Below are positions 1 to 35,694 of a stretch of 35,694 nt of DNA, one piece after another. Position 1 is the stretch's first letter, and each line of letters starts with the position of its first letter. Below the pieces are notes generated by a model. The model ran no database searches. It worked only from the letters and a program-made list of their open reading frames with translations, and had not been told where the DNA came from. Source of the DNA: Gallionella sp. GTDB taxonomy: Bacteria; Pseudomonadota; Gammaproteobacteria; Burkholderiales; Gallionellaceae. Both the position numbers and the translations under genes were made by a program. Location: the NCBI GenBank assembly GCA_025350705.1, contig JANXXH010000065.1, positions 1 through 35,694 of the forward strand. Direction: 5' to 3'.

Positions 1-1
1 C

Positions 2-229
2 ATGAACTTTGACAAGGAATTAGATGTGAGCGGAATGTCCTGCCCTTTGCCTATCCTGAAGACCAAAAAGGCGCTTGCCGACATGGCTTCCGGGCTGGTG
101 TTAAAGATGATTGCGACCGATAGTGGCTCAGTCAAGGATATGCAGGCCTTCGCCGATCAAACCGGCAACACACTGCTTGCCACAGAAGAAGCCAATGGCT
201 CATACACTTTTTATATGAAGAAGAAGTAA
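2..229 (+). CDS. tusA: TusA-family sulfur carrier protein
   Basis: A 75-residue single-domain protein with the TusA signature CPLPILKTKKAL; the sulfur-carrying cysteine is Cys14. The family has an IF3-like alpha/beta sandwich fold and carries sulfane sulfur as a persulfide in the cytoplasm. In sulfur oxidisers TusA passes sulfur from rhodanese/DsrE2-type proteins toward DsrEFH and DsrC. The length is normal for the family. The ATG is the second base of the window, so the ribosome binding site and any upstream partner are out of view. The next gene is a DsrE2-type protein 40 bases downstream, and tusA-dsrE2 pairing is known in sulfur oxidisers. The family assignment is firm; the exact start is less certain because no upstream sequence is visible. 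Confidence 0.85.
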   Translation: MNFDKELDVSGMSCPLPILKTKKALADMASGLVLKMIATDSGSVKDMQAFADQTGNTLLATEEANGSYTFYMKKK

Positions 230-269
230 GTTAACTGCTTCCAACCAAAACCATACTTGAAGGATAAAT

Positions 270-740
270 ATGACTACCAAAAAAATGGCGATCATCGCCA
301 CCAAAGGCACGCTGGATATGGCTTATCCGCCATTCATTCTGGCTTCGACCGCTGCTGCTTTGGGCTACGAAGTGCAAGTGTTCTTCACCTTCTACGGATT
401 GCAGTTGTTGCGCAAGGACTTGTCCACAGTGATGATCAGCCCGCTGGCGAACCCTGCGATGCCGATGCCGGTACCGATGCCGGTGATGGTGCAGATGCTG
501 CCCGGCATGGAATCGATGGCGACGATGATGATGAAGCAAAAACTCAAGAAGCACGGCGTAGCTTCGCTGCAAGAGTTGCGCGACTTGTGTCTGGAGGCCG
601 AAGTGAAATTTATCGCTTGCCAGATGACGGTCGATCTGTTCGAATTTGACAAGAGCGAATTCATCGACAATATCGAATACGGCGGCGCTTCGATGTTCCT
701 GGGGTTTGCCGGAGACACCGATATTTGTCTGTTTGTTTAA
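270..740 (+). CDS. dsrE2: DsrE2-type sulfur transfer protein (DsrE/F-like family)
   Basis: A 156-residue protein with a DsrE/DsrF-like fold. The N-terminal strand is KKMAIIATKGTLDMAYPPFI, and a conserved cysteine lies in ACQMTVDLF (Cys117), where DsrE2 proteins carry the sulfur-binding thiol. Cys107 and Cys153 are also present. Residues about 56-88 form an unusually methionine- and proline-rich stretch that could be a membrane-associated hairpin. A ribosome binding site (GAAGGA) lies just before the ATG. The gene sits between tusA and a FadL-type gene. Rhodanese-TusA-DsrE2 modules are established sulfur-relay partners in sulfur oxidisers, so a persulfide-relay role is likely. The family is clear; the sulfur donor and acceptor are inferred. 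Confidence 0.8.
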   Translation: MTTKKMAIIATKGTLDMAYPPFILASTAAALGYEVQVFFTFYGLQLLRKDLSTVMISPLANPAMPMPVPMPVMVQMLPGMESMATMMMKQKLKKHGVASLQELRDLCLEAEVKFIACQMTVDLFEFDKSEFIDNIEYGGASMFLGFAGDTDICLFV

Positions 741-801
741 GTTGTTGCGTTCGGGCAGTAATGGGAGTAGTTTTATCAATCATTCAATCAGGGAGACATT
801 T

Positions 802-2070
802 ATGAAGATCAATAAAATTGTAGTTTCATTGTGTGCCGCCGGAGTAATGGCGTCGCCTCTCGCGCATGCCACCAACGGATACTTTCCGATCGGCTACGGC
901 CAGAAGAACGAAGCGATGGGTGGCGCGGCCATTGCATTGCCATTGGATTCCATTGCGGCTGCCAACAATCCGGCCGGGATGGTGATGGTGGGCGACCGTG
1001 CCGATATCGGCCTGATCTGGTTCAAGCCGAATCGTAGCGCTGAAATCACAGGTAATGTATTACCGGGACCTAGCACATTGGATGGTACCTATGATGGCAA
1101 TGGCAGGAGTAACTTCTTCATACCTTCCTTTGGCTATAACCGGATGATCAACGCGAACACCTCGCTCGGTGTATCTGTGTTTGGCAATGGAGGCATGAAC
1201 ACCCAGTACAACACCAACCCTTTTAAAAATTCAGGTGCTCAAGGCAATCTCGGCATCAACCTGTCACAACTGTTCATCGCGCCGACCTGGTCAATGAAAG
1301 TCAATCCGACTAATGCGGTCGGCGTTGCGGTGAATCTGGCCTACCAGATGTTCAGTGCCACCGGATTGCATCCGTCATTCGATGCAATGTCAACCGATGC
1401 CACCAAACTTAGCGATAATGGAACGGATACCTCCACTGGCTACGGCTTGAGGGTAGGCTGGACCGGACAAGTCACCCCCGATGTAACCTTGGGCGCGACC
1501 TACCAGACCAAGACCAGGATGGGCAAGTTCAGCAAATACAGTGGCTTGTTTGCAGAACAGGGTGGCTTCGACATCCCTTCCAAATATGGCTTTGGCATCG
1601 CGTTCAAAGCCATGCCGGAAACCACGGTCGCGTTTGATATCGAGCGCATTAATTATAAGGACGTTGCATCCGTCAGCAATCCTTTTAACGGATTACCTAC
1701 CGGACCGTCAAATATGTTGGGAGCCGATGGTGGCCCGGGTTTCGGTTGGAAGAACATCAACGCCTATAAGTTCGGGGTAAGCCACGCATATAGTTCGACG
1801 TTCACGATACGCGCCGGCTATGATCATTGCGACCAGCCGATACCGAACAGCCAGACATTGTTGAATATCGTAGCACCGGGCATTGTGCAAGACCACTTGT
1901 CGCTGGGTGGGACTTGGAAACTGGCAGACAAGTCTGAAATATCGGTAGCCTATATTCACGCCTTCAAGAAGACCGTCAATGGTGCCGGGTCCATTCCGGC
2001 TGGCTTGGGCGGTGGTGAAGCTAACCTCAGCATGTCAGAAAACTCGCTCGGTATTTCTTATGGCTGGTAA
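802..2070 (+). CDS. FadL/OmpP1-type outer membrane channel
   Basis: A 422-residue outer-membrane beta-barrel protein of the FadL/OmpP1/TodX family, which moves hydrophobic compounds across the outer membrane. The reading frame is open from 646, but the ATG at 802 is chosen because it follows a good ribosome binding site (AGGGAGA) and starts a signal peptide of about 23 residues ending SPLAHA. The mature protein begins TNGYFPIGYG, the NGY-type start typical of FadL, followed by GGAAIALPLDSIAAANNPAG and alternating strands up to a terminal aromatic residue (Trp422). It is followed by a strong terminator. Its position after tusA-dsrE2 and beside dsr suggests a link to sulfur metabolism, possibly uptake of a hydrophobic or organosulfur substrate, but the sequence does not show the substrate. 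Confidence 0.85.
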   Translation: MKINKIVVSLCAAGVMASPLAHATNGYFPIGYGQKNEAMGGAAIALPLDSIAAANNPAGMVMVGDRADIGLIWFKPNRSAEITGNVLPGPSTLDGTYDGNGRSNFFIPSFGYNRMINANTSLGVSVFGNGGMNTQYNTNPFKNSGAQGNLGINLSQLFIAPTWSMKVNPTNAVGVAVNLAYQMFSATGLHPSFDAMSTDATKLSDNGTDTSTGYGLRVGWTGQVTPDVTLGATYQTKTRMGKFSKYSGLFAEQGGFDIPSKYGFGIAFKAMPETTVAFDIERINYKDVASVSNPFNGLPTGPSNMLGADGGPGFGWKNINAYKFGVSHAYSSTFTIRAGYDHCDQPIPNSQTLLNIVAPGIVQDHLSLGGTWKLADKSEISVAYIHAFKKTVNGAGSIPAGLGGGEANLSMSENSLGISYGW

Positions 2071-2100
2071 TCGCTAGGCAATCTGATTTTTGAGAACTTG

Positions 2101-2132
2101 AAACCCGCCATCGAAAGATGGCGGGTTTTTTT
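2101..2132 (+). terminator. Rho-independent terminator after the FadL-type gene
   Basis: A perfect 9-bp stem, CCCGCCATC (2104-2112) with GATGGCGGG (2117-2125), closed by a GAAA tetraloop and followed by seven T residues (2126-2132). Flanking AAA/TTT can extend the stem. It lies 30 bases after the FadL-type stop codon and 32 bases before the convergent dioxygenase gene. The T-tract shows it acts on plus-strand transcripts. Confidence 0.9.
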
Positions 2133-2164
2133 ATCGGGAACAAATGAGTTACAGATTGCAGAGG

Positions 2165-3043
2165 TCAGCTTTCCGCGATCCGCTCGTGATAGCGCGCGCG
2201 ATACAGCAGGCGAGATCTGCCCAGGCCATCGCTGAACGCTGCCCGATCATGCAGCACGTTGTTGCACAACAGCCCCATGCCGGGTTCGAGCCGCGTGCGG
2301 TGGATGTGCGGCAAATCTGAATCAAGCAGTTTTTCCAGAGCGGCGACTGCCGCCAGCGTTGCTGCGTTCTGTTTCCAAACTATGCTGCGGGTGCGTGCGG
2401 TATAGCGCATGTGCAGCGCACCGCTTGCCGGGTCTGTCGAAAACACCGGGCCGGTCTGTACGGCGCGCGCCACGCCTTGTTCATCGGTGCGTTCCGGTAT
2501 CGTCATCGCGTCCGGCGCGGACAGCGCGTGGATGAAGTCGATATTTTCATCGCGCAATATCAGGTAAGCGATCTCGTGATCCATCAGCCGGTTCTCGCCG
2601 CCTTGACCGGCGCTCTCCACGCAATGCAATACAAAGCTGCGCACTTGGCGTTCGGGTGGATTGTAATAACCGTCGGTATGCCATTTGATCGCGCGATCGG
2701 TATAGGGGATATACGCCTGCCGCTGCCCATCGTCGGCGCACACGGTGACGCGTGTGATGCCTTTTTCACCCGCCAGCCAGTTTGCATCCAGACTATTAAG
2801 CCCGAACTGCAATCCGAATTGGCGCACGGCCTCTTCATCAACTGGCTTGGTATGTGTGGCATAGATCACCATGTTGCTGCGCTGGCATCGTTCCAGTAGC
2901 GCGGTATATTCAGTTTTAGAAAGTGCGCGGGGATCCTTGATTTCGACGATCAACTCGGCAGTGTTGGTGATGGCATGCGCCAGCTTGTGATCGCGCCAGC
3001 GCAGATAGGCAGGGGTGTTGTCGAGAACGAATGGATTTTGCAT
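2165..3043 (-). CDS. TauD/TfdA-like Fe(II)/2-oxoglutarate dioxygenase family protein
   Basis: A 292-residue protein of the TauD/TfdA family. The metal-binding triad is visible: His122 and Asp124 in KWHTDGYYNPP, and the distal His265 in NNVLHDRAAF. Arginines near the C-terminus (RSRLLYRARYHER) fit the 2-oxoglutarate-binding position. The family hydroxylates organic substrates, in TauD's case releasing sulfite from taurine; here the substrate is unknown. The ATG is preceded by an AGGA ribosome binding site. It is the last gene of the minus-strand accessory operon, separated from the preceding gene by about 150 bases holding a small repeat, so it may be transcribed separately. Location beside dsr hints at organosulfur chemistry, which is inference. 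Confidence 0.8.
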   Translation of the reverse strand: MQNPFVLDNTPAYLRWRDHKLAHAITNTAELIVEIKDPRALSKTEYTALLERCQRSNMVIYATHTKPVDEEAVRQFGLQFGLNSLDANWLAGEKGITRVTVCADDGQRQAYIPYTDRAIKWHTDGYYNPPERQVRSFVLHCVESAGQGGENRLMDHEIAYLILRDENIDFIHALSAPDAMTIPERTDEQGVARAVQTGPVFSTDPASGALHMRYTARTRSIVWKQNAATLAAVAALEKLLDSDLPHIHRTRLEPGMGLLCNNVLHDRAAFSDGLGRSRLLYRARYHERIAES

Positions 3044-3143
3044 TGATTGATCCTGGGAAAAACAGTCGGTCCACGAAGAGTAGCGATCTAAAGCTGGGAA
3101 TTTTGCGAGATTCCGCTTTGTGGCGAAATGCCTGCTTACCCCA

Positions 3144-3168
3144 TTTCGTGCCTTTCGTGCTTTTCGTG
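3144..3168. repeat. Three TTTCGTG heptamers at 9-base steps
   Basis: TTTCGTG occurs at 3144, 3153 and 3162, each nine bases after the last, within the 150-base gap between the 198-aa gene and the dioxygenase gene. On the minus strand this reads as CACGAAA repeated. Similar short CACGAAA-type intergenic repeats are common in proteobacterial genomes, so it is probably a dispersed repeat and not a gene-specific operator. Confidence 0.5.
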
Positions 3169-3196
3169 GATCAGTCCTCGCTTTTAGTTTGAGTCT

Positions 3197-3793
3197 TCAA
3201 TCGCCGCTGGTGACTTTGCGGGTACGAGTCGGCCTGGGTTCTGATTCATACAAATTGCGCATGGTTCCTTCCACCATCTCCACAGCCTCCGGCGCTTCGA
3301 TACTCATCATCTGATCGATAACCCATTCGACATCTTTTTCGTCCATGACTTCGCGCATGCAAAAGGCGAGATAACGGGTGAAGGCGAACTCGGGGCCATC
3401 AATGCCGTAATCGAAATCGGCATATTCGCCCGCGCGCTGGTTGAGTTTGTCGATGAAGTACTGCTTGTGTTCAGCGATGCTGTTACCCATCAAGCGGCTT
3501 TGATTTTCAGCCAGGGTTTCCGCCACGCGATTGGCCAGGGTGCTGGTGAATGCAAAGCGATCTTCGGCGGATAGTTGGCGGTGTGCGATGCGGTCTGCGA
3601 CCTGGATCAGGAACACCAGGAATTCCGTCAGGAATAAAAAATACTGCGGGCCGATCGCGATCTCGAAATTTGCCTTGCGGGTATTCTTGAGCGCGTTGTC
3701 GGCGATGCGCCAGATGGTAAACGCCAATGCTCCGGCTATTTCTTGCGTTGATTTTTCACGGTCGGCTTTGAACCATTGGCTTTTGATGCGCAT
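3197..3793 (-). CDS. Conserved-looking protein of unknown function, 198 aa
   Basis: Not recognised. It is a soluble, predicted mostly helical protein with an aromatic-rich central segment (GPQYFLFLTEFLVFLIQ, about residues 48-64), an acidic region around residues 120-135, and an arginine/threonine-rich C-terminus (PRPTRTRKVTSGD). There is one cysteine (in LAFCMREVM), no signal peptide and no clear catalytic motif. The hydrophobic stretch is short and broken by charged flanks, so a membrane segment is not convincing. It begins 17 bases after the tandem TusA gene and is almost certainly co-transcribed with it, which suggests a role tied to sulfur carriers or to their regulation. The ribosome binding site is weak. 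The reading frame is well supported by length and operon spacing, but function is open. Confidence 0.7.
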   Translation of the reverse strand: MRIKSQWFKADREKSTQEIAGALAFTIWRIADNALKNTRKANFEIAIGPQYFLFLTEFLVFLIQVADRIAHRQLSAEDRFAFTSTLANRVAETLAENQSRLMGNSIAEHKQYFIDKLNQRAGEYADFDYGIDGPEFAFTRYLAFCMREVMDEKDVEWVIDQMMSIEAPEAVEMVEGTMRNLYESEPRPTRTRKVTSGD

Positions 3794-3810
3794 GTCAGAC
3801 TCGTCGAAGA

Positions 3811-4302
3811 CTAGCGCCAGCCCTTTTGCAGGTAGAACTCATACTCGCCTGGGGTCGCCTCTATAGTGCTGAGGATTTTAACCCCGGTCATGTCTGCCCA
3901 GCCCACGATGTCAGAACGGATGCCGGGACAGTTGCTGATGAGTTTGAGAACTTCTCCCGCATTCATGCCGTTCAACAGCTTCTTGGCTTCGACGATGGGG
4001 CCGGGGCAGAGCACGCCGCGAATATCCAGAATGACATGCGCCTTGAGCGACTCTCCTTTACCTTTCATGATGTAGTAGCCCGTGCCGACATCCGGCATCG
4101 CTTCTGTCTTCAATATGTCATTGCCGGTCTGTTCCGCCCAGGAGAAAAGATCGTCCTTGGTGCCCGGGCAGTCCGAGATCAACAGCAGTATTTGCTCATT
4201 TTTCATATCGTCGACTACGCGCTTGGCACCGAGCAATGGTGCGGGGCAGGTTTGGCCGCGCATATCCAGTGTCACATTGGCGTGCAAGTCTTGAGTGCTC
4301 AT
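3811..4302 (-). CDS. Tandem double-TusA domain protein
   Basis: A 163-residue protein made of two TusA domains in a row. Domain 1 (about residues 8-80) has GQTCPAPLLGAKR with Cys19; domain 2 (about 88-163) has GVLCPGPIVEAKK with Cys99. Each also has a second cysteine in a matching place, SDCPGTKDD (Cys45) and SNCPGIRSD (Cys125), where the single-domain TusA at the left edge of the window has SDSGSVKD. So each unit could form a disulfide, trisulfide or metal site. The two halves resemble each other more than either resembles the single TusA, consistent with internal duplication. The ATG follows an AGGACA ribosome binding site. Its neighbours are a DsrC-like gene upstream and a 198-aa unknown downstream. 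A persulfide-relay or storage role is inferred. Confidence 0.85.
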   Translation of the reverse strand: MSTQDLHANVTLDMRGQTCPAPLLGAKRVVDDMKNEQILLLISDCPGTKDDLFSWAEQTGNDILKTEAMPDVGTGYYIMKGKGESLKAHVILDIRGVLCPGPIVEAKKLLNGMNAGEVLKLISNCPGIRSDIVGWADMTGVKILSTIEATPGEYEFYLQKGWR

Positions 4303-4338
4303 ATTAAATGTCCTGTTAATTTCTGAAATGTTGTTTTT

Positions 4339-4668
4339 TCAATATCCGCCCTTGCCATATGGCTGCGGCAGGCCGGCCACTTTTGCACCTTGTTTGGCGG
4401 GCCCGGTCGGAAATAAATCATACAGGGCCTTGCTGTCTGCCTCCGGCCAGAATTCATTGACACCCTTTAACATATTGCGGAAATTGGGCGTGTGTCCGTG
4501 TTCGCGGTACTGGTCGCGCATATAGTTGATGACCTGCCAATGCTTGGGTGTCAGCCCGATATTTTCTGCCGCCGCAATGACGCTAACGATTTCTTCACTA
4601 TAATCCGGCTCCAGTAAATAACCATCTGCATCGGTTTCAAGCTCTTTGCCACCAATCATGTATCCCAT
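4339..4668 (-). CDS. DsrC/TusE-family paralogue lacking both C-terminal cysteines (RspA-like)
   Basis: A 109-residue protein with the DsrC/TusE fold: YLLEPDYSEEIVSVIAAAEN, LTPKHWQVINYMRDQY, NMLKG, LYDLFPTGPAKQGAKVAGLP. The canonical C-terminal arm GKQACKIAGLPKPTGCV is here replaced by AKQGAKVAGLPQPYGKGGY, so both redox cysteines are gone, and the protein has no cysteine at all. It therefore cannot act as a DsrC trisulfide carrier. Cysteine-less DsrC homologues have been grouped as RspA, for presumed regulatory sulfur-related proteins. The start at 4668 is chosen over an in-frame ATG at 4704 because a full AAGGAGG site lies directly upstream. The gene is 25 bases after the Cas6-like gene. A regulatory role, perhaps at the dsr promoter, is inference. 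Confidence 0.85.
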   Translation of the reverse strand: MGYMIGGKELETDADGYLLEPDYSEEIVSVIAAAENIGLTPKHWQVINYMRDQYREHGHTPNFRNMLKGVNEFWPEADSKALYDLFPTGPAKQGAKVAGLPQPYGKGGY

Positions 4669-4693
4669 GAATGACCTCCTTATATTAAAAAAC

Positions 4694-5320
4694 TCAAGCT
4701 GCACTCAAACCGGAAATGACTTTATAAGGTACAAAAATACCACAACCAAATTGCCGGCCTTCTCCCAACCCGGAAAATTGCAATTGTAGCGACGCCATGG
4801 GCGTTAGATCGTGTATAACCAAACTATATCCCTGTAGAGATTGCCGGTCACCGTTGATGGTGTGCCGTTTGCCGCAGATCAAGTTACCTTTGATCTTCAT
4901 TTCACCCAGTTGTGTGTTGATGTGCTCCACGAAAAGCACCTCGTCGCTGATACCCGTTACCAGTTGCGCGTGTATGGTGGGGTAGGGCTGGATGGGGCGC
5001 TCCTTCGCAGCTCCCAAGCGCAGGGTGCTGCCGGCTAGATCGAGCTGTTGTCCTGTCAAACGAGTTGCAGTGTGCTCTGCGAGTATGGTTGGCAAGCGCA
5101 TTACCAGTTTGGAACGTTTAGGTAGCAATATCCTTTCGCTGTTTGCCGTTCCGCGTAACGGCAAAACTCCAACCAGCCTTTGTTCTGAAAGTTCCGGGAC
5201 TCGGCGTATCAGTGCCGCCCATAGTGCAAAGGGATAAGTGGCGGGTATCGTCCCGCCGTCAAGATCGAATACCATGTCGATCATTTCTGGAAGAGTGTCA
5301 AATATTCGTTGGTCAGGCAT
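4694..5320 (-). CDS. Cas6/Cmx6-like (type I-MYXAN Cas6 family) protein without a CRISPR array
   Basis: A 208-residue protein that matches the pattern of the Cas6/Cmx6 family as I know it. It has an N-terminal VFDLDGGTIP strand, YPFALWAAL helix start, GVLPLRGT, a RSKLVMRLP strand, then a second half with HAQLVTG, NLICGKRHTI, GYSLVIHDL and the diagnostic glycine-rich loop GLGEGRQFGCGIFVPYK near the C-terminus. The fold would be two ferredoxin-like/RRM domains that bind and cut repeat RNA hairpins in CRISPR systems. Here no repeat array or other cas gene is visible and the gene sits inside a sulfur operon, 7 bases from the 69-aa gene and 25 bases from the DsrC-like gene. The histidine I would expect in the G(I/V)HP segment is Leu53, so catalysis is doubtful. 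The ribosome binding site is weak. Confidence 0.7.
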   Translation of the reverse strand: MPDQRIFDTLPEMIDMVFDLDGGTIPATYPFALWAALIRRVPELSEQRLVGVLPLRGTANSERILLPKRSKLVMRLPTILAEHTATRLTGQQLDLAGSTLRLGAAKERPIQPYPTIHAQLVTGISDEVLFVEHINTQLGEMKIKGNLICGKRHTINGDRQSLQGYSLVIHDLTPMASLQLQFSGLGEGRQFGCGIFVPYKVISGLSAA

Positions 5321-5327
5321 TCGTCGG

Positions 5328-5537
5328 TTATTTTTGAGAGTTTGCCCAGTTTTGCATGGCCGCAGCCCATTGTTCTGCAGTTGCGGGGTCGATGTCGAAA
5401 ATCGTAAACCGTTTGCCCTCGCGGATACGGATACGCAACAAACTCATGCCGCCTTCGGCATGGTCTATCTGCTGTAATTCAATCTCCTGGCTACCTAACG
5501 GAACCTTGATTTTTATTAATTCGCTGATTTGTGCCAT
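5328..5537 (-). CDS. Small 69-aa protein, first gene of the divergent accessory operon
   Basis: Not recognised by function. The 69-residue product begins MAQISELIKIKVPLG and continues with alternating strands (EIELQQID, SLLRIRIREGKRFTIFDID) and a C-terminal helix (PATAEQWAAAMQNWA), suggesting a small beta-sheet plus helix domain. There are no cysteines. The frame is open back to 5597, but the ATG at 5537 has the clear ribosome binding site GAGGTGA and the upstream part runs into a dispersed repeat, so the shorter form is chosen. It is the promoter-proximal gene of the minus-strand unit and ends 7 bases before the Cas6-like gene, so the two are probably translated from one message and may act together. 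Confidence 0.65.
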   Translation of the reverse strand: MAQISELIKIKVPLGSQEIELQQIDHAEGGMSLLRIRIREGKRFTIFDIDPATAEQWAAAMQNWANSQK

Positions 5538-5584
5538 TATGTTCACCTCTCGATTGTCGTGATGCTCGCGCAGCGATACGTTTG

Positions 5585-5620
5585 CCCCCTCGCCCATCGG
5601 GAGAGGGTTGGGGAGAGGGA
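5585..5620. repeat. Dispersed CCCTC/GAGGG intergenic repeat
   Basis: A sequence of the CCCTCGCCC-ATCGG-GAGAGGG type followed by TTGGGGAGAGGG. The arms CCCTC (5587-5591) and GAGGG (5603-5607) can pair. This is a widespread intergenic repeat type in proteobacteria. It overlaps the frame upstream of the 69-aa gene's true start, which helps reject the longer start there. Confidence 0.6.
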
Positions 5621-5780
5621 AACGGGCATGGCGGTTTCATCATCAGGTACGGCATCTTTGCCATGCTCGTTAGCTTAACCGTAACCCTCATCTGGGGTAT
5701 TCTGAACGAGAATCTGCAACGGTTTCAGTTTATCGCTAATATGCTTGATATTGAAATACTACTGGGGAAAATGAAATACT

Positions 5781-5815
5781 ACCCTTAAGGGTTATTAGCG
5801 ATAACCGCTAAGGGT
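5781..5815. repeat. Imperfect 15-bp inverted repeat upstream of dsrA
   Basis: The left arm 5781-5795 and the right arm 5801-5815 are complementary at 13 of 15 positions around a TAGCG centre. No T-tract follows, so it is not a terminator. It overlaps the second TGAAATACTAC copy and lies shortly upstream of a candidate dsrA promoter, so an operator or activator site is the best guess. Confidence 0.5.
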
Positions 5816-5827
5816 GATGGAATGCTG

Positions 5828-5855
5828 TAGACAATATATCGTAGTATTCTAATAC
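5828..5855 (+). promoter_or_regulatory. Candidate sigma-70-type promoter for dsrA
   Basis: TAGACA (5828-5833) and TAATAC (5850-5855) are separated by 16 bases and lie about 145 bases before the dsrA ATG. The match to consensus is moderate for the -35 element and poor for the -10 element. The inverted GTAGTATT half-site falls in the spacer, which would allow regulation. Position and AT-richness support it; no experimental sign is visible. Confidence 0.3.
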
Positions 5856-6000
5856 ACTAAGAAATATGGGCGAGCCGCATGGTATAAACGGTGGAGCCCG
5901 AACAAGATATCAAGAAAACAAGCCCCGCCTCTGCCGGGTCATTATTGAATCGTTTGCCAGCAGTCAGCCCCAGGCGACGCGACTTAAAGGAGAATTTATT

Positions 6001-7299
6001 ATGGCTAAGAAGATGCATGATACCCCGAATCTTGATCAGCTCGAGAGTGGTCCGTGGCCCAGTTTTGTGACCGGCCTGAAAGAACTGGCCAAGAATAAAG
6101 ATTACGTCGTGGATCTGTTGGGGCAGCTCGAAACCTCATACCGAACCAAAAAAGGTTATTGGAAAGGCGGCACGGTCGGCGTGTTTGGCTATGGCGGCGG
6201 AATCATCCCGCGCTTTACCGAGCTTAAAGACGACAAGGGCCAACCTGTTTACAAAGACTGCGCAGAATTTCACACGCTGCGTGTGATGCCGCCAGCCGGC
6301 ATGCACTACGATACCAAGGTGCTGCGCGACATGTGCGATATCTGGGAGGAACATGGCTCGGGTTTGATCGCCTTCCATGGCCAGTCCGGCGACATCATGT
6401 TCCAGGGCGCGACCACAGAAAACGTGCAAAAGGCTTTTGATGATATCAATGAGCTGGGTTTCGATCTGGGCGGTGCGGGTCCGGCGGTGCGTACTTCGAT
6501 GTCTTGCGTGGGCGCTGCGCGCTGCGAGCAATCCTGCTATGACGAAGCCAAGGCGCATCGTACTGTGTTGAATACTTTTCTGGATGACATCCATCGTCCT
6601 TCCTTGCCGTACAAGTTCAAATTCAAATTTTCCGGCTGCCCGAACGACTGCATGAATTCCGTTCAGCGCGCTGACATGGCCGTAATCGGAACCTGGCGCG
6701 ACAATATCCGCACCGATGAAGAGTTGGCGAAGAAATGGTTCGCCAAACACGGTATGGACGAGCTGGTGAATGATGTGGTTGCGCGTTGCCCGACCAAGAC
6801 ATTCCAGCTCAAGCAGATCAAGAACGTCAAGAAGGGAGACAGCATCTCCAGCGTTGCGATCAGTGACACCCACGCGATAGAGATCGATAACCGCGATTGC
6901 GTGCGCTGCATGCACTGCATCAACGTGATGACGGGCGCGCTGGCTCCCGGTAAAGACAAGGGCGCGACGATCCTGGTGGGCGGCAAGCGTACCCTCAAGA
7001 TCGGCGATTTGATGGGCACGGTGGTCATTCCGTTCATGAAGCTCGATACGGATGAAGACATGGCGAAGCTGGTCGACCTCGGCCAGCGTATCATCGACTT
7101 CTTTGCAGAGAATGCGCTCGAGCACGAACGTACCGGTGAAATGATCGAACGTATCGGCCTGGTCAATTTCCTTGAAGCGCTGGAAATCGAGGTGGATTCA
7201 AATATGGTCTCGACGCCACGGATGAATCCTTATGTTCGCACTGATGGCTGGGATGAGGAAGTCGCCAAGATCAACGCCAAAAAACTGGCTGCTGCCTGA
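6001..7299 (+). CDS. dsrA: Reverse dissimilatory sulfite reductase alpha subunit DsrA
   Basis: A 432-residue alpha subunit of cytoplasmic siroheme sulfite reductase. The siroheme-linked [4Fe-4S] cysteines are visible as CVGAARC (Cys169, Cys175) and CPNDC (Cys213, Cys217). The inserted ferredoxin domain has CVRCMHC (Cys300, 303, 306) with Cys263 as the likely fourth ligand. In sulfur oxidisers DsrAB releases sulfite from sulfur carried by DsrC. The frame is open from 5866, but the ATG at 6001 is chosen for its AAAGGAG ribosome binding site and the standard MAKKMHDTPNLDQLE start. It leads the dsr operon and dsrB follows after 11 bases. The presence of dsrEFH and dsrL downstream shows the oxidative type, not the sulfate-reducer type. 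Confidence 0.97.
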   Translation: MAKKMHDTPNLDQLESGPWPSFVTGLKELAKNKDYVVDLLGQLETSYRTKKGYWKGGTVGVFGYGGGIIPRFTELKDDKGQPVYKDCAEFHTLRVMPPAGMHYDTKVLRDMCDIWEEHGSGLIAFHGQSGDIMFQGATTENVQKAFDDINELGFDLGGAGPAVRTSMSCVGAARCEQSCYDEAKAHRTVLNTFLDDIHRPSLPYKFKFKFSGCPNDCMNSVQRADMAVIGTWRDNIRTDEELAKKWFAKHGMDELVNDVVARCPTKTFQLKQIKNVKKGDSISSVAISDTHAIEIDNRDCVRCMHCINVMTGALAPGKDKGATILVGGKRTLKIGDLMGTVVIPFMKLDTDEDMAKLVDLGQRIIDFFAENALEHERTGEMIERIGLVNFLEALEIEVDSNMVSTPRMNPYVRTDGWDEEVAKINAKKLAAA

Positions 7300-7310
7300 G
7301 GAGATATAAA

Positions 7311-8408
7311 ATGAACCAAGTCGTTCAAGCCGAGAAGCCCGCCGCAAAGCGTAAACCCAAAGAAACCGGGGTGCCGGACAACAAGAAGTACCTCCATCCC
7401 CTGATGGTGAAAAACTACGGCCAGTGGAAATATCATGACCGTCCCCGCCCCGGCGTGCTGCGCCATGTGGCTCATAGTGGCGACCAGATCTGGACGATAC
7501 GTGCCGGCACACAGCGGCAAATGGACGTGGGCACGATACGCTTGTTATGCGATATCGGTGACAAGTTTGCGGAAGGTCATGTGCGCTTCACGATCCGCTC
7601 CAACATCGAATTCATGGTGTCCAAGGCAGAAAAGGTCGATCCGCTGATCGCCGAGCTGGAAAAGCACGGCTTCCCTGTGGGCGGCACCGGCAACTCGATT
7701 TCGATGATCTCCCACACGCAAGGCTGGCTGCACTGTGACATTCCGGGTACGGATGCGTCCGGTGTGGTCAAGGCGCTGATGGATGATCTGATCGTGGAAT
7801 TCAAGCGCGAAGAGATGCCTAATCGTGTTCATCTTTCCACCTCGTGCTGTGAGATCAACTGCGGCGGACAGGCCGACATCGCGATCATCGTTCAACATAC
7901 CAAGCCGCCCGTGATCAATCACGATCTGGTTGCCAACGTGTGCGAGCGTCCGACGGTTGTGGCGCGCTGCCCTGTCGCCGCGATACGCCCGGCCATGGTT
8001 AATGGCAAGCCCTCTTTGGAAATCGACGAGTCCAAATGTATGTGCTGCGGCGCTTGCTACCCGCCTTGTCCGCCGATGCAGATCAATGACCCGGAGTATT
8101 CCAAGCTGGCGATCTGGGTGGGCGGTAAAAATTCCAACGCGCGCGGCAAGCCTACTTTCATGAAGATGGTCGCGTCCGGTCTGCCCAACAATCCACCGAG
8201 ATGGCCAGAAGTCAACGAGGTGGTGAAGCGCATTCTGCATGTGTACAAGGAAGATGCCCGTCCATGGGAGCGCATGGCTGACTGGATCGAACGTATCGGA
8301 TGGCCGCGTTTTTTTGAGAAGACCGGGCTGCCTTTCACCAAGTATCTGATTGACGACTGGCGCGGTTCACGTGCCACCTTCAATGCTTCGACGCATATCA
8401 GGTTTTGA
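7311..8408 (+). CDS. dsrB: Reverse dissimilatory sulfite reductase beta subunit DsrB
   Basis: A 365-residue beta subunit that pairs with DsrA in an alpha2-beta2 enzyme. Siroheme-cluster cysteines are Cys142 (GWLHCDIPG) and the CCEINC group (Cys179, 180, 184). The ferredoxin domain has CMCCGACYPPC (Cys243-253) with Cys220 in ARCPVAA. The C-terminus WIERIGWPRFFEKTGLPFT is typical of DsrB. Each alpha-beta pair forms the siroheme active site at the subunit interface. The ATG follows a strong AGGAGA site. A basic, lysine-rich tail (about residues 8-18) precedes the core. It sits directly between dsrA and a cytochrome c'-like gene, where most dsr operons go straight to dsrE. Confidence 0.97.
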   Translation: MNQVVQAEKPAAKRKPKETGVPDNKKYLHPLMVKNYGQWKYHDRPRPGVLRHVAHSGDQIWTIRAGTQRQMDVGTIRLLCDIGDKFAEGHVRFTIRSNIEFMVSKAEKVDPLIAELEKHGFPVGGTGNSISMISHTQGWLHCDIPGTDASGVVKALMDDLIVEFKREEMPNRVHLSTSCCEINCGGQADIAIIVQHTKPPVINHDLVANVCERPTVVARCPVAAIRPAMVNGKPSLEIDESKCMCCGACYPPCPPMQINDPEYSKLAIWVGGKNSNARGKPTFMKMVASGLPNNPPRWPEVNEVVKRILHVYKEDARPWERMADWIERIGWPRFFEKTGLPFTKYLIDDWRGSRATFNASTHIRF

Positions 8409-8414
8409 GCGAGG

Positions 8415-8861
8415 ATGCTTACTGTGCGAAATATTTTATTGGTGATTGGAATGCTCTCCTTCATTGGCACGTGCCTTGCCACCGAGCAACACATGCATCA
8501 TGGCGACGCCATGGGCGACAAAAGGATTTCGCTATCCCTTTCGCCTGAGATGAAGCAACACCAGTTATCCAATATGCGGTCGCATGTGGAAGCAGTTCGC
8601 TCGATTGTTGGCTTTATCGCCGGAAATGACTTCGAGCGGGCATCGGAAATCGCGCATACCAAGCTCGGCCTGACGGAGGAGATGAAGAAAATGTGCGATA
8701 TGTTCGATAACGAGAAATTCAAGGACCTGGGAATGGCATTCCATAAAAGCGGAGACGAATTAGGCGATGTATTGCTGAAGAAGGATGTTACGCTGTCTTT
8801 GCAAGCACTATCCCGAACCATGGGGTATTGCGTGGAATGCCATGCAACATTTCGCCAATAA
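8415..8861 (+). CDS. Exported cytochrome c'/c556-like (class II c-type) protein inserted between dsrB and dsrE
   Basis: A 148-residue protein with an N-terminal export signal (about residues 1-22) and a single haem-binding motif CVECH near the C-terminus (Cys139-His143). It is otherwise helical, the arrangement of class II cytochromes c (c' and c556), which are four-helix bundles. A histidine-rich stretch HMHHGDAMGD follows the signal. The product should be periplasmic, while its neighbours DsrB and DsrE are cytoplasmic. It starts 6 bases after dsrB and ends 8 bases before dsrE, so it is co-transcribed. It could accept electrons from DsrJ or bind a small ligand such as NO, but neither is shown by the sequence. 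Low overall similarity makes subfamily placement tentative. Confidence 0.75.
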   Translation: MLTVRNILLVIGMLSFIGTCLATEQHMHHGDAMGDKRISLSLSPEMKQHQLSNMRSHVEAVRSIVGFIAGNDFERASEIAHTKLGLTEEMKKMCDMFDNEKFKDLGMAFHKSGDELGDVLLKKDVTLSLQALSRTMGYCVECHATFRQ

Positions 8862-8869
8862 GAGGGAAC

Positions 8870-9229
8870 ATGAAATTTGGTATTGTCGTTAACGAAGGGC
8901 CTTATCAGCATCAATCCAGCGATTCGGCCTATCTGTTCTGCAAGGCAGCGATAGAAAAAGGCCATGAAGTGTGGCGCGTATTTTTTTATCACGATGGCGT
9001 AAATAACGCATCGAAGCTGACTGAGCCGCCGCAGGATGATCGGCATATCGTAAACCGCTGGAGCAAGCTCAACGAGGAACACGGTGTGGACTTGGTGGTC
9101 TGTGTCGCGGCAGCTTTGCGTCGCGGCATCCAGGAAGAAAATCTGGCGAAGGGCTTCAGGATTTCTGGATTGGGGCAGCTGGTGGAAGCAGGCGTTAAAA
9201 CAGATCGTTTGGTTGTGTTCGGCGATTAA
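8870..9229 (+). CDS. dsrE: Sulfurtransferase subunit DsrE
   Basis: A 119-residue subunit of the cytoplasmic DsrEFH hexamer, which takes sulfur from TusA-type donors and hands it to DsrC. The essential cysteine is Cys78 in DLVVCVAAALRRGI, the same number as the catalytic cysteine in Allochromatium vinosum DsrE. The N-terminus MKFGIVVNEGPYQHQSSDSAY is standard. The frame stays open from 8828, but the ATG at 8870 follows AGAGGGAA and gives the family's usual start. dsrF begins 10 bases after its stop. Cys24 is an additional, probably non-catalytic thiol. Confidence 0.95.
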   Translation: MKFGIVVNEGPYQHQSSDSAYLFCKAAIEKGHEVWRVFFYHDGVNNASKLTEPPQDDRHIVNRWSKLNEEHGVDLVVCVAAALRRGIQEENLAKGFRISGLGQLVEAGVKTDRLVVFGD

Positions 9230-9239
9230 GGAGAACGGG

Positions 9240-9605
9240 GTGAGCGATGTAAAGAAGTTCATGTTCGTTAATCGCAAGGCGCCGCACGGCACGATCTACG
9301 CGCTGGAGTCGCTTGAGGTGGTATTGATTACCGCCGCTTTCGATCAGGATGTCTCGCTGGTTTTTCTGGACGACGGGGTGTACCAGTTGAAGAAGGGCCA
9401 GCAAACCAAGGGCATTGCAACCAAAAACTTTTCGCCTGCATATCGCGCGCTGGAAGGTTATGACATTGAAAAATTGTTTGTCGAAAAAGAATCAATGGAG
9501 GCACGCGGCCTCAATGAACAAGATTTGCTGGTGGATGTGACCGTGCTGGGAAGCGCTGAGATGGGCGAGTTGATGGATCGGCAAGATGTGGTCTTGAGTT
9601 TCTAG
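9240..9605 (+). CDS. dsrF: Sulfurtransferase subunit DsrF, GTG start
   Basis: A 121-residue DsrF subunit of the DsrEFH complex. The start is a GTG at 9240, chosen because AAGGAG lies just upstream and the product then begins MSDVKKFMFVNRKAPHGTIY, the family's usual N-terminus; the longer open frame overlaps dsrE and is not credible. The central FLDDGVYQLKKGQQTKGIATKNFSPAY is typical. The product has no cysteine: the position equivalent to Cys40 of A. vinosum DsrF is a serine in QDVSLVFLDD. That thiol is not thought to be the key sulfur carrier, so a structural role is still expected. Confidence 0.93.
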   Translation: MSDVKKFMFVNRKAPHGTIYALESLEVVLITAAFDQDVSLVFLDDGVYQLKKGQQTKGIATKNFSPAYRALEGYDIEKLFVEKESMEARGLNEQDLLVDVTVLGSAEMGELMDRQDVVLSF

Positions 9606-9619
9606 GGGAGAATCGTTAC

Positions 9620-9916
9620 ATGCTGCATATCATCAACAAATCTCCACTGACGAATAGCGCGCTCGATAGCTGCTTAAGGGTGGCTCAATCCGGGGATATT
9701 TTGCTTATCGAAGATGCGGTCTATGCTGCCGCATCCGGCAATGCATTTGAGGGTAAAATGCGCGAGGCGATGGGGCGTTTCAAGATATATGTGTTACTAC
9801 CTGATCTGGAAGCGCGCGGACTTGCCGATAGTATAATCACGGGCGTTTCACCTGTCGATTACGGCGGCTTTGTCGATCTCACCGCGACCAATAAAAACTG
9901 CCAGTCGTGGCTTTAG
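9620..9916 (+). CDS. dsrH: Sulfurtransferase subunit DsrH
   Basis: A 98-residue third subunit of DsrEFH, related to TusB. The conserved cysteine is Cys18 in SALDSCLRVAQSGD. The fold elements ILLIEDAVYAA and IYVLLPDLEARGL are typical. The ATG follows GGGGAG. It ends 32 bases before dsrC, and the gap holds the strong dsrC ribosome binding site. Cys94 near the C-terminus is extra. Confidence 0.93.
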   Translation: MLHIINKSPLTNSALDSCLRVAQSGDILLIEDAVYAAASGNAFEGKMREAMGRFKIYVLLPDLEARGLADSIITGVSPVDYGGFVDLTATNKNCQSWL

Positions 9917-9948
9917 TTAATCTTGGCTTTAATTTAAGGAGAAATACG

Positions 9949-10284
9949 ATGTCCAGCATTGAAGTAAGCAGTAAATCCTACGAAACGGATGAAGAGGGTT
10001 ATCTCGTTAATCTGTCCGACTGGAACAAGGAAATTGCTGACTACATCGCCAAAACTGAAAACGTCGACATGACCGATCAGCATTGGGAAGTTATAAATTT
10101 TCTGCGTGAATATTTTGAAGAATATCAAATCGCTCCTGCAGTTCGCGTGTTGACCAAGGCGATAGGCAAAAAGTTGGGCGCGGAAAAGGGCAACAGTGAG
10201 TATTTGTATGGCTTGTTTCCTTATGGCCCAGGCAAGCAGGCTTGCAAGATCGCCGGATTGCCCAAGCCTACCGGCTGCGTCTGA
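9949..10284 (+). CDS. dsrC: Sulfur carrier DsrC with both redox cysteines
   Basis: A 111-residue DsrC, the substrate-carrying protein of the pathway. The flexible C-terminal arm GKQACKIAGLPKPTGCV keeps both redox cysteines, Cys99 and Cys110, which form the trisulfide or disulfide handled by DsrAB and DsrMKJOP. LTDQ-type helix-turn-helix-like core (MTDQHWEVINFLREYFEEY) is intact. The ATG at 9949 has an AAGGAGA site and gives the family start; an earlier in-frame ATG at 9907 overlaps dsrH and is rejected. Contrast with the cysteine-less paralogue at 4339-4668: the two share the core but not the arm. Confidence 0.96.
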   Translation: MSSIEVSSKSYETDEEGYLVNLSDWNKEIADYIAKTENVDMTDQHWEVINFLREYFEEYQIAPAVRVLTKAIGKKLGAEKGNSEYLYGLFPYGPGKQACKIAGLPKPTGCV

Positions 10285-10321
10285 TCCGGATATTTGATGG
10301 CCATTTTGCAACTGACTCACG

Positions 10322-11044
10322 ATGAGTACCTTTTTCGCAATCCTGTTTTATTTTGCCACCTTGGTGTTTGTCGTGGGTACGCTTTACCGTATCAGCATCT
10401 ATACCCGTACACCCGCACCGCTTAAGATACCCACCACGCCGGCACCGATCACCACTGGTGGGGTTGTGTTGCGCATGATGCGCGAGGTGTTCCTGTTTGA
10501 AAGCCTGTTCAAGGCGAATCTGTGGACGTGGGGTCTGGGTTGGTTGTTTCATGCCAGTCTGGCCCTCGTGCTGATGCGTCACCTGCGCTACTTCACCGAA
10601 CCTGTTTGGGCTTGGGTAGCTTCCATTCAGCCTTTCGGCATGTATGCCGGCATCACCATGGTGCTGGGAGTGGCTGGTCTGTGGGCGCGGCGCCTGTTCG
10701 TTGAGCGTATCCGCTATATATCCACTCCCTCTGACCACCTAATGCTGGTACTGTTTTTGGTGATCGGTTTATCCGGCCTGGTGATGAGATTTTTAGTGCA
10801 TGTAGATGTAATCAGCGTGAAGGGATTCATGCTCGGGTTGATGTACTTCAATTTGCAGGCATTACCTTCAAGTATCGCACTTTATGTGCATCTATCTGTT
10901 GTCGCGGTGCTGTTGATGATCTTTCCGGTCAGCAAGTTGTTGCATGCACCCGGATTGTTTTTTTCACCCAGCCGTAACCAGGCAGATAATCCACGCGACA
11001 AACGTCATATATCGGGTTGGGGCAAACAATTGGAGTCCAAATGA
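10322..11044 (+). CDS. dsrM: DsrM, membrane haem b subunit of DsrMKJOP
   Basis: A 240-residue NarI-like integral membrane subunit with about five to six hydrophobic segments, for example FFAILFYFATLVFVVGTLY near the N-terminus and IALYVHLSVVAVLLMIFPVSKLL near the C-terminus. Histidines suited to bind haem b include those in WLFHASLALVLMRHLRY, and in LYVHLS and SKLLHAPG. DsrM exchanges electrons between the quinone pool and DsrK. Its stop codon overlaps the dsrK start (ATGA), so the two are translationally coupled. Confidence 0.94.
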   Translation: MSTFFAILFYFATLVFVVGTLYRISIYTRTPAPLKIPTTPAPITTGGVVLRMMREVFLFESLFKANLWTWGLGWLFHASLALVLMRHLRYFTEPVWAWVASIQPFGMYAGITMVLGVAGLWARRLFVERIRYISTPSDHLMLVLFLVIGLSGLVMRFLVHVDVISVKGFMLGLMYFNLQALPSSIALYVHLSVVAVLLMIFPVSKLLHAPGLFFSPSRNQADNPRDKRHISGWGKQLESK

Positions 11045-12573
11045 GCGCCACGATCACTGCACCCGCCTATCGCGTCATCCCGATCGTGCCGGTATTGAAG
11101 CCGGGAGCAATGGAAGGCAGCGGACCCTATGTTGCGAACGACAAGATACAGGAAGCGCTCGGATTTCCCGGTCACTTGGTTGACGACTGGCATGATCAGG
11201 CCATCGCCAAGATGGGTGAGTTGCTCGGCAAATACCGCTCTCTCGCGGTCTATATGGATAGTTGTGTGCATTGCGGCGCATGTTCGGATAAATGCCATTA
11301 CTTCATCGGCACGCAGGATCCCAAGAACATGCCGGTTGCGCGGCAGGATTTGATGCGCAGCGTATACCGCCGTTATTTCACCTTGCCGGGCAAGATTTTC
11401 CCCAAATTGGTCGGTGCACGCGATCTGACCCGCGAAGTGCTGGATGAGTGGCACAACTACTTCCACCAATGTTCTGAATGCCGTCGTTGTTCGGTGTTCT
11501 GCCCGTACGGGATCGATACCGCAGAGGTCACGATGGCGGCTCGAGAGATCCTTGATTCCGTGGGCTATGGCCAGAAATATTCCAACGAGATCATCGGCAA
11601 GGTACACAAGATTGGCAACAATCTCGGTCTGCCCGCCCCCGCTCTTCGGGATACCCTGGAAGGATTGGAAGAGGATGTCAAAGAGGAAACCGGTATCGAT
11701 GTGCGATTCCCGGTTGATGTCAAGGGTGCGGAAGTTTTGTTGATCACGCCTTCCGCAGACTTTTTTGCCGAGCCTCATATCGACAGTCTGATCGGTTACG
11801 CCAAAGTTTTTCATGCGGCAGGTACCAGCTGGACTCTGTCTTCGTTTGCCTCCGAGGCTGGCAACTTCGGCATGTTCATTGGCAATTACGAACAGCTGCG
11901 CCTGATCGCGCTGCGCATCCGCGAAGTCGCACTGGAATTGGGTGTGAAGCGAATCGTGGTAGGAGAATGCGGACATGCCTGGCGCGTCGCATACAGTTTC
12001 TGGAATACGTTGACCGGAGTGGGGGACGGGGCAGACCCGAACGACCAGTTTGCGATGATGTTGCAGAAGCAGCTCGACCATCGTTACAAGCAGCCGGTGC
12101 ATATATGCGAGTTCACCCTGGATCTTATCGAACAAAAAGCGATTTCCTTCGACAAGGAAGCAAATGACAAGCACATCATCACCTTTCACGATTCGTGCAA
12201 CGTGGCACGCGGTTCCCGTATGGGCGATTATCCGGGCGGGCAGTTCGACATCCCGCGTAACATCATCAAGGCAGTCGCCAATAATTTTTATGAAATGAAT
12301 CCCAACACTACACATGAGCGGACTTTTTGTTGCGGCGGAGGAGGCGGGTTGTTGACCGATGATTTGCTGGATGTGCGTGTCAAGGGTGCGCTACCGCGCA
12401 TGGAGGCGTTAAAGCAGGCGGCTGATGAGCACGGCGTGAATTTCATGGCCTGCATCTGCGCGATATGCAAGACGCAGTTCTCCAAGGTGATGCCGTATTA
12501 TGGATTCGACAGAAACACGGTTGGCGGTGTACACCAATTGGTCAGCAACGCGATCAAGCTGGGTGCAAAATAA
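11041..12573 (+). CDS. dsrK: DsrK, HdrD-like iron-sulfur subunit of DsrMKJOP
   Basis: A 510-residue cytoplasmic subunit related to heterodisulfide reductase HdrD. Two ferredoxin-type [4Fe-4S] sites are visible, CVHCGACSDKC (Cys75, 78, 81, 85) and CSECRRCSVFC (Cys144, 147, 150, 154). The C-terminal CCG-type region carries FHDSCN (around 386), FCCGGGGG (around 430) and ACICAICK (around 471-476), where the special catalytic [4Fe-4S] cluster binds. DsrK is the partner that interacts with the DsrC thiols. The start at 11041 gives a 4-base overlap with dsrM and has an upstream ATTGGAG site; the longer frame from 11017 is not needed. Confidence 0.95.
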   Translation: MSATITAPAYRVIPIVPVLKPGAMEGSGPYVANDKIQEALGFPGHLVDDWHDQAIAKMGELLGKYRSLAVYMDSCVHCGACSDKCHYFIGTQDPKNMPVARQDLMRSVYRRYFTLPGKIFPKLVGARDLTREVLDEWHNYFHQCSECRRCSVFCPYGIDTAEVTMAAREILDSVGYGQKYSNEIIGKVHKIGNNLGLPAPALRDTLEGLEEDVKEETGIDVRFPVDVKGAEVLLITPSADFFAEPHIDSLIGYAKVFHAAGTSWTLSSFASEAGNFGMFIGNYEQLRLIALRIREVALELGVKRIVVGECGHAWRVAYSFWNTLTGVGDGADPNDQFAMMLQKQLDHRYKQPVHICEFTLDLIEQKAISFDKEANDKHIITFHDSCNVARGSRMGDYPGGQFDIPRNIIKAVANNFYEMNPNTTHERTFCCGGGGGLLTDDLLDVRVKGALPRMEALKQAADEHGVNFMACICAICKTQFSKVMPYYGFDRNTVGGVHQLVSNAIKLGAK

Positions 12574-12593
12574 AATTTTATTGGAGGCAGGAA

Positions 12594-14561
12594 ATGTCAT
12601 CAACAACTGAAACAAATCAAAAAATCACGTTCCGCCGCTACAAGGACGGCGACAACAAGATCGGCCGCTTGAGCGAGATGATCATGCAGTCGAGCTATAC
12701 GCACAAGTGCCCGACCTACATACAGTCCACACCACCTTGCCAGGGTAGTTGTCCGGCGGGTGAAGATATCCGAGGCTATCTGGCCATTGTGCGTGGTACA
12801 GAAAAGCCACCGGTCGGGGCCGATGGCAAGCCGGCCATGCCCTGGCAGGAATATGCATTTCGACGTTTGACCGAGGCCAATCCTTTTCCGTCGGTGATGG
12901 GTCGTGTATGTCCGGCACCATGCGAGACCGGGTGCAATCGCAATGCGCTGGAAGACCACGTCGGAATCAATTCGGTGGAACATTTCCTGGGCGAATATGC
13001 AATCAGCAATAACCTTGCCTATCACACCAGTGCAACGCCAACCGGTAAAAAAGTGGCGGTCATCGGCGGTGGTCCGGCCAGTTTGTCCTGTGCCTATCAG
13101 CTCACGTTAAAGGGGCATGAAGTCACTGTGTTCGACGAGCACGAGCACCTGGGCGGCATGATGCGTTACGGCATTCCGGGTTTCCGTACGCCGCGCGAAG
13201 TACTGGATGCGGAAATCAAACGCATCACCGATCTGGGCGTGAAGACGCGTATGAAGTGCCGCGTGGGCACCGATATCACGCTGGAGCAAATCCGCAAAGA
13301 CTTTGATGCGGTATTCCTTGGCATGGGTGCGCAAGCGGGGCGAGCCTTGCCGGTTGCGGACAGCGCTGCGCCCAATGTGGTAACGGCAACTGCCTTTCTG
13401 AAAGCATTTAACGACGGTCGACTGCAGCATGTCGGCAAGCGTGTCGTGGTTGTGGGCGGTGGTGATACTTCGATCGACGTGGCGACAGTCGCACGGCGTC
13501 TCGGCCATCTGGAGGAATCCAAACCGACCGATTTCGAGCAGGCCATCGCAGGTCAGATCGCGCATGATGTGGCGGAAATATCGGCCAAGCAGGGTGCGGA
13601 AGTGACGCTGACTTCGATCTTTGCGATCGACAAGATGCAGGCGAACAAACACGAGATCGAACAAGCGCTCGCTGAGGGTATCGTGATCCGTGGCAGCCTG
13701 GTACCGATAGGCGTTGTGCGCGGTGCTGATGGACGTGCCACAGCGTTGCGCGTCTGCCAGTGCGAGGCAAAACTGGCCGGAGGAAAATTGGAGGTCAAGA
13801 ACATCGAGGGCACCGAGGAGGATATTCCGGCCGACCTGATTGTGTCCGCGATCGGTCAGGCAGTGGACTTCACCGGGCTGGAAGAATTCAACAATGGCAA
13901 GGGTGCAGTCTCGACGGATCGCAATTATCTGGTCTCAGGCCAGAAGGGCGTGTTTGCCGGTGGTGACATCATACGCCCGCACTTGCTGACTACCGCGATA
14001 GGCCACGGTTCTATTGCAGCTGACGGCATACACAATTATCTGCTCGGCAAAGATCTGGAAAAACGTCCCAAGATCGACGCGCATCAATTCGACCTGATGC
14101 GCAAGATGATGGAAAAAGGCCTTGAAGTCAAAGAAACGCACGAGCCTTTGCGCGGCACTGACAGTTCCAACGTGGCGGTGCATAACTTCGACAATCGCTC
14201 GGATCGCTATGTCATCCCGCACGACAAACTATTCCTGGGGCACTTTTCCATCGTAGCGCGCAACAGACGCAACGTCATTACCCTGAGCAAGGAATCCGCG
14301 TTGGGTAATTTTCAGGATAGGCTGGGCGTACTCAGCCAGGAGAACGCAGTGGCGGAGGCCAAACGCTGCATGAGCTGCGGCATGTGTTTCGAATGCGACA
14401 ATTGCGTGGTGTATTGCCCGCAGACCGCCGTGTTCAAAGTGCCCAAGGCCAAATCCACGCTCGGGCGTTATGTGGACACCGATTACAACAAGTGCATCGG
14501 CTGCCATATTTGCGCGGATGTTTGCCCGACCGGATATATCCAGATGGGTCTGGGAGAGTAA
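12594..14561 (+). CDS. dsrL: DsrL, iron-sulfur flavoprotein NAD(P)H oxidoreductase
   Basis: A 655-residue cytoplasmic enzyme related to the small subunit of glutamate synthase. An N-terminal cysteine group (Cys39, 49, 53, 106, 110, 114) binds iron-sulfur clusters. The FAD-binding motif VIGGGPASLSCA is at about 156-167 and the NAD(P)-binding motif VVVVGGGDTSIDVA follows near 284. The C-terminus has a ferredoxin domain with CMSCGMCFECDNC and CIGCHICADVC. In sulfur oxidisers DsrL couples DsrAB to the NAD(H) pool. The ATG at 12594 has TTGGAGG upstream, whereas the longer open frame overlaps dsrK. The REP hairpin that follows separates it from dsrJ. Confidence 0.95.
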   Translation: MSSTTETNQKITFRRYKDGDNKIGRLSEMIMQSSYTHKCPTYIQSTPPCQGSCPAGEDIRGYLAIVRGTEKPPVGADGKPAMPWQEYAFRRLTEANPFPSVMGRVCPAPCETGCNRNALEDHVGINSVEHFLGEYAISNNLAYHTSATPTGKKVAVIGGGPASLSCAYQLTLKGHEVTVFDEHEHLGGMMRYGIPGFRTPREVLDAEIKRITDLGVKTRMKCRVGTDITLEQIRKDFDAVFLGMGAQAGRALPVADSAAPNVVTATAFLKAFNDGRLQHVGKRVVVVGGGDTSIDVATVARRLGHLEESKPTDFEQAIAGQIAHDVAEISAKQGAEVTLTSIFAIDKMQANKHEIEQALAEGIVIRGSLVPIGVVRGADGRATALRVCQCEAKLAGGKLEVKNIEGTEEDIPADLIVSAIGQAVDFTGLEEFNNGKGAVSTDRNYLVSGQKGVFAGGDIIRPHLLTTAIGHGSIAADGIHNYLLGKDLEKRPKIDAHQFDLMRKMMEKGLEVKETHEPLRGTDSSNVAVHNFDNRSDRYVIPHDKLFLGHFSIVARNRRNVITLSKESALGNFQDRLGVLSQENAVAEAKRCMSCGMCFECDNCVVYCPQTAVFKVPKAKSTLGRYVDTDYNKCIGCHICADVCPTGYIQMGLGE

Positions 14562-14572
14562 ATGCGAGCATG

Positions 14573-14632
14573 TGTAGGAGCGGGCCATGCCCGCGATTTG
14601 TCGATGTTTCGCGGGCAGGGCCCGCTCCTACA
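14573..14632. repeat. REP-type hairpin inside the dsr operon, between dsrL and dsrJ
   Basis: The arms 14573-14596 and 14609-14632 are complementary at 23 of 24 positions around a 12-base loop. The arm begins TGTAGGAGCGGGCC, the core of a common dispersed REP family. A second relative lies at 27801-27914. The hairpin has no T-tract, so it is more likely to stabilise or attenuate the message than to terminate it. It is the only interruption between dsrL and dsrJ. Confidence 0.85.
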
Positions 14633-14667
14633 GAAACGATTGATTTGGAAATTGGGATAAGACCGAC

Positions 14668-15051
14668 ATGAGATTTTTCCTGCTCGCTTTGCTGCTTGTA
14701 TCCACGCCAGTATGGGCGGCTGATTCCTTGATACCCAAGCTCGACATCGGCAAAGGCGGGAAGTGCGTGGAAGAGCCGCAGTGGATGCGCAAGAACCACA
14801 TGCATGTGCTGTTGCATCAGCGTGATGAGACTGTGCATCAAGGCATACGCGACGGTAAATACAGCCTGAAAGTCTGCATCGAGTGTCATGCCAGCACCAA
14901 GGACGACAGCGTGATCGGGCGTGCCGACAGTTTTTGCGAAGGCTGTCACCGTTATGAAGCGGTCAAGATAGATTGTTTCGAATGTCACTCCAGCAAACGG
15001 AAATCATCTTTAGCCCAAGAGGCATCATTGGTTCAGAAGGAATCCAAATGA
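14668..15051 (+). CDS. dsrJ: DsrJ, triheme periplasmic cytochrome c
   Basis: A 127-residue exported cytochrome with a signal peptide of about 18 residues (FFLLALLLVSTPVWA). Three haem-binding motifs are visible: CIECH (70-74), CEGCH (90-94) and CFECH (103-107). Cys33 in GGKCVEEP corresponds to the unusual cysteine that serves as an axial haem ligand in DsrJ. It is the periplasmic subunit of DsrMKJOP and probably exchanges electrons with periplasmic partners. The last bases overlap the dsrO start (ATGA). A REP hairpin lies upstream, and the ribosome binding site is weak (GGGATAAGACCGAC). Confidence 0.94.
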   Translation: MRFFLLALLLVSTPVWAADSLIPKLDIGKGGKCVEEPQWMRKNHMHVLLHQRDETVHQGIRDGKYSLKVCIECHASTKDDSVIGRADSFCEGCHRYEAVKIDCFECHSSKRKSSLAQEASLVQKESK

Positions 15052-15764
15052 GCGACACGAATGTGCAGCGCAGGCAATTCCTGAAGACGTCGGTCGGGGC
15101 GGCGGCAGTTGCCATCGCACCGGGGATGTTGCTGTTCGATATGGCGCATGGCAAAACAGAAGCCGTTTCGAGCAAAGTACGCTGGGGCATGCTGATCGAC
15201 ACCGCGAACTGTGCGGATGGTTGCAATGATTGCGTGAAAGCCTGCAATAAGGAAAATGGATTATCTGGCGGACTGAGTCCGACCGATTCGCAATGGATAC
15301 GCAAGGTCGAGCTCAAGGATATGCGCAGTGGGCGTGAAGTGTCGCTGCCGATGATGTGCCAGCATTGTGCGGAGCCGCCCTGCGTGGATGTGTGTCCGAC
15401 AGGTGCGTCCTTCAAGCGCGCTGACGGCATCGTGCTTGTCGACAAGCATACCTGCATCGGTTGCCGCTACTGCATGATGGCCTGTCCGTACAAGGCGCGC
15501 TCTTTTGTACATGAACCGCTGCATGACCAGAAGCCCGATGTGCCGCGCGGCAAAGGCACGGTGGAAAGCTGTACTATGTGCGTGCATCGTGTCGACAAGG
15601 GACAGCAACCCGCCTGTGCCGAAGCCTGCCCGAACAAGTCCATCCTGTTCGGCAATCTCAACGACCCGGAAAGTGAAATCTCGAGAAAGATCCGCACGGT
15701 TGCATCTACACAAGTGCGCGCCGATCTGGAGCTGAATACCGGCATCCGTTACCAGGGGATATAG
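15048..15764 (+). CDS. dsrO: DsrO, Tat-exported ferredoxin-type iron-sulfur subunit
   Basis: A 238-residue periplasmic electron-transfer subunit. A twin-arginine signal begins VQRRQFLKTSVGAAAV, so it is exported folded. Four [4Fe-4S] sets are visible: CADGCNDCVKAC (55-66), CQHCAEPPCVDVC (104-116), CIGCRYCMMAC (136-146) and CTMC...CAEAC (175-194). DsrO links DsrJ with the membrane quinone-binding DsrP. The start at 15048 overlaps dsrJ by four bases and has AAGGA upstream. The longer frame from 14973 would precede the Tat signal and is rejected. Confidence 0.95.
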   Translation: MSDTNVQRRQFLKTSVGAAAVAIAPGMLLFDMAHGKTEAVSSKVRWGMLIDTANCADGCNDCVKACNKENGLSGGLSPTDSQWIRKVELKDMRSGREVSLPMMCQHCAEPPCVDVCPTGASFKRADGIVLVDKHTCIGCRYCMMACPYKARSFVHEPLHDQKPDVPRGKGTVESCTMCVHRVDKGQQPACAEACPNKSILFGNLNDPESEISRKIRTVASTQVRADLELNTGIRYQGI

Positions 15765-15767
15765 ATC

Positions 15768-16964
15768 ATGCAAAGAAACTCTTTCGATAGAAACGAGCAA
15801 CAATATTTTTACGGCATGGTTGCCGCAGGATTATTGGTCGTGGCGATGGGATTATTTGCCGCACACATGATGGAAGAGCATGGCCACATCATCACCGGAA
15901 TGAACAACCAGATCGTCTGGGGCATGCCGCACGTGTTCGCGATATTCATGATCGTGGCTGCATCGGGGGTGCTCAATGTTGCGTCCATCGGTTCGGTATT
16001 CGGCAAGTCGGTGTACAAGGCGAGGGCTCCGCTGGCCAGCCTGTTGTCCATCGCGCTGCTGGCCGGTGGGCTGACGGTATTGATGCTGGATCTGGGCAGG
16101 CCGGATCGCGTCATCGTCGCCGCGACCCACTACAACATCACCTCGGTGTTCGCATGGAACGTGCTGCTGTATACCGGCATGTTTGCAACGGTTGTTGTTT
16201 ACCTCTGGACGATGATGGAGCAGCGCATGAATCGATGGACCAAGCCCGCCGGTTTTGTCGTGTTCGCCTGGCGTTTCATCCTGACCACCGGTACCGGTTT
16301 GATCTTCGCCTTTCTTTCAGCACGCCAGGCATACGGATCGGCGCTGCTGCCGCCGATGTTCATCGTGATCTCCTTCGCTTGGGGCTTGGCGGTATTCCAT
16401 GTCGTTCAATCTTCCATCTATGCATGGAACGGCAAGAAGCACACGCCCGAGATCGTCAGCCGCATGAAAAATCTGCTTGGCATCTTCATCATCGGTGCAT
16501 TGTATCTGGTGGCCGCTTATCACCTGACCAACCTGTATTTTGCTCACCAGTCCGCATTCGAGCGCTTCATCCTGGTGGATGGCGGTATCTATCCGCAATT
16601 GTTCTGGTGGGGCTACGGCTTGCTCGGCAATCTGCTGCCGCTGTTGCTGATCTATACGCCCGGGCTGGGCAAGCCACGGAATGTGCTCGCGGCCTCGCTG
16701 TTGGTGATACTGGGCGGCTTCGCGCTGCTGTATGTGTTCATTATCGGCGGGCAGGCATTCCCGCTGAACATCTTTCCCGGATATGAAGTGAAGAGCAGTT
16801 TCGGTGACGGGCAGATCGGTCTGTACCAGCCTTCGCTGCCTGAATTCCTGCTGGGCTTGGGTGGCCTGGCCATCGCCTTCCTGATTACCACCATTGGGGT
16901 ACGCGCATTGAATTTTATGCCGCACGACAAACCACACGTTGTCGCTGCGGGTGCCACTGATTGA
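15768..16964 (+). CDS. dsrP: DsrP, NrfD-like integral membrane subunit
   Basis: A 398-residue NrfD/PsrC-family membrane protein with about ten hydrophobic segments, starting at FYGMVAAGLLVVAMGLFAAH and ending with FLLGLGGLAIAFLITTIGV. It binds quinone and passes electrons to or from DsrO. The length is normal. The start is three bases after dsrO and the stop is seven bases before dsrN, so translation is coupled. No membrane segment is missing. Confidence 0.94.
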   Translation: MQRNSFDRNEQQYFYGMVAAGLLVVAMGLFAAHMMEEHGHIITGMNNQIVWGMPHVFAIFMIVAASGVLNVASIGSVFGKSVYKARAPLASLLSIALLAGGLTVLMLDLGRPDRVIVAATHYNITSVFAWNVLLYTGMFATVVVYLWTMMEQRMNRWTKPAGFVVFAWRFILTTGTGLIFAFLSARQAYGSALLPPMFIVISFAWGLAVFHVVQSSIYAWNGKKHTPEIVSRMKNLLGIFIIGALYLVAAYHLTNLYFAHQSAFERFILVDGGIYPQLFWWGYGLLGNLLPLLLIYTPGLGKPRNVLAASLLVILGGFALLYVFIIGGQAFPLNIFPGYEVKSSFGDGQIGLYQPSLPEFLLGLGGLAIAFLITTIGVRALNFMPHDKPHVVAAGATD

Positions 16965-16971
16965 ATCCACC

Positions 16972-18378
16972 ATGAACCGGATGCTGATATCAGCAGCGCA
17001 CAAATCCTCCGGCAAGACTATGGTCAGCATCGGGCTTTGTGCCGCCTTGAGCGCACGAGGTCATAGAGTCCAGCCGTTCAAGAAAGGCCCCGATTACATC
17101 GATCCGATGTGGCTCAGCCAAGCTTCAGGACGCGCCTGCCGCAACCTCGATCTGTACCTGATGGAACGCAACGACATCCTTGCAACCTTTGCGCGCCACA
17201 GCGCAGAGGTTAACCTGGTAGAGGGTAACAAGGGGTTGTACGATGGCCTCGCGCTGGATGGCAGCAACAGCAATGCCGCGCTGGCGAAGCTGCTCGACCT
17301 GCCGGTGTTCCTGGTGATCGATGCGCGCGGCATGACGCGCGGCATCGCGCCGTTGATCCTCGGCTATCAGGCATTCGATCGCGACATCAATATCGCCGGA
17401 GTGATACTGAACAATCTTGGCGGAAGTCGCCATGAAGCCAAGTTGCGCGCCGTCATCGAGCATTACACCGATGTGCCGGTGATCGGCGCGATCCATCACG
17501 ACGAGCGACTCGGCATCATCGAGCGCCATCTCGGCCTGATGCCCAGTAACGAGTCGCATGTCGCCACAGCCAAGATCAAACAGATAGGCGAGGTCATCGC
17601 GGAACAGGTCGACTTGGACAAACTGCTCGCGCTTTCACAGAAACCGCCGCTGAACATTCCGCTAAAGGCCAGCGTGAGCCCGCTGTCCTGCGGCGATAGG
17701 GTGCGCATAGCCATCGCGCGCGACCGCGCTTTCGGTTTTTATTACGCAGACGATCTCGACGCGCTTGAAGCGGCGGGCGCCGAGCTGGTACCGTTCGATA
17801 CCATGCACGATGCACGGCTGCCGCACGTGGACGGCTTGTACATTGGCGGCGGTTTTCCCGAGACCTGTGCCGCCGAGCTGGAAGCGAACGCGGCATTGCG
17901 TACCGAGATCAGGCAAGCCATCGAGAATGGCTTGCCGACCTATGCCGAATGCGGCGGGTTGATGTACCTGTCGCGAGGGATCACTTATCAGGGGCGCACC
18001 TACGAGATGGTCGGCGCGATCCCGGGCGATGTGCAGATGCACGACAAACCCATAGGCCGCGGCTATGTGCATCTCAAGGAAGACGAGGAACACCCCTGGC
18101 CGCGTCCTGATATGCCCGCGAAGCAGATCAAGGCGCACGAGTTCCATTATTCCAGCCTGGAGAATCTTTCGCCTGATACCCGCTTCGCATACCATGTCGA
18201 GCGCGGCCACGGCATCAATGGCGAGCGGGACGGCCTTATCCTGCACAATATGCTTGCTTCATACACTCATTTGCGCACTATAGGCAGTTGTTACTGGGCG
18301 ACGCGCTTTGTTGCATTCATTCAGCAACACATCGATAAACAAATTGAACCAACCCTATCCATCGAACGAGCAATATGA
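16972..18378 (+). CDS. dsrN: DsrN, cobyrinate a,c-diamide synthase-like siroheme amidase
   Basis: A 468-residue CobB/CbiA-type amidotransferase. The N-terminal ATPase begins LISAAHKSSGKTMVSIGLC with the P-loop SSGKT. A type I glutamine amidotransferase domain follows, with the nucleophile cysteine in AECGGLMYLSRG and a conserved histidine near FHYSSLEN. DsrN amidates siroheme to siroamide for DsrAB. The start at 16972 is the first ATG after dsrP; a start at 16981 (MLISAAHK) is possible. Its TGA overlaps the next ATG (ATGA). The neighbouring cysG supplies the siroheme it acts on. Confidence 0.93.
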   Translation: MNRMLISAAHKSSGKTMVSIGLCAALSARGHRVQPFKKGPDYIDPMWLSQASGRACRNLDLYLMERNDILATFARHSAEVNLVEGNKGLYDGLALDGSNSNAALAKLLDLPVFLVIDARGMTRGIAPLILGYQAFDRDINIAGVILNNLGGSRHEAKLRAVIEHYTDVPVIGAIHHDERLGIIERHLGLMPSNESHVATAKIKQIGEVIAEQVDLDKLLALSQKPPLNIPLKASVSPLSCGDRVRIAIARDRAFGFYYADDLDALEAAGAELVPFDTMHDARLPHVDGLYIGGGFPETCAAELEANAALRTEIRQAIENGLPTYAECGGLMYLSRGITYQGRTYEMVGAIPGDVQMHDKPIGRGYVHLKEDEEHPWPRPDMPAKQIKAHEFHYSSLENLSPDTRFAYHVERGHGINGERDGLILHNMLASYTHLRTIGSCYWATRFVAFIQQHIDKQIEPTLSIERAI

Positions 18379-18977
18379 CACAGGAACTTTATCAAGCCGC
18401 CATCGCTGCCTTTGACCGGGCCAACGCGGAAGATCCAAACAAGGAAGTGTCCGATGGCAAGGAATATCCCAAGGAGCTGCTCTACGCGCAACGCATGAGC
18501 GTGATGCAGGAGCGCTATGTTCCAGAGGCCTCGGAGGCGGTGAGGCTTGCAGTTCGTGCACAACATATCCAGCGTTGGAAAATACCGCGCGGCGATTACC
18601 CGATGGACCGGACCGGCTATCTGCAATGGCGCACCGGGCTGTACAAGTTTCACGCCGAGACCGCCGGGCGCATCATGCAAGAAGTGGGTTACGACGACGA
18701 GATGATAGTCCGCGTCAAAACCATCCTCAGCAAGAAGGGCCTGAAGGTCAACCCGGAGACACAGTTGATGGAAGACGTGGTGGACCTGGTGTTCCTTGAA
18801 CATTATATTGCCGGATTTGCCGCCCAGCACCCGGAATATGACGAGGAGAAGTGGATCAAGATCATCCACAAGACCTGGGAGAAGATGTCGCGGCGCGCAC
18901 ATGAATTCGCGCTTGCGGGCAAGATCAAGCTGCCGGAAGCGCTGGTGCCGTTGATTTTGAAAGCGGTAAAGGAATAA
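18375..18977 (+). CDS. DUF4202 family protein within the dsr operon
   Basis: A 200-residue soluble protein of the DUF4202 family, whose function is not established. The sequence is helical and has conserved histidines and acidic residues: [53 protein letters not shown]. Their spacing resembles HD-type metal hydrolases, but this is only a suggestion. The start overlaps the dsrN stop by four bases, and the stop overlaps the cysG start by one base, so it is firmly in the operon between two siroheme-related genes. A role in tetrapyrrole or dsr cofactor supply is plausible from context only. Confidence 0.85.
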
Positions 18978-20356
18978 TGGACTACTTGCCGATCTTTGCC
19001 GATGTCCGGAACAAGCTGTGCCTGGTGGTGGGCGGCGGCGAGGTTGGTAAGCGCAAGGCAGGCGTGCTGTTGGAGGCGGGGGCGAATGTGCGCGTGGTCG
19101 CGCCGCAGATCGAGCCCGCGTTGGCAGAACGGCAACGCGTCGAGAGCATCGTCGCTCGTTTCGCGTCTCAGCACCTTGAAGGTGTAACACTGGTCATCGC
19201 AGCGACCAATGATCGCAGCGTCAATCGGCAAGTGTCCGAATTGGCGCGCGCGCGCAACATCCCGGTGAACGTGGTGGACGATCCGGAGTTGTGCAGTTTC
19301 ATCATGCCCGCCATCCTCGACCGTTCGCCGCTGATGGTGGCGTTCTCCAGCGGCGGTGCATCGCCGGTGCTGACGCGCATGATGCGCGGCAAGCTGGAGA
19401 CCATGATCCCGCAGAACTACAGCCGCCTTGCGGCCTTCGCGGAACGCTTTCGCGAGCAGGTCAAGCAGCGCGTCACCAATCCGGCCAAGCGCCGCATCTT
19501 CTGGGAGAATGCACTGGAGGGCGTGGTTGCAGAGAAGGTGCTGACCGGCGATGAAAGCAGCGCAGAGAAGATGATGCAGCAGATGCTGGCGAACGAGGAC
19601 AATATCCAGCGTGGAGAGGTGTATCTGGTCGGTGCTGGCCCCGGTGATCCGGACTTGCTGACCTTTCGAGCCTTGCGCCTGATGCAAAAAGCCGATGTGG
19701 TGGTGTATGACAATCTGGTATCCAAACCGATACTCGATATGGTGCGGCGCGATGCCGAGCGCATCTATGTCGGCAAGAAGCGTGACGACCATACCTTGCC
19801 GCAGGAAGAGATCAACGAGTTGCTGGTGCGGCTGGCCAAAGAAGGCAAGCGGGTGTTGCGTCTCAAGGGCGGCGACCCGTTCATTTTCGGGCGCGGCGGC
19901 GAAGAGATCGAGACGCTAGCCGAACATGGCATCTTGTTTCAAATCGTGCCCGGCATCACCGCAGCTTCCGGCGTGTCCGCCTACGCGGGCATTCCGCTGA
20001 CGCATCGCGACCATGCGCAATCCTGTATTTTTGTCACAGGACACCTGAAGGACGGCAGCATGAATCTCGACTGGGACGCGCTGGCTCGCCCGAAGCAAAC
20101 CATCGTGGTTTATATGGGGCTGCATGGCCTGGCAACTCTCTGCGCCGAACTCATCGCACATGGCCTGTCTGGCATCACACCCGCCGCGATCGTGCAACAG
20201 GGTACCACGCAAAATCAGCGTGTCATCACCGGTACGCTTGCGACACTGCCCGGAGCCGCACAAGTGGAAAAACTGCAAGCTCCGACTTTGATCATCGTCG
20301 GCGGTGTAGTCACACTCAGGAAAAAACTAGCCTGGTTTAACCCTGAGAAACTTTAA
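18977..20356 (+). CDS. cysG: Siroheme synthase CysG (multifunctional)
   Basis: A 459-residue trifunctional siroheme synthase. The N-terminal half has the precorrin-2 dehydrogenase/ferrochelatase NAD site [16 protein letters not shown]. The C-terminal half, from about residue 213, is the SAM-dependent uroporphyrinogen III methyltransferase with [31 protein letters not shown] and [19 protein letters not shown]. It makes siroheme from uroporphyrinogen III for DsrAB and possibly for assimilatory reductase. It follows the DUF4202 gene with a one-base overlap and is the last gene of the dsr operon as read here. The length is normal for CysG. Confidence 0.96.
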
Positions 20357-20423
20357 ACTCCCTAAGCAGCTTGAAAACCAAGTAAAGTTGATAACCGTAC
20401 ATAAACGACCTGGCAGGAGAACC

Positions 20424-21332
20424 ATGATGAATAAACGGACACTAAACAAAATATTATTTTCGGCGCTGTTCTTGTTCGGTATCGGCAATGCGATGGCCGA
20501 TGACGATTATTTGAAACCGTTCATACTTGCGTCAAAAGGCACGGGAACGGTTGCCGAGAAAACCGAGCAGGCTAAAGCTGCGTTGACCGCGGCTGGTTTT
20601 ACCGTAGTAGGGAACTATTCGCCTTATACCGATGCATCCATTTTGGTTGTCACCAACGATGAGTTGAAGAAGAATGCGGCAGATTCCGAGCATGGCGGAT
20701 TCGGCGCGATACAAAGAGTGTCGATCACCAAAATAAAAGATGAGGTTCAAGTGAGCTATACGAACCCGGTTTATATGTCGCATGTCTATCGCATGAAAAG
20801 TGATTTGCTTGGTGTCGTGGCAGGATTGGCTACCGCGCTGGGCAGGGTTGAAGAGTTTGGAGCGAAAAGCATGACCGCCAAACAGGCGCGCAAATATCAC
20901 TATATGGTGGGCATGGAATATTTCGATGAACCGGATGTGTTGGCTGAATATGCCAGCTACGAAGAGGCGGTACAGGCAGTGGATGCAAAACTGTCATCCA
21001 ATAATAACGGTGTCACAAAAGTTTACCGTGTCGATGTTCCCGGAAAAGAGGAGAGTGTATTCGGGGTTGGTCTGAAGGGTGCCACCGAAGCCGAAAAATA
21101 CATGGATGACAGGTTCATCATGAGTGAGATCGATTTCCATGAACTAAAATCCACCGCGCATTTGCCCTATGAAGTATTGGTTTCCGGCAACAAGGTCTAT
21201 GCGATGTATGCGCGTTTTCGCATCGCGATCAACTTTCCAGATTTGAGCATGATGGGAAAAAACAGCTTCATGAACATCATGAAAACCCCGGATGCGATTC
21301 GCACCGTGTTGAAAAAAACAGTGCAGAAATAG
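20424..21332 (+). CDS. Exported protein of unknown function, 302 aa (weak DUF302-like pattern)
   Basis: Not firmly recognised. A signal peptide of about 24 residues (KILFSALFLFGIGNAMA) precedes DDDYLKPFILASKG. The first domain, with AEKTEQAKAALTAAGFTVVGNY and VQVSYTNPVYMSHVYRM, recalls DUF302 domains (a helix followed by a GF.V strand and a V.Y..P.Y segment), but the match is by eye. The rest has no clear motif. There are no cysteines or haem sites. The ATG at 20424 follows GGCAGGAGA; a second ATG follows at once. It lies 67 bases after cysG and 80 bases before petA, so it may belong to either transcript. The product is probably periplasmic. Confidence 0.7.
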   Translation: MMNKRTLNKILFSALFLFGIGNAMADDDYLKPFILASKGTGTVAEKTEQAKAALTAAGFTVVGNYSPYTDASILVVTNDELKKNAADSEHGGFGAIQRVSITKIKDEVQVSYTNPVYMSHVYRMKSDLLGVVAGLATALGRVEEFGAKSMTAKQARKYHYMVGMEYFDEPDVLAEYASYEEAVQAVDAKLSSNNNGVTKVYRVDVPGKEESVFGVGLKGATEAEKYMDDRFIMSEIDFHELKSTAHLPYEVLVSGNKVYAMYARFRIAINFPDLSMMGKNSFMNIMKTPDAIRTVLKKTVQK

Positions 21333-21412
21333 CGTTCTGAATTCGGGGGCGCGAACAGTTCCGGTCGAACGGGGAAAAATAGTATGCTTAATTTTGTAAT
21401 TGGGAGATTGTA

Positions 21413-21925
21413 ATGGCTGAAAGCGATACTTTAGGTGATACAGATCGCCGCAATTTTTTAATCAAAGTGACCTCTGTCGTCGGAGGCGCTGGCGCAGCGG
21501 CGGCCTGTATCCCGTTTGTCGCCAGTATGAATCCAAGTTCGGATGTGTTGGCCAAAGCCACGACAGAAGCGGATCTGTCTGGTATACCGGAAGACGGTGT
21601 GCATACAGTTGCCTGGCAGGGCAAGCCGATATTTATCTTTCATCGTACCCAGGAAGAGATCAAGGCGATGGAGGCTTCCGACGGCGGGCTCGATCCAGAA
21701 CCGGACAAAAAGCGGGTCATACATCCGGAATGGTTGGTCGTGGTAGGCATCTGCACGCATTTGGGTTGTGTGCCGAACAAAGAGGGACCAGGTTGGACAT
21801 GTCATTGCCATGGCAGTCAGTATGACGACAGTGGCCGAGTCACACGCGGCCCAGCACCTAAAAATCTGGCAGTGCCTCCCTATAGGTTTATTGCTGCGGA
21901 TAAAATACTCATCGGAGAAGCATAG
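21413..21925 (+). CDS. petA: Ubiquinol-cytochrome c reductase, Rieske iron-sulfur subunit
   Basis: A 170-residue Rieske protein of the cytochrome bc1 complex. A twin-arginine motif ([15 protein letters not shown]) and membrane anchor precede the soluble domain. The [2Fe-2S] ligands are Cys114 and His116 (CTHLGC) and Cys130 and His133 (CHCHGS), and Cys119 and Cys132 form the conserved disulfide. Electrons pass from quinol through this protein to cytochrome c1. The ribosome binding site GGGAGA lies before the ATG. It heads petABC, and the first gene of the complex follows the Dsr locus, so quinol formed by DsrMKJOP could be oxidised here. Confidence 0.96.
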
Positions 21926-21934
21926 GAGGCAATC

Positions 21935-23191
21935 ATGAAAAGCAGAGTCATCAAATGGATAGACCAGCGTTTTCCGTTTAGTAGTTTTGTCAAACATGAT
22001 TTAACCGAATATCCCACCCCGCGAAATCTGAGCTACTGGTGGAACTTCGGTTTTTTGGCCGGCTTTGTATTGGTGCTGCAAGTCGCCACAGGTATCTTTC
22101 TGGCCATGCACTACAAAGCGGATGTCACCCTGTCATTTGATTCCATCCAGCACATCATGCGCGACGTGAATTTCGGATGGCTGTTGCGCTACATGCATTC
22201 CACCGGCGCGTCGGCATTCTTTCTGGTGATCTATATTCATATGGCGCGCACTCTTTACTATGGTTCTTACCGCGCGCCACGCGAATTGATGTGGTGGACC
22301 GGACAAGGTCTGTTGCTGTTGCTGATGGCAACCGCCTTTATGGGGTATTTGTTACCGTGGGGTCAAATGTCCTTCTGGGGCGCGACCGTGATCACCAATC
22401 TGTTTCGTGCCACACCATTCTTCGGCGATCAGGTGGTGGTCTGGCTTCGTGGCGACTTTGGCGTCGGCGACGCAACACTGACACGCTTCTTCGCGCTGCA
22501 CTATTTGTTACCGTTCCTGATTATCGGTGGGGTGTTGGTGCATCTGGTCGCACTGCATACAGTCAAGAGCAGCAATCCGAGCGGCATCGATCTGGCAGCC
22601 AAGGACAACATCCCATTCCATCCCTATTTCACTATCAAGGATTTTTACGGGTTGGGCATATTTTTGATCGTGTACTGCATCTTCGTGTTCTTTTTGCCCA
22701 ATAGCTTGATGGAGCCCGCCAACAACATCCCGGCCAACCCGATGCAAACCCCGACTCACATCGTTCCGGAATGGTATTTCCTGCCTTTCTACGCGATCTT
22801 GCGCTCGGTGCCGAACCTGGTTGGCGGTGTGGTGGCGATGGGATTGTCAGTGATGGTGTTTTCTTTCATGCCCTATCTGGACCGTTCCCGAATTCCCGGC
22901 GGGGCACATTATCGTCCTTGGTATCGCGTGATGTTCTACTTGTTCGTGGTGGATATGTTGGTGCTGGGATATGTCGGATATATACCGCCTACCGATCAGT
23001 CCATCATGATAGGTAAAATTGCGACAATTTTTTACTTTGCGCAGTTCGTGCTTCTTCCTTTTATTTCAAGGAAGGAAGAACAATGGCTCATCCGGTGCGG
23101 CTTGCCGCCAGAAGTGGAGACATTAATCGCAAGCGAAGCAAAGGAAAAAAACAAATTGCCACACCAGCGCCGCATTGGAGATATCAAATGA
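21935..23191 (+). CDS. petB: Cytochrome b of the bc1 complex
   Basis: A 418-residue membrane cytochrome b with eight or so hydrophobic segments. The haem-binding histidines appear in LRYMHSTGASAFFLVIYIHMAR and in FALHYLLPF..GGVLVHLVALH. The Qo-site motif PEWYF is present as IVPEWYFLPFYAIL. It oxidises and reduces quinone across the membrane. The ATG follows ATAGGAGG. Its stop overlaps the petC start (ATGA), and the C-terminus is extended and charged (about 20 residues, ending HQRRIGDIK). Confidence 0.96.
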   Translation: MKSRVIKWIDQRFPFSSFVKHDLTEYPTPRNLSYWWNFGFLAGFVLVLQVATGIFLAMHYKADVTLSFDSIQHIMRDVNFGWLLRYMHSTGASAFFLVIYIHMARTLYYGSYRAPRELMWWTGQGLLLLLMATAFMGYLLPWGQMSFWGATVITNLFRATPFFGDQVVVWLRGDFGVGDATLTRFFALHYLLPFLIIGGVLVHLVALHTVKSSNPSGIDLAAKDNIPFHPYFTIKDFYGLGIFLIVYCIFVFFLPNSLMEPANNIPANPMQTPTHIVPEWYFLPFYAILRSVPNLVGGVVAMGLSVMVFSFMPYLDRSRIPGGAHYRPWYRVMFYLFVVDMLVLGYVGYIPPTDQSIMIGKIATIFYFAQFVLLPFISRKEEQWLIRCGLPPEVETLIASEAKEKNKLPHQRRIGDIK

Positions 23192-23829
23192 AAAAGCTCA
23201 TTTTCATATTGGTGCTGTGCTGTTCTTCCTTTCATGCAGGGGCAGCAGAATCAAAGCTGGAACAAATCCAGCTAGAAACCGACCTGCCGGCTGTTGAACG
23301 CGGTGCGGACGCATTGATGAATGCCTGCCATACCTGCCATAGCCTGAAATACATCACATATCGGGATCTGGTTAAATTCGGAATGGACAAGAAAAAGGTA
23401 AGTGACTGGCGCGGCGATCAACCGCTTGACACAGCGTTGACCAGCCAGTTGTCTGATGAAACAGCCATTCAGTCTTACGGAATTGTCCCTCCTGACCTGA
23501 GTTTGATTGCGAAGGCTCGCGAGGGCGGACCCAGTTATGTGTATTCTTATCTCATCGGCTACTACATCACTCCGGAAGGAATGACCGGCAATCATGTTTT
23601 TCCCGAAACAAGAATGCCGGATATGATGGGGATGAGCGGCGCAACAGACCCGGTGCAGCGTGCAGAGCTTCAGGCAAAGGCGCGTGACATCGTATCATTT
23701 CTCGCTTGGGCCGCCGACCCCCATGAGGAGGAGCGGCACAAGCTGGGCTATTACGTTATCGGGTATTTGCTCGTTTTGACAGCCATGCTGTTTGTCGTGA
23801 AGAACCAAATCTGGTCTCGGTTGAAATAA
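23188..23829 (+). CDS. petC: Cytochrome c1 of the bc1 complex
   Basis: A 213-residue cytochrome c1 with a signal peptide (KLIFILVLCCSSFHAGA), one haem site CHTCH (47-51), a methionine-rich segment ETRMPDMMGMSG likely to hold the distal haem ligand, and a C-terminal membrane anchor (YYVIGYLLVLTAMLFVVK). It is somewhat short for the family. The start at 23188 overlaps petB by four bases; the longer frame from 23083 is inside petB and is rejected. It passes electrons from the Rieske protein to soluble cytochromes. Confidence 0.94.
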   Translation: MKKLIFILVLCCSSFHAGAAESKLEQIQLETDLPAVERGADALMNACHTCHSLKYITYRDLVKFGMDKKKVSDWRGDQPLDTALTSQLSDETAIQSYGIVPPDLSLIAKAREGGPSYVYSYLIGYYITPEGMTGNHVFPETRMPDMMGMSGATDPVQRAELQAKARDIVSFLAWAADPHEEERHKLGYYVIGYLLVLTAMLFVVKNQIWSRLK

Positions 23830-23876
23830 CAAATCTCTCACGAACATGACAGTGCCGTTTCACCGTGTGTCCGTCC

Positions 23877-23897
23877 ATCATGGATCATGATTTTTTT
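23877..23897 (+). terminator. Possible weak terminator after petC
   Basis: A short 6-bp stem ATCATG (23877-23882) with CATGAT (23886-23891) and a GAT loop is followed directly by T residues to 23897. The stem is AT-rich and weak, so termination may be partial. It lies 48 bases after petC and 30 bases before the next cytochrome gene. Confidence 0.35.
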
Positions 23898-23926
23898 AAC
23901 GCAGGTATAACTTGAAGGAATGAATT

Positions 23927-24310
23927 ATGAAAAACAGAACATTACTGGTTGCCGCTGTTCTTGCAGTGCTTTCATATCCTGCTCTAGCTACTGTTGCTCA
24001 GTCAGAAATCAGCTACAAGAATGATGTCCTTCCTATCATCCATGACTATTGTTTGAGCTGTCACCAGCCGGGAGGCAAGGGCTATGAGAAAAGCGGATTA
24101 AATATGACTTCCTATGAGAGCCTGATGAAGGGAACAAAGTTCGGGGCTGTCATCAAGCCGGGTGACAGTTTTACCAGTATCTTGATCCAGGTGATCGAGG
24201 GGCGTGTCCACGCCTCCATCAAGATGCCATTTGGCATGGACGGTGGTTTGGCCAAGGACAAAATCGAGATATTGAAAAAATGGGTGAATCAGGGTGCCAA
24301 GAATAATTGA
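23927..24310 (+). CDS. Small monohaem c-type cytochrome (PSCyt1-like)
   Basis: A 127-residue exported cytochrome with a signal peptide of about 21 residues (LLVAAVLAVLSYPALA). The haem motif is CLSCH (42-46) after the pattern ISYKNDVLPIIHDYC, which is typical of the PSCyt1/planctomycete-type cytochrome domain. The methionine in SIKMPFGMDG is a likely distal haem ligand. The ribosome binding site GAAGGA precedes the ATG. It follows petC after 97 bases and may receive electrons from the bc1 complex. The exact partner is unknown. Confidence 0.8.
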   Translation: MKNRTLLVAAVLAVLSYPALATVAQSEISYKNDVLPIIHDYCLSCHQPGGKGYEKSGLNMTSYESLMKGTKFGAVIKPGDSFTSILIQVIEGRVHASIKMPFGMDGGLAKDKIEILKKWVNQGAKNN

Positions 24311-24371
24311 GAAAAATAATCGTGAACAGTAATAACTGAAAATCAAGAATCAAAGTATCAAGGAAAATTAC

Positions 24372-24947
24372 ATGTCTACAGAATTGTTTGAGGCCGTAAG
24401 TTCGGGCAACCTGGTCTCTGTCCGGCGGATGTTGGCCGCCGGAGCCGAGATCAATTCGCGCGACAGAGAAGGTGCCACGCTGCTGATGCTGGCATCCCAC
24501 GCCGGAAATCTACCCATGGTGCTGGCGTTGATCGAAGCCGGTGCGGACGTCAATGCAAGCGATGAACGCGGTTGGACACCACTGATGAAGGCGGCCTATA
24601 ACGCGGAGCTGGATCGGGGATTTGCAGATGTTGCACAAGCCTTGATCGATGCGGGGGCGAACGTCGAGGCGCCGATCGCTTACGGTATCCGTCCCTTGAT
24701 GCTTGCGGCGGGTTATGGTGAAACAGCAGTGGTCGAAACGCTGCTGAAAGAGGGAGCCGATGTGATGGCACGCAACGAAGGCGGCCTTACAGCGTTGATG
24801 ATGGTGAAGCAGAAGCATTACGTGGATGTGATCAATCTGTTGCATGAGGCTGAACGGGATGCCGGGGTCGGGGAGGGCAGTTGTTCCAGCAAAAATGAAC
24901 CGGGATCTAAAGTAGTGACTTTTCTGAAACCCGCAGCAAAACCCTGA
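24372..24947 (+). CDS. Ankyrin-repeat protein, 191 aa
   Basis: A 191-residue protein built of about four to five ankyrin repeats. Repeat consensus is clear in EGATLLMLASHAGNLPMVLALIEAGADVN, RGWTPLMKAA, YGIRPLMLAAGYGETAVVETLLKEGADV and GGLTALMMVKQKHYVDVINLL. There is no signal peptide, so it is probably a cytoplasmic binding or scaffold protein. The tail ends KVVTFLKPAAKP and has one cysteine. The ATG follows AGGAAAA. It sits 61 bases after the small cytochrome gene. The partner is not indicated by the sequence. Confidence 0.85.
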   Translation: MSTELFEAVSSGNLVSVRRMLAAGAEINSRDREGATLLMLASHAGNLPMVLALIEAGADVNASDERGWTPLMKAAYNAELDRGFADVAQALIDAGANVEAPIAYGIRPLMLAAGYGETAVVETLLKEGADVMARNEGGLTALMMVKQKHYVDVINLLHEAERDAGVGEGSCSSKNEPGSKVVTFLKPAAKP

Positions 24948-24985
24948 CAACTGCTTTTTTTGTATCAACACTCTGAAAGTTGGCA

Positions 24986-25213
24986 ATGCCCTATTTTGTG
25001 TACAAGATATTTGAAAAGCCGATCCGTCGATTGGAGAAACTGGAACAGTACGAGGCTTTTCGTGAAGCATCGAACCGGGCCAAGCTGCTGCGTGGTGAGC
25101 AGCCAGAAGATGCGTCAGGTGTCATTAAAGTTATCTTTGCCGATAATGAATTGCACGCCGAAGATTTGCTCAATCAAGTGCGCTTGGCAGCCCCCAATCC
25201 TCAGGATGATTAA
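24986..25213 (+). CDS. Small conserved-looking protein, 75 aa
   Basis: A 75-residue protein beginning MPYFVYKIFEKPIRRLEKLEQYEAF and ending with a beta-helix element GVIKVIFADNELHAEDLLNQVR. Similar small proteins, as I recall them, occur in other betaproteobacteria and carry no assigned function. It has no cysteine and no signal peptide. The ATG at 24986 follows GAAAG; a TTG six bases earlier is less likely. It lies between the ankyrin gene and a cysteine-rich gene, all on one strand. Confidence 0.6.
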   Translation: MPYFVYKIFEKPIRRLEKLEQYEAFREASNRAKLLRGEQPEDASGVIKVIFADNELHAEDLLNQVRLAAPNPQDD

Positions 25214-25236
25214 AGGGAGCCTCTAAACAACACGCA

Positions 25237-25665
25237 ATGGACGAAACAGCCTATAGGCGGGCGCTGTCAACTGCGATTCTGCGTGCATGCCCGTTTGAAA
25301 AGTCATTGTTAACGCATTGTGCGGCTTGCTCGAAAGCAGAGAAGCGTAATATTGCCGAGCGTGAAATAGTTGATTGCAATTGCGTTGGGGCACACGAACG
25401 TTGCATCGCAATGCGTGACTTGTTGCGGAACAACTTCGCATTTGCGCTGGGCAAGTCACATATCGATGGCACGCTGCCGCATGCGCAAGAAATGCGTATG
25501 CAATGCGGTGGCTTGAAGGGACTGCAATTTGTGCTGGATGGCAGTGATGAGGTTGCTGATGTAGCCGCGCTTTTGGCTATGGCCTGGCAGAGGTACGGTG
25601 AATTGGAGGATATCCCGTATTCGGAGATCGTCCGGTTTGTAAACACCCATTTCAAAGTACGTTAG
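25237..25665 (+). CDS. Cysteine-rich protein of unknown function, 142 aa
   Basis: Not recognised. The N-terminal part has seven cysteines in all, six of them in about 40 residues: Cys18, Cys28, Cys31, Cys47, Cys49 and Cys56, with Cys90 later. The spacing (CPFEKSLLTHCAAC and CNCVGAHERC) suggests a zinc or iron-sulfur site. Conserved-looking segments are IAEREIVDC and the C-terminal EIVRFVNTHFKV. There is no signal peptide, so it is probably cytoplasmic. It begins 23 bases after the 75-aa gene. A metal-binding regulatory or electron-transfer role is possible, but unsupported beyond the cysteine pattern. Confidence 0.65.
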   Translation: MDETAYRRALSTAILRACPFEKSLLTHCAACSKAEKRNIAEREIVDCNCVGAHERCIAMRDLLRNNFAFALGKSHIDGTLPHAQEMRMQCGGLKGLQFVLDGSDEVADVAALLAMAWQRYGELEDIPYSEIVRFVNTHFKVR

Positions 25666-25718
25666 ATTTTATTGGTAGTAGATGATCTGCTGCTCACAAC
25701 AGGAGCAACATTAGAGCC

Positions 25719-25762
25719 ATGTCAGAGCAACCCACGGAAATTAATTACGCCAGCAATCCTGT
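25719..25762 (+). other. Out-of-frame N-terminal piece of the DUF971 gene
   Basis: From the ATG at 25719 the frame reads MSEQPTEINYASNP, matching the usual N-terminus of DUF971 proteins (a PTEI.. segment before the LEI/LE.F strand). It then runs into unrelated sequence and stops at 25904. The true continuation, LEITFDEDACYQLPYEYLR-like, is one frame over, from 25763. An AGGAGC lies upstream of this ATG, while the downstream ATG has no ribosome binding site. This indicates a one-base loss near 25760. Confidence 0.6.
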
Positions 25763-26080
25763 ATGCTCGAGATCACTTTCGACGAAGATGCATGCTATCA
25801 ACTGCCCTATGAGTTGCTGCGCGTGTATTCTCCATCTGCCGATGTCAGCGGACACGGGCCCGGGCAGGAGGTATTGCAGACAGGAAAGAAGGATGTCGGG
25901 GTAAGCTCAGTCACGCCGGTCGGCAGTTATGTCATCCAGATCGACTTCGATGACGGACACGATACCGGGCTATACACATGGGAGTATTTGCATAAGTTGG
26001 GCAAAAACCAGGGTGAATTATGGAAGGATTATTTGCTCCGGCTTGGCATTGCGGGAGCAAGTCGCGAACCTAGTCCTTAA
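25763..26080 (+). CDS. DUF971 family protein, apparently frameshifted near its start
   Basis: A 105-residue frame that covers most of a DUF971 protein (a domain related to the N-terminal part of gamma-butyrobetaine hydroxylase). Family features are LPYELLRVYSPSADV, GHGPGQEVLQTGKK, SVTPVGSYVIQIDFDDGHDTGLYTW and ELWKDYLLRLG. DUF971 proteins are found beside iron-sulfur carriers such as Mrp; mrp follows here. The N-terminal PTEI segment lies in a different frame at 25719-25762. As it stands the product starts at ATG 25763 without a visible ribosome binding site. It could be a pseudogene, a sequence error, or a shorter functional form. Confidence 0.7.
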   Translation: MLEITFDEDACYQLPYELLRVYSPSADVSGHGPGQEVLQTGKKDVGVSSVTPVGSYVIQIDFDDGHDTGLYTWEYLHKLGKNQGELWKDYLLRLGIAGASREPSP

Positions 26081-26117
26081 GTCGGGATCCGTGCAAGCAA
26101 GACCGGGCAAAAAATAC

Positions 26118-26147
26118 CCGACAAATTAAGTCGGCATAGTTTAAAAT
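26118..26147 (+). promoter_or_regulatory. Candidate promoter upstream of mrp
   Basis: CCGACA (26118-26123) and TAAAAT (26142-26147) are separated by 18 bases, about 40 bases before the mrp ATG. Around them TTAAGTCGG occurs twice (26078-26086 and 26126-26134) and GTCGGG (26081-26086) pairs with CCCGAC (26117-26122). The -10 element matches well; the -35 element is partial. Confidence 0.3.
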
Positions 26148-26184
26148 CCTGTCCTAAACGTTTTAATTGATCCAGGAGCAAGTG

Positions 26185-27279
26185 ATGAGTTTTAAAGATA
26201 CTGATGTGCAGAATGCGTTGAAGAATTTGATCGACCCGAACACCAAAAAAGATTTCGTCAGCGGCAAGTCCGTCAAGAACATCAAGATCAGCGGCAGCGA
26301 TGTGTCGCTGGATATCCTGCTCGGCTATCCGGCCAAGAGCGTGTGGGACGAGATACGCGCGATGGTAGAAGCGCATCTGAAATCGGCTTTGCCGGGCGTG
26401 GGCAAGATCAGCGTCAACGTAAGCAGCAAGGTCGTGCCGCATGCGGTGCAGCGCGGCGTGAAGCTGGTGGAAGGCGTGAAGAACATCATCGCGGTGGCGA
26501 GCGGTAAAGGCGGCGTAGGTAAGTCCACCACCGCCGTGAACCTTGCGCTGGCGCTGGCCGCCGAAGGTGCGCGCGTGGGCGTGCTGGATGCCGACATCTA
26601 CGGTCCTTCGCAACCGACCATGCTAGGCATTTCCGGCCAACCGAAATCGAAGGATGGAAAATCGATGGAGCCGATGAGCAACCACGGCCTGCAGGCCATG
26701 TCCATCGGCTTCATGATCGACGGTGACGATACGCCCATGGTGTGGCGCGGCCCGATGGTGACCCAAGCGTTGGATCAGTTGCTGCATCAAACTAAATGGG
26801 ACAATCTGGATTACCTGGTAGTTGATCTGCCGCCGGGCACCGGTGACATCCAGCTTACACTGGCGCAAAAAGTGCCGGTGACCGGTGCTGTGATCGTGAC
26901 CACGCCTCAGGACATCGCGCTGATGGACGCGCGCAAAGGACTCAAGATGTTCGAGAAGGTCGGCATCAAGATCGTCGGCATTGTCGAGAACATGAGCACG
27001 CACATCTGTTCGAAATGCGGACACGAAGAACATATCTTTGGCGCGGGCGGCGGCGAGAAGATGTGCGCGGATTACGATGTGGAGTTTCTGGGCGGCTTGC
27101 CGCTGGACATTCGCATCCGCGAACAGGCGGACTCAGGCAATCCTACTGTAGTAGCCGACCCCGATGGCAGCATCGCCAAAGTGTATAAACAGATCGCACG
27201 CCGCATCGCGGTCAAGGTCGCGGACATGGCGCAGGATCACAGTGCGGCATTCCCTAAGATCGTGGTGCAGAATACCTAG
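26185..27279 (+). CDS. apbC: Mrp/ApbC iron-sulfur cluster carrier ATPase
   Basis: A 364-residue Mrp/NBP35-family ATPase that carries and delivers [4Fe-4S] clusters. An N-terminal MIP18/DUF59-like domain (about 1-90) is followed by the P-loop GKGGVGKST (107-115) and the DIYGPSQPTMLG segment. The cluster-binding CXXC is at Cys275 and Cys278 in THICSKCGHEEHIFG. The start at 26185 follows CAGGAG. The many iron-sulfur proteins of the dsr and pet operons fit with such a carrier. It converges with gspC, 21 bases apart. Confidence 0.94.
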   Translation: MSFKDTDVQNALKNLIDPNTKKDFVSGKSVKNIKISGSDVSLDILLGYPAKSVWDEIRAMVEAHLKSALPGVGKISVNVSSKVVPHAVQRGVKLVEGVKNIIAVASGKGGVGKSTTAVNLALALAAEGARVGVLDADIYGPSQPTMLGISGQPKSKDGKSMEPMSNHGLQAMSIGFMIDGDDTPMVWRGPMVTQALDQLLHQTKWDNLDYLVVDLPPGTGDIQLTLAQKVPVTGAVIVTTPQDIALMDARKGLKMFEKVGIKIVGIVENMSTHICSKCGHEEHIFGAGGGEKMCADYDVEFLGGLPLDIRIREQADSGNPTVVADPDGSIAKVYKQIARRIAVKVADMAQDHSAAFPKIVVQNT

Positions 27280-27300
27280 TCAAGGAGACCAGTAACCGGT

Positions 27301-27705
27301 TCACTTGCGTTTGGCATCGGTCGGCAATTCAACCCGCTTGATGACGCCATTATCAGAGAGCAGTACATAACGGTTCTGCACTTCTTTGACTGTGACACCG
27401 GGCGTCACTTCTTCATTGATTTTGTAAGCATGCGCCGGACGGCCATTCGCCGCCAGGATCGCAACGCTGTCAGCTGCTTTGCTGCCGACCACCACTCCTT
27501 TTAATTGGAAATTACTGGCGACGGCAGCAGTATGACCACCCAACAAACTTGCCGCAGCATCCAGCTTTGGCGCAGGCAGTGCTGTCTGGGGTGGGGCTGC
27601 GACAGATCGCATTGGCGGCTTGAACAACTGCATCGTCCAATATGCAGCCGAAACGCACAGGGCGAGGAACAGTACAAAACTCGTGATCAGTGGCATGCGC
27701 TTCAT
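27301..27705 (-). CDS. gspC: Type II secretion GspC-like protein, short form
   Basis: A 134-residue protein with one N-terminal membrane segment (LITSFVLFLALCVSAAYWTMQLF) and a periplasmic domain like the homology region of GspC: NFQLKGVVVGSKAADSVAILAANGRPAHAYKINEEV. The C-terminal PDZ or coiled-coil domain of longer GspC proteins is absent. GspC joins the inner-membrane platform to the GspD secretin. It is downstream of gspF but separated by a REP cluster. Ribosome binding site AGGA is upstream of the ATG. Identity is strong by context and pattern, less so by sequence. Confidence 0.75.
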   Translation of the reverse strand: MKRMPLITSFVLFLALCVSAAYWTMQLFKPPMRSVAAPPQTALPAPKLDAAASLLGGHTAAVASNFQLKGVVVGSKAADSVAILAANGRPAHAYKINEEVTPGVTVKEVQNRYVLLSDNGVIKRVELPTDAKRK

Positions 27706-27800
27706 TTCATTGTATTCCTGTTAATTAATGCTCAATCAATTTTTCATTCCAAGCCAATTAGAGAATTTGCCGGATGTCCGAAACTTTAGGCCGGACAACC

Positions 27801-27914
27801 GTAGGAGCGGGCCATGCCCGCGATAGTTGTTTGTTCGCGGGCATCACCCGCAAGAGGTACGCCGTGATTGTAAGGGGCTAAAGCCCCAACAACACACGCA
27901 GGCCCCGCTCCTAC
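27801..27914. repeat. Composite REP element between gspF and gspC
   Basis: GTAGGAGCGGG (27801-27811) pairs with CCCGCTCCTAC (27904-27914) at the two ends. Inside lie TGCCCGCGA (27815-27823) paired with TCGCGGGCA (27835-27843), and the hairpin GGGGCTAAAGCCCC (27874-27887). The left part matches the dsrL-dsrJ REP (14573-14632) over its first arm. The 27706-27942 gap has no gene beyond this element. Confidence 0.85.
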
Positions 27915-27942
27915 AATTATGCGAATTGGATTTGGTCGCATA

Positions 27943-29163
27943 TCAACGTACCAGTTGGTTGATCTCAATGATCGGCATCAATACCGCCAGCACGATCAGC
28001 AGCACCACCACGCCCATCGCCAGTATCAGCGCAGGTTCCAGCAAGCCTGCCATGGTCATCGCACGGCGTTCCAGATCTTGCTCCTGCGCGTTGGCGGCAC
28101 GCTCAAGCATCTTCGGCAATTCTCCGGTCGATTCGCCAGAGCGTATCATGTGGATCAGCATAGCCGGAAAATGTTTGTGCGCCGACAGCGCACGCGCCAG
28201 GCCTACACCTTCGCGCACGCTGTTGGTGGCTTCTTCGACTTGTGCGCGCATCGCGACATTGGTCAGGGTGTCGCGGCTGGTTTGTAATGCGCGCAATATC
28301 GGCACGCCGGAACCGGTGGTGATCGCCAGTGTGCTGGCGAAACGCGCCGTGTTGAGGCTGCGCTCGAATCTTCCATACATCGGCGCGGTCAGCAGCCAGG
28401 TATGCCAGCGCAACTTGATCTTCGGATCTTTCAGTGCGCGGCGCCAGGCGAAGGCCAGCGCGATGACAGCCAGCAAAACGATCCAGCCGTAATTCCTGAC
28501 GAAGTCCGAAACGCCCAGCATCACCGTGGTCAGAAACGGCAGCTTCTGTTTGGTGTTCGCGAACACCGACACGATCTGCGGCACCACATAGGTCAGCAAA
28601 AAGATCACGATCAGAAACGCCACGACGGTGACGATGGCCGGGTAGGTGAACGCAAGCCTGACTTTTTGCACCAGCGCATTGCGCCGCTCGATATAGTCGG
28701 CCAGCCGCGATAATACCTTTGCCAGTTGCCCGATCTGCTCGCCGGAGGTGACCAGCGCGCGATAGATGTCGGCGAAGTCGCGCGGATGTTTTGCCAGCGC
28801 ATCGGACAGCGAAGCGCCGCCCATCACCTCGGAACGTATCGACGCGACCAGGTCGCGCACATAAGTACGCTCGGCTTGTTCCAGTAATGCGGAGAACGCC
28901 TGCTCCAGCGGCAGGCTGGCTTCAAGCAGGCTTGCCAGTTGGCGCGTGAACAGTGCCAGCTCGATGGTGGACAGGCGATCGCCAAAGGCGCGGCTTTTGG
29001 TTTGTCCTGTTTCATCGAGCTGGGTCTCGATGGCATCGACGCTGATCGGCACCAGCCCCTGCGCGCGCAACTCTGCGCGCGCGGCGCGCGCGCTGTCTGA
29101 GTTGACCACACCTTTCTTGGTGTCGCCTGTGGCATCTACGGCTTCGTAGCTGAATGCGGGCAT
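27943..29163 (-). CDS. gspF: Type II secretion inner-membrane platform protein GspF
   Basis: A 406-residue GspF. Two copies of the T2SSF domain are visible, each with a conserved LPLEQAFSAL or SGVPILRALQ type segment, and three hydrophobic segments (FTYPAIVTVVAFLIVIFLLTYVV, WIVLLAVIALAFAW and ILAMGVVVLLIVLAVLMPII). It starts MPAFSYEAVDATGDTKKG, the usual GspF start; the longer frame up to 29265 is rejected because it overlaps gspE. It is 10 bases after gspE, so it is co-transcribed. Confidence 0.94.
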   Translation of the reverse strand: MPAFSYEAVDATGDTKKGVVNSDSARAARAELRAQGLVPISVDAIETQLDETGQTKSRAFGDRLSTIELALFTRQLASLLEASLPLEQAFSALLEQAERTYVRDLVASIRSEVMGGASLSDALAKHPRDFADIYRALVTSGEQIGQLAKVLSRLADYIERRNALVQKVRLAFTYPAIVTVVAFLIVIFLLTYVVPQIVSVFANTKQKLPFLTTVMLGVSDFVRNYGWIVLLAVIALAFAWRRALKDPKIKLRWHTWLLTAPMYGRFERSLNTARFASTLAITTGSGVPILRALQTSRDTLTNVAMRAQVEEATNSVREGVGLARALSAHKHFPAMLIHMIRSGESTGELPKMLERAANAQEQDLERRAMTMAGLLEPALILAMGVVVLLIVLAVLMPIIEINQLVR

Positions 29164-29173
29164 GTTGCTTTGC

Positions 29174-30613
29174 TTAATCCTTGGTGACGCGCAGCAATTC
29201 CGCCTGCGTCGTTGTGCCGTCGGCCAACCAGCGTTCGCCGTCCTCGCGCATCGTGCGCATCCCATCCCTTTGCGCGGCAGCGCGGATGTCGGCTTCCGAT
29301 GCTCGGTTGTGGATCTGCGCGCGTATCTGTTCGGTGGTCAGCAATAATTCATACACGCCGACACGCCCCTGATAGCCGGTGAGGCCGCATTTGTCGCAGC
29401 CGACCTCTACCCATAATTTTCCCTCCTGCCGTTTGCAGTGCGGGCACAATTTTCTTACCAGTCGTTGCGCGACTACGCCGAGCAGCGATGATGACAACAG
29501 GAACGGCTCGATGCCCATGTCGAGCAGGCGCGTGACGGCGGCAGCCGAGTCGTTGGTGTGCAAAGTCGCAAGCACCAGATGGCCGGTCAACGAGGCCTGC
29601 ACGGCGATCTGCGCGGTTTCCAGGTCGCGTATCTCGCCGATCATGATGATGTCGGGGTCTTGCCGGAGGATGGCGCGCAAGGCTTTGGCGAACGTCATGT
29701 CGATGCGCGGATTGACCTGGGTCTGGCCGATGCCGTTCAGTTCGTATTCAACCGGGTCTTCTACCGTCAGGATATTGGTATCGGTCTTATTCAACCGCGA
29801 CAGCGCGGCATACAGCGTGGTGGTCTTCCCCGATCCTGTAGGCCCGGTGACCAGCACGATGCCGTGCGGCTGCGCGATCAGTTTGTCGAATTGCGCTAGC
29901 GTCTCCGCGCTCATGCCCAGGTGCTGCAAGTCGAGCTTGCCGGATTCCTTGTCGAGCAGGCGCAACACCGCGCGTTCGCCATGGCCGGTGGGCAACGTGG
30001 AGACGCGCACATCGACCGCCTTTCCGCCGACGCGCAGCGTGATGCGGCCATCCTGAGGCAAACGTTTTTCGGCGATGTCGAGCTGCGCCATGATCTTGAT
30101 GCGCGAGATCAGCGAGGCATGGATCGCCTTCTTGGGCCTGACCACATCACGCAAACTGCCGTCGATGCGAAAGCGCACTACTGAAATCTGCTCGAATGGT
30201 TCGATATGGATATCCGATGCGCCTTCGCGCAATGCCTGCGTCAGCAGCGCATTGATCATGCGGATCACCGGCGCATCGTCGGCCGATTCGAGCAAGTCTT
30301 CGACCGCCGGCATGTCCAGCATCAGTTTGTTCAGGTCCAGATCGGATTCGTATTCGTCGATGACTTGCGCTGCGTCGCCGCCCGAACCGGCATAGGCTTT
30401 GGCGATCTCCGCTTCGAGAGCTTCACGCGACATGGATTTCAACCTGATGTGCCCGAAACAGCGGCTCACTTCCGCGATCGCCTTCGGAGCGGTTGCTTCC
30501 GATATCCAGACTTCAACGGCACTGTCCAAGATGCTGTTGCGCTGTGCCAGCAGCACGAAGTCACGGGCGAATGCGTAGGGGAGGAGGTGAGTGCCGATTG
30601 AAGAATCACTCAT
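29174..30613 (-). CDS. gspE: Type II secretion ATPase GspE
   Basis: A 479-residue secretion ATPase. Walker A is GPTGSGKT (257-264), Walker B-like [12 protein letters not shown] (319-330), and the His box [14 protein letters not shown] (343-356). A zinc motif has CPHC (390-393) and CDKC (406-409). The N-terminal domain (about 1-110) is like GspE N1/N2 domains. It powers pseudopilus assembly. It follows gspD after six bases and precedes gspF. The ORF length is normal. Confidence 0.95.
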
Positions 30614-30619
30614 TGCGAT

Positions 30620-32893
30620 TTATTGCGCTGCCGCCGGTTGCTGCGGAGCAGGGCTTTGTGGAAGTTCAGATTGAGAATCTTGTGGTGCGTTCGGCTCGGT
30701 CTTGTTGGATCCGGTACTATTGGCCCCGGTATTATTGGATAGCGGGCCGTTATCCATCCGGTTGAACAATAGACCTCCGTTCATCTTTCCATCCTGTAGG
30801 GGTGGCAGCTGCGGCGCGTTCATATTCGGCAACACGAAAGTCCGATCCGGTTGTCCGTTGATTTCCGCATCGCGGATATACTCATAGCGATCTGCAGACA
30901 GATTCACGCTCTGTTCATTGTTGCGTACGATGGTTGGCCGCAAGAACACCATCAGATTTGTTTTGACGTGACTGCGCTTCTTGTACTGGAATAAACTTCC
31001 CAGGATCGGAATATCACCCAAGCCCGGTACTTTCTCGATGCTGTCCTGCATGTTGTCATCGATCAAGCCGCCCAGCACGATGATCTGTCCGTCATCCACC
31101 AGCACATTGGTATCGAGCGAGCGTTTGCTGGTGATGAGCCCGGCTGAATTGGTCGAATCCTGAATGGAGGAGGTTTCCTGATAAATCGCCAGTTTGACCG
31201 TGCCGCCTTGTGAGATTTGCGGCTTCACGCGCAACGTCAGACCGATATCCTTGCGCTCGACCGTCTGGAATGGATTCACGCTCGAGCTGCCGCCTGAGGC
31301 CGCCGTCGTGTACTGACCGGTAATGAAAGGCACGTTCTGGCCGACGATGATCTTTGCTTCTTCATTGTCGAGTGTGATCAGGTTGGGCATCGACAGGATA
31401 TTTGCGCTGGTGTCGGATTCAAGCGCATGGACTAATGCGCCCAGGCCGGAGTGGTTTAAATAGCCGAGGGTCAGGCCGTTGCCCAACGGCAGAGGTGCGT
31501 TTCCGGCAGCTTTTGCAACAGCCTGGTTGATCAGGTTGTTACCTCCCGAGTTAAAACCGGTCAGTGCCCCCACCTGGTAGTTGCCGCTAGTGCTTCCGGC
31601 CAAGCCGGCCCATTGCACGCCCAACTCTGCCGCTTTGCTTGCGGACACTTCGACGATCAGCGACTCGATATAAACCTGGGCACGGCGCGCATCGAGTTGG
31701 TCGATGATAGCCCGCAAATTGCGGTAGACCGATTCACTGGCAGTGATGATCAGTGTATTGGTCGTTGGGTCGGCCTGGATGAACCCGGCTGGGCCGCCGC
31801 TGGACAGCGGCTGAGCTTGCGATGGCATGGGTGCTGGCGCCGAAGGCGATGGGAGCGCTGTCGTGATTGCGGAAGTATCCGAAGACATGACGGCGCGCAA
31901 GGTCTGCGCTAGCTTGGTCGCTTCGGCATTTTTTAAATATACGACATGCACATTGCCCGGCTGCGCGGTCGGCTGGTCGAGTTTTTCAATCAACGCTTTT
32001 GCCAGATTGGAGCGTGCTTCGGACGGCGCGCGAATCAGGACAGAATTGGTGCGCGGATAGGCGAGCAATGTGATGCGCCCGGCATCGCCTCCGGTTGCGC
32101 TGGCCGGCTCCAGCAGCCGATTGACCATCACAGCAATGTCGCTGGCGACCGCATAACGGATGGGAACCATCTCCAGATCGCTGTTCGCGGGACCGTCCAG
32201 TGCCGAGATTATTTTGCCCAGCCGCAGCAGGTTATCGGCATAATCGGTGATGACCAGCGTGTTGTTGCCCGGATTGGCGTTGATAGTGTTGTTCGGGGAG
32301 ATCAGCGGGCGCAACACTGCCACCAGATTGTTGGCGGATTCATAATTCAAATGAAAAACCTGTGTCGCGATCTGGTCGCCGCGTACTACACCGGACTGGC
32401 CGGATTGAAGAGGGCTGGCCTGCAACTTGGCGTCCGCTTCCGGTACTACTTTGGCATAACCGTTGGCGGTCACCACCGAGTAACCGCGCAAACGCAACAC
32501 CGAGGTCAACAATTGAAAAGCCTGATCCTTGGTGAGCGGCTTTTCGGATACCAGGCTGACCGTGCCTTTAACGCGGGGATCGATGATGAATGTTATGTTG
32601 GTGTAATCGCCAACCGCTGCGATCACCGATTCGATATCGGCATCGACAAAATTGAGTGTGCCCCTATTCGATCCCGTATCCATCTTGGCACTGGTGGCTG
32701 CATGCTTACCAGAAATTACAGGATCAGCGGCTCTCTTGCCGGTGAGCTCATCGATATTTGGATCCTGCGCTTGTGCCAAAGGCGTGGCCGACACCGCTAA
32801 CAGCAGCAATATCATTGCATTCCAGAACCGCCGTCCGGCGGGTCTTTGCTCTGTTGTTTGAATGTGATTTTTCTGCAATTTATTTTTTATCAT
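30620..32893 (-). CDS. gspD: Type II secretion outer-membrane secretin GspD
   Basis: A 757-residue secretin. A signal region (WNAMILLLLAVSATPLAQA, about 24-42) precedes N0 and N1-N3 domains (for example GTLNFVDADIESVIAAVGDYTN and VHVVYLKNAEATKLAQTL). The secretin core has VGQNVPFITGQYT and VPGLGDIPILGSLF, and the C-terminal S-domain is low-complexity, rich in Asn, Gln and Pro. It forms the channel for folded exoproteins. The start overlaps the gspN stop (ATGA). The unusual Q/P tail may bind the outer membrane or a pilotin. Confidence 0.95.
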   Translation of the reverse strand: MIKNKLQKNHIQTTEQRPAGRRFWNAMILLLLAVSATPLAQAQDPNIDELTGKRAADPVISGKHAATSAKMDTGSNRGTLNFVDADIESVIAAVGDYTNITFIIDPRVKGTVSLVSEKPLTKDQAFQLLTSVLRLRGYSVVTANGYAKVVPEADAKLQASPLQSGQSGVVRGDQIATQVFHLNYESANNLVAVLRPLISPNNTINANPGNNTLVITDYADNLLRLGKIISALDGPANSDLEMVPIRYAVASDIAVMVNRLLEPASATGGDAGRITLLAYPRTNSVLIRAPSEARSNLAKALIEKLDQPTAQPGNVHVVYLKNAEATKLAQTLRAVMSSDTSAITTALPSPSAPAPMPSQAQPLSSGGPAGFIQADPTTNTLIITASESVYRNLRAIIDQLDARRAQVYIESLIVEVSASKAAELGVQWAGLAGSTSGNYQVGALTGFNSGGNNLINQAVAKAAGNAPLPLGNGLTLGYLNHSGLGALVHALESDTSANILSMPNLITLDNEEAKIIVGQNVPFITGQYTTAASGGSSSVNPFQTVERKDIGLTLRVKPQISQGGTVKLAIYQETSSIQDSTNSAGLITSKRSLDTNVLVDDGQIIVLGGLIDDNMQDSIEKVPGLGDIPILGSLFQYKKRSHVKTNLMVFLRPTIVRNNEQSVNLSADRYEYIRDAEINGQPDRTFVLPNMNAPQLPPLQDGKMNGGLLFNRMDNGPLSNNTGANSTGSNKTEPNAPQDSQSELPQSPAPQQPAAAQ

Positions 32894-33663
32894 TTGAATT
32901 CCAGCGCGATAACGTCATGGTCGCCTTCCCTGCGGCGCTGTCCGAGCAAATTCAGAAAATTCTCCAGTTTCTGTTCTTGTCCGGTTTCAGCTTGTGCCGT
33001 GCCGGAAAACTGCAAGTGTCCATTGGCAAACATCCCTGAGCCGCTCAGCAGCATCGGCCCTTTGATGGTCTTGAGCATTACAGATGCCTGTGCTCCGTGC
33101 CAGACGATTGGCAGAGTATAGCTGCCCAGCGGTCTGATCGGCGACATCCGCGAAGCAAGCTCATTTACTTCCAGATTCATGTCTCCGAGCATCTCGATTT
33201 GTCCATTCTGCTGCATCAATTGCAGCGGTTCCCATGATAAGCGCATCTGGCCGGACGGTTGCACTGTATTCAACGGTGCGCCCAATGCGGTCAATCGTTC
33301 CGCCGGTAATATAATCGCGCCCTGACTCACCTGCCATTGACGCCAGCTGCCCGTCACGTTGATAGTCCGCGACAGTGCCGCGTCGTTTTCCAGTTCGGCT
33401 TCGACACTGCCCAGCAACACCAGCGGTGACAGCTTCCACGAGAAGCGCCCCGGCAATAGCGGCGTCACAGGATCGTTGCTGCCAGCAGCACCGCCGACAA
33501 AGGCCGAGCCGCGCCACAATGTGCCACGCGTGTCACCGAGCGTCAAGCGGCCTGCGCTCTGTTTTTCTACCATTGCCGCTACCCAGCTCGCCGGAAAAAA
33601 TATCAATACGGTGAGCGCAATGCTGGCGATTCCTGCCAGCAACCATATCAAGAGTTTCCGCAT
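32890..33663 (-). CDS. gspN: Type II secretion GspN
   Basis: A 257-residue protein with one N-terminal membrane segment (LLIWLLAGIASIALTVLIFF) and a long periplasmic domain with GRLTLGDTRGTLWRGSAF, a motif of the GspN family. GspN is an accessory inner-membrane component present in some secretion systems. It ends in overlap with gspD and starts near the gspM stop (one-base overlap). The family is recognised by pattern and by its gene-order position. Confidence 0.85.
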   Translation of the reverse strand: MRKLLIWLLAGIASIALTVLIFFPASWVAAMVEKQSAGRLTLGDTRGTLWRGSAFVGGAAGSNDPVTPLLPGRFSWKLSPLVLLGSVEAELENDAALSRTINVTGSWRQWQVSQGAIILPAERLTALGAPLNTVQPSGQMRLSWEPLQLMQQNGQIEMLGDMNLEVNELASRMSPIRPLGSYTLPIVWHGAQASVMLKTIKGPMLLSGSGMFANGHLQFSGTAQAETGQEQKLENFLNLLGQRRREGDHDVIALEFK

Positions 33664-34175
33664 TAATCATTCCTTGGTAGTCGCAGCGTAAACGTCGCGT
33701 TGACCATATCGGGTTTATCCTGCGTAATGATGTTGGCATCGACCACGGAAAGTAGCGCGGTTTTCTGCATATCGTCCAGCCAGTTCAATGTCCCGGCAAA
33801 AGAGACTGCGGCGAGCTGCACCTTGGCGAAGTCGCTAGTCAGCATCACGCTTTGAGGTTTCAATCCGTTGCGCGCAAGCGCGGCTTCAATATTTTCTTTG
33901 GACATCGCAATCAGCGGCGCGTCGGGTTTTATGGAAAGCACCGCAGCTTCTTTGGCCAAGGCCTGCAACTGAGCGACTTGCTGGCGCAGCACAGGCAGAT
34001 TTTTGTTCAACCGGTCGCGACCACTCAGGGCAGGATCGATCAGCAAGGCATAGCCCAAGCCCAATGCCACGACCAGCGCAGCCGCTGACAGCATAGCGCG
34101 CTCGCGCGAATCGCGTGCCGCCCAGAATGCCGCGAATGATTGCTTGGCTTGATTCAACAATGCAGGCAGATTCAT
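33663..34175 (-). CDS. gspM: Type II secretion GspM
   Basis: A 170-residue GspM with a single membrane segment near residues 28-46 (MLSAAALVVALGLGYALLI) and a ferredoxin-like periplasmic domain. The start at 34175 is chosen for the CAGGAG site and for the four-base overlap with the gspL stop; the longer open frame to 34379 lies inside gspL and is rejected. GspM works with GspL at the inner membrane. Confidence 0.85.
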   Translation of the reverse strand: MNLPALLNQAKQSFAAFWAARDSRERAMLSAAALVVALGLGYALLIDPALSGRDRLNKNLPVLRQQVAQLQALAKEAAVLSIKPDAPLIAMSKENIEAALARNGLKPQSVMLTSDFAKVQLAAVSFAGTLNWLDDMQKTALLSVVDANIITQDKPDMVNATFTLRLPRND

Positions 34176-35455
34176 CGCGCGCTCCTGATCTGCCAGACGA
34201 CCACACCTGATTGTGCGGGAGCAAGCTCGAGCGTCAATTTGTATTTGGCCAGCACGGCTTTCATCTGTTGCGTTGGCGCTTCGCCGCCTTGCTTTAATTT
34301 TACGAACAGGGATCGCTCGCGATATTCGAGCGCGGCAATCGCGGCCGCCTTGCCTGTTGCCGACACGGCGCTGGACCATGCCTCGCCGAATGCCGCCGTG
34401 ATCGCCGTGAAGTCATCGGGTGCGGCCTGACCAGAGACGTGTTTGGCAAGCGCGACCTTCTGTTGCATCTGTGCGAGCGGATCGATGATGACGGACTCTT
34501 TCGGATACGCCGATTTGTAGATCTGGATCATGGATGCGCGCAGCGTTGTTGCTTCGCTCTTCATGCGCCACCAGTCGATATTCAGGGCGGCGATATTGAT
34601 GAGCAGGACAGCGGCAGCCAGCGCCAGCGGCCAGCGCCACGAATGCCAGTCCAGCCTGGAGCCGGTTCCTATGTTCATTGCCGCCATCAAATCGAGTGTC
34701 GTTTCGCCGGTGCCGGCGATCCAGCGTGTCCAGTTGTCGGCAGACACGTTGATGCGCTTACTCAGTGCGAGCGCATCGTTGACCACTTCCTGATAAGCGA
34801 GCACCGATGATTGAGACACATACAACGTAACCGGTGCTTCAGGGACTATCGCGCACAATGTCTGGATCGCAACACTTGCCGCAGATCCATTCTGTTCAGG
34901 CATGATTGCCAAACCGATGCCATCCTGTTCCGACAGGCGTAGCGTCATGTCGATATCGGTACCTTGTTCGTTAATGTTGACGATCACGCTGCCCGGTTGA
35001 CCAGATTGAGGCTGATGGGGCAGGCACAATTGTGCAGGCAAAGCCGCGATATGGCGCGCGCCGAACGCAATGAATGCCTTTGCCACGGTATCGAGCCATG
35101 CGCGCTGTATCACCGCGACGGTGCGCAATCCGTCTGATACTCCGCCTGCAACTACCGCGCAGTCGGACGGATCGGCCAGCAACTGATCCTCCACCAGATT
35201 GGGCAATGCGGCCTTCAGCCTGGCAGACGATAGCGGGGGCACCTTCACGCGCAGCAGGATGACATCGCTGGCGGCGAGCAGCAAGACTATGCGTTGAGTT
35301 TTCGCTACAGTATCGGATAGGTCCGACAAAGGCGCTGTGCCCTGGCGCTCGATTGCGCTGCCAGACGCCAAGGCGAACGGGCAAGCCAGGGCAAGCCAGT
35401 GTGACGCGCTGTCGGCGGCGGCTTTGGAAGGTAAACGGATATAGAGTGTGCTCAA
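34172..35455 (-). CDS. gspL: Type II secretion GspL
   Basis: A 427-residue GspL. The cytoplasmic part (about 1-270) has an actin-like fold and binds GspE; a membrane segment follows (PLALAAAVLLINIAAL, 276-291) and a short periplasmic domain. It is the first gene of the minus-strand secretion unit in the window. gspG-K, which usually precede it, are not in view; a transposase-like start lies on the other strand about 190 bases upstream. Confidence 0.88.
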   Translation of the reverse strand: MSTLYIRLPSKAAADSASHWLALACPFALASGSAIERQGTAPLSDLSDTVAKTQRIVLLLAASDVILLRVKVPPLSSARLKAALPNLVEDQLLADPSDCAVVAGGVSDGLRTVAVIQRAWLDTVAKAFIAFGARHIAALPAQLCLPHQPQSGQPGSVIVNINEQGTDIDMTLRLSEQDGIGLAIMPEQNGSAASVAIQTLCAIVPEAPVTLYVSQSSVLAYQEVVNDALALSKRINVSADNWTRWIAGTGETTLDLMAAMNIGTGSRLDWHSWRWPLALAAAVLLINIAALNIDWWRMKSEATTLRASMIQIYKSAYPKESVIIDPLAQMQQKVALAKHVSGQAAPDDFTAITAAFGEAWSSAVSATGKAAAIAALEYRERSLFVKLKQGGEAPTQQMKAVLAKYKLTLELAPAQSGVVVWQIRSAR

Positions 35456-35568
35456 GGTGTCTCGCCAGCTTTACTAATGGGTAGCTTGAAAAATTTTATA
35501 CTCGTCATGCTTATGCCAACATCTTAACATTCCCTCTGTGAATGTATAAGGAGAGCCTATTCCAATAT

Positions 35569-35617
35569 GAAATGAGTCTGAAGGCGGCATGTATTTCCAA
35601 CGAGAAATGAGTCTGAA
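35569..35617. repeat. Two GAAATGAGTCTGAA direct repeats before a transposase-like start
   Basis: The 14-base sequence occurs at 35569-35582 and 35604-35617, exactly 35 bases apart. They lie just ahead of the transposase-like start at 35643. They could be transposase binding sites at the end of an insertion sequence. No matching far end is in the window. Confidence 0.5.
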
Positions 35618-35642
35618 AGGCTGAAGTTCTGAATCGGTCATT

Positions 35643-35694
35643 ATGCAAGGCATGGTGATCGACATGGAAGATGCGCGGCTGCAAACCCTGGCGC
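35643..35694 (+). CDS. Probable transposase/integrase-type protein, N-terminal fragment cut by the window end
   Basis: Only 17 codons are visible: MQGMVIDMEDARLQTLA. This resembles the start of integrase-catalytic-type transposases that begin VIDMEDARL.T..Q. The upstream direct repeats support an insertion-sequence end. The rest, including catalytic residues, is outside the window. With so few residues the identification is tentative. Confidence 0.4.
   Translation, partial: MQGMVIDMEDARLQTLA

Follow-up and report, generated by a model that had tools for sequence, protein, structure and literature searches.

Why does a gene of the CRISPR-associated Cas6 family lie in a sulfur-oxidation operon, and what might its product do there? 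The gene in question occupies positions 4694-5320 of the window, by which we mean the whole 35,694-nucleotide stretch of Gallionella sp. DNA that was analysed (contig JANXXH010000065.1). A sequence-only reading of this DNA had taken the product for a Cas6/Cmx6-like protein in an operon without a CRISPR array, and had proposed its reuse in dsr regulation or RNA processing.

The gene at 4694-5320 codes for a Cas6 homologue

Across 4694-5320 the plus strand is interrupted by stops, and it is the minus strand that carries the open reading frame. The reading frame called earlier is real, and the segments quoted from its 208-residue product are all found in it: NLICGKRHTI at residues 146-155, GYSLVIHDL at 164-172 and the glycine-rich loop GLGEGRQFGCGIFVPYK at 184-200. 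Residue 53 is Leu, as had been claimed. Profile searches gave Cas6 as the best match, with no unrelated family ahead of it; the protein scored 175.5 bits with PF09559 (E 1.5e-51; curated cut-off 26.7) and 143.9 bits with TIGR02807 (cut-off 98.85). It also matches PDB 8fcj (E 1.1e-15), and by fold it matches 3qjj ("One RAMP protein binding different RNA substrates"), 3ufc ("Cas6-related gene from P. furiosus") and 3i4h (Pfu Cas6). The last three are archaeal structures, none of which is known to be linked to a metabolic operon. Two RRM (ferredoxin-like) domains and the C-terminal glycine-rich loop, both expected of the Cas6 family, are present, and Gly184, Gly186, Arg189 and Gly194 of the loop are invariant both in a 17-sequence set and in the 42 sequences of the window's lineage. 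We conclude that the protein is a Cas6 homologue, and its predicted fold is that of Cas6. It is the single PF09559 match in its own genome. Over 10 pairwise comparisons among five close sequences omega was 0.11-0.24, indicative of purifying selection; together with the existence of relatives, these values rule out a chance or decaying reading frame.

The gene is the second in an operon that runs away from dsrA (Table 1), so that the earlier view of it as a member of the accessory operon, and not a stray cas gene, is borne out. The spacing given then is also correct, with 7 bases to the upstream gene at 5328-5537 and 25 to the downstream DsrC-like gene, the latter if the internal ATG at 4668 is the start. 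Behind dsrA, the genes dsrF, dsrH, dsrC, dsrM, dsrJ and cysG were named by NCBIfam profiles; dsrB, dsrE, dsrK, dsrL, dsrO, dsrP and dsrN were assigned from gene order and sequence, the profile name for dsrL being only "NAD(P)-binding protein". Of the 117 stretches of the class sample described below (other Gammaproteobacteria), 70 have a TauD-like gene in the vicinity of the Cas6-like gene, the median place being just upstream.

Table 1. Features of the window around the Cas6-like gene
Feature	Coordinates	Strand	Remarks
TauD/TfdA-like dioxygenase	2165..3043	minus	frequent neighbour of the Cas6-like gene and dsr elsewhere
Conserved protein, family unknown, 198 aa	3197..3793	minus	also near the Cas6-like gene in other Gammaproteobacteria
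Tandem TusA-domain protein	3811..4302	minus	two PF01206 stretches
DsrC paralogue with neither C-terminal cysteine, tail ...AGLPQPYGKGGY	4339..4668	minus	TIGR03342 match; in most related loci it is the partner of the Cas6-like gene
Cas6-fold protein gene (PF09559/TIGR02807)	4694..5320	minus	208 aa, ATG start; Tyr29, Leu53; G-rich loop 184-200 intact
DUF6967 protein (PF22295)	5328..5537	minus	E 1.8e-31; opens the accessory operon, with 7 bases between it and the Cas6-like gene; start taken at an internal ATG
Upstream region common to both operons	5538..6000	.	palindrome ACCCTTAAGGGT at 5781-5792; promoter-like matches only
dsrA	6001..7299	plus	profile 507.8 bits; divergent from the accessory operon
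dsrB	7311..8408	plus	weak match to the dsrA profile (88.8 bits), and position; 11-base gap after dsrA, no hairpin
Canonical dsrC, both C-terminal cysteines (...KQACKIAGLPKPTGCV)	9949..10284	plus	contrast to 4339-4668

The Cas6-like gene accompanies dsrA

A survey of dsr-bearing genomes for the same gene had been suggested by the sequence-only reading. In samples taken at the level of order, family and class, the link holds over hundreds of genomes. Among the 399 genomes of the order sample PF09559 was found in 80 and dsrA (threshold 1e-60) in 87; both occurred in 80 genomes and dsrA only in 7. In 79 of these 80 the Cas6-like gene is adjacent to and divergent from dsrA, with 416-4969 bases between the matches, and in the remaining genome the contig with the gene has no dsrA. 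The family sample (158 genomes) had both genes in 85 genomes, PF09559 only in 3, dsrA only in 3 and neither in 67, the dsrA count of 88 being made up of 85 genomes above the profile cut-off and of partial matches in G113, G143 and G152. The three genomes with PF09559 only (G039, G117, G127) do match the dsrA profile, at 2.5e-7 to 1.5e-22, but more weakly, and these matches were left out of the count. Adjacent and divergent placement was seen for 86 of the 91 PF09559 matches, the remaining 5 being on contigs without dsrA.

In the class sample (369 genomes) PF09559 was found in 118, and the surroundings were examined for the 117 besides the window's own, so that the counts start from carriers of the gene. 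In 81 of the 117, dsrA lies inside the examined stretch, divergent in every case (81/81), and in 68 of these 81 a DsrC-like gene lies at most 1.5 kb downstream of the Cas6-like gene. The 36 stretches without dsrA comprise 18 cut off by a contig end within 5 kb on the dsrA side, one with dsrE to dsrP (G808) and 17 with at least 5 kb and no dsr. At a threshold of 1e-40, dsrA was present elsewhere in the genome in 28 of the 35 of these that were searched, including all 17 in which the gene stands away from dsr. The 7 searched genomes without dsrA at 1e-40 all have little sequence on the dsrA side; among them, a fragment of dsrA lies next to the gene in G859, and G858 has a dsrN-like gene. Altogether, dsrA occurs in 109 of the 117 class genomes, G808 and G859 have partial dsr, and 6 draft assemblies are without dsrA. 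That the gene is not beside dsr in 17 of 117 class genomes means that co-regulation through location is not universal. The phylum sample, which was scored for PF09559 only and so carries little weight, had one match in 160 genomes, that of the window's own genome.

The gene is also retained beside dsr in genomes of about 1.0-1.1 Mb (G582, G684, G796, G828, G891). In the small genomes G651, G767 and G865 (1.4-1.6 Mb; loci L117, L119 and L222) it is found away from dsr, beside a putative rnc (RNase III)-era pair, and is divergent from the putative rnc in all three. One IMG/VR scan with a small-genome relative as query detected no carriage by phages.

The occurrence of the gene with dsrA is thus nearly one to one, and its usual place is divergent beside dsrAB. 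We are highly confident that it is part of the oxidative (reverse) Dsr module, linked to dsr and not to CRISPR. The proposed reuse outside CRISPR stands; the picture of a local oddity does not, since the gene generally accompanies oxidative dsr in the sampled Gammaproteobacteria.

The gene is not tied to CRISPR

No CRISPR-like array was found in the window, in which direct repeats of at least 20 bases within 120 bases gave one two-copy family only and a crude array scan gave none. The absence of CRISPR noted earlier holds for the window; it does not extend to an absence of cas genes from the whole genome, because a type I-C operon, cas3-cas5c-cas8c-cas7, is present on contig C76 (L243, 808-6898). 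These genes are neither near the Cas6-like gene nor of a kind that uses Cas6. Type I-C has no Cas6 according to the available part of PMC5944118, and Cas5 probably replaces it (PMC3150331, available part). Neither cas1 nor DevR/Cas7 was found in the window's genome, which is 87% complete. In the family sample cas1 occurs in 66 of 158 genomes, and the Cas6-like gene is found in 33 of the 66 genomes with cas1 versus 55 of the 92 without (Fisher p 0.26).

Two of the features that define a CRISPR Cas6 by function, a catalytic His after the first RRM strand and a context of cas genes or a CRISPR array, were looked for, and neither was found here. As to context, the matches adjoin dsrA (79/80 in the order sample and 86/91 in the family sample), and the type I-C operon of this genome lies on a different contig. 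Type I-B CAST Cas6 (PDB 8fcj/8fcu) and type I-MYXAN Cas6/Cmx6 (TIGR02807) are encoded in cas or transposon loci, whereas the window protein is encoded at dsr. Seven plasmid records hold relatives of the protein, all cyanobacterial and annotated as type I-MYXAN Cas6, and 6 of the 7 lie within cas operons. The exception, on a Gloeobacter morelensis plasmid (L232, 5977-6768), is a Cas6/Cmx6 gene with no other cas gene nearby and with a PAPS reductase family gene in its vicinity. The NCBI "equivalog" cut-off for type I-MYXAN Cas6 was passed by all 10 relatives from dsr genomes that were tested, 9 of which stand beside dsr. Surveys may therefore count a CRISPR gene where none exists.

The candidate catalytic histidines are lost in the window's lineage

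Residues were compared in an alignment of 195 sequences, in window numbering, from which the short L018 and L225 and identical sequences had been removed beforehand. The window's lineage comprises 42 sequences, 40 from Gallionellaceae together with L015 and L016, which group together in the tree with a support of 1.0. With a midpoint root, the 8 plasmid and CAST tips stand apart from the dsr-linked members (support 0.985).

At position 29 (the "DH" motif) all 42 sequences of the window's lineage have Tyr; His is found in 25 of 30 other Burkholderiales sequences, in 115 of 116 from other Gammaproteobacteria and, in contrast to the window protein, in 7/7 of the cyanobacterial type I-MYXAN plasmid references, and the CAST protein has Asn. 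At position 53 (the "GIH" motif) the lineage has Leu, Ile or Val (42/42), and His is found in 26/30, 109/116 and 0/7 of the same three groups and in the CAST protein. Both histidines are kept in 108 of the 116 other gammaproteobacterial and 24 of the 30 other Burkholderiales sequences. Hence the lack of the expected His at position 53, pointed out by the sequence-only reading, applies to the window's lineage; it is not a mark of the dsr-linked family as a whole.

In Cas6, the catalytic His sits right behind strand 1 of the first RRM (PMC3150331, available part). This placement appears to fit position 29, yet the CAST protein has its His at position 53 only. At position 29 the candidate catalytic His of a CRISPR Cas6 endoribonuclease is missing from the window protein and from 42/42 sequences of its lineage. 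One Cas6 with an atypical active site has been reported (PMC3652601, available part), so that loss of the His is no proof of inactivity. Two other residues set the dsr-type sequences apart from the plasmid references: Arg69 is found in 188/188 of the former versus 1/7 of the latter, and Lys200 in 181/188 (with Arg in 6) versus 0/7 (with one Arg). The residues of the G-rich loop are conserved.

The usual partner is a DsrC paralogue with a KGGY end

The product of 4339-4668 resembles the DsrC/TusE/RspA family by its match to TIGR03342; it differs by the KGGY end, seen in the copies read, and by its usual pairing with a Cas6-fold gene. Relatives of DsrC that lack the cysteines are known as RspA. 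The two cysteines of a DsrC sulfur carrier are not present in its tail. Among the distinct tails of the DsrC-like proteins encoded next to the Cas6-like gene, the KGGY end is found in 115/115 and the end cysteine in 0/115; a cysteine near the other position is kept in 9 of the 115 and gone in 106. The end cysteine is present in 24 of 31 distinct other (canonical) DsrC-like tails of the same set. In the Burkholderiales loci L049-L078 a copy of the partner was found in 29 of 30, with none for L073.

We searched 22 genomes with the KGGY-DsrC from G184, counting matches of at least 140 bits as high-scoring. Such a match was present in 6 of 7 genomes with the Cas6-like gene (G184 itself counted; G470 without), in 3 of the 9 that have dsr and lack the gene (G369, G427 and G455; G029, among the 6 others, is 64% complete) and in none of 6 genomes without dsr. 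In G369 the tail was read as KGGY and there is no Cas6-like gene within 4 kb of the match, and G427 and G455 are assigned by score only. By these counts (6/7, 3/9) the pairing of the Cas6-like gene with KGGY-DsrC is usual and not obligatory. We found no report of a DsrC relative paired with a Cas6-fold gene in the open literature, within the texts available. DsrC of A. vinosum reportedly binds the dsr promoter region; if it does, a regulator formed by the DsrC-like and Cas6-like proteins would be reasonable.

Leaders and intercistronic gaps yield no RNA target

No RNA target of the Cas6-like protein was found in the dsrA leaders and dsr operon gaps that were examined. With RNAalifold, several sets of dsrA leaders gave no convincing common RNA structure. 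For the stretch from -320 to -100 the strongest z values were -5.9 (all Gallionellaceae) and -6.3 (subset A), with -6.8 in a set of 7 genomes. Over the whole set the consensus was energetically weak (-2.8) and the structures varied between sets, and on these grounds a conserved RNA structure in the leader was rejected. The Gallionellaceae signal coincides with a palindromic, promoter-like block of DNA, and for this reason we read it as an operator and not as an RNA target.

The perfect palindrome within this block, at 5781-5792 upstream of dsrA, occurs once in the window and in 0 of 100 shuffles, and the block is conserved in Gallionellaceae. Near the palindrome, a TACTAC-n-GGG box recurs: of the 45 upstream regions in the Gallionellaceae set, 35 contain it. 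In our reading this looks like an operator of the NarL/LuxR type.

Hairpins in the gaps were scored at -12 kcal/mol with at least 7 pairs, a threshold set after part of the data had been inspected, and on this scale the gammaproteobacterial loci (L109-L225, L246-L285) have hairpins between dsrA and dsrB (A-B) in 52/74 and between dsrC and dsrM (C-M) in 65/70. The control junctions gave 14/71 (B-E), 6/70 (E-F), 2/70 (F-H), 7/70 (H-C) and 14/69 (M-K). The A-B and C-M hairpins are mostly not followed by a T-run (T-run in 0% and 11%). In the window's lineage hairpins were found at A-B in 0/17 and at C-M in 3/15, and L274, of the same Tyr/Leu type, has a hairpin at neither. Where both histidines are present, other Burkholderiales have hairpins in 11/22 (A-B) and 20/21 (C-M), and those with Asn/Gln in place of the histidines in 3/3 at each junction. 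Hairpins are likewise present in dsr genomes without the Cas6-like gene (A-B 4/6, C-M 5/5; a seventh, G299, gave no gap to score), which shows that they are independent of the gene. Conversely, both hairpins are missing, despite both histidines, at L115, L116, L198, L221 and L265, the first four of which belong to small genomes. Taken together, the hairpins of gene-less genomes, those of the Asn/Gln type and the lack of hairpins in small genomes with both histidines argue against hairpins made for the Cas6-like protein. Stem similarity within and between genomes was 6.66 versus 6.14 (p 0.004, with base composition uncontrolled). The intercistronic hairpins are a real pattern; as a substrate they were rejected, given their distribution and stems that are barely common within a genome, and we keep them as a lead only.

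Discussion

The explanation that we favour, at somewhat short of even chances, is that this is a Cas6-fold protein of the reverse Dsr module, outside CRISPR, which binds RNA and together with KGGY-DsrC tunes how the divergent dsr operon is expressed or how stable its transcripts are. RNA would be held through the retained G-rich loop and the two RRM domains. We lean towards RNA binding, to which the fold and the loop point; that the protein acts on dsr RNA or on dsr expression, as the location of its gene suggests, is a more tentative proposal. In the window's lineage (Tyr29/Leu53) the protein most likely binds without cutting, judging from the residues lost, and it may cut RNA in those lineages that retain the two histidines. 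That a conserved lineage has lost the histidines leaves room for a pure protein-binding role.

The strong rival is that the Cas6 fold was turned into a protein-protein adaptor that binds KGGY-DsrC, and perhaps also TusA or DsrEFH, and serves sulfur trafficking or Dsr assembly with no part in RNA. The invariant KGGY end of the usual partner, the tandem TusA gene beside it in the window, the search for an RNA target that gave none, and the purifying selection on close members of a lineage in which every sequence has lost the histidines all speak for such an adaptor. However, both histidines persist in most sequences of other Gammaproteobacteria and Burkholderiales, and the G-rich loop that faces RNA is likewise conserved; a pure adaptor would need neither. 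The DsrC paralogue is, moreover, retained in 3 of the 9 dsr genomes that have no Cas6-like gene. We regard the adaptor as less likely than not, and still as a serious contender.

It seems improbable that in the lineages with both histidines an active endoribonuclease cuts structured dsr transcripts at the dsrA-dsrB and dsrC-dsrM junctions and so sets subunit ratios, hairpins and catalytic residues alike having disappeared from the window's lineage. The concentration of hairpins mainly at these two junctions, mostly without a T-run, would be consistent with cutting, as would the window's lineage, which has neither A-B hairpins nor histidines. In A. vinosum, transcript levels of dsrEFH and dsrC exceed those of dsrA (as cited in the available part of PMC3397948), which also agrees with it. 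Nevertheless, the hairpins also occur where the gene is missing, the five loci named above have both histidines and neither hairpin, several genomes with a lost histidine retain the hairpins (3/3 at both junctions for the Asn/Gln type), two stems from one genome resemble each other hardly more than stems from different genomes do, and the correlation in the window's lineage amounts to one event.

We give still less weight to the idea that the protein handles tRNA or another cellular RNA, and not dsr mRNA, as a link in a sulfur relay. DsrEFH/DsrC resemble TusBCD/TusE, which feed tRNA thiolation, the gene is kept beside DsrC- and TusA-type genes, and a TusE-MnmA connection to tRNA is described in the available part of PMC3397948. 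But a partner DsrC that always lacks the end cysteine, and mostly the other, should not pass sulfur in the manner of TusE, and no tRNA-modifying gene was recognised among the conserved neighbours, part of which are annotated. Finally, an ordinary Cas6 serving CRISPR arrays in trans, brought to mind by the cyanobacterial type I-MYXAN relatives in cas operons and by the genome's own cas operon, is hardly credible and was rejected, since that operon is of type I-C, which has no Cas6 (PMC5944118; PMC3150331; available parts), there is no link to cas1, the link to dsrA is nearly one to one, and the candidate catalytic His is lost in the window's lineage.

The RNA-binding reading that we favour can be taken further, as a speculation that we think rather unlikely. 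A Cas6 endoribonuclease would have been domesticated into Dsr in ancient times; with the cysteine-poor KGGY-DsrC it would read the sulfur status and cut or hold structured transcripts, and in Gallionellaceae the cutter would have become a pure binder. No link between Cas6 and dsr was found in the open full-text literature (PMC) as far as its texts were available; papers there that contain both cas6 and dsrA mention cas6 in connection with CRISPR.

The Cas6-fold companion of oxidative Dsr is real and general, is misnamed by its database label, and points to an undescribed role in that pathway, probably one in RNA binding. If so, the "CRISPR-associated Cas6" of many sulfur oxidizers would be a missing part of reverse Dsr, kept regardless of cas1 and in genomes of about 1 Mb. 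A major step of the sulfur cycle would gain a further layer, likely at the RNA level or through an adaptor, and the protein would be a clear instance of the domestication of a Cas protein for a metabolic purpose. Should the ancient domestication sketched above also be true, a central enzyme of the sulfur cycle would be under control at the RNA level, a control retained even at a genome size of about 1 Mb.
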